Shown here: one piece after another, positions 1 to 32,341 of the stretch | Layout: every line of letters starts with the position of its first letter | Numbering within the stretch: position 1 is the stretch's first letter | Virus record (IMG/VR): IMGVR_UViG_3300020201_000074 | Coordinates: 1-32,341 of that record | Length of the DNA: 32,341 bases | Strand: one strand, 5' to 3' | Source of the DNA: a virus | Notes under the pieces: generated by a model | What the model was told of the DNA's origin: nothing | Seen by the model: only the letters and a program-made list of their open reading frames with translations | The model's database searches: none | Made by a program: the position numbers and the translations under genes

Positions 1-274
1 TGTCCTGTCAGGCCCGCTCTCCTAGCCTCACAGGGACACCCCAGCAAGGCGCCTGAGAGCCACTCAGAGGTACGCTACCCGGGGGGCCTAAGCAATCTGC
101 CATCGCGCCATCTGGAGGCCCGCCAGGAGGCTGCTAGACCCCTCAGAAGGCGCGTATGTGATTGCGGGGGGTTAAGTGCTAGCTTCGAGGGGCCACGCTG
201 ACATGCTGGCGGACGGGGGGTCGCGCGCGTTACCTTTACTCCTGAGGCAACGCCGCCTCGAGGAGACAAGCCCC
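1..274. other. Left end, no gene seen
   Basis: No convincing coding region is visible before the first gene at 275. The open frames here lack a ribosome binding site and have Arg/Pro-rich composition typical of GC-rich shadow frames. The stretch 224-236 shares 13 bases (CGCGCGTTACCTT) with 30242-30254 upstream of the antirepressor, and the bases after it (229-247) resemble 30345-30361. This may be a shared regulatory motif or chance. Confidence 0.4.
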
Positions 275-502
275 ATGAAAGTTGACAGCAGCGCCCTCGG
301 TTACATCATCACCCTCGACCCCATCGAGACCGCCCTACGCCACGGCGACGGCAACTGGTACGTCACGCACGGAGGTGTCCGCCACGTCCCCGCCACGCCC
401 GAGCAGGCTGTGGCCTTCGACGCCGCCGTGGCCGCGGAGCATAAGGTCCGCACGACGCCTGTCAGCGTGCTTTCCATGCGCGAAATGTTTTCTCGCATGT
501 GA
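275..502 (+). CDS. Hypothetical small protein, 75 aa
   Basis: A 75-residue protein beginning MKVDSSALGY. I chose the ATG at 275 because AGGAG at 261-265 lies at good spacing; the frame is open further upstream but without a ribosome binding site. The protein is soluble-looking, with a beta-rich middle (GNWYVTHGGVRHVP) and a helical C-terminal half ending MREMFSRM. I see no known domain. It is the first gene of the plus-strand series and is separated from the next gene by about 200 bases, so it may be its own transcription unit. Function unknown. Confidence 0.6.
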   Translation: MKVDSSALGYIITLDPIETALRHGDGNWYVTHGGVRHVPATPEQAVAFDAAVAAEHKVRTTPVSVLSMREMFSRM

Positions 503-698
503 TGCCGTTTAGCTGGCGCGCCCCTCCGAGCTATGACATTATACTAGCAGGAGAAGAGGAATCGCCGCATAAAAGGCCCAAGAAAGGGGTCAAAGCGGTG
601 TGAGTAGGGCAGACTACTGACGGCGCTTAAATGTGCACCGACTGCATCGCAAAACGGCCAGACTAAGTAAGTAGTCCCCCTTCTGCTCCTGCCGCCCC

Positions 699-1268
699 AT
701 GCATTTCCTACGTAACGCGTCCGCCACCGCGGACAACCTCACCCCGAACGCCCTTTTGGAATCCGTCATCGCCGCCCTGTTCAGCCTCGACCAGCCCGAC
801 CAGACCGGTGGTCGCAGCCCGGACTTCGTTTGCCGCGAGACGGGCGCCACCTACGAATTGAAGGTCGACAAGTGGGCGATTCGTCAGTGTTCGACGACGA
901 TGTTCGCCGAGTTCGCGACATCGACCGACGGCGGGAAAACCCTGCGAGCGTCAGGTATCGCCTCCCAGTATGCCTTCTGCGACGCGTTCCTCATCCTCCG
1001 CGCGACCACGCTCCGTGACGCTCACGAAATCCTCGTTGTCCCCAGCGAAAAAATGGCCGGGCTTCTCGATGGCCCGTGGCCAGAACGCGTCACGAAGACC
1101 GGCGCTAATGGCAATGCCCCGGGTCGTTACAGCTACGGGAAACTCGTGGCGTTCGCACGCATCGCGGAGCTGGCAACGGCCACCTGGGCTCTCCCGGCAG
1201 GGTTCAATCCGTTGGACCCCGTGTACGCGCCGATGCCGCTTTCGCCCGCCGTTCGGGGTGTCGCATGA
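699..1268 (+). CDS. PD-(D/E)XK nuclease-like protein
   Basis: A 189-aa protein with the core of a PD-(D/E)XK nuclease: PDF at residues 41-43, then YELKVD at 52-57, giving D42, E53 and K55 as candidate catalytic residues. The following segment (FAEFATS about 69-75, then SGIASQYAFCD 85-95 and a beta-strand with FLIL) matches the layout of phage Holliday-junction-resolvase-like PDDEXK proteins, in which a Glu-containing strand precedes an SGI motif. It would cut DNA in the host cytoplasm, perhaps resolving branched DNA before packaging, which suits its place ahead of the packaging genes. It overlaps the next gene by four bases (ATGA). The fold call is from motif reading; the activity and substrate are inferred. 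Confidence 0.55.
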   Translation: MHFLRNASATADNLTPNALLESVIAALFSLDQPDQTGGRSPDFVCRETGATYELKVDKWAIRQCSTTMFAEFATSTDGGKTLRASGIASQYAFCDAFLILRATTLRDAHEILVVPSEKMAGLLDGPWPERVTKTGANGNAPGRYSYGKLVAFARIAELATATWALPAGFNPLDPVYAPMPLSPAVRGVA

Positions 1269-1453
1269 GCGCCTACACGGTCGTCACCGGCGGGCGCTAC
1301 TGGACTGTCGGCCTCCTTTGTAGGTCGTCTGATGACTACTTCGTGCGTCGCGAAGCCCGAGACTGGTGGCACCTCGACACCCACAAGGTCCCCGCGCACG
1401 TGGCGCGCAGTCTCGAGCGCGCCTTCCAGGGCCTCACAGGGGGTGCTCAGTGA
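1265..1453 (+). CDS. Hypothetical small protein, 62 aa
   Basis: A 62-aa protein starting at an ATG that overlaps the stop of the nuclease-like gene (ATGA), so translation is probably coupled. It is rich in Trp, Tyr and Arg (YTVVTGGRYWTV near the start; RDWWHLDTHKVP in the middle), suggesting a compact basic fold. Its own stop overlaps the GTG start of the next gene. No domain is recognised. The chain of stop/start overlaps from here to 1987 argues that these are real genes of one operon. Confidence 0.55.
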   Translation: MSAYTVVTGGRYWTVGLLCRSSDDYFVRREARDWWHLDTHKVPAHVARSLERAFQGLTGGAQ

Positions 1454-1674
1454 AGAAACCGACGGCAGCGCAGGTCGAGAGCCTGCGCCACGCCCGCGCG
1501 CTCGTGGAGTCGGCCCTCGCGCTGCTGGACCACGACGCGCAGGGCGTGACGGCAGCGGAGTCACTGTCGCTGACCTTGGCATGGCTCCGCAGCCTCCAGC
1601 GCTCCCTGCCGGCTCCGCCTGCGACGCCGGCCCCCACCTCAAACCTAATCGAAGCGAAGGTCCATAATGTCTAA
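1450..1674 (+). CDS. Hypothetical helical protein, 74 aa
   Basis: The GTG at 1450 overlaps the TGA of the previous gene (GTGA) and is the best start; the frame remains open upstream but only through Arg/Pro-rich shadow sequence. The product begins MKKPTAAQVESL and is mostly helical (residues about 6-55, leucine- and alanine-rich), followed by a Pro/Ala linker (LPAPPATPAPTS). Such small helical proteins are common in phage early regions. No domain is recognised and the function is unknown. Confidence 0.5.
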   Translation: MKKPTAAQVESLRHARALVESALALLDHDAQGVTAAESLSLTLAWLRSLQRSLPAPPATPAPTSNLIEAKVHNV

Positions 1675-1987
1675 CACCAAGCTCCTGACACAGAACGGAA
1701 CAGCCATCTGGAAGCACGAACGCGAGGCGCGCGTCGCAGCGTGGACCGCAGCCTGCGCTGCAGTGGAAGCCGAGGTGGGAAGACCCACCCCAGCGAACGT
1801 GGAGGCGTTCCGGGCGGCGCTCGACCTCCTGGAGGCAGCCCTGCCTGTCCTGAGCAGCGAGGCGGACGTGCCATGGCCGTCGTCGCCAGAGCAGTTCCGA
1901 GACCTGGTGGAGCAGACGGGCGCGATGGTCATCGTCTTCGAAGTGCTCGAAGACGGAACTGTCGCGGGGGTGTGCCATGTCGCTTAA
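1667..1987 (+). CDS. Hypothetical protein, 106 aa
   Basis: A 106-aa protein (MSNTKLLTQNGTAIWKHERE) whose ATG overlaps the end of the preceding gene and has GAAGG upstream. The first half is helical and charged with many Ala and Glu residues; the second half (AMVIVFEVLEDGTVAGVCHVA) reads as beta-strands. Its end overlaps the start of the next gene by 11 bases. No family is recognised. The tight overlaps on both sides support translation. Confidence 0.55.
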   Translation: MSNTKLLTQNGTAIWKHEREARVAAWTAACAAVEAEVGRPTPANVEAFRAALDLLEAALPVLSSEADVPWPSSPEQFRDLVEQTGAMVIVFEVLEDGTVAGVCHVA

Positions 1988-2369
1988 ACCAACGCCCGAC
2001 CTTGTACGCGAATGGGACCGCCGCCTGAAGGACTCAGGCTTTAACGACATCGAAAGCCGCCGCCGCGATGGCGAGTGCTTCTCCGACAACTTGAACACGC
2101 AGACGTTCCGCGGGTCGGACGGAGACCACTGGAGGGCTGTCTCGCTTTACGCGGACTGGAATCTCTGGGCGTCGGACAAGGAACGCGCCGCCTGGTCGAT
2201 GTACGCCGACGGCCTCAGCATCCGCAGCATCCGTAAGGGGCTCAAGACCTCGCCCAACGCGATTGTGGCCATCCTGCAGCATCACCGGGCGCGCATGACC
2301 GCGCACTTAGACCGCCTTACCGAAGTCCTCGACGAAGACTGGTGCGAAGCCGACAGGACCGCCGGTTAG
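1977..2369 (+). CDS. Small helix-turn-helix-like phage protein
   Basis: A 130-aa protein starting MSLKPTPDLVREWDRRLKD. The phrase WDRRLKDSGFNDIE (about residues 13-26) matches a short segment common in small phage and prophage proteins. Residues about 78-105 (MYADGLSIRSIRKGL, then SPNAIVAILQHHRARM) read as a helix-turn-helix like region 4 of sigma factors: a Gly-Leu-Ser-Ile turn followed by a recognition-type helix. It may bind DNA and act as a regulator or sigma-like factor. It overlaps the previous gene by 11 bases. The HTH is seen in sequence; the regulatory role is inferred. Confidence 0.5.
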   Translation: MSLKPTPDLVREWDRRLKDSGFNDIESRRRDGECFSDNLNTQTFRGSDGDHWRAVSLYADWNLWASDKERAAWSMYADGLSIRSIRKGLKTSPNAIVAILQHHRARMTAHLDRLTEVLDEDWCEADRTAG

Positions 2370-2403
2370 TAACGCCGCCGCTCTTCCCAGAGAGCGAGGT
2401 AAC

Positions 2404-2817
2404 ATGAGCCAGACACCCCGAATACTGTTTCGACCTGCCGCCGACGCGGACGCCAATTTCATCCTGAATAGCTACCTTAAGTCAGCACGTGCAAGCTGGC
2501 CGTGCGTCACGAGCGCCGTGTTCTACCGCGAGGCTAAGGCACGCTTTGAGACCCTAGTCACTCGCCCGGACGCCGCCCTACGCATCGCTGCAGACCCACT
2601 CGATGCCAACGTCATCTGGGGCTGGGCGCTCACGGAACCCGACGTCGTTCACTACCTGTACGTGAAACACAGCCTGCGACGCTTCGGCATCACCCGCGCA
2701 CTTCTGGCGCAGGCCGGCGTCCTGCCGGGTTTCGAAGCATCGCATCTTACCGACGCGGCCAAACGCGTCGCAACAAGTCACCCCGGCCTGTTTACTTACA
2801 ACCCCTGGAGGTCCTGA
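2404..2817 (+). CDS. GNAT-like acetyltransferase
   Basis: A 137-aa protein with a GNAT-like pattern: an N-terminal strand (ILFRPAADADANFI) followed by NSYLKSARA, a central strand VIWGWALTE, then VVHYLYVKHSLRRFGITRALLAQAG (about residues 80-104) resembling motif A, where the basic RRFG segment would hold acetyl-CoA pyrophosphate. It would transfer an acetyl group in the cytoplasm; the target is unknown. The start has GAGG (2396-2399) a few bases upstream. GNAT-like proteins next to packaging genes occur in other podoviruses. The classical Q/RxxGxG/A is degenerate (RRFGIT), so enzymatic activity is not assured. Confidence 0.55.
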   Translation: MSQTPRILFRPAADADANFILNSYLKSARASWPCVTSAVFYREAKARFETLVTRPDAALRIAADPLDANVIWGWALTEPDVVHYLYVKHSLRRFGITRALLAQAGVLPGFEASHLTDAAKRVATSHPGLFTYNPWRS

Positions 2818-3077
2818 TGATTCTCACACGCGTCATCCTTCGCGACTACGTCCGTGTCGGAGGCAAGCATACCCAGCAAATCAATGTGGCTGACTTTCTC
2901 AGCGTGGCTCTCGTCGACGGCTGGGTCCACGTGCAGTGCGCGGCGGGCCTGACGCTGGTGTCGCCCTCGAGCGTCATACAGGTGGACTTCGCCCCCGAGC
3001 CACAAGCGGAAGTCCCGACGCCGGAGCCCGTAATGCCAGTGGAGGTGAAACGTGGTAAGACCAAAACCAAGAATTAG
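2817..3077 (+). CDS. Hypothetical beta-rich protein, 86 aa
   Basis: An 86-aa protein whose ATG shares one base with the previous stop (TGATG), with GGAGG at 2807-2811 as its ribosome binding site. Residues 1-60 alternate hydrophobic and polar residues (VILRDYVRVGG, VHVQCAAGLTLVS) and read as a small beta domain. The C-terminal tail is Pro/Glu then Lys/Arg-rich (VEVKRGKTKTKN). It overlaps the next gene by 26 bases. No family is recognised. Confidence 0.55.
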   Translation: MILTRVILRDYVRVGGKHTQQINVADFLSVALVDGWVHVQCAAGLTLVSPSSVIQVDFAPEPQAEVPTPEPVMPVEVKRGKTKTKN

Positions 3078-3405
3078 GGAACGCAAGCCTGTCGTCGTGC
3101 TGCCAGGGCAGAAGAAAACCAAGCCAATCAACATCCGCGAGGCTCTGAACAAGGCTGCGGACGTCGCGCGTGACATCGTAGAAACGCTCGGCGAGAAGAC
3201 GCGGCAACGTGAGCTGCTCGACCCGATGGAATTAGCAAACTACAAGCTGGCCCTCGACGCGCTCAAGACTTGCCGCGAGCTGTACCTACGCACCGCTGCG
3301 ATGCGTGCTCTTCAAAGGGACGCGCAACCGGTGCTCCAGCCGCTCGAAGCCATAGACTCCACCGTGCTCGTAAAGATGCTCAATGTTGCAACCAGAGTTA
3401 CTTAG
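3052..3405 (+). CDS. Probable terminase small subunit
   Basis: A 117-aa protein starting at GTG 3052 with GGAGG at 3041-3045. It opens with a basic stretch (MVRPKPRIRERKP, then KKTK), suitable for DNA contact, followed by long helices (REALNKAADVARDIVETLGE about 29-48 and YKLALDALKTCRELYLRTAA about 64-83). It sits directly before and overlaps the large terminase gene, the usual place of the small subunit, which recognises the packaging site and loads the motor as a ring. The call rests on position, size and helical character; no specific motif proves it. An alternative is a small structural protein. Confidence 0.5.
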   Translation: MVRPKPRIRERKPVVVLPGQKKTKPINIREALNKAADVARDIVETLGEKTRQRELLDPMELANYKLALDALKTCRELYLRTAAMRALQRDAQPVLQPLEAIDSTVLVKMLNVATRVT

Positions 3406-4777
3406 GGCCGCTCGGGCGGAGCTATGGAGGCGCGGCGAGCTGGCCGACATGCTGCTGCACGCAGGACAACGGCAGATTTACGACGACATTGCGGCTCTTC
3501 CTGAGAACGTACGGGAGGTGGCGTGCAAAATCGGCCGGCGTTACGGGAAGACCTGGCTGATGCTCGTGCTCTGTCTGGAGCGGTGCCTGAAGAAGCCGGG
3601 CAGCCAAGTCATATTCTGCGCGCCCTCAGCGAAGCAGGCCATGAGCATCGTGGTGCCCTTGCTCCGCGAAATCACGAAGGACATACCGAAGGGGCTCGTC
3701 AGGCCCATGAAATCCGAGCTGCGCTGGACGTTCACAAATGGCAGCCAGGTTACGCTCGGCGGATTCGACACCGCGTCTGATGCGTTCCGTGGGCTGGCTG
3801 CGGACCTCATTGTGGCGGATGAGGGCGGTGCGACTAGCGCTGAGAATTTCCTTTACGTAACGCGTTCCGTGCTCATGCCTACGATGCTCGGCCGTCGTGG
3901 CGCCAGGCTGATTCACACGTATACCCCGGCGCCTGTGCCAGACCATCCCATCCACACGGTCGTGGAAATCCGCGCCATCAGCCGTGGGGCCTACTTCACG
4001 TTCCCGACGACGGCATCGCCTCTTTACAGCGCTGAAGAACTTGCCGACATGTGCGAGGAGCAGGGCGGGCAGGCGAGCCTGTCGTGGCGCAGGGAGTACT
4101 TAGTTGAAGACATCGTCGACACGAATATGGTGTGTATCCCGGAGTTTGATGCACGACTACACGTCCAGACGGCTGCCATCCCGCAGCACACGCGAGCATG
4201 GGTTGCGGCGGACATCGGCGGCGTGCGGGACCTCAGCGCCTTCCAATCCTACGTATACGACCCCAGGCATGACCGCGTCACCGTCGTCGCCGAGCAGACC
4301 CTAGCCACGAATCCGACGCACAAGGCCATCGCCGCCGCCATCGCGTACGTCAGGGCTCGGGTGCCAAAGGCCGACCTACTCGTGGTCGATGCTCCAGGAC
4401 CTACACGCTCGGAGCTGGCAATCACATATGGCGAGGCCGTCGTCTTCCCCCAGAAGCCAAAGGAGGGCTTCCACCCCGGCATCGTGATGATTCGCGAGGC
4501 GCTGGCTAATGGCAAGCTGGTTATAGACCCGTCGTGCCGGCTACTCATCGCGACGCTGCGAAGCGCGATGTTCAACGGAGCCAGGTCGGACTACGCGACG
4601 AACGCCGTCACGGGGCATGCGGACCACCTGGCATGCTTAATCTACGGTTACCGCCATCGACAGACCAACGTGCGGATTCCGCAGACACTCAGTCCAGACG
4701 ACTACATACAGGCCCAGCTCGCCGCGCACGACGCAAGGGCCGAGGCGACTGAGAATATGCCCTGGTGGCAGCAGTGA
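3383..4777 (+). CDS. Terminase large subunit (packaging ATPase-nuclease)
   Basis: This 464-aa protein is the motor that pumps DNA into the procapsid and cuts it. The ATPase domain has Walker A GRRYGKT at residues 51-57 and Walker B LIVADE at 142-147 with the catalytic Glu directly after the Asp. The nuclease domain has the RNase H-like acidic residues: D277 (VAADIGG), D336 (LLVVDA) and D414 (GHADH). Length and domain order fit the family. The start at 3383 lies inside the end of the small-subunit gene, so the two are translationally coupled. The protein ends MPWWQQ. The sequence shows both active sites intact. Confidence 0.92.
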   Translation: MLQPELLRAARAELWRRGELADMLLHAGQRQIYDDIAALPENVREVACKIGRRYGKTWLMLVLCLERCLKKPGSQVIFCAPSAKQAMSIVVPLLREITKDIPKGLVRPMKSELRWTFTNGSQVTLGGFDTASDAFRGLAADLIVADEGGATSAENFLYVTRSVLMPTMLGRRGARLIHTYTPAPVPDHPIHTVVEIRAISRGAYFTFPTTASPLYSAEELADMCEEQGGQASLSWRREYLVEDIVDTNMVCIPEFDARLHVQTAAIPQHTRAWVAADIGGVRDLSAFQSYVYDPRHDRVTVVAEQTLATNPTHKAIAAAIAYVRARVPKADLLVVDAPGPTRSELAITYGEAVVFPQKPKEGFHPGIVMIREALANGKLVIDPSCRLLIATLRSAMFNGARSDYATNAVTGHADHLACLIYGYRHRQTNVRIPQTLSPDDYIQAQLAAHDARAEATENMPWWQQ

Positions 4778-4833
4778 CGGTAACAGCGGCGCTCTCCGTG
4801 AGTTCCGACCCCGCATGCAGGAGACCGCCACGA

Positions 4834-5016
4834 ATGGACGCGCATCAACAGCTTCGAGCCCTTCTAGCCATTCTCCGCGAGCAGGGAGTCGTGCGCTACT
4901 CGAGCGCTGACATCACGCTGGAATTGGGGCCGCTGCCACTTCCTCGCGTTGAGGAAGCCAAGCCTCCGTCGGCTGCTGAAGACGTCGATTCCCTCATGTA
5001 CTGGAGCGCCGAATGA
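4834..5016 (+). CDS. Small protein between terminase and portal, 60 aa
   Basis: The ATG at 4834 has CAGGAG at 4818-4823; the frame is open back to 4765 but without a ribosome binding site. The product begins MDAHQQLRALLAILREQGVV, a helix, then a short strand segment with alternating polar residues (YSSADITLELGPLP), and an acidic tail (AAEDVDSLMYWSAE). Its end overlaps the portal start by four bases. Small proteins of this look lie between terminase and portal in other podoviruses. Function unknown. Confidence 0.6.
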   Translation: MDAHQQLRALLAILREQGVVRYSSADITLELGPLPLPRVEEAKPPSAAEDVDSLMYWSAE

Positions 5017-6854
5017 AGGTTCACACCGTAGACCTGACGCCACGCCGCCACGGCAAAGACACCAACCCGCAATGGTGGTTCGAAGAGGCAGACCTGCATC
5101 AACACGTATGGGAATCGGCGCGAGTTCTAGAGGGAGCCTCTTCCGGCCGTCGCCAGGAGGACCTCCGCCACTCGCGCCTCTACTCCAACCGCGCCTTCCT
5201 GCAGCTCTCTGTGAGCGCGCCGGGTCGGGAGCAAACCCGCTCGATGGCAGATGCCGCACGGCTGACGCTCAACGTCATCAAGTCATGCGTGGACACCGCT
5301 TGCGCCAAAATCAGCCAGGCGCGTCCGAGGCCACTATTCTTGACGTCTGGCGCCGACTGGAAGCTGAAGAAACGCGCCCAACAGCTAACCAAGCTCATCG
5401 ATGGCTTGTTCGACGCGGAAGAGGTGTACGCGCTAGGCCAGAGCGTGTTCCGCGACTCGCTCGTCACCGGCACAGGCGTCGTGAAGGTGTTCCAGGACGG
5501 GTTTAAAGTATGCTTCGAGCGTGTACACGCCAGCGAGCTTTTACTTGACGATGGCGAGGCCCATTACGGTAAGCCAAGGACGCTCTACCAGCGCCGGCAC
5601 ATCTCTCGAGACGTACTCGCCACTCGCTTTCCCAAGCATGCTGCGGCCATCCTCTCGGCAGACTCGACCTTTTCGAAAGAGGACGCCGCGAATCCGCAGC
5701 TCGTCACGGTCGTCGAGGCATGGCACTTGCGGTCATCCCCTGAGGCTAAAGACGGGCGTCACGTGGTCACCGTCGCCTCCGCCGTCCTCGTCGACGAGCC
5801 ATGGGACAAGGACCACTTCCCCTTCGCGTTCCTTCGCTGGTCAGAGCCGCTTATAGGCTTTTGGGGCACAGGACTAGCCGAAGAACTGACCGGCATTCAA
5901 ATCGAAGTGAATAAAATCCTACGTAACATCCAAGCCGCACAGAACGTCTGCTCAGTGCCCCGCGTGTTCATCGAGAACGGCTCGACAGTGAACGGCGCGG
6001 CGCTCCAGGCTAACCCCGAGGGGCTCTCAGTCGTGCGCTACAACGGCACGGCCCCGACGTTCATGACAGCTCAAGCCATGCCGGGCGAGGTCTACGCGCA
6101 CCTCGACAGGCTCGAGAGCAAGGCCTACGCCATCACGGGCGTCTCGCAGCTCTCAGCCCAGTCCAAGAAGCCCTCGGGCCTCGACTCCGGTGTCGCACTC
6201 CGGGAGTACCAGGACATAGAGAGCGAGCGCTTCGTGCTGGTGGGTCAGCGCTACGAGCAGTTCTTCCTCGACATCGCACGTCTGGCAGTTGAGGAAGCGG
6301 CGTCGCTCTACGAAGCCAAGCCCGGGTTCAACGTCCTCGTAGCCACAAAAGGGCGCTCCGAGAAAATCGTGTGGAAAGACGTGCAGCTCAAGCGCGACCA
6401 GTACCTCCTGCGGTGCTTCCCCACATCGCTCTTGCCCACGACGCCAGCGGGCCGCCTGCAGAAGGTGCAGGAACTCATCCAAGCGGGCTTACTCGACAAG
6501 GACGAGGGGATGGCGCTCCTCGACTTCCCAGACCTCGAAGGCTCGATGAGCGTTGTTACGTCGGCTTACAATGACGCCACACGCGTCGTCGAGAGCATTC
6601 TTGAGAATGGTACTTACGAAACACCCGAGCCTTACCAGAACCTCGGCCTCCTGATTCGTGTAGCCCAGGGCTCTTACCTCAAAGCACGAGCCGAACGCGC
6701 GCCGGAAGAGCGCCTTGAACTGCTTCGCCGTCTGATTGACGACGCCGCTGCACTCCAGCGCGAAACACAGCCGCAAGCCGTGGAACAAGCGCCCATGGCT
6801 CTCCCAGAGGCTCAACCGACGTCGGAACTGCTGCCGGTAACGCCCGTCATCTAA
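5013..6854 (+). CDS. Portal (head-tail connector) protein
   Basis: A 613-aa protein that forms the dodecameric channel at the capsid vertex through which DNA enters and leaves. The region around residues 85-125 (ARLTLNVIKSCVDTACAKIS, then RPRPLFLTSG) is the typical portal pattern in which an N-V-I/V-x-x-x-V-D-T helix leads to a Pro-rich loop. The size, and its position between terminase and scaffold, fit the family. A long helical middle (IQIEVNKILRNIQAAQ) follows, and the C-terminal 45 residues are Gln/Pro-rich and probably disordered. It overlaps the upstream small gene (ATGA). Confidence 0.88.
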   Translation: MKVHTVDLTPRRHGKDTNPQWWFEEADLHQHVWESARVLEGASSGRRQEDLRHSRLYSNRAFLQLSVSAPGREQTRSMADAARLTLNVIKSCVDTACAKISQARPRPLFLTSGADWKLKKRAQQLTKLIDGLFDAEEVYALGQSVFRDSLVTGTGVVKVFQDGFKVCFERVHASELLLDDGEAHYGKPRTLYQRRHISRDVLATRFPKHAAAILSADSTFSKEDAANPQLVTVVEAWHLRSSPEAKDGRHVVTVASAVLVDEPWDKDHFPFAFLRWSEPLIGFWGTGLAEELTGIQIEVNKILRNIQAAQNVCSVPRVFIENGSTVNGAALQANPEGLSVVRYNGTAPTFMTAQAMPGEVYAHLDRLESKAYAITGVSQLSAQSKKPSGLDSGVALREYQDIESERFVLVGQRYEQFFLDIARLAVEEAASLYEAKPGFNVLVATKGRSEKIVWKDVQLKRDQYLLRCFPTSLLPTTPAGRLQKVQELIQAGLLDKDEGMALLDFPDLEGSMSVVTSAYNDATRVVESILENGTYETPEPYQNLGLLIRVAQGSYLKARAERAPEERLELLRRLIDDAAALQRETQPQAVEQAPMALPEAQPTSELLPVTPVI

Positions 6855-6874
6855 TCAGAAAGCAAGGAGAAAAC

Positions 6875-7678
6875 ATGAGCGAAATAGTTTCCACACCCGT
6901 CAGTAGCCCTGCCGCACCCGTCTCGATTCCCGAGGTTGCCGTCGTCACCGCGGCGCCATCTGCACCAATCGAGCAGGCAAAGCCGGACACGCCGGCTGAC
7001 GACCAGCGCATGGGCCGCAAGTTCGCGGAACTCACACGGCGCCAGCGTGACCTCGTACAGCGTGAGCAGGCGATGAAGGACCAGGCGACTAAGGTCGAGC
7101 CACTCTCGCGGGCCATCGAAGAGGCACGAGCATCGAAGAATCCTGCTAAGATTCTTGCCGCCGCGGGCTTCTCGCTCGACGACGTCATCGAGTTCTACGC
7201 ACAGGGTGGCGAAGATGCCGTCGAAGCTACGCCTGAGAAGAGCGTAGAGGACATGGTCGATGAGCGTCTGGCGAAGAAACAGCAGGAGGAGGCTGGCGCT
7301 AGGTACGACCAGCAGATTACCGACTTCAAGGCGTCCATCAAGGAAACAGCCGCCGCTGACCAAGACGCCTTCGAGCTGGTTAATAAGTTCGAGCAGCATG
7401 ACGTGGTCTACGACGTAATCCTCGCCCACCACACCCAGAGCGGAGAAGTGCTGTCAGTAACGGACGCCCTCGCTTTGGTGGAACAGCATCTTTTTAGCCA
7501 GATTTCTGGCCTCAAGAAGACGCAGCCCAAGCCCCAAGCCAGTCCCCAGAGTCGCGAGCCACGGACGCAGTTCACCCTCTCCCAGAGTCAGGCAGCGCCG
7601 ATGCCGCCTGCCCAAACCAAACTGACGCCCCAACAGGCGAAAGACCGTGCAGTCTCGATGCTGCGCTTCAACAACTAA
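6875..7678 (+). CDS. Capsid scaffolding protein
   Basis: A 267-aa protein between portal and capsid with AAGGAG upstream. The N-terminus (1-45) is Ala/Pro/Val-rich and looks disordered. Residues about 47-80 form a strongly charged helix (KFAELTRRQRDLVQREQAMK), and further helices follow through residue 190. The C-terminal 70 residues are Pro/Gln-rich and end with a short helix (QQAKDRAVSMLRFNN), like the capsid-binding tail of scaffolds. It would guide shell assembly and then leave. The call comes from composition and position; no catalytic motif is expected. Confidence 0.8.
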   Translation: MSEIVSTPVSSPAAPVSIPEVAVVTAAPSAPIEQAKPDTPADDQRMGRKFAELTRRQRDLVQREQAMKDQATKVEPLSRAIEEARASKNPAKILAAAGFSLDDVIEFYAQGGEDAVEATPEKSVEDMVDERLAKKQQEEAGARYDQQITDFKASIKETAAADQDAFELVNKFEQHDVVYDVILAHHTQSGEVLSVTDALALVEQHLFSQISGLKKTQPKPQASPQSREPRTQFTLSQSQAAPMPPAQTKLTPQQAKDRAVSMLRFNN

Positions 7679-7689
7679 GGTAAAATCAA

Positions 7690-8931
7690 ATGACCGTCGA
7701 CCTAGCCTCCCTGACCCCCGCGATGAAAGAATACTATAACGAGTCGATGTACCAGGAGCTTGTCTACAAGGACAATCCGTTCCTGGCAATGGTCGCCAAG
7801 GACGAGAAGTTCCGTGGCAAACATATGCCCATCCCTAACAAATTCTCCGACGGCGGCGGCGTCTCCGCTTCCTTCGCGAATGCCCAGGCGCAGGCTGCAT
7901 CGGGCTCGCCCAAATTCGAGGACTTCCTGCTCACCCACGTCCAACTTTTCAGTATCGCTCAAGTCGACGGTCTCGCCGTGGAACTCGCCCAGGGTAACGC
8001 GTCGAGCTTCATCGATGCCGTCACTGCCGCGAGCGATTCGGCCCACAACCGCCTGACGCGCGCCGTGGCCCTCCAGCTCTTCCGCTCAGGCGCTGGCGAA
8101 CTCGGACAGGTTCTCGCGGAGCCTGCAGAACTGGCCACGACCATAATCACGCTGAAGAACAAAGGCGACGCCTCGAACTTCGACGTGGGACAGACCCTGG
8201 TCATCTTCGCGGCGCTCTCGGGCGGCTCGGCCAGGACCACTGACGGCACACTCGCTGCCTTCCCCATAATCGGCGTGGACGTCTCGGCTGGGACCATCAC
8301 CCTCGACGACGCCTACGATGCTTCGGGAACCATCGCCGCCAATGACTACATCTTCCTCCAGGGGACACGTGGTGGGCAAATCGCTGGTCTCGCTGGATGG
8401 TTGCCATCCGCTGCGCCTACGTCGACAGCCTTCTTCGGAGTTGACCGCACAGTTGACGCCACGAAGCTCGCCGGAGTTCGCCACGACGGTTCTGCGCAGT
8501 CCATCGAAGAAGCCCTCATCGACGGCTCGTACAAAGCAGGCAAGGTCGGCGGCAAGCCTGAAATCGTCGTCGTGAGCTTCGAGCAATACGGTGCGCTCGT
8601 GAAGAGCCTCGGTGCCAAAGTCCAGTATGTCGACCTCAAAGTTGGTGAAGTCGGCTTCCGCGCAGTCGAAATCCACGGTCCACGCGGGACGATGAAAGTC
8701 GTCGCCGACATGAACCTGACCGCCAACGTGGCTTACCTCCTCGACATGAAGTCCTGGAAGCTCTGCACCGCAGGCAAGGCAATCGACTTCATAATCCAGG
8801 ACAGCGGTAACATCTGGTTGCGCCAGCCCTCGGGCGATGGCATCGAAGCCCGCCTCGCGTTCCGTGGGAACCTCGCGTGCAACGCACCTGGTCATAACGC
8901 GGTCGTGACCCTGCCAGCTCTGAGCGCCTGA
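7690..8931 (+). CDS. Major capsid protein
   Basis: A 413-aa protein that forms the head shell. Ribosome binding is by AAGG (7676-7679). The region around residues 40-75 (KFRGKHMPIPNKFSDGGGVS, then ASFANAQAQAASG) followed by FEDFLLTHVQLFSIAQVDG matches the layout of HK97-fold phage coat proteins in which an N-terminal arm leads into a strand-rich P/A domain. Its place directly after scaffold, and the strong terminator after it, fit a highly expressed gene. A roughly 100-residue Ala/Thr/Asp-rich middle (about 150-230) may be a surface insertion. The fold is inferred. Confidence 0.88.
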   Translation: MTVDLASLTPAMKEYYNESMYQELVYKDNPFLAMVAKDEKFRGKHMPIPNKFSDGGGVSASFANAQAQAASGSPKFEDFLLTHVQLFSIAQVDGLAVELAQGNASSFIDAVTAASDSAHNRLTRAVALQLFRSGAGELGQVLAEPAELATTIITLKNKGDASNFDVGQTLVIFAALSGGSARTTDGTLAAFPIIGVDVSAGTITLDDAYDASGTIAANDYIFLQGTRGGQIAGLAGWLPSAAPTSTAFFGVDRTVDATKLAGVRHDGSAQSIEEALIDGSYKAGKVGGKPEIVVVSFEQYGALVKSLGAKVQYVDLKVGEVGFRAVEIHGPRGTMKVVADMNLTANVAYLLDMKSWKLCTAGKAIDFIIQDSGNIWLRQPSGDGIEARLAFRGNLACNAPGHNAVVTLPALSA

Positions 8932-8940
8932 AGCACCTAG

Positions 8941-8969
8941 GAGGGGGGCCTTTCGCCTCCCTCTTTTTT
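8941..8969 (+). terminator. Rho-independent terminator after the capsid gene
   Basis: A hairpin with arms GAGGGGGGC (8941-8949) and GCCTCCCTC (8955-8963), nine pairs with one G-T, a five-base loop (CTTTC) and then six T (8964-8969). It starts ten bases after the capsid stop. It would limit or attenuate transcription into the connector genes, setting high capsid and lower tail expression. Confidence 0.88.
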
Positions 8970-8995
8970 CACTCCCTCACTCAAAGGAGCCACCC

Positions 8996-9394
8996 GTGGC
9001 CAGCAGAATGTTTCAGCAGTTCCAAGGTTCCCTCGAACGCGGCGTCGTCAAGCTCTTCGCGACCGTTACCACATCCACGTCTGGCACGGTCTCCTCGCAG
9101 GACGCCATGGGGCTCGTCGTCTCGAAGGTATCGGGCAAAGCCGGGCGCTACAAACTCACGCTGGCCGACGCCTACCAGCGCGTTCTTGCGTGCAGTGCGG
9201 TCGTCATCGGCGCGGCTGACGCGGCTTACGCAACGGCAAACGGCGTGCAAGCGATTCTGCGCAACGTGGCAGTGTCGGGCGCTGCCCCCGCCCTGGAGGT
9301 GCAACTCTGTCGTACTGACACGGGCGCTGATGCCGAAGTCATCGACGCAGCCGTAATCCTGATTGAACTCACGCTCTCCAACTCTAGCGTCTAA
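8996..9394 (+). CDS. Phage virion protein, possibly head decoration
   Basis: A 132-aa protein starting at GTG 8996 with AAAGGAG at 8984-8990. It reads as an all-beta domain: FQGSLERGVVKLFATVTTST, then VVSKVSGKAGRYKLTLADAY, then a hydrophobic C-terminal strand (AAVILIELTLSNSSV). The pattern of a GSLE-GVVKLFG strand followed by GRYTLTL-D-Y is known in small structural proteins coded beside the capsid gene in podoviruses. It probably binds the head surface or serves as a fibre base. Position and pattern support a virion role; the exact site is unknown. Confidence 0.5.
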   Translation: MASRMFQQFQGSLERGVVKLFATVTTSTSGTVSSQDAMGLVVSKVSGKAGRYKLTLADAYQRVLACSAVVIGAADAAYATANGVQAILRNVAVSGAAPALEVQLCRTDTGADAEVIDAAVILIELTLSNSSV

Positions 9395-9405
9395 GGGGTT
9401 AAATC

Positions 9406-9609
9406 ATGTTTAAACATAAAGACGCCATGGTGAAAGACATCCTGGTCCAAATCAGCAAGAAGAAGCCCGAGCGCGAAGGCGCGCCTGAAGGCGAGCCCGA
9501 GGAAGACGCAGGCTTGGAAGCCGCCGCCGAGGAAATCCTCGAGGCAGTCCGAGCACGCGACGCTGCGGGACTTGCGCAGGCTCTGAAATCATTCATCGAA
9601 CAATGCTGA
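9406..9609 (+). CDS. Small acidic helical protein, 67 aa
   Basis: A 67-aa protein with AAGGGG (9393-9398) upstream. The start is basic (MFKHKDAMVKDILVQISKKK), then comes a strongly acidic Gly/Pro linker (EREGAPEGEPEEDAG) and an Ala/Glu-rich amphipathic helix (AAAEEILEAVRARDAAGLAQ). Small proteins with this bipartite build sit between capsid and adaptor genes in many phages. No function can be assigned from sequence. Confidence 0.55.
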   Translation: MFKHKDAMVKDILVQISKKKPEREGAPEGEPEEDAGLEAAAEEILEAVRARDAAGLAQALKSFIEQC

Positions 9610-9618
9610 GGTAACACC

Positions 9619-10272
9619 ATGACTGCCACTTTCGGCCAGCTCAAGGCACGAGCCCGTTCGAGGGCAGACATGGACGGAAGCCAGTTCGTGGCCGACGCCG
9701 AGTTCGCGCAGTTCGTGCAGGACTCCGCAGCGGAACTCTACGACATCCTTGTCGCCTCGTTTCAGGACTATTACGTCTCCGTGACGGCAGACACAGTGGT
9801 CGCCAGCGGGCAAGATTCCATTACGCTCCCGACAGACTTCTACAAGCTCAGGGGTGTTGACCGAAACGTCGGCGCCCGTTGGGTTTCGATTGACCCATTC
9901 TCATTTGCAGAGCGTAACGACCGGGTGGGCAGCCTGGCGTATGACGAATCTGGCATCCGCTACAGGGTACAAGGTGGGGTCGCCAAGTTAACACCAGCCG
10001 ACCAGTGCCAGGGCACCTACCGCGTTTGGTACATCCCCCTGATGCCCGCCCTCACCCTCGACGCCGACATCTTCGACGACCAGAACCGCTGGAGTGACTA
10101 CGTCGTGGTAGACGCCGCGATAAAGGCCCTTCAGAAAGAGGAGTCCTCGACAACTCAGCTTGAGCGGCAGAAAGCGGCCTTGCTCAAGCGCATCGAAGAC
10201 ATGGCGAAGTCACGCGACGCCGGAGGTCCAGAGGTCATCGTGCCACAGGGTCGAGGTGCCTGGTGGGCGTAA
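9619..10272 (+). CDS. Head-tail adaptor protein
   Basis: A 217-aa protein with GAGG upstream (GCTGAGGTAACACC). It starts with a short helix and a conserved-looking helix with Phe/Asp (DAEFAQFVQDSAAELYDIL), then a beta segment (ITLPTDFYKLRGVDR) and a long C-terminal helix (VVDAAIKALQKEESSTTQLE) ending in a Lys/Arg-rich tail. This is the pattern of the ring that closes the portal in podoviruses, equivalent in role to P22 gp4 or T7 gp11. The position between capsid and tail genes agrees. The assignment comes from pattern and order, not from a diagnostic residue. Confidence 0.7.
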   Translation: MTATFGQLKARARSRADMDGSQFVADAEFAQFVQDSAAELYDILVASFQDYYVSVTADTVVASGQDSITLPTDFYKLRGVDRNVGARWVSIDPFSFAERNDRVGSLAYDESGIRYRVQGGVAKLTPADQCQGTYRVWYIPLMPALTLDADIFDDQNRWSDYVVVDAAIKALQKEESSTTQLERQKAALLKRIEDMAKSRDAGGPEVIVPQGRGAWWA

Positions 10273-10571
10273 GGCCGTTTCGCAAAATCCAAACAAGTGA
10301 CCAGGCCCTCATGCGCGTGCAGGACGCCGTCGCTGAGTCCTTCCAGTCTATCGCGAGCCCTCTTCTCGCCGGGCGCCTGGTGCGAAACATAGAGGTCTCC
10401 ACCACGCCGGCCTTCATCGAGCACGGCCTAGGTCGCGAGCCCCTCGGCTTCTTCGTCACGGACGTGAGAGCAGACATCTCCGTTTGGCGTGGCTCGACAA
10501 ACCCAGCTCCGACTCGGCTTCTTGCCTTGGTGGCGAGCGCCTCTTCAACCATTTCAATCTACGTTTTCTGA
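10263..10571 (+). CDS. Small tail or connector protein, 102 aa
   Basis: A 102-aa protein starting at GTG 10263, ten bases inside the adaptor gene. It begins MGVRPFRKIQTSDQALMRVQ (helix) and continues with SPLLAGRLVRNIEVS and FIEHGLGREPLGFFVTDV, then ends in a hydrophobic strand (STISIYVF). The order of RPFxKxQT helix, an LxGRL strand, HGLGRxP turn and an aromatic C-terminal end is common in small proteins placed next to fibre genes in podoviruses, perhaps as an adaptor for the fibre. The role is inferred. Confidence 0.6.
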   Translation: MGVRPFRKIQTSDQALMRVQDAVAESFQSIASPLLAGRLVRNIEVSTTPAFIEHGLGREPLGFFVTDVRADISVWRGSTNPAPTRLLALVASASSTISIYVF

Positions 10572-10581
10572 AGGAGCGACG

Positions 10582-12147
10582 ATGACCACGCCAAATATGA
10601 GCCTCGACCTCCCGGTCCCGTCCACCACGCCAGGTCCCACGTGGGCAACCAAGGTGAACGTCGCCTTCGACGAGGTAGACGCACACGACCACTCGTCAGG
10701 TAACGGTGCGCGGGTCACTCCAGCCGGATTGAACATAATCACCGACCTCCTTTTCAACAACAATTCAGCGACTGGCCTCAAGACGGCTCGGCTCCAAGAC
10801 CAAGGCGCGGTTCCTTCCAACGCTAGCGACATCGGCTGCGTCGTGAACGTGAACGGGGACCTCTGGTGGCGAAACGCAGCAGGCACGGGCGTTCAGATTA
10901 CGTCAGGCGGGGGCATAAACATCGCGAGCGTCGGGACCATCGGCGGCGACTACGGTCAGCCGGGTATCACAGCGAGTGTCAACTATAGTGACCTGCTCAA
11001 GACGTTTGTCTTCCTGCGCGGCTCCGGCGAGACAGCGGAGCTTCTGGTGGGTGACCTGAGCATCCAGAACAAGACATCTGGCTCTCAGTCGGTGACCATC
11101 AAGGCGTCGAGTGCCACTGTCGCCTATGCGCTCACCTTGCCCGTCATAGCCCCAGCAGCCGACACGGTCTTGTCATTTGACGTCACGGGGCAGGCAACGT
11201 TCCGCACCATTACAGGCACGTCGGGTGAGGTCACCGTCAGCCCCTCGGCGGCCACGCACCAGGTGAGCCTGCCGAGCACCATAACGAAGGCGCTGACGTT
11301 CTCGGGCGCTAACACCTACAGCGGTACAGCAGCGTTCACCGGCACCGAGACGCACAGCGGTGCAGCGACCTTCTCCAACACCGTAGCGTTCACGGGCTCC
11401 ACGTCAGGACGGGGCATACTCCCACTCGGCGCGGTCATTGCCACCATGCCGCATCTGTCCGGCGCTTACGCATGCTCGGCCACAACCGTAGCTGATGCCA
11501 ATGGCTTCGTGCAGTGCGCAGGCCAGACCATCGCGGACGCCACTAGCCCAATGAACGGCACGGTTATCCCGAACATTAATGACGACGCCTTCCTGCGAGG
11601 CAACGCGACCAGCGGCACAGCAGCAGGGTCCAACGCGAATATAACGCTCGCGACGACGAACCTACCTTCGCACGTTCACAATATGGACCACGGCCACGCT
11701 AATACGTTCGGGCTCACTGGTACGACTACGTTCGCGGCAAACAGCCATACTCACGACATGGCGCACGTTCACCAAATGAGCCATCACCCCAACGGCACGA
11801 CCAACTACTGGGCGCCAAGAGAGCCGGTCTCTGCGCAGCTCTCTTGGACGACATCGGGAACCAGCATCGAGCAAATGCTGCTAGACGTGCTTCTCAACTC
11901 AGGAGGCACCGGAACCTTCACGCAGGTCGCGTCCTACAATGCCCAGCCACGGACTTGGTACACAGGCGGGGCGATTAATAACTCCTCTACAGCCGCGCAA
12001 TCGGGGGGGAACTCCTCCTCAGCTTCCGTGGGATTCGCGGGCGCAGTAACCAACATGACAGGCAACACGGGCGGGACGGGTAGCGGCACGTCGTTCTCGG
12101 TCCTGCCTAAGTACATCTCCGTCCGTTACGTGATGCGCGTGAAGTAA
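10582..12147 (+). CDS. Fibre-like protein with His-rich tip
   Basis: A 521-aa protein; the ATG at 10582 has AAGGAG and follows the previous gene by 10 bases, though the frame is open further upstream. The N-terminal third binds the virion (SLDLPVPSTTPGPTWATKV). The middle repeats a short Phe-Ser/Thr-Gly pattern (FSGANTYSG, FTGTETHSG, FSNTVAFTG at about residues 238-270), a shaft-like beta array. Residues 363-402 hold two His clusters, SHVHNMDHGH and SHTHDMAHVHQMSHH, preceded by LPSH as in phage collar domains. T4 gp37 binds iron through HxH motifs; a metal-binding role here is inferred. The end (SVLPKYISVRYVMRVK) is a typical collar-type terminus. Confidence 0.7.
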   Translation: MTTPNMSLDLPVPSTTPGPTWATKVNVAFDEVDAHDHSSGNGARVTPAGLNIITDLLFNNNSATGLKTARLQDQGAVPSNASDIGCVVNVNGDLWWRNAAGTGVQITSGGGINIASVGTIGGDYGQPGITASVNYSDLLKTFVFLRGSGETAELLVGDLSIQNKTSGSQSVTIKASSATVAYALTLPVIAPAADTVLSFDVTGQATFRTITGTSGEVTVSPSAATHQVSLPSTITKALTFSGANTYSGTAAFTGTETHSGAATFSNTVAFTGSTSGRGILPLGAVIATMPHLSGAYACSATTVADANGFVQCAGQTIADATSPMNGTVIPNINDDAFLRGNATSGTAAGSNANITLATTNLPSHVHNMDHGHANTFGLTGTTTFAANSHTHDMAHVHQMSHHPNGTTNYWAPREPVSAQLSWTTSGTSIEQMLLDVLLNSGGTGTFTQVASYNAQPRTWYTGGAINNSSTAAQSGGNSSSASVGFAGAVTNMTGNTGGTGSGTSFSVLPKYISVRYVMRVK

Positions 12148-12163
12148 GAGCGAGTACCCTAGA

Positions 12164-12190
12164 CCCTCCTGCTGAGGGCGTCTTGCCCTC
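12164..12190 (+). promoter_or_regulatory. Two mutually exclusive hairpins
   Basis: CCCTC (12164-12168) can pair with GAGGG (12174-12178), while GAGGGC (12174-12179) can instead pair with GCCCTC (12185-12190). Only one can form at a time. No T-run follows, so it is not a standard terminator. It may protect the RNA end or modulate read-through into the nozzle genes. Confidence 0.3.
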
Positions 12191-12227
12191 GAAACGTGGA
12201 CACCCCGTCACGAAAAAGGGCAGCACA

Positions 12228-12467
12228 ATGACTTACGTCTTCACCTACCGACGCAACTGGTTCTGGCACTCATTCAAAGTTTCTGGACACACCTACGACG
12301 CTACTCAGGACAAAATTGTTCTGTTCTTTCCTGACGGCGGCGTGCGTGAGATTACCAAATGGAGGGAATGCGAGGTTCGCCTTTGTGCAGACTGGGTACT
12401 TGCCCAACAGAAAGCCCTTGAGGCTCAGACCGGCACGCCGATTGCGCTCGCGGTAGGTGGCAAATGA
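12228..12467 (+). CDS. Hypothetical small protein before nozzle gene, 79 aa
   Basis: The ATG at 12228 has AAAGGG at 12215-12220; an upstream in-frame ATG at 12183 overlaps the hairpins and has no ribosome binding site. The product (MTYVFTYRRNWFWHSFKVSG) starts with an aromatic-rich beta segment with FTYRRNWFW, then GHTYDATQDKIVLFFPDGGV, and ends with an Ala/Gln helix. Its stop overlaps the next start (ATGA). The strand-turn-strand build with a DGG turn suggests a compact domain. Function unknown. Confidence 0.55.
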   Translation: MTYVFTYRRNWFWHSFKVSGHTYDATQDKIVLFFPDGGVREITKWRECEVRLCADWVLAQQKALEAQTGTPIALAVGGK

Positions 12468-15400
12468 CTCTCCAAAAGCAGACCATTCCGCTCGTCCTTG
12501 GCCTCGGCGTTAACTCCAAAGCCGACCCGAAACAGCTACAAGGCTCGCTCCTCCGCATGGAGAACGCGACGATGCTTCGGACAGGCGAGATTCGCAAACG
12601 GAACGGCTTCACGACGCTTGGGCTCTCAGTCTTGGGCGGTGCGGACATTTCTAGCGCGCTCAAGTTGGTGACCTACAACAGTGAGCTTTGCCTGGTCGAC
12701 CGGCGCAGCCTTTACACATATGGGCTCGCAGCACAGCAGTGGGCGAACCGTGGACCTTGCCCCACGACCAGCGTGCAGACGACGAACGTTGTCACCAACT
12801 CGTACGAGCAGACCTCTGCCGACTTCTGCTACTCGGGGAACACCTCGACGTACGCGTGGGAAGACTCGCGGGGGGGTGTTCGTGCCCTTGTGCTCGACCA
12901 GCAGTCTGGTGCTCGCATCTTGCAGGACATCCGGCTCAACGCGAATGGCATCAGACCACGGTGCTTTGCCATCGGCCAATTCCAGTTCGTCTTCTACTAC
13001 GACACGGTGACCGAGAGGCTCATTTGCAGGCGGCTCGACACCCTGGTGCCCTCGGCGTTCTCACCGGAGAATGTCATAGCAGCGGACGTCAACACGACCA
13101 CACCCATGTTCGATGTCGCCCTCCTGGGCGCAAGCCGCATGGTCGTCGCCTACCGAAATACGTCGGCCCAGCTCAAGCTAGCCATCGTCCTGCTCACGGG
13201 TCAGGTCGGCGGGGTTGCAGACGGTGTTCCAGGACCAACGGCCATAACAGACGAAAACCCAGACGGGTGTCTCGCAGTATGTACCGGCGTTCGCGCCGGC
13301 CAGAAAGACACTTTCCACGTCGCCTGGTACAACACCTCGGCCGGGGTAAAGACCCGTGGGTTCTATGACGACTTCACGACCTACAAGGCAGCACTTGTCA
13401 TCGACGCGTCCACGTCGCCCGCAGTGCGAAACGTCACAGCCCTCGCGTACGTTAACGAGCTGACCACGCTGAACGCGCTTGAGCTATTCTATGAGCGCGA
13501 TGCAGCAGCGGACGTGAACCACTACGTGCAGCGTTGCCGTGTTGCCGTCGTGGACAACACCTTCTCGACGCCCACCGTGTTCCAGCGTTCGGCAGGGCTG
13601 GCCTCGAAGGCGTACCGAAACGACGGCTCGACGAAAATCATGGTGTCTTACGCCTCGGCGGAGGGGCTACAGGACACCTACTTCTCGCTGTCTGATGCCG
13701 CTGGCCTCCGAGCGACAGGCTGGGGTTTTGACTGGGGCAACAACTGGGGTGGTAGCTCTTCTGACTCCATAATCCAGGCAAAGATGCTCTCGACCGTCGC
13801 GGGTGGGCACACGACGCGAGCGTCACAGCTCCCCGGAAGTTGGTACCTCGACGACTCCACGATTGGTGTCTCGGGGCTGCGGAAAACCCGCGTCGTGGCT
13901 GGCAACGTCTCCACATTCTCCCTGCGCGGCGTGAATCAGCTCAGAATCAACCATGCGGCGGCGTCTATTGGCGTCTCGGAGCAGCTCGGCCAGAACCTAC
14001 ACATACCTGGCGGGTTCTTGAAGATGTTCGACGGCGAGAGTGTCACAGAGCACGGCTACCATCTCTATCCCGATAGCGTGACGTCGGCTGCGGGAACCAT
14101 CGGGGCCATCGCCAACGGAACGTACCAGCACGTCGTTGTGTGGGAGTGGATTGATGCCAAGGGGCAGATTCACCGCTCGGCTCCAAGCATTCCCAAAGCA
14201 ATAACCCTTACGGGCTCTAACGACTCAGTGACCGTGACTATCCCGACGCTGAGGTTTACGGCAAAGAAAGCTCCTGCGAGGTCGGAGGTAGTCGCCGCCG
14301 TCTACCGCACGACAGCCGGAGGCTCGCTTTTCTATAAGGTCAGTTCCGACACGGCGCCGCTGTACAATGACACGACGGTCGACACGATTGCCTTTGTGGA
14401 CCTGCTGGTGGACGCCTCGATTACGTCTAGGCCACTCCTATACACCACTGGAGGGGTTCTGGAGAACACGCCCGTGTCCGCGTGTGACGTGGTCATCGCC
14501 TATAAGAACAGACTGTTCGCTGCTGGTCTAGAAAGCTCGTCCGACCTGCGCTACTCCAAGGAGTTTGTGCGTGACGAGGGTGTGGCATTCAGCGACGCGT
14601 TGACGCTCGGGGCAGACTCCGGCGGCGGCGGCATCAGGGCGTTTGCCGTGCTCGACGACAAGCTCGTTCTGTTCAAACAAAGCTCAATCTTCATCCTCGT
14701 GGGTAACGGCCCCGTCGACACGGGCGCCCAGAACGACTTTCTCCCTCCACAGCAAATCGCAACGGACGTTGGATGCAGCGAGCCCGAAAGCGTCGTGCTG
14801 ACCCCCAAGGGCATCATGTTCAAGAGCGAGAAGGGGATTTACCTCCTCGACCGCGCCCTCACGTTGACCTACGTCGGCGACAAAGTTCAGGACTTTAACG
14901 CGCTCAACGTCTCGTCCGCCGTACTTGTCGCTGACGTCAACCACGTTCGGTTCACGACCACGCAGGGAACGACGCTGGTCTACGACTATTTCTACGACGC
15001 CTGGAGCACCTTCACGCGTCAGGAGGCAGTCTCGGCGGCCAACTGGCTCGGCGGTTATGTCTTTCTACGAGCAAACGGGAATGCCCTGCGTGAAACAGAG
15101 GGCGTTTACTCGGACGACGGCGTGCCTATCCGCACGCGGCTCGAGACGGCGTGGGTCTCGACGGCTGGCCTACAGGGCTTCCAGAGGGTGTACCGGCTGG
15201 CGCTGCTCGGGCAGTACGTCGGTGCGCACGCTCTGAAAGCGTCCTTGTCCTACGACTTCGCGGACTGGAGCCGTGAGACATTCACCGTGACGCCGTCAGC
15301 CGTAGTCGAAGGGGCTTCCTACGGGGCCGCGTCGCCTTATGGCACAGGCACGTTTGGCCAAGGCACGGGTGTCTACCAGTTCGAGCTGAAACCCGCTCGC

Positions 15401-15550
15401 CAGAAGTGTCAGTCGTTTAAAATCACGCTCGAAGATGCTTTCCCCGAAGGTCAGGGCACGGGCGCATTCACGCTCTCGGGCATCACCCTAGTCATCGGCG
15501 TCAAGGCTGGCACGAACCGGCTCGCTGCTTCGAACACGATGACGTCTTAG
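12464..15550 (+). CDS. Tail tubular protein B / nozzle-like protein
   Basis: A 1028-aa protein, the largest in the window, coupled to the previous gene by ATGA. It begins IPLVLGLGVNSKADPKQLQG, then LRMENATMLRTGEIRKRNGF, matching the start of podovirus tail nozzle proteins (T7 gp12 type), in which a GL-x-x-K-x-DPKQ segment precedes an EN and KRNGF motif. The rest is repetitive beta-sheet, with FAVLDDKLVLFKQSSIFILV and KGIMFKSEKGIYLLD near residues 720-800, as in propeller-like parts of nozzles. It would form the end of the short tail and conduct DNA. Length is typical of larger nozzles. Confidence 0.75.
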   Translation: MTLQKQTIPLVLGLGVNSKADPKQLQGSLLRMENATMLRTGEIRKRNGFTTLGLSVLGGADISSALKLVTYNSELCLVDRRSLYTYGLAAQQWANRGPCPTTSVQTTNVVTNSYEQTSADFCYSGNTSTYAWEDSRGGVRALVLDQQSGARILQDIRLNANGIRPRCFAIGQFQFVFYYDTVTERLICRRLDTLVPSAFSPENVIAADVNTTTPMFDVALLGASRMVVAYRNTSAQLKLAIVLLTGQVGGVADGVPGPTAITDENPDGCLAVCTGVRAGQKDTFHVAWYNTSAGVKTRGFYDDFTTYKAALVIDASTSPAVRNVTALAYVNELTTLNALELFYERDAAADVNHYVQRCRVAVVDNTFSTPTVFQRSAGLASKAYRNDGSTKIMVSYASAEGLQDTYFSLSDAAGLRATGWGFDWGNNWGGSSSDSIIQAKMLSTVAGGHTTRASQLPGSWYLDDSTIGVSGLRKTRVVAGNVSTFSLRGVNQLRINHAAASIGVSEQLGQNLHIPGGFLKMFDGESVTEHGYHLYPDSVTSAAGTIGAIANGTYQHVVVWEWIDAKGQIHRSAPSIPKAITLTGSNDSVTVTIPTLRFTAKKAPARSEVVAAVYRTTAGGSLFYKVSSDTAPLYNDTTVDTIAFVDLLVDASITSRPLLYTTGGVLENTPVSACDVVIAYKNRLFAAGLESSSDLRYSKEFVRDEGVAFSDALTLGADSGGGGIRAFAVLDDKLVLFKQSSIFILVGNGPVDTGAQNDFLPPQQIATDVGCSEPESVVLTPKGIMFKSEKGIYLLDRALTLTYVGDKVQDFNALNVSSAVLVADVNHVRFTTTQGTTLVYDYFYDAWSTFTRQEAVSAANWLGGYVFLRANGNALRETEGVYSDDGVPIRTRLETAWVSTAGLQGFQRVYRLALLGQYVGAHALKASLSYDFADWSRETFTVTPSAVVEGASYGAASPYGTGTFGQGTGVYQFELKPARQKCQSFKITLEDAFPEGQGTGAFTLSGITLVIGVKAGTNRLAASNTMTS

Positions 15551-15584
15551 GTAACGTTCGGGCTCAAGGGAACCAGGAGGTCCC

Positions 15585-17312
15585 ATGACACCCGAAGAAC
15601 GAGAACTCGCTAAAAAACTGGAAACTAAAGAACAGGCTCCCCCGCCCGGCGGCGCGCCAAAGCAACGGATTAAGGCGACCACATTCGGGGAGTCAGTAAA
15701 GGCTCCGTTCGTCGAGTCTGGCAAAAAGCTCGCCCAAGCAGGCAAGTTTATGGACCCCACGACTGGCAAGATGGGGGCGCGGCTCCGAGCGATTGACCCT
15801 ACGAGCATAACCCGAGCCTCAACGGCAGGCGTCGACGGTGCGCAGGCAGGCATCGAGGGCGCTGCGGCCAGAGCGGGTGGGATGGGCACGGCCCTACAGA
15901 ACAACCCCGTGCGTGCTGCACCGGTCGCAGCGCAGCAGGTCGGCCCTGGAACCACGGTCGAACGGCAAGCCCCCATCGTGGCGGACACAATGCGCGGAAC
16001 GACCCAGACCGTACAGGCCGGACAGGCGCAAGCCGGGGTAATGAGCGCCGCGCAAATCGGCAACGTTGAACGTATGGTGGCGGCGGGGATGTCGCGCGAA
16101 GACGCGCAGGTCCGTGCGCGGCAGATGGCCCTTGCGGATTCTCTAACGGCGTCCGCTGCGGGTGAAGGCCCTTCCCTAGCACAGAGCCAACTAAACAAGG
16201 CAAACGAACAGGCTGTGGCGGGTCAGATGGCCATGGCTGCATCAGCCCGTGGTGGAAACCCTGTTCTTGCGCAGCGGCAGGCCATGCAAAATGTGGCGGC
16301 ACTCCAGCAGGACAATGCGGCGAAATCGGCTGAACTTCGTCTAGCGGAAGCCCTCCAGGCCAGAAGCCAGCTCGGGCAGGTACTCGACTCGGCACGCGGG
16401 CAGGACATTTCCGTGTCGGGCACGCAGGCTGGTTTCGAGCAGCAGGCCAATCTCACGAACGCGGTTACCGGCAAAGAGGTTGCCATCGCACAGGCGGGGC
16501 TTTCGCAGGATGCATCAAAAACTAACGCCCTCGAAGCAGGACAGACCTCCCGCTTCAACGTGGACACGGAGCTTAAGGGCGACCTTGCTAACCAGGACGT
16601 GGACCTCCGCTCCGGGCTAGCGGACCAGAGCGCTGGGCTCGCGGCGCAGACGGCCACGGCTCAGAATAACATCAGCACAGACCAGTTCAGCGCCAAAGCA
16701 CTGGACGAGATGGCACGTTTCGATGTGGACTTGGACCTCAAGGCGAAGATTGTCAACCAAGCTGCAACACTCCAGGCACAAGGCATGACGATTGACGGCA
16801 TCGCCAAGTTTATGGGCATCGAGCAGCAGTCGCTCGCGGCTGTCTTGCAGTCGGAAACGGCGAAACTCCAAACGGAACAGGCACGGCAAACCGCTCAAAA
16901 GTCGGGAATGACCGGCATGATTGGCGCGGGAGCCTCAGTGGTCGGTGCGGTTATCGCTGCGTGTTTCCCTGCTGGCGAGCAAGTGCTCATGGCCGACGGT
17001 GTCGCCACAAAGAACATTGAAGACGTGGGAGTTGGCGAAGAGCTGTGGGGCTCTACCGTCCTAGAAGCCCGTCGTTACGTCTCGCACGAGGCGCTCTTCC
17101 TGTTCGCCGGCGCCACCATGACCGGCTTACATGCGGTCTGGACACGCGGGGGCTGGACTACGGCGGCGGACGTCGGCTTGCAGGTAGGGGAAGCCATGGA
17201 GCGCGACGTTTATACGCTGGTCACTTCAACGGGCGTGATGGTTGTCGGCGATGCTCTGGTTGGCGACGACAACCACGACGCGGACGAATTGAACATGAAG
17301 GAGTGCGCATAA
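15585..17312 (+). CDS. Internal virion protein with C-terminal Hint domain
   Basis: A 575-aa protein with CAGGAGG upstream. Residues 1-440 are Ala/Gln/Thr-rich and helical, typical of ejected internal proteins. Residues 441-459 (GMTGMIGAGASVVGAVIAA) form a hydrophobic Gly/Ala segment. From Cys460 a Hint (hedgehog/intein) domain begins: CFPAGEQVLMADG, KNIEDVGVGEEL, then TGLHAVWTRGGW with T513 and H516 in the TxxH position of intein block B, and GVMVVGDALVGDDN. Only about 12 residues follow, with no HN plus Cys/Ser/Thr splice junction, so a splicing intein is unlikely. Cleavage before Cys460, as in hedgehog or BIL domains, could release a 459-residue protein ending in the hydrophobic segment. 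The cleavage is inference; the motifs are seen. Confidence 0.72.
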   Translation: MTPEERELAKKLETKEQAPPPGGAPKQRIKATTFGESVKAPFVESGKKLAQAGKFMDPTTGKMGARLRAIDPTSITRASTAGVDGAQAGIEGAAARAGGMGTALQNNPVRAAPVAAQQVGPGTTVERQAPIVADTMRGTTQTVQAGQAQAGVMSAAQIGNVERMVAAGMSREDAQVRARQMALADSLTASAAGEGPSLAQSQLNKANEQAVAGQMAMAASARGGNPVLAQRQAMQNVAALQQDNAAKSAELRLAEALQARSQLGQVLDSARGQDISVSGTQAGFEQQANLTNAVTGKEVAIAQAGLSQDASKTNALEAGQTSRFNVDTELKGDLANQDVDLRSGLADQSAGLAAQTATAQNNISTDQFSAKALDEMARFDVDLDLKAKIVNQAATLQAQGMTIDGIAKFMGIEQQSLAAVLQSETAKLQTEQARQTAQKSGMTGMIGAGASVVGAVIAACFPAGEQVLMADGVATKNIEDVGVGEELWGSTVLEARRYVSHEALFLFAGATMTGLHAVWTRGGWTTAADVGLQVGEAMERDVYTLVTSTGVMVVGDALVGDDNHDADELNMKECA

Positions 17313-18778
17313 TGGAATTCGCAGGACTTTTCTCCCCAGAGAACATGACTCGGGCCAGGCAGAACGAGGAAGACCAAAAGAAGGCACTTATGACCCTGTT
17401 GCCCACGCCCGCCGCGGTGCCTGCGCCGGTGCCCGAGCCTGTGCCGCTGCCTGTCGAAGCGCCCCTCGCTGCGCCGCAACCCCTCATTGTTGAGACGGTG
17501 GACACCACGACGACAAATGCGACGCAGGGCAGTAAACCTACGGCGAACGAAGCGTCGCTCGTCGCAGAGCAGAATAAGCTGTTTGCGGCTCAACAGGCGC
17601 AGGCCGAGAAGGCTGCCGAAGCTGGACGTAACAAGGCCATCGAAGAGGCGGCCAAGGCGGACGAGCGGCTCAAACTCACCGCTGACAAGCAGGTGAAAAC
17701 CGACGCCATCGTACAGGACGGCGAGAAGACCCTCGCCGACCGGCTCGCGGAATCCGACCGCGTGTACCAGAGCCTCAAAGAGCGAGCGGACATAAAAGAC
17801 TACTGGGAGAAGCAGAGCACGGGCGACAAGGTCATGGCGGGTCTTGCCATCGCGCTTGGGGGTTTCGGTTCGGCTCTTACTGGCGACAAAAGCAACCGTG
17901 CGCTCGACATTATAAACCGCGCCGTCGAACAAGACTTCGCCATGCAAAAGGCAAACTTCGAGAACCAGAAAGGCTTGCTGGGAGAGGCGCGTGCGCAGAC
18001 CCAGGACGCCAGACAGGGCATCCAAGACCAAGTAAACATGCTCAACCTGTCCAAGGCGGCGGCCTACGACACGCTCGCCGACAAGTACGCTGGTATGGCT
18101 GCCAAACGAGGTATCCCCGAAGCCGAGGCCGCGAAGGATGCCGTGCTCCTGGACCTTCGCGCAAAGCAGAACGCTGCCCGCATGGCCTACGAGCAGGGCC
18201 TGCGCCAGAGCGTCACGACCCAGACCCAGCGGAAGGTCGACCAGACGGCCATTACGCCAGCGGAGCTAGCGGGCAAGGCATCAGAAGCCGTCTCGAAGTT
18301 TCAGAGCGAGATTCAGGGGAACACAGACTTCAGCGGTTGGAAGAAAAAGAAAGCGTCGCTCGAGTCGTTCTCCTCCATGAAAGAAGCAGGAGCTTCGGGC
18401 GCGGCACTCGTCGACTTCATCGCTGGCGGCCTTCAGCAAGGGTCGTTCGGCCCAGAGATGGTCAACCTACTTTCGAAGAGGAACCTCCTCGACAAGGCAG
18501 GTAACATTATCCGAGAAAACGTCGTCGGTGGGTTCGACCCTGCCCTCATGGGCGCCATCGAAAACGGGCTGAAGTCTCAGGAAGCTAAAACACGGAAGCA
18601 GGCTGCGGCGCCCATCGCAAGGTCTCGGCTCGAGGCAAAGCGTCTCGGACTTGCCGAAGACTACTTCACGGGTGCCACACAGAAAACCATCGTAAAGAAG
18701 CAGTTCAATTCTGGCCTCAACAAAACCAAGCTCGTCTTCAGCGACGGCACCGAGGAGATTGTCGATGGCCAACAATAA
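17312..18778 (+). CDS. Internal virion protein (ejection type), 488 aa
   Basis: The ATG at 17312 shares a base with the previous stop (TAATG) and has AAGGAG at 17298-17303 inside the Hint coding region. Residues 32-60 are Pro/Val/Ala-rich (APVPEPVPLPVEAPLA). A long charged helix follows (about 85-150, EKAAEAGRNKAIEEAAKADE). Around 178-235 comes KVMAGLAIALGGFGSALTGD, then ALDIINRAVEQDFAMQKANF, a pattern known in podovirus internal proteins where a glycine-rich hydrophobic helix precedes an ALDIIN-type helix. It probably enters the host with the DNA. The role is inferred from pattern and neighbours. Confidence 0.65.
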   Translation: MEFAGLFSPENMTRARQNEEDQKKALMTLLPTPAAVPAPVPEPVPLPVEAPLAAPQPLIVETVDTTTTNATQGSKPTANEASLVAEQNKLFAAQQAQAEKAAEAGRNKAIEEAAKADERLKLTADKQVKTDAIVQDGEKTLADRLAESDRVYQSLKERADIKDYWEKQSTGDKVMAGLAIALGGFGSALTGDKSNRALDIINRAVEQDFAMQKANFENQKGLLGEARAQTQDARQGIQDQVNMLNLSKAAAYDTLADKYAGMAAKRGIPEAEAAKDAVLLDLRAKQNAARMAYEQGLRQSVTTQTQRKVDQTAITPAELAGKASEAVSKFQSEIQGNTDFSGWKKKKASLESFSSMKEAGASGAALVDFIAGGLQQGSFGPEMVNLLSKRNLLDKAGNIIRENVVGGFDPALMGAIENGLKSQEAKTRKQAAAPIARSRLEAKRLGLAEDYFTGATQKTIVKKQFNSGLNKTKLVFSDGTEEIVDGQQ

Positions 18779-20468
18779 TTGGGTTGACGTTCCGCTCAAA
18801 GAGACCGGCTGGGAAGACGCCCCACTGACCCCGGCTGCACCCGGCGGCGTTTCACAAACACAGAGCTTTGTGCGCGGCGCGGCGCAAGGAGCTTCTCTTG
18901 GGTTTGCTGACGAGCTGGTTGGCGGCCTCGGCGCCGTCTCGAGAAAACTTGCTGCTTCGATGGGTAGCACCCCAGACGCGGGCAAAACCCTCGGGCAGCT
19001 CTACTCCGAAGAGCGGGACGACAGTCGGCAGAATTTCAAGGCTGCGGAGACGGCAAACCCGGGCACTTACCTCGGAGGGAATCTCGCCGGCTCGCTCGCC
19101 ACAGGCTTCATCCCAGGCGCCGGAACGTTCGGCCTCGGCAAGGCTGCCGCTGGCATTATCAGTGGCGCTGGAAAGGTTGCTGGCATTTCCCGTGCGGTCG
19201 TCGGAGCGGGCGTCAACGCGGGCGCACAGGGGGCTGTCGAGGCGGCGGGTTCCTCCGAGGGTAAGACTGCCGGTGCCATCCTGTCTGACGCGGGCAAAGG
19301 CGGCGGCATTGGTGCGGGCATCGGCGGGGGTTTCGGCGCTGCGGGCAAGCTCCTGCCGGGCGTGCGTGACTCGGTGTCAAACGACCTCTGGCGCAAGGTC
19401 CTCGGTGTGACAGTGGGCGAAGACGCGGCTGAGACGGCCACACGTTACCTTAAGGACCCGGACGCACGGAACGCCGTGGTAAAGCTCGCGACGCAGGAGA
19501 CCGTCGACAAAGTGAAGGAGACCGTCTCGAAGCAAATTGCCAAAGACGTTGAAGGCGTGAGGAGCGTTGCCGCCTCGCGAGGAGCCTCGCTTCTCGCCTC
19601 CGTGGACGGTCGCATGGGCGGGCAGGTCGACCTGTTGCGCGCCTCCGTGGCGAACACGTTCCGGCCCGCTGCTGACTCCATGGCCGGAAACACGGGCCGG
19701 AACATGCAGAACCTGATGGGCGAAGTGGAGGCCCTCCTCTCGGGTAGCAACCAGGGTGCGCTTCGGGCGCTGGGCGACGACTTGGGACAAACCCTCGTAG
19801 AGGCGCCGAACGCCAACGTCATGCGAGAAGTTCGAGACGCAATCAAGAAACAACTCTTTAAGCAGGGTGACCCAGGGCAGGGCATCAGGGACGGCCTGTC
19901 GTCGACCGAGTCGAAGGCAATGTCGGCACTGCTAGCTAAGACTCAAAGCCTATTCAAAGCCCTCCCAGAGGCCCGCAAAGCCGACCGACTGTACAGCGTG
20001 GCTGCGGAGTACGCGCAGGCCGTAGAGAAACGTTTGTTCAAGAACGGCAAGCCATCGGCGGCTGCGGTCGAGTCCTGGGTCAAGGGGCACGGCAGCGCCG
20101 GAGCTGTCGAAGACAAGGACGACATTTGGGAGCTACGGGATGCAGCGATGAAGGCCCTAGGCAAGGAAGACGGCTTCGGCAAGGGCGCTGTGGCCCAGAC
20201 GCGTGCCATGCAGGAGTTCAACCGGCTTGGTGGCGGGGACAACACGGGTAAGGCATTGGCGCCAATCATGGCGGGCGGGTTCTCCATGCTCTCAGGGGGT
20301 GCCGACGCAGGGCTGGTCGCCGCTTTCACCATGGCGGCTTACAATCCTCGCATGTACCTGCGCGCACTTGCGAAGGCCGACGACCTGACCGCCGAGGACC
20401 GTCGCCTGCTCATGGCCATTGCCCGCGCAACAAGGCTTGAGGCAACCAAAAAGGCTGGTAACGAGTAA
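18765..20468 (+). CDS. Internal virion protein, Gly-rich, 567 aa
   Basis: Chosen start is ATG 18765 (MANNNWVDVPLKETGW), seven bases after GAGGAG; a TTG at 18759 is less likely. It overlaps the preceding gene by 14 bases. After QGASLGFADELVGGLGAVS (about 40-58) and a TYLGGNLAGSLATGF segment comes a long Gly/Ala-rich hydrophobic region (about 115-195: GTFGLGKAAAGIISGAGKVA) that could span membranes. Helical sequences with Lys/Glu follow to the end. The GFADE plus ANPGTYLGG layout is shared by DNA-transfer proteins of other phages. It may form a channel for DNA across the host envelope; that is inference. Confidence 0.65.
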   Translation: MANNNWVDVPLKETGWEDAPLTPAAPGGVSQTQSFVRGAAQGASLGFADELVGGLGAVSRKLAASMGSTPDAGKTLGQLYSEERDDSRQNFKAAETANPGTYLGGNLAGSLATGFIPGAGTFGLGKAAAGIISGAGKVAGISRAVVGAGVNAGAQGAVEAAGSSEGKTAGAILSDAGKGGGIGAGIGGGFGAAGKLLPGVRDSVSNDLWRKVLGVTVGEDAAETATRYLKDPDARNAVVKLATQETVDKVKETVSKQIAKDVEGVRSVAASRGASLLASVDGRMGGQVDLLRASVANTFRPAADSMAGNTGRNMQNLMGEVEALLSGSNQGALRALGDDLGQTLVEAPNANVMREVRDAIKKQLFKQGDPGQGIRDGLSSTESKAMSALLAKTQSLFKALPEARKADRLYSVAAEYAQAVEKRLFKNGKPSAAAVESWVKGHGSAGAVEDKDDIWELRDAAMKALGKEDGFGKGAVAQTRAMQEFNRLGGGDNTGKALAPIMAGGFSMLSGGADAGLVAAFTMAAYNPRMYLRALAKADDLTAEDRRLLMAIARATRLEATKKAGNE

Positions 20469-20499
20469 CGCGCGCCCTCTCTGCGACGGGAGGGCGGCG

Positions 20500-21273
20500 G
20501 TGGAAATTCTCGACAGCGACTTACTCAATATATCCGAAGACGGCACAGGGCTACTCGTGGCGCTCGGCCTTGAGCGCGTTCTGTCGGGGCGTCTTCAGGT
20601 CTCGCGGAACGATGTCCGCCGAGCGGCAGGTTTGGCTGACTCGGTCGCCAAACGTCTGAGCGCGTACCTCAACGCTACGACGTTCGCGAAGCCCGACTTC
20701 ACTTCACCTGACTTTTCCTCGCTGCGAGACCTCGCGGTCGGCTGGGAGGCGAAGCTCCCCGAGGCGCTGGCTAATATCGCTGACGCGGACCTGCAGGCAA
20801 ACCTCGGCGCCGCTGTCACTACCTCGATGCAGGCCGTGGCAGCGAGAATGCCTAAGGTCCCCAACAGACCAGACGCGCGGCCTTCGGACTTCGCAAGTGC
20901 CGCATTCCTTCGGGCGTGGAGAACTCTCAATAGCCCGCTGACGGTCGTCGACGACCTCGAGGCAGGCTGCCTCTGCCGAGACCAAGTGGAGACCCTGCAG
21001 TCCGCCATGCCATCGGTTTACGAGCTTTTCGCCAATGCCGCGATGGCTGCCGTCATCGAGAAGGTCGCGCAGGAGCCTTCTTTCGTCGTGCCCTACCCAC
21101 GGCTGAAGCAACTGACGGTTCTCCTCCGCAAGCAGCTCGTTCCCCCTGACCTCAAAGCTTTGCTGGAGCAGACGTTCTCTGCACCTGAGCCTTCCCAAGC
21201 GGGCGGCGGGGCTGGCCTCGCCCTCGGTGAAATGACCTCAACAAACCTACAAAAACGCGAACTGGGGAACTAG
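20500..21273 (+). CDS. Phage virion protein, helical, 257 aa
   Basis: The GTG at 20500 follows GGGAGG (20488-20493) at proper spacing; the frame is open to 20419 but this would overlap the previous gene and lacks a ribosome binding site. The protein starts MEILDSDLLNISEDG. Around residues 140-165 the phrase AWRTLNSPLTVVDDLEAGCL, then CRDQVETLQSAMPSVYELFA, matches the C-terminal part of podovirus internal proteins in which a short helix (SPLTVLDDL-G-L) is followed by a Q-V-E-x-L segment. It thus belongs to the internal virion protein cluster. It is unusual in being split from a longer protein; exact role unknown. Confidence 0.55.
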   Translation: MEILDSDLLNISEDGTGLLVALGLERVLSGRLQVSRNDVRRAAGLADSVAKRLSAYLNATTFAKPDFTSPDFSSLRDLAVGWEAKLPEALANIADADLQANLGAAVTTSMQAVAARMPKVPNRPDARPSDFASAAFLRAWRTLNSPLTVVDDLEAGCLCRDQVETLQSAMPSVYELFANAAMAAVIEKVAQEPSFVVPYPRLKQLTVLLRKQLVPPDLKALLEQTFSAPEPSQAGGGAGLALGEMTSTNLQKRELGN

Positions 21274-21275
21274 CC

Positions 21276-24185
21276 ATGGCAACTAACGTAACGTTCAAAG
21301 GCACCACATATAGTGTGCCGACACTCGATGGCGAGGACGGCTGGGCAACTACGCTCTCCACATACCTGCAAGCCATAGCGAGCGGCGCCGCTGTAAACTC
21401 GGTCGTGAAGCAGACCAGCCGGGTTGCCCTGACATCCCCCGTCACGGTCGCGGCTGCAACGGACTTTACGGTGGTCTGCAAGCTCTCAACCCCCGGCGCT
21501 GTCACGGTGAACCTCCCCGCTGGCGCAACCGGCCAGGTCTTTGCCGTGGTGGACGGCACGGGTGACGCTGGCACTAACGCCGTCACGATTGACGCAAGCG
21601 GCGCTGAGACCATCAACGGACAACTCACCTATGCCATAAATGAAAACTTCGGCGGGGTGCTAATTCACTGGAACGGCACGGGCTGGAACGTTTTGGCGGA
21701 CTTTGTAGGCAACGACCCTCGCTTCACCTCAATCAACGTGTCTGGAACGGCTACCATTGGGACTGTAACCGCGACTAATGCCACAGTCGGTGGCGTGGCA
21801 GTCACGACGATTAGCAACACCCAGACGCTCACGGGCAAAAGCATCTCAGGCGCGGATAACACACTCTCCGCCATCCCGCTGGCTTCTCTCAATACGGGCG
21901 CACTGCCCGCCGCCATAACCATAGCATCCGCCAACATCGCTTCAGCAGCCATTGCCCGCACGAAACTCGCCATCGGTTCGAACGACCACGTAGTCATCAA
22001 CTCCGGCTCCGGCGAGATGTCGAGCGAACCGACCCTCGCACGCACACGCGGCGGTACGGGCATAACTTCTACAGCTACGTTCCCAGCAAGTGGCGTAGTC
22101 GCAACCCGTGACGCGTCTGAGACCCTTCTCAACAAACTAATCTCCTCCACCGCCGCAATCACTGGCGCGCTGACCCTGCCCACTTCAACCACGGCTAACA
22201 GACCTTCGCCCGCTACAGGCATGATTCGCCACAACACCGACACTAACGAGTTCGAAGGCTTCTCCGCAGGCGCTTGGCAATCAGTCGGCGGCGGGCTAAA
22301 CGAACAACCGCTTAAAAACTACCTGCGCTCAAATGCCAACGCATCCATCAGCCCAGGAGCGCTCTCCACCGTAGCAGTGGGCGGCGACATCGCCACTACA
22401 GCAGGGCTCTGGTACTCACGTGTAGCTACAGCGTTCACCGTAACCAACCCCTCCTCGACACTCCTGCGCGGCTCATTCAACTACCTGTCTGGCACGAACA
22501 CATCAGCCAACGTTGACGGTACAGTCTTCTTTCAACTCCCTGCGTTCGCACTCGAAGGCTCGGACCTAGGTAAGCCAGTCTCGCTGTCCTTCGACACCAC
22601 AGGCAACACCGCAGCAAATGACTGGGACGTCGTAGTCGCGCGCTACAACTCCAGCGGCGTCTTTCAGGGGCTTATCCCTGTCGCAGGCAACGCATCGCAA
22701 GCATCCTCGGGTAACACCCCAAGCGCACAACTTCCAACAGGCGTGGCGCAGTTCCGTGGGTTCTTCGTGCCTACAGCAGACGTTGACCACCTCTACGCAG
22801 TGCGATTCCGCAGGCTCGCAGGTGCCACGCAAATACGCCTCGACACGCTGTACGCGGGACCACAGGTGCAGCTATTGGGCGCGGCGATTACGGCTTCGCA
22901 AAGTTACACGCCAACCGGCAGTTGGACTAACTGCACGTATTCTGGACGATGGAAGCAGGAAGGGGAGGACATGATTCTCTCCGTTGGTGGCGAATTTACA
23001 GGCACACCTACGGGCGGAGCACTTACGGTTAGTTTGCCGTCTGGGCTCACTATAGACACAACAAAGCTGCTAACCACCGCGTCTTCTGCGCAAATTATAG
23101 GCGACGCTGTATTACTCGACACTGGCGTGGCTGCCTACGACGGGGTGGTCGTTTACGAAAGCACCACTGCCATACGGTTTCAGAATGTGTCGACCGGCGC
23201 TCCGTTTACTTTCGGGAATGGCGACAGATTCACCGCAATAATCCGAGTCCCCATTTCACAATTTTCTTCCAACACGACGATGGCAGAGCGCGCGGTGGAG
23301 GAGTACGCGTGGAATAGCTCCGGCATTACTGCAGCGGGCGCTTCTAACTCCGCAGCTTTTTCGAACGGTCCCGACGGCGCGGCAATCGGCTCTATTGCTA
23401 GTACGACAAACACATCGTCAACTACTATGCGCGTTCGGTTTCAAACTCCGATTCAAGCCACGGACAGCTTGACGCTTGAATTTAAGGAAGTAAATAAACA
23501 GTGGGCGCCGTTTGCGGAAGCGACTGGTACGTCTCAGTTTCTTGCCGCAGGAAGTAAATTCTACGGTGTGAAAATCGACCCATTTACAGGCAATACAACC
23601 GACGTTGACGTGATTTTCTATAATAGCGGCTACCGCACTACTAGCGGCACGTATGCGCAAGATGGCTCGCCATGGTCTGACCTTTCTACGGCGCGATGGA
23701 GGCTCCGCAAAGTCTCAGGCGGCGCGGCAGTAGGCTTCCCAGTTGGCGCGGCTAACATCGTCGGGCGGACAGACGGCTTGGCACCTGCGGCTGGGATGTT
23801 GGGTGAGCAGATTCGAGGCGCGCAGTTAAGTAACACGGCGTTCCCTGCGACTAACACGTATGGCGACCTTACGAGCATTAGCCTCACCGCAGGGGTGTGG
23901 GACATCTCCGCAGTACTTTATGGCGCAATCAACACTGCGGGCGGTCTGAACATTATTAACTGTGGGATTAGCTCAACCGCTGGCAACAGTGCTACCGGAC
24001 TAAGCTTAGGCGACAACCTTTCCACGGGACTACCGCCAACAGGCACTGCCGATACAAACGTATGTATTCCGCAGTTTCGGGTCGTAATAGGCGTAACCAC
24101 AATTTATTATTTAAAGTATTTGGCGGCATTTTCATCTGGCTCGCCCAACGCACGCGGGCGCATCTCCGCAGTTAGGATTGCCTAA
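21276..24185 (+). CDS. Receptor-binding tail fibre protein
   Basis: A 969-aa protein starting two bases after the previous stop. Residues 1-100 look like a virion attachment domain (TYSVPTLDGEDGWATTLSTY). A Thr/Ala/Asn-rich shaft follows (TATIGTVTATNATVGGVAVT), with ARTRGGTGITS near residue 255 typical of phage fibres. Later modules are beta-rich. The C-terminal module (about 862-969) begins YGDLTSISLTAGVWDISAVL and ends GRISAVRIA, the pattern of C1q-like jelly-roll fibre tips. It should form a trimer that binds a host surface sugar or protein. AT content rises from about 22.9 kb, so the distal half may have been acquired separately. Confidence 0.8.
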   Translation: MATNVTFKGTTYSVPTLDGEDGWATTLSTYLQAIASGAAVNSVVKQTSRVALTSPVTVAAATDFTVVCKLSTPGAVTVNLPAGATGQVFAVVDGTGDAGTNAVTIDASGAETINGQLTYAINENFGGVLIHWNGTGWNVLADFVGNDPRFTSINVSGTATIGTVTATNATVGGVAVTTISNTQTLTGKSISGADNTLSAIPLASLNTGALPAAITIASANIASAAIARTKLAIGSNDHVVINSGSGEMSSEPTLARTRGGTGITSTATFPASGVVATRDASETLLNKLISSTAAITGALTLPTSTTANRPSPATGMIRHNTDTNEFEGFSAGAWQSVGGGLNEQPLKNYLRSNANASISPGALSTVAVGGDIATTAGLWYSRVATAFTVTNPSSTLLRGSFNYLSGTNTSANVDGTVFFQLPAFALEGSDLGKPVSLSFDTTGNTAANDWDVVVARYNSSGVFQGLIPVAGNASQASSGNTPSAQLPTGVAQFRGFFVPTADVDHLYAVRFRRLAGATQIRLDTLYAGPQVQLLGAAITASQSYTPTGSWTNCTYSGRWKQEGEDMILSVGGEFTGTPTGGALTVSLPSGLTIDTTKLLTTASSAQIIGDAVLLDTGVAAYDGVVVYESTTAIRFQNVSTGAPFTFGNGDRFTAIIRVPISQFSSNTTMAERAVEEYAWNSSGITAAGASNSAAFSNGPDGAAIGSIASTTNTSSTTMRVRFQTPIQATDSLTLEFKEVNKQWAPFAEATGTSQFLAAGSKFYGVKIDPFTGNTTDVDVIFYNSGYRTTSGTYAQDGSPWSDLSTARWRLRKVSGGAAVGFPVGAANIVGRTDGLAPAAGMLGEQIRGAQLSNTAFPATNTYGDLTSISLTAGVWDISAVLYGAINTAGGLNIINCGISSTAGNSATGLSLGDNLSTGLPPTGTADTNVCIPQFRVVIGVTTIYYLKYLAAFSSGSPNARGRISAVRIA

Positions 24186-24379
24186 TGTTTTACATCCTTC
24201 GAGCAAAGAACCGCGTCGGCTTTGAAGCTTATTCGCCAGATAGTATCACTGCGAGCGGTCCAGAGCCGGACGAAACTTGCGCGCCGATAGATGCTTGGGA
24301 GTTGGTTCCCGACTTAACGCAAGCCCACGCGGATGCTCCGCCTTTTGAATTGAAGCTGGCCCCCGAAGGGGGTCTGTAA
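24185..24379 (+). CDS. Small protein after the fibre gene, 64 aa
   Basis: A 64-aa protein whose ATG shares one base with the fibre stop (TAATG), so it is probably coupled to it. It starts MFYILRAKNRVGFEAYSPDS and is acidic and Pro-rich later (SGPEPDETCAPIDAWELVPD). Small genes right after fibre genes often code fibre assembly helpers, but nothing in this sequence proves that. It shares a base with the holin start. The base composition of its first half resembles the low-GC fibre end. Confidence 0.55.
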   Translation: MFYILRAKNRVGFEAYSPDSITASGPEPDETCAPIDAWELVPDLTQAHADAPPFELKLAPEGGL

Positions 24380-24780
24380 TGGAAGCCATGCTGAAATGGG
24401 GCTTTGCCCTCGCGCTTTCCGCCTTCGCCCTGCTCGCCCCCGTGCATGGCCTCCTGGGGGCCGTGGCCTTCCTCATCGCGGCGGACCTCGTGACCGGCCT
24501 CCTGGCGGCGCACAAGCGGGGGGACAAGCTCACGAGCAAAGCCCTGAGCCGTACCATCTACAAGACCGTGAGCTACCAACTGGCGGTCATATCGGGCTTT
24601 GCCCTCGAAGGCTTGGTCCCGGGCGCGCTCCCCGTGGCCAAACTTTGCGCCGCCGCCATCGGGCTGGTTGAGGCGAAGAGCATCCTGGAGAACGTCCACA
24701 GCCTCACAGGCACGAACCTTCGCGGGGTCCTGAGCAAGCTGACGGACGCGGGCCGCGCCCCGCCGGCGGACAAGCCCTGA
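24379..24780 (+). CDS. Phage holin
   Basis: A 133-aa membrane protein with three hydrophobic segments: about 5-35 (GFALALSAFALLAPVHGLLG, continuing AVAFLIAADLVTGLL), about 66-80 (VSYQLAVISGFALEG), and about 84-100 (ALPVAKLCAAAIGLV). Between them lies the positive loop AAHKRGDKLTSKALSRTIYK. The phrases AADLVTGLLAA and EAKSILENVHSLTG match the toxin-secretion/phage lysis holin family (holin 4 type), where a D-x-x-T-G-x-x-x-A and SILEN motif are conserved. It would make lesions in the inner membrane to time lysis. No endolysin is recognised next to it. Confidence 0.8.
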   Translation: MEAMLKWGFALALSAFALLAPVHGLLGAVAFLIAADLVTGLLAAHKRGDKLTSKALSRTIYKTVSYQLAVISGFALEGLVPGALPVAKLCAAAIGLVEAKSILENVHSLTGTNLRGVLSKLTDAGRAPPADKP

Positions 24781-24790
24781 GGGCAAATTT

Positions 24791-24850
24791 CCCCCTTCTC
24801 TGGGGGCCTGCATGTGGTAGCCTGCAGCAGTGGGCTCAAGCTTGAAGCCC
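24791..24850 (+). promoter_or_regulatory. Hairpins downstream of the holin
   Basis: A short hairpin CCCCC-TTCTCT-GGGGG (24791-24806) is followed by a near-perfect dyad with arms GGGCTCAAG (24832-24840) and CTTGAAGCCC (24841-24850), one base bulged. No T-run follows either. They could end or pause transcription of the long operon, or serve as a protein-binding site before the next gene. Confidence 0.35.
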
Positions 24851-24884
24851 AATCCGCCGAGATAGAAAGAACAGGAGGTGCCAC

Positions 24885-25127
24885 GTGAGTATAGAACGAT
24901 TGAAGGTGGCTGAGCATAACATCGAAGCAATCCGAGTGGACGTGAACAGTCTGCGGGTGGAAGAAGCCCGTCAGACCGAACAACTCGTGTCTATCCGAGA
25001 ATCTCTTGTTCGGCACGATGGGCAGTTTTATGAAATCACGCGCACACTGACCGCGATTCAAGCCGCGATGCAAACTATGTCCGACACGCTTGTTCGCAAT
25101 ACACTGGCAGTGCAGCTCCTGCAGTAG
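24885..25127 (+). CDS. Small coiled-coil protein, 80 aa
   Basis: Starts at GTG 24885 with a perfect AGGAGG (24873-24878). The whole protein reads as one amphipathic helix or coiled coil: heptad-like spacing of Ile, Val and Leu in ERLKVAEHNIEAIRVDVNSL, continuing EEARQTEQLVSIRESLVRHD and ITRTLTAIQAAMQTMSDTLV. No membrane segment is present, which separates it from XhlA or spanin proteins that have similar coils. It lies next to the holin and could be a lysis helper, but the function is not shown. Confidence 0.6.
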   Translation: MSIERLKVAEHNIEAIRVDVNSLRVEEARQTEQLVSIRESLVRHDGQFYEITRTLTAIQAAMQTMSDTLVRNTLAVQLLQ

Positions 25128-25170
25128 GTAGCCAGCGGTGTTGTATCCCCGCCGCGAATATAGCATGCAC

Positions 25171-25416
25171 TCAGAGCAGTGCTACGCCCGCGTGGGCGAG
25201 CTGCATCTTGAGCATCTGCACCTGCAAGTTGAGGAACCTGACCTCGGCACGGAGAAGCTCCGTAGCTATGTCCGTCTGCGCCACCGCCGCTACGGGCGCG
25301 AGGGGCACGGGGGCCACGGGGCGTGGCTTACGGGCAAGGGCACCGTAATCCAGGCACGTTTTTTGCTTTGCCTGTTTTGCATGCTTCGAGGCCCACATGT
25401 GCGGCAACTTCTTCAC
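25171..25416 (-). CDS. Possible antisense coiled-coil protein, 81 aa
   Basis: A minus-strand frame read from a GTG at 25416, with no clear ribosome binding site. The product has a basic N-terminus (KKLPHMWASKHAKQAKQKTC), an Ala/Pro/Val linker (RPVAPVPLAPVAAVAQ), and a leucine-heptad helix (ATELLRAEVRFLNLQVQMLK). It lies opposite to the surrounding plus-strand genes. The second copy of the repeat at 25725-25848 carries the same frame and its stop codon at exactly the matching position, which favours coding on this strand. A plus-strand frame is also open here but looks less protein-like. Function unknown. Confidence 0.35.
   Translation of the reverse strand: MKKLPHMWASKHAKQAKQKTCLDYGALARKPRPVAPVPLAPVAAVAQTDIATELLRAEVRFLNLQVQMLKMQLAHAGVALL
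25181..25304 (+). repeat. 124-bp direct repeat, copy 1
   Basis: This block is identical base for base to 25725-25848, in the same orientation, 544 bases apart. It starts GCTACGCCCGCGTGGGCGAG and ends GGGCGCGAGGG. The flanks are only partly alike (TGCACTCA is shared just before). It covers the coiled-coil half of the antisense frame. Confidence 0.97.
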
Positions 25417-25509
25417 TTGTACAACAGGCGCTTGACCGACAGTGCTTGATTTCCAGTAAAGGCCCGTCCAGACTGAGCCGATGAGACTTTATGCCTGAGG
25501 AGGTGTGCC

Positions 25510-25707
25510 GTGACCAAGAGAACCGAAAAAGTACGTAGGTCCCTCGCTACTTTCGGCGAATCTATTGTTGACGTGCGCGAAGTACGTGGGGACGACGGGG
25601 AAGCTGACGCAGTTTACGTGCTGTACCGGGGCTGGAACGAGGCACTTCTTGCCGCGGTGGACAGCTTAGAAGGCTCCTGTGATTTTATTGCCGTCCCGGT
25701 GAAGTAG
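25510..25707 (+). CDS. Small protein between repeat copies, 65 aa
   Basis: Starts at GTG 25510 with GAGGAGG just upstream (25497-25503). The 65-aa product begins with a basic stretch (TKRTEKVRRSLATFGESIVD) and continues with beta-type sequence (VREVRGDDGEADAVYVLYRG), then WNEALLAAVDSLEG and a hydrophobic end (DFIAVPVK). No family is recognised. It sits between the two copies of the 124-bp repeat, so it may have arrived with, or survived, a duplication. Confidence 0.55.
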   Translation: MTKRTEKVRRSLATFGESIVDVREVRGDDGEADAVYVLYRGWNEALLAAVDSLEGSCDFIAVPVK

Positions 25708-25714
25708 CCTGCAC

Positions 25715-25909
25715 TCACACCGTCGCTACGCCCGCGTGGGCGAGCTGCATCTTGAGCATCTGCACCTGCAAGTTGAGGAACCTGACCTCGGCACGGAGAA
25801 GCTCCGTAGCTATGTCCGTCTGCGCCACCGCCGCTACGGGCGCGAGGGCCGCGACAGGCGTGGCATGGTGCTTGGGGAAGGCTGGGCCTCTGTCAGACCC
25901 CGAAGGCCC
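25715..25909 (-). pseudogene. Truncated copy of the antisense coiled-coil ORF
   Basis: The minus strand of repeat copy 2 encodes the same end (TDIATELLRAEVRFLNLQVQ, then MLKMQLAHAGVATV) with the stop at 25715, exactly 544 bases from the stop of copy 1. Upstream it keeps a similar Ala/Pro linker (HATPVAALAPVAAVAQ), but the basic N-terminus is missing, there is no ATG and an in-frame stop lies at 25910-25912. It reads as a remnant of a duplicated gene. Confidence 0.4.
25725..25848 (+). repeat. 124-bp direct repeat, copy 2
   Basis: The second, perfectly identical copy of 25181-25304. Its left flank (GCCTGCACTCACACCGTC) partly resembles that of copy 1; its right flank differs at once. Perfect identity with diverged flanks suggests recent duplication or gene conversion. 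Confidence 0.97.
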
Positions 25910-25916
25910 TTATTTG

Positions 25917-26180
25917 GGAAGAGGCTGAGGCGGGTAGGCGCTTGTCAGAGAAGGCGGAAGCAAGGGGGAGTAAGCGGCTAACGTTTGTATACAGCCTGCG
26001 AGGAAGAGAAGCGGGTTGGGCTCTTCTTCTTGTCCAGCTCCTGCATAGAAACGTCTAGCACCCTGTTGGTGTCTCGCCTTCTCTCTGCTTCGCTCTCTTG
26101 TTCGCATGCTCCCATTCTTAGCATTTTTACCCATACGCCGTCCATGCAACCAGCAACTATTTTACAAGCCCCTAGAATCA
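25917..26180 (+). repeat. Long imperfect non-coding repeat, copy A
   Basis: This element matches 30748-30987 in the same orientation over its whole length, with small insertions and deletions. Two blocks are identical: 25922-25967 with 30753-30798 (46 bases) and 26137-26172 with 30944-30979 (36 bases). Shared short elements include TTTGTATACAG, TTGTCCAGCTCCTGCATAG and CATTTTTACCC. Indels break every reading frame, so it is probably non-coding. It fills most of the gap 25851-26228, and its 3' end lies about 50 bases before a plus-strand gene; copy B likewise precedes a plus-strand gene. A promoter/leader, RNA or origin-like role is possible. Confidence 0.9.
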
Positions 26181-26228
26181 TACACGCTGGCCTCCGGTAC
26201 CGCGGTGCCTCCTGTGAAGGAGACCCCA

Positions 26229-26567
26229 ATGAAGTCTGCATCAAAGCTACTCACGGACGCGCTCGCCATCACCGGCACCGCTGTCTACGTATCCGCCGCT
26301 ATCCCGCTGGACCTCATGCTGGGCGCGGCGATTGTGCTGACGACGACCAGCACCGCGACGGGCAGCGCCGTCCTGCAAGCCACGGTTGATGGCGTGACCT
26401 GGGTGACCCTGCCCAACTCTGGCGAGACGACCACCGTGAGCGTCACAGCGGCTGGCTCCCACATCCGGAACATTACAAATGCGTTCTACAAGAGCCTCCG
26501 GGTGAGCTACACGAACGCGACCAACTCCGGCACGCTCTCCATTGCGTTTTACGCCAAGGGGGTCTGA
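26229..26567 (+). CDS. Small beta-rich phage structural-type protein, 112 aa
   Basis: ATG 26229 has GAAGGAGA at 26216-26223; the frame is open upstream into repeat copy A, but that start is unlikely. The protein has a short start (KSASKLLTDALAITGTAVYV), then beta-strands: LQATVDGVTWVTLPNSGET, VSVTAAGSHIRNITNAFYKS, and SLRVSYTNATNSGTLSIAFY. This strand order with a DGVTW turn and a final SGTLSI-x-x-x-KG is typical of small surface or decoration proteins of phage heads or tails. Its place far from the head genes is odd. A virion role is inferred. Confidence 0.5.
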   Translation: MKSASKLLTDALAITGTAVYVSAAIPLDLMLGAAIVLTTTSTATGSAVLQATVDGVTWVTLPNSGETTTVSVTAAGSHIRNITNAFYKSLRVSYTNATNSGTLSIAFYAKGV

Positions 26568-26568
26568 C

Positions 26569-26850
26569 ATGACAGAGCCCCGCGTCCTGCCTTTCAACAG
26601 CGCGCGCAAGCCCGCGGCGCAACCGATGCTCACCTATTGCGTGCTGCTGTCCAATGGACGCACGCTCGACGTGGCCGCGCACGACTGGGGCGAGTCCAGC
26701 GACGACGAAGGCGCGGGCATCGCGTACCACTTCTACGCGGACAAGCGCCGCGTGCTCTCGCTGGAGTTCACCGAGGTCCGCAGCGTGATGTGCCGCGAGC
26801 ACATGGACGTGGCCGCCGCACTGGTGGCGCTGCGGTCCAAGAAGGCCTAG
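26569..26850 (+). CDS. Hypothetical protein, 93 aa
   Basis: The ATG at 26569 follows the previous stop by one base (TGACATG), and AAGGGGG at 26556-26562 lies upstream. The 93-aa product has a beta-rich middle (LTYCVLLSNGRTLDVAAHDW), an acidic turn (GESSDDEGAGIAYHFY) and a C-terminal helix (REHMDVAAALVALRSKKA). Its stop overlaps the stop of the converging minus-strand gene by four bases (CTAG), so there is no room for a terminator between the two. Function unknown. Confidence 0.55.
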   Translation: MTEPRVLPFNSARKPAAQPMLTYCVLLSNGRTLDVAAHDWGESSDDEGAGIAYHFYADKRRVLSLEFTEVRSVMCREHMDVAAALVALRSKKA

Positions 26851-27299
26851 TCCGTGTAGACGACATGCTCTTCGGGTGCATACTTGATGGTGTGGGAAAT
26901 GGCGTCGCCGAAATCTAGCGTACAGCTGTGGATGTGTCCCGCCGCGAGGCTCTGCCCTTGCGGGCCCTGCGCGCTGGTGTTCCGCAAGTCCACATGAAAC
27001 TTGGCGGAAATCGGGCCAGACTTGTGCGCCAGGACAAAGGAAAGCTCGAAGTAACCCTGCACACCATCCGCGCGCTTTTCCTTGTAACCTGCCCACAGCT
27101 CCCTTCCGGATGGTGCGGGCGCGCTGTCCACGACGTCACAGTAAATACGCATGACAGTGTCGTCGCCGCCTTGGAAAGCGACGCCCTTCTCAAGTGCGCT
27201 TTCAATCAACTTATTGCTCTTGATGTAATCGACGACACCCGCAACAAGCGGACGAGCACCGCCCATATTCACATCACCCAGCATATCCCACCGATTCAT
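26847..27299 (-). CDS. Hypothetical protein, third gene of minus-strand block
   Basis: A 150-aa protein starting MNRWDMLGDVNMGGARPLVA. I chose ATG 27299 because it overlaps the previous stop (ATGA) and has GGGAGA close upstream; the frame also has an ATG at 27311 without such support. The first half has a helix (VVDYIKSNKLIESALEKGVA); the second half is beta-rich (VQGYFELSFVLAHKSGPISA, later GHIHSCTLDFGDAISHTIKY). No family is recognised. It is co-transcribed with the two genes before it and possibly with the integrase. Confidence 0.55.
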   Translation of the reverse strand: MNRWDMLGDVNMGGARPLVAGVVDYIKSNKLIESALEKGVAFQGGDDTVMRIYCDVVDSAPAPSGRELWAGYKEKRADGVQGYFELSFVLAHKSGPISAKFHVDLRNTSAQGPQGQSLAAGHIHSCTLDFGDAISHTIKYAPEEHVVYTD

Positions 27300-27544
27300 T
27301 GCTTCTCCCATGGCATTTGAAGCCTGTTAATAACCTGTTCCAGTAACCACTTTTGCTCCGGCGATTTGCGCGCCGCCGTCGATGCTTCCGAAGCCAACTC
27401 AATAAGCCGGCGCAAGACTTCCGAGCGCGAAGGGTGCCGCACGGCCTCCGCGATGGCCTGGATGTTTGCGCGGTCCTGCTCCCCATCGCCGTCGAGTACG
27501 AGGGGGAAAATGACTTGGGCCTTCCGTGGCCGCTCGGCAGCCAT
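27296..27544 (-). CDS. Small RHH-like protein, possible regulator
   Basis: An 82-aa protein whose ATG (27544) overlaps the stop of the gene before it (TGATG). Residues about 8-20 (KAQVIFPLVLDGDGE) may give a beta-strand, followed by RANIQAIAEAVRHPSRSEVL and RRLIELASEAS, two helices separated by a short turn with PSRSEVLRRLIE. Strand-helix-helix with SRSE-x-L-R is the pattern of ribbon-helix-helix DNA-binding proteins, though the pattern is loose. It could repress its own operon at the inverted repeat at 27897-27942. Role inferred. Confidence 0.45.
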   Translation of the reverse strand: MAAERPRKAQVIFPLVLDGDGEQDRANIQAIAEAVRHPSRSEVLRRLIELASEASTAARKSPEQKWLLEQVINRLQMPWEKQ

Positions 27545-27816
27545 CAGGCGGCCCCTTCGACGCGAGCCCACAGGGCCGGGCCCATGTTGCTCTCTTCGCC
27601 GCGCGTTACTTCCTTGCCCACTTCCTCGAGTATGAGGTTGATGGCTTCGCGGACGTCGATGTCCAAGGCCCCTGCTATGCCCACTACGGCGTCGCGAGAC
27701 TCTTTCGTTAGCCCCGAGAAGACATCCAGACGCTTGGCTGTCGAGGCCACCCGCGTGCGTGTCTCGCCGTTGTTGGCTTTCCAGTCTGCAATCGAAATGA
27801 CTTTTGAGTTACTCAT
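27544..27816 (-). CDS. Small protein heading the minus-strand block
   Basis: A 90-aa protein; the ATG at 27816 (MSNSKVISIADWKANNGETR) has GAAGGAGA upstream, better than the longer frame. After a short strand, residues about 45-75 form helices (GLTKESRDAVVGIAGALDID, then REAINLILEEVGKEV). It is coupled to the next gene (TGATG). The order of small coupled genes downstream of integrase suggests regulatory or maintenance roles, as in lysogeny modules, but no domain is recognised. Confidence 0.55.
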   Translation of the reverse strand: MSNSKVISIADWKANNGETRTRVASTAKRLDVFSGLTKESRDAVVGIAGALDIDVREAINLILEEVGKEVTRGEESNMGPALWARVEGAA

Positions 27817-27896
27817 GGCATTCTCCTTCTGTTTGGGAACATTTCGCACGGGCGGCCGCACTTGCACTCAGGGCGTCCTGGAGTGTAAGGGAGCCT

Positions 27897-27942
27897 CCGA
27901 CATATAGCGAAGGCTGAATTGCCTTCCATAGACATATGTCGG
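27897..27942. promoter_or_regulatory. Nested inverted repeat upstream of the minus-strand block
   Basis: Outer arms CCGACATAT (27897-27905) and ATATGTCGG (27934-27942) match perfectly; inner arms GAAGGC (27909-27914) and GCCTTC (27921-27926) also match. Together they make a two-tier dyad about 80 bases before the start of the 90-aa gene, in the 265-base gap after integrase. It is a good operator candidate or a hairpin in the transcript. No T-run follows on either strand. Confidence 0.5.
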
Positions 27943-28081
27943 CTGTTCCACGGAAAGCTGGAGGGGGATTTTGATGCACTTCGGCCAAGGGGGTGAAGTG
28001 ACATGCCTATTTATTTTAGGCCGAGCGTGGGCGTATGGGCTCAAACCTAAAAGCGCTTGCACCCCGCATGGCCAAGAAGGC

Positions 28082-29191
28082 TTAGGCGTCCAGGTCCAAG
28101 TCGAAATAGTCTGTGCCGGGGTCGGCGGGACGGCGTGTGTAAAGGTCCGTGGTGGTAGACTTCGTGTGCCGGGCGTGGTTGCGAAGCTCCGTCAAGCCCA
28201 TGCCGCTGTAGTGCCCGAGCCAGTAAATGCTGGCTCGCCGAAGGTCCTTCAGCGTGATGCCCGGCATCCCTTGCCGACGCCAACGCGCCGTCTGGTAGTG
28301 GACGGTGAACCGCGTGGCGCGGGCGGACACGTCGTCGACACTCTGGAGGTACGCGAGAACAAGGCGGGCTGCGTCCTCGTCGAAGCAAGCAACCCAGCCC
28401 TTGGAATGGGCTTTTGGCTCTTTTAACGCGCCGGTGGTCTTTGAGAGCTGCCTCGTCACATGCACCGCCAGTCTGCAGAACAGGTTGTTGTGCTGCATGA
28501 CTTTGCAGCACTCTAGCTCGGCTGCTTTACTCCCCGCACGGAAATTGCCTTTCGTTACGGCGAAGACTTCTTGCGGTCGTAGCGAGAAGAAGAAGCCGAG
28601 CAGGGCGATAAAGCCGATTTCGGGCTCTGCTGTGCGGGCAAACGCCAACACGTCGGCAGGCGTCAGGGTGAACTGCAGGGGGGTGCTGCGGCTCTCATTG
28701 CGCGGCGAACGCAGTAATAGTTCAGCATCAGCCAGGACCAGCCCCTCCTCGCGCAGCCATCTCCAGAAGCCCCTGAAGGCGCCGTTGGTGCGCTGTATGA
28801 CAGAGTCGGTCAGACCTTTCGAGCGCAGCGCTTGTAGCAGTTTCGGCGCTGAGAGCTTCCACTGCATGGGGTCAAGCAACGGCGGGGCTTGGGTTATGAA
28901 GAAAGGGATGACGTGAAGCAGCAGGGGGCTGGTCTTGTTGTAAATCGTGTTCGCGTCGAGGCGGCAGTCTACGAGGAAATCTCGGTACCTCGCCACGAGG
29001 TCTGTGAGCCCCTCATCGGAGACTGGGCGTTCTTGTGCCAGCCGGGGTCGAATGGAGTCCACGAAGACACGCACGACCTCGTCCGGCTGGCTGTCCAGGT
29101 GCTTCGATTGTGCCCGGGGAAGAGTGAGAGTCCTCCCGTCGACACGTGCATAGATGTAAACCCTGCCGTCGGGGCGTCTTTGCCAGAACAT
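28082..29191 (-). CDS. int: Tyrosine recombinase (integrase)
   Basis: This 369-aa enzyme would integrate the phage at its attachment site. The ATG at 29191 follows GGAGG by ten bases; a TTG at 29233 is less likely. An N-terminal arm-binding-like domain (about 1-55), a core-binding domain (about 60-165) and the catalytic domain follow. Active-site residues: R205 in SLRPQEV, R318 in LKDLRRAS, H342 in ARHTKS and Y351 in LYTRR. The usual His of the HxxR motif is Lys315, a substitution seen in some family members. The gene is next to a tRNA-like sequence, as typical for integrases. Its 5' end points towards that site. Confidence 0.85.
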   Translation of the reverse strand: MFWQRRPDGRVYIYARVDGRTLTLPRAQSKHLDSQPDEVVRVFVDSIRPRLAQERPVSDEGLTDLVARYRDFLVDCRLDANTIYNKTSPLLLHVIPFFITQAPPLLDPMQWKLSAPKLLQALRSKGLTDSVIQRTNGAFRGFWRWLREEGLVLADAELLLRSPRNESRSTPLQFTLTPADVLAFARTAEPEIGFIALLGFFFSLRPQEVFAVTKGNFRAGSKAAELECCKVMQHNNLFCRLAVHVTRQLSKTTGALKEPKAHSKGWVACFDEDAARLVLAYLQSVDDVSARATRFTVHYQTARWRRQGMPGITLKDLRRASIYWLGHYSGMGLTELRNHARHTKSTTTDLYTRRPADPGTDYFDLDLDA

Positions 29192-29253
29192 AGTGAGAAG
29201 ACCTCCGATGGTTGTTTCGGAAGTCTTTCTCAAAGATTTAGGGCGGTAACGAA

Positions 29254-29273
29254 TCTAACTCGGAATTCTAACT
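29254..29273. repeat. Paired TCTAACT repeats near the attachment site
   Basis: TCTAACT occurs at 29254-29260 and 29267-29273, 13 bases apart, and a third time at 29364-29370 at the edge of the tRNA-like sequence. Spaced short repeats between integrase and attachment site often are arm-type integrase sites. This is inference from spacing and place. Confidence 0.35.
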
Positions 29274-29309
29274 CCTTGTTACCCCGGCTGCTCTAAGTCC
29301 CTAGAATAA

Positions 29310-29370
29310 TGGTACAGGACAGAGGATTCGAACCTCCGACCCCAGCAATGTGAATGCTGGCCTTCTAACT
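29310..29370 (-). other. Candidate attP core (tRNA 3' part)
   Basis: The stretch from the CCA end through the T arm and anticodon arm to the D-loop part GTTAGA of the tRNA-like sequence is canonical, and lies 119 bases upstream of the integrase start. Phages that integrate in tRNA genes carry such a 3' part so that the host tRNA is restored after insertion. The crossover site would lie in this stretch; its exact borders cannot be fixed without the host sequence. Confidence 0.55.
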
Positions 29371-29386
29371 TCCAAGCACGTCCGTA
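29310..29386 (-). tRNA. tRNA-Val(CAC)-like sequence, 5' acceptor degenerate
   Basis: Read on the minus strand, 77 bases end in GTCCTGTACCA. The T arm (GGAGG TTCGAAT CCTCT), a five-base variable loop (GGGTC) and the anticodon arm (CAGCA TTCACAT TGCTG) are canonical, with anticodon CAC (valine). The D arm is weak (CTT/AAG pairs, loop with GG and TTAG). The acceptor stem pairs only in its inner four positions (GGAC/GTCC). So the 3' two-thirds look like a real tRNA and the 5' part is degenerate. The best reading is a tRNA fragment serving as attachment site; a functional tRNA is less likely. Confidence 0.5.
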
Positions 29387-29405
29387 GCGCGTCGGGTGCC
29401 TGACG

Positions 29406-30185
29406 TCAAGCGGTGGCGACTACCGAGAGCTTGAGCTTGGTCTGCTCCGCAATCGCAGCGTGCGCGGCGGCGAAGACGGCGACGTGGTAGCTGTTAACCT
29501 CGCCATACCGCGCGTCAGGGACTGGGCGGACGGCGTAGCCCTCACGCCGCGAAAGCCCCACGAGGAGCTTGCCCAGAGCGCTGGGTTTCATCTTGCCGAG
29601 CGTGGATGGGTGCGTATTCATGCCGGCGACCGCGCTCTGCCACGTCTGGGACTCGCCAAGCCTGTCCTTGAGCATGCGATTTTCGAGCTGCAGAGCAGCC
29701 TTGCCGGACTCTTTTGACGCGAGCACGGAGAAGGCGCTGCTCATGACCTTGAGCTGCTCTGCCGTCGACTCAGCGAGGTGTAAGATGCGCTCGCGGATGA
29801 CGGGGTCTGACGCCATAAAGCCGAGGAGCTGACCGCGAGCGGTATTTTGGGTTTCACACTGGATGAGGTGCCGCCGATAAGAGCGACCGATGTCAGTGCG
29901 GAGAGTGGCAAGGAATAACTTCGCGGCTTCTACGCCGAGGATGTAGGATTCTACCTCACGGGTCGGACGCAGAAAGTTCAATGATTCAATGGTGGTCGCC
30001 ATTTCGGCCACCGGTAGACCCTCGAATTCGCCTTCCGCTTGGAGTTCAAGAAACCTTTCTTTTGCATGCTTGAATTCACATCGCGCGGACGCGGCGACGT
30101 CGTGAAGCGAGAGCCCCATAGCGCCGCCGAGGGATGCTTGAGGGGTGGGGGTAACAAACTGCGTGGCGGGAATAATTGTGAGCAT
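29406..30185 (-). CDS. Antirepressor-like phage regulatory protein
   Basis: A 259-aa protein. ATG 30185 has GAGGAG eight bases upstream; an in-frame GTG at 30242 after AAGG is an alternative that adds 19 residues. Residues about 25-110 have the build of the Rha/AntA type: LSLHDVAASARCEFKHAKER, then YILGVEAAKLFLATLRTDIG and RSYRRHLIQCE, the last phrase being typical of phage antirepressors. A helical linker follows (LENRMLKDRLGESQ), and the C-terminus (SALGKLLVGLSRREGYAVRP, then DARYGEVNSYHVAVF) resembles the KilA-C/Ant C-terminal domain. It would counter a prophage repressor to trigger lytic growth. No repressor gene is recognised in the window. Confidence 0.6.
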   Translation of the reverse strand: MLTIIPATQFVTPTPQASLGGAMGLSLHDVAASARCEFKHAKERFLELQAEGEFEGLPVAEMATTIESLNFLRPTREVESYILGVEAAKLFLATLRTDIGRSYRRHLIQCETQNTARGQLLGFMASDPVIRERILHLAESTAEQLKVMSSAFSVLASKESGKAALQLENRMLKDRLGESQTWQSAVAGMNTHPSTLGKMKPSALGKLLVGLSRREGYAVRPVPDARYGEVNSYHVAVFAAAHAAIAEQTKLKLSVVATA

Positions 30186-30258
30186 GGGCTGCTCTCCTCT
30201 ACTTGCCGCGCGTGAATTCGCACTGCATTTAAAAGAATGCACGCGCGTTACCTTAGAG

Positions 30259-30269
30259 GCACGTGCTAG
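30259..30269. promoter_or_regulatory. GCACGTGCTAG motif, copy 1
   Basis: An 11-base motif containing the perfect palindrome GCACGTGC, found again at 30372-30382. It lies about 75 bases upstream of the antirepressor ATG at 30185, so it may be an operator for that gene. Confidence 0.4.
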
Positions 30270-30289
30270 CTCTCGCGCGGCATGAAAAT

Positions 30290-30318
30290 GCCCGCCTCAG
30301 TGCAGGACCAAGGCGGGC
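30290..30318 (-). terminator. Possible minus-strand terminator or dyad
   Basis: Arms GCCCGCCT (30290-30297) and AGGCGGGC (30311-30318) form eight perfect pairs around a 13-base loop. On the minus strand the second arm is followed by ATTTTC, a short T-run. It could end transcription of the small gene at 30435-30653 before the antirepressor, or act as a binding site. Confidence 0.4.
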
Positions 30319-30371
30319 GACTAGGAGGAATCCGATGCTCTCTGTTACTTTACTCCGAGGGGGCGGTGAGA

Positions 30372-30382
30372 GCACGTGCTAG
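30372..30382. promoter_or_regulatory. GCACGTGCTAG motif, copy 2
   Basis: Second copy of the 11-base motif, 113 bases from copy 1 in the same orientation, preceded in both cases by a purine-rich AGAG-like stretch. Repeated palindromic sites at this spacing fit looping or cooperative repressor binding. Confidence 0.4.
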
Positions 30383-30398
30383 TGCGGGCAGGCGGGCC

Positions 30399-30420
30399 CG
30401 AACTGCACCGGTACAGTTCG
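30399..30420. promoter_or_regulatory. 22-bp near-perfect palindrome, candidate operator
   Basis: Half-sites CGAACTG and CAGTTCG flank a central ACCGGT; ten of eleven base pairs match, the only mismatch being C against A next to the centre. It lies in the antirepressor upstream region. Size and symmetry fit a dimeric HTH repressor site. It is not a LexA box, because the GAAC and GTTC parts are 12 bases apart rather than 4. Confidence 0.55.
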
Positions 30421-30434
30421 CACAAGTGTCTCAT

Positions 30435-30653
30435 TTAAGAGACAAGGGCGGTGCGGCGATTAGGACGTGCTGCATCTCTTGGTGTCGCGTCGTCGTGTGC
30501 GGGGTGCCTGCCGTAGCGGCTCTTGGCGCGGCGCTGGCACGCAATGCAACAGACGTGGCGGTTCTCTGCCATGGCAATTAGAGCGCAGCTCACGTTGGCT
30601 TGGTCGTGGAGGGCGGAAGCTCGTTTGGCGTTGCGGCGACGGTGGACGGACAC
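30435..30653 (-). CDS. Possible small Cys/His protein, 72 aa
   Basis: A minus-strand frame starting at GTG 30653 with GGAGG eight bases upstream. The product is basic (MSVHRRRNAKRASALHDQAN) and contains HVCCIACQRRAKSRYGRHP (about residues 33-51), a Cys-Cys-x-x-Cys cluster with nearby His that could bind zinc. It lies upstream of the antirepressor on the same strand, with operator-like sites between them. Other frames are open here too, so coding is uncertain. If real, it may be a small DNA-binding regulator. Confidence 0.35.
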   Translation of the reverse strand: MSVHRRRNAKRASALHDQANVSCALIAMAENRHVCCIACQRRAKSRYGRHPAHDDATPRDAARPNRRTALVS

Positions 30654-30747
30654 GCGGCGCGCCTCCAGGGTGTGCAGAGCCCGTTACGCGGGCCACGGGG
30701 AGCGCAGGAGGTACGCGGTGGAGGCGGGGCGAGCAAGCGGCGGGCGG

Positions 30748-30987
30748 GGAGAAGGCTGAGGCGGGTAGGCGCTTGTCAGAGAAGGCGGAAGCAAGGGGAT
30801 TTGTATACAGTCCTGCGAGGAGAGAAGCTTGCCTGGCTCCCTCTTGTCCAGCTCCTGCATAGAAAAGTAACGCACCTTGTTGATGCCTCGCCCTCTCTGC
30901 TCCGCTTGTTCGTATGCATACTCTATACCATTTTTACCCGTATGCCGTCCATGCAACCAGCAACTATTTTACAAGCCCCCGGAATAA
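30748..30987 (+). repeat. Long imperfect non-coding repeat, copy B
   Basis: Matches 25917-26180 in the same orientation, with identical blocks of 46 and 36 bases near its two ends. Copy B lacks about 15 bases present in copy A just before TTTGTATACAG. It fills most of the 427-base gap 30654-31080; nothing else coding was seen there. Its 3' end lies about 95 bases before the replication gene at 31081. The rest of the gap (30654-30747) is GC-rich with no clear signal. Confidence 0.9.
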
Positions 30988-31080
30988 GGTAACAAACAAT
31001 CCGCCGCGCTTTCACTGGCGCTACGGGGGCAAGTCGTGCGAGAATCCCATTACCCCCAGCAACAAGGAAACAAACACACC

Positions 31081-32247
31081 ATGGGCGTCCTCGCAGTAAT
31101 CAACTCATACGTCGCGCCCTTGCAGTTCCGCCTCCCCGACGGCTCCGCACTCTCCTGGCGTCCGCGTATAGCGCCGGCATCCACCGCGAGCACTTCGCTG
31201 CCGCTCGCTTACCTCGCGGCGCACTCTACGAAAAGCGACGCGGGATGCCCTCTGCTTTTGTGCTGGAGCGCAGGTGCGGCGCAGGGCCTCGCCGTGTTTG
31301 ACATCGACCATCTGCCGCCCAACAGCGCGTCGTGGGCCACGCTGCGTCGCGAGTTGCGCCAGGCCTTCCCTGACGGCCTCGTGACCGCTTCGCACTCTGG
31401 CAAGGCCAAGCTCTGGCTGCTGGTCGAGTCCGCGGGCGGAGAGAAGGCGGACGGGGGTCTGTTCGCTGCAGCGTTCAACCACGCCCGCGCGCTCTGCCCT
31501 GCCCTTGGCGCCACGCTCGAAGGCCGGCCCTGCGTGGATGCGGCGGCAGGAGTGCGAGGCGGTCAGTTTCTCCCGCCCGAGACCGCGGAGGCCCTCGCAG
31601 CCTGGCTCCCCACGGCGGCGCCCTTACGGGTGCAGGCGGCCCTTGCGGAGGCCCCTACGGCGCGCACAGAGGCGCCTGCGAGGGTCTTCGTGGCCCGACA
31701 CGGCGAGGCGTGCGTGGAGATGCTCGAGGCCCTCGTGCCGGAGCTGAAGGACTCGGCCACCTGGGCGGCTTGGCTCGCCAGCTCCGCCACCCGGCTCAAG
31801 AAGGGCACGCTCGTGGGCTCGACCTCAGCCCTGCCCGGCATCCTGGGGCTCGACCCAGTCGCTGTTACGCGCGCGTTACGCCAGCTCAGGGAGGCGGGCG
31901 TCTTGCGTGTTGCCGTAGAGGCTACACCGAAGGTCTCAGCCCGCCTTTTTGGCTGGTCGACCGCGGCGCTCGCCTGGCAAGAGGCGGAGGCAGAGGAAAT
32001 GCTCGCCACTGGGCCAGACCTCGTCCGCCTCGCCGCAGAGGGCGAGTCCTTCGCGGTCGCACGGCACCTCGTGAACGCCAGCGTGAGAGGCGGTGCGACG
32101 GGCGCCGAGGCCGCAGATGTGGTCGCCGGTTGGTTCGCAACGCATAGGCCAGAGAGCAGCTGGCGTGCGCGTCCTGGCTGCGTCTCGCTGCTCGTCTCCT
32201 CGTGGCACGCTTTCCAGGCCCGTGGCGGGCAGGCTGCTCGGGCCTAG
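31081..32247 (+). CDS. Primase-like replication protein with winged helix
   Basis: A 388-aa protein (MGVLAVINSYVAPLQFRLPD); ATG 31081 has AAGGAA about 13 bases upstream. Motifs fit an archaeo-eukaryotic primase (AEP/prim-pol) fold: FDIDH with D74 and D76 (motif I), SHSGKAKLWLLV at 104-115 (motif II), and CVDAAAGVRGGQFLP with D153 (motif III). Residues about 250-280 (LPGILGLDPVAVTRALRQLR, then EAGVLRV) form a winged-helix DNA-binding unit. It would start phage DNA replication by priming. No helicase domain is present in it, and no other replication gene is recognised in the window. The fold is inferred from motifs only. Confidence 0.45.
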   Translation: MGVLAVINSYVAPLQFRLPDGSALSWRPRIAPASTASTSLPLAYLAAHSTKSDAGCPLLLCWSAGAAQGLAVFDIDHLPPNSASWATLRRELRQAFPDGLVTASHSGKAKLWLLVESAGGEKADGGLFAAAFNHARALCPALGATLEGRPCVDAAAGVRGGQFLPPETAEALAAWLPTAAPLRVQAALAEAPTARTEAPARVFVARHGEACVEMLEALVPELKDSATWAAWLASSATRLKKGTLVGSTSALPGILGLDPVAVTRALRQLREAGVLRVAVEATPKVSARLFGWSTAALAWQEAEAEEMLATGPDLVRLAAEGESFAVARHLVNASVRGGATGAEAADVVAGWFATHRPESSWRARPGCVSLLVSSWHAFQARGGQAARA

Positions 32248-32341
32248 GGGCTAGCCAGGGTCACCCCGTGAACGTGGAGTGGCGAGGCCGTCAGAGGGCT
32301 TCCAGGGCCACGCCTGGCGGAGGCGGGGGGCGGCGTGGCCC
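32248..32341 (+). other. Right end, frame running off the window
   Basis: After the primase-like gene a GTG at 32268 opens a frame (begins VNVEWRGRQRASRATPGGGG) that runs to the window end without a stop. It has no clear ribosome binding site and is Arg/Gly-rich, so it may be the start of another gene or simple GC-rich sequence. No sequence shared with the left end was seen that would prove a closed circle. Confidence 0.2.

Follow-up and report, generated by a model that had tools for sequence, protein, structure and literature searches.

We report that orthologous phage genes appear to hold two unrelated types of self-cutting domain in one and the same C-terminal slot, each starting with its nucleophile: a Hint domain in the virion protein P0001 and its closest relatives, and a Peptidase_S74 domain in others. 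This exchange, read from sequence comparison, is the new result here, and it points towards a maturation step in which a cut in front of residue 460 releases the C-terminal domain. P0001 probably sheds its own C-terminal tail during virus assembly, and on balance we favour the view that its last 116 residues form a self-releasing Hint domain, the departure of which would leave a mature protein ending at Ala459. The proposal, in which we infer the cleavage, its site, its timing and its purpose, builds on an established Hint fold, conserved catalytic residues, missing splice parts and the exchange with Peptidase_S74 in orthologous genes.

The DNA analysed (the window, 32 341 nt in full) is a linear IMG/VR virus fragment, and its Pfam matches to an SU10/P22-type portal, SU10-type capsid and adaptor proteins and a terminase indicate that the phage is SU10-like and short-tailed (Table 1). 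No close relatives of it were found in the cultured-phage collection, where P0001 in full, its Hint domain, two representatives of the Hint class, an S74 homologue, the capsid protein and the adaptor, each used as a query, yielded nothing useful, and a scan of genome contigs revealed no bacterial genome or prophage carrying the N-terminal part of P0001. The identity of the 1028-residue upstream product as a nozzle stays a positional guess accompanied by weak PHROG hits, since its AlphaFold model was unusable (pLDDT 45) and its profile had no match among solved structures. Further downstream, a 969-residue protein (positions 21276–24185), for which Pfam gave no match and PHROG one weak hit, is, judged by position, possibly a tail fibre.

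Table 1. Coordinates in the window of the gene for P0001, its parts and the neighbouring genes
Feature	Position	Strand	Basis or conservation
CDS, 575 aa, predicted helical virion protein with C-terminal Hint domain (P0001)	15585..17312	+	ORF; orthologues L002, L126
Conserved, predicted helical core, residues 180–267	16122..16385	+	Common to S74-bearing and tail-less relatives
Gly/Ala segment, residues 441–459, ending at predicted cleavage site A459–C460	16905..16961	+	
Short Hint domain, residues 460 to about 561	16962..17267	+	
Cys460, block A residue 1, predicted nucleophile	16962..16964	+	Cys in all genuine members of the block-B-only scan
Block B, T513-G-L-H516	17121..17132	+	His invariant in alignment A4 (22/22)
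Asp561-Asp562, replacing the intein His-Asn end (block G)	17265..17270	+	First Asp invariant in A4
14-residue tail behind the Hint domain	17268..17309	+	Part is a predicted short helix
Portal (P22/SU10 type), scaffold-like gene, SU10-type capsid protein, SU10-type adaptor	5013..10272	+	Pfam
Upstream 1028-aa virion protein, nozzle-like	12464..15550	+	Position and weak PHROG hits; orthologous in L004, L126, L128, L131
Downstream 488-aa gene	17312..18778	+	Start overlaps stop of the Hint protein gene; similar in L004, L126, L128, L131

Residues 1–440 of P0001 are polar, Ala/Gln-rich and most likely helical. From Cys460 onwards the sequence runs through block A (CFPAGEQVLMADG) and block B (T513-G-L-H516) to VYTL...VVGDALVGDD, with C460, T513, H516, Y543, D561 and D562 verified at the positions given or derived, and Asp561-Asp562 placed by motif spacing and by the last predicted strand of the AlphaFold model. 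Used alone, P0001 matched the Pfam family Hom_end_hint under that family's curated cut-off (E 2.6e-4) and nothing significant in the PDB; Hom_end_hint was matched by 21 of the 22 members of an alignment of short Hint domains (A4), and the profile of these 22 matched PI-SceI (E 8e-8) and NEQ068 (E near 1e-4) in the PDB. AlphaFold modelled the domain with a pLDDT of 93.5 and a pTM of 0.85, and Foldseek placed the model with the Tetrahymena Vint domain 8r2c (TM 0.68) and the Clostridium thermocellum BIL domain 2lwy (TM 0.70), further PDB matches including BIL2, inteins and Hedgehog (1at0, 6tyy) and the best BFVD matches several viral proteins named Hint. P0001 has the beta fold, the block A Cys at position 1 and the block B Thr and His of the Hint superfamily, and on this model its C-terminus is a compact Hint domain. 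An earlier note, made from the letters of this DNA, had proposed such a domain from C460, T513 and H516, which are indeed in place, and the comparison with Hint structures that it suggested returned Hint folds as all of the best PDB matches. The same note had described a hydrophobic Gly/Ala stretch at residues 441–459; this is true of P0001 (mean Kyte-Doolittle value 1.63) but not as a general trait, the corresponding segments of L002 (0.49) and L126 (0.63) being far less hydrophobic, and the idea of a membrane segment as a feature of the family was dropped.

Inteins have a His-Asn end (in some, Gln or Asp) with a nucleophilic C-extein behind it. In P0001 this position reads Gly-Asp-Asp, the C-extein is absent and the remaining 14 residues are conserved in neither length nor sequence across A4; the stop codon, TAA, overlaps the ATG of the next gene, as it likewise does in L002, and the L126 gene overlaps its neighbour. 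These features of P0001 argue that the domain cannot splice and is not an intein, and the absence of a splice junction noted earlier is borne out.

Dozens of phages were found to have proteins that end in short Hint domains of this kind, and judged from these sequences the class is common and widespread at the ends of uncultured-phage proteins. A first scan, with a pattern on block A, returned many C-terminal Hint domains; a second, with block B alone and block A unconstrained, returned at least 88 distinct members judged genuine, each of which has Cys-Phe at position 1 (L185 was discarded as a chance frame). Across both scans the tally of at least 124 distinct sequences contains no real exception to Cys1, seven apparent non-Cys members being register artefacts. 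Since these samples were selected by pattern, among the matches listed, and the counts are lower bounds, they are read as conservation and not as abundance. Three residues that lie outside the block-A scan pattern are invariant in A4 (n=22), namely the His of block B, a Tyr and the Asp at the end. Three probes gave no whole-domain match to the class in the cultured-phage collection.

Several arrangements were seen alongside the class. Single ORFs in L025, L087, L105 and L155 carry a tandem pair, a full Hint domain ending in His-Asn-Lys and then a short one, and in L030 adjoining ORFs (positions 1564 and 2341) each have collagen-like Gly-Pro repeats leading into a Hint domain. A GNAT acetyltransferase-like gene, with Pfam matches under cut-off, adjoins the Hint protein in L147, L148 and L195, an arrangement that we take to be reminiscent of T7 gp13. 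A second Hint family (L139, L184, L186, L197, L200 and others) has a Gly-zipper-like segment immediately before the Cys, and in L139, L186, L197 and L200 its gene lies just downstream of a portal-type gene (the portal match was tested in L186 only). In a second gene family, A7, a Gly-rich lead runs into the Hint domain as in P0001, and two of its members, L238 and L242, have after the same Gly-rich segment an ‘ICTELHRQG’ domain (VICTELHRQG...GYW) in place of Hint, for which no Pfam match was found.

The exchange itself emerged among relatives of the N-terminal part of P0001, retrieved via its conserved core. Hint ends are present in three phages (the window, L002 and L126) and Peptidase_S74 ends scoring above the Pfam cut-off in L004, L128, L130, L131 and L256; the end of L250 is S74-like but has no Pfam match. 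L129 lacks both domains, so a filled slot is dispensable in the family. The S74 ends of L004, L128, L130, L131 and L256 carry the motifs SDINLK, SDEDLK, SDVKSK, SDENMK and SDERLK, with the Ser and the Lys at +5 intact; this dyad is essential for self-cleavage in both MyRF and endoNF, the MyRF residues being the equivalents of endoNF S911 and K916 (PMC8326128). The first nucleophile of the slot is accordingly Cys460 in the Hint form and the Ser of SDxxxK in the S74 form. Each of the seven relatives tested (L250 and L256 lay outside the test) scored against the N-terminal part of P0001 above 500 of 500 shuffles, and L004, L126, L128 and L131 share with the window homologous flanking genes on both sides, the upstream one with a product of about 1000 residues. 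Each of the three Hint carriers is closest to the other two, and they probably form one clade, so the exchange may have been a single event.

By analogy with described Hint chemistry (PMC7765530, PMC9163320), our best reading of the mechanism is an N–S acyl shift at A459–C460 followed by hydrolysis of the thioester. In the folded domain Cys460 would attack the carbonyl of Ala459, assisted by Thr513 and His516 of block B; as there is neither a C-extein nor Asn cyclisation, the thioester would yield to attack by water or some small nucleophile, and Ala459 would become the new C-terminus of the mature virion protein. The Hint domain would then serve only for a time, capping the C-terminus or aiding folding, and be lost in assembly, in parallel with the Peptidase_S74 chaperone, which is thought to be likewise lost from the orthologous proteins. 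That the domain is likely to cleave itself, as had been suggested earlier, gains its strongest support from the presence of an autoproteolytic Peptidase_S74 in the same slot of orthologues. Points against self-release are the lack of either domain in L129, the unconserved hydrophobicity of the segment before the Cys and the probable origin of the Hint carriers in one clade.

The designation of P0001 as an ejected internal virion protein, made in the earlier note, is plausible from gene order and from the match of one homologue, the S74-bearing L128, to phrog_4287 ‘DNA ejection protein’ (E 1.1e-8), but P0001 itself had no significant match to phrog_4287 when searched against PHROG. SU10 has gp17 as its nozzle, gp18 as its needle and gp20–24 as its ejection proteins (PMC9509320), and since the needle is numbered next after the nozzle, a gene beside the nozzle could encode a needle. 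We therefore entertain, tentatively, a tail needle or short fibre that loses its C-terminal domain once the trimer has assembled, a role compatible with cleavage and in keeping with the helical, Ala/Gln-rich sequence of P0001 and with the occurrence of S74 domains mostly on trimeric fibres. Against it stand the L128 match and the family profile, which matched no solved needle.

Hint domains can lose activity yet retain their fold, and the domain might accordingly be a structural or folding cap that has lost cutting and is retained in the virion. The property common to the Hint and S74 slot could be folding rather than cutting, since S74 is also a trimerising chaperone of its partner (PMC8326128). 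We nevertheless consider an inactive cap unlikely, because no sampled member of the class has lost Cys1 or the block-B His, a stricter conservation than the fold would call for by itself.

More doubtful still is a transfer in which the Cys460 thioester hands the C-terminus to a nucleophile to form a covalent link, be it an amine of another virion protein, a DNA-bound protein, the host envelope or a small molecule. Hedgehog does so with cholesterol (PMC9163320), and the short Hint lacks a C-extein that could accept the acyl group, but an acceptor-recognition region is absent from the 14 residues behind the domain, no acidic residue between blocks A and B that might correspond to Asp46 of Hint, the general base of Hog, is invariant in A4, and the S74 domain of the same slot merely hydrolyses. 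Attachment of a lipid, raised earlier, is not supported, given the same lack of a sterol-recognition region and of an invariant acidic residue, and was marked down together with the decayed intein considered below. As a long shot, Hint, S74 and perhaps the ‘ICTELHRQG’ domain might be interchangeable self-releasing C-terminal cassettes of injected or tail proteins, with the Hint thioester at the new C-terminus joining the protein covalently to a partner while the virion assembles or the genome is delivered. That the domain is what remains of an intein, decayed or truncated, at the gene's end is highly improbable: the top Pfam match is indeed an intein-associated Hint model, but the same short form is C-terminal in dozens of phages, every orthologue lacks a C-extein, an invariant Asp stands near the place of the Asn, and the Hint part is under coding constraint, as its codon-position differences between the window and L002 are 0.16/0.19/0.55.

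Self-cleavage of phage fibres is well known; for the ejection or needle-slot proteins of podoviruses, no account of it was found in the literature searched. The occurrence of two unrelated self-cutting domains in one slot of orthologous genes provides a direct, testable argument that removal of the C-terminal domain is a genuine maturation step. The short Hint class is also a compact natural form of the domain that may cut without splicing, which could be of practical use.

The proposed self-releasing domain may be compared with several known systems. Class 1 inteins share with it the block A Cys and the block B TxxH but have the His-Asn end, C-extein and endonuclease that it lacks. Vint domains (PF14623) follow a VWA domain in eukaryotes (PMC2362128); one of them, 8r2c, is the best PDB fold match of the P0001 domain, and the Pfam Vint model matches four of the 22 class members and, weakly, L126, yet the P0001 domain sits behind a phage virion protein and no Pfam match to VWA was found in P0001 or L126. 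B-type BIL domains, for which N-terminal cleavage has been described (PMC7765530), are alike by motifs and fold (2lwy), since P0001 keeps the intein motifs minus the C-terminal one; they differ in that the P0001 domain is C-terminal with no flank, has a shorter second half and ends in a conserved Asp. Uncultured-phage proteins named ‘Hint domain containing’ in BFVD/UniProt are its top BFVD fold matches, and the literature searched held no description of their function or of a slot swap. The Hedgehog Hog domain is likewise a terminal Hint, with the N–S acyl chemistry expected for P0001, but extends into a sterol- or adduct-recognition region where P0001 has 14 residues behind D561. Peptidase_S74 (PF13884), finally, the self-cleaving chaperone known from phage fibres and tail spikes, has an unrelated fold and chemistry (a Ser-Lys pair dependent on the trimer), yet it occupies the same C-terminal slot in the orthologues and, as we propose for Hint, cleaves before its own first nucleophile.
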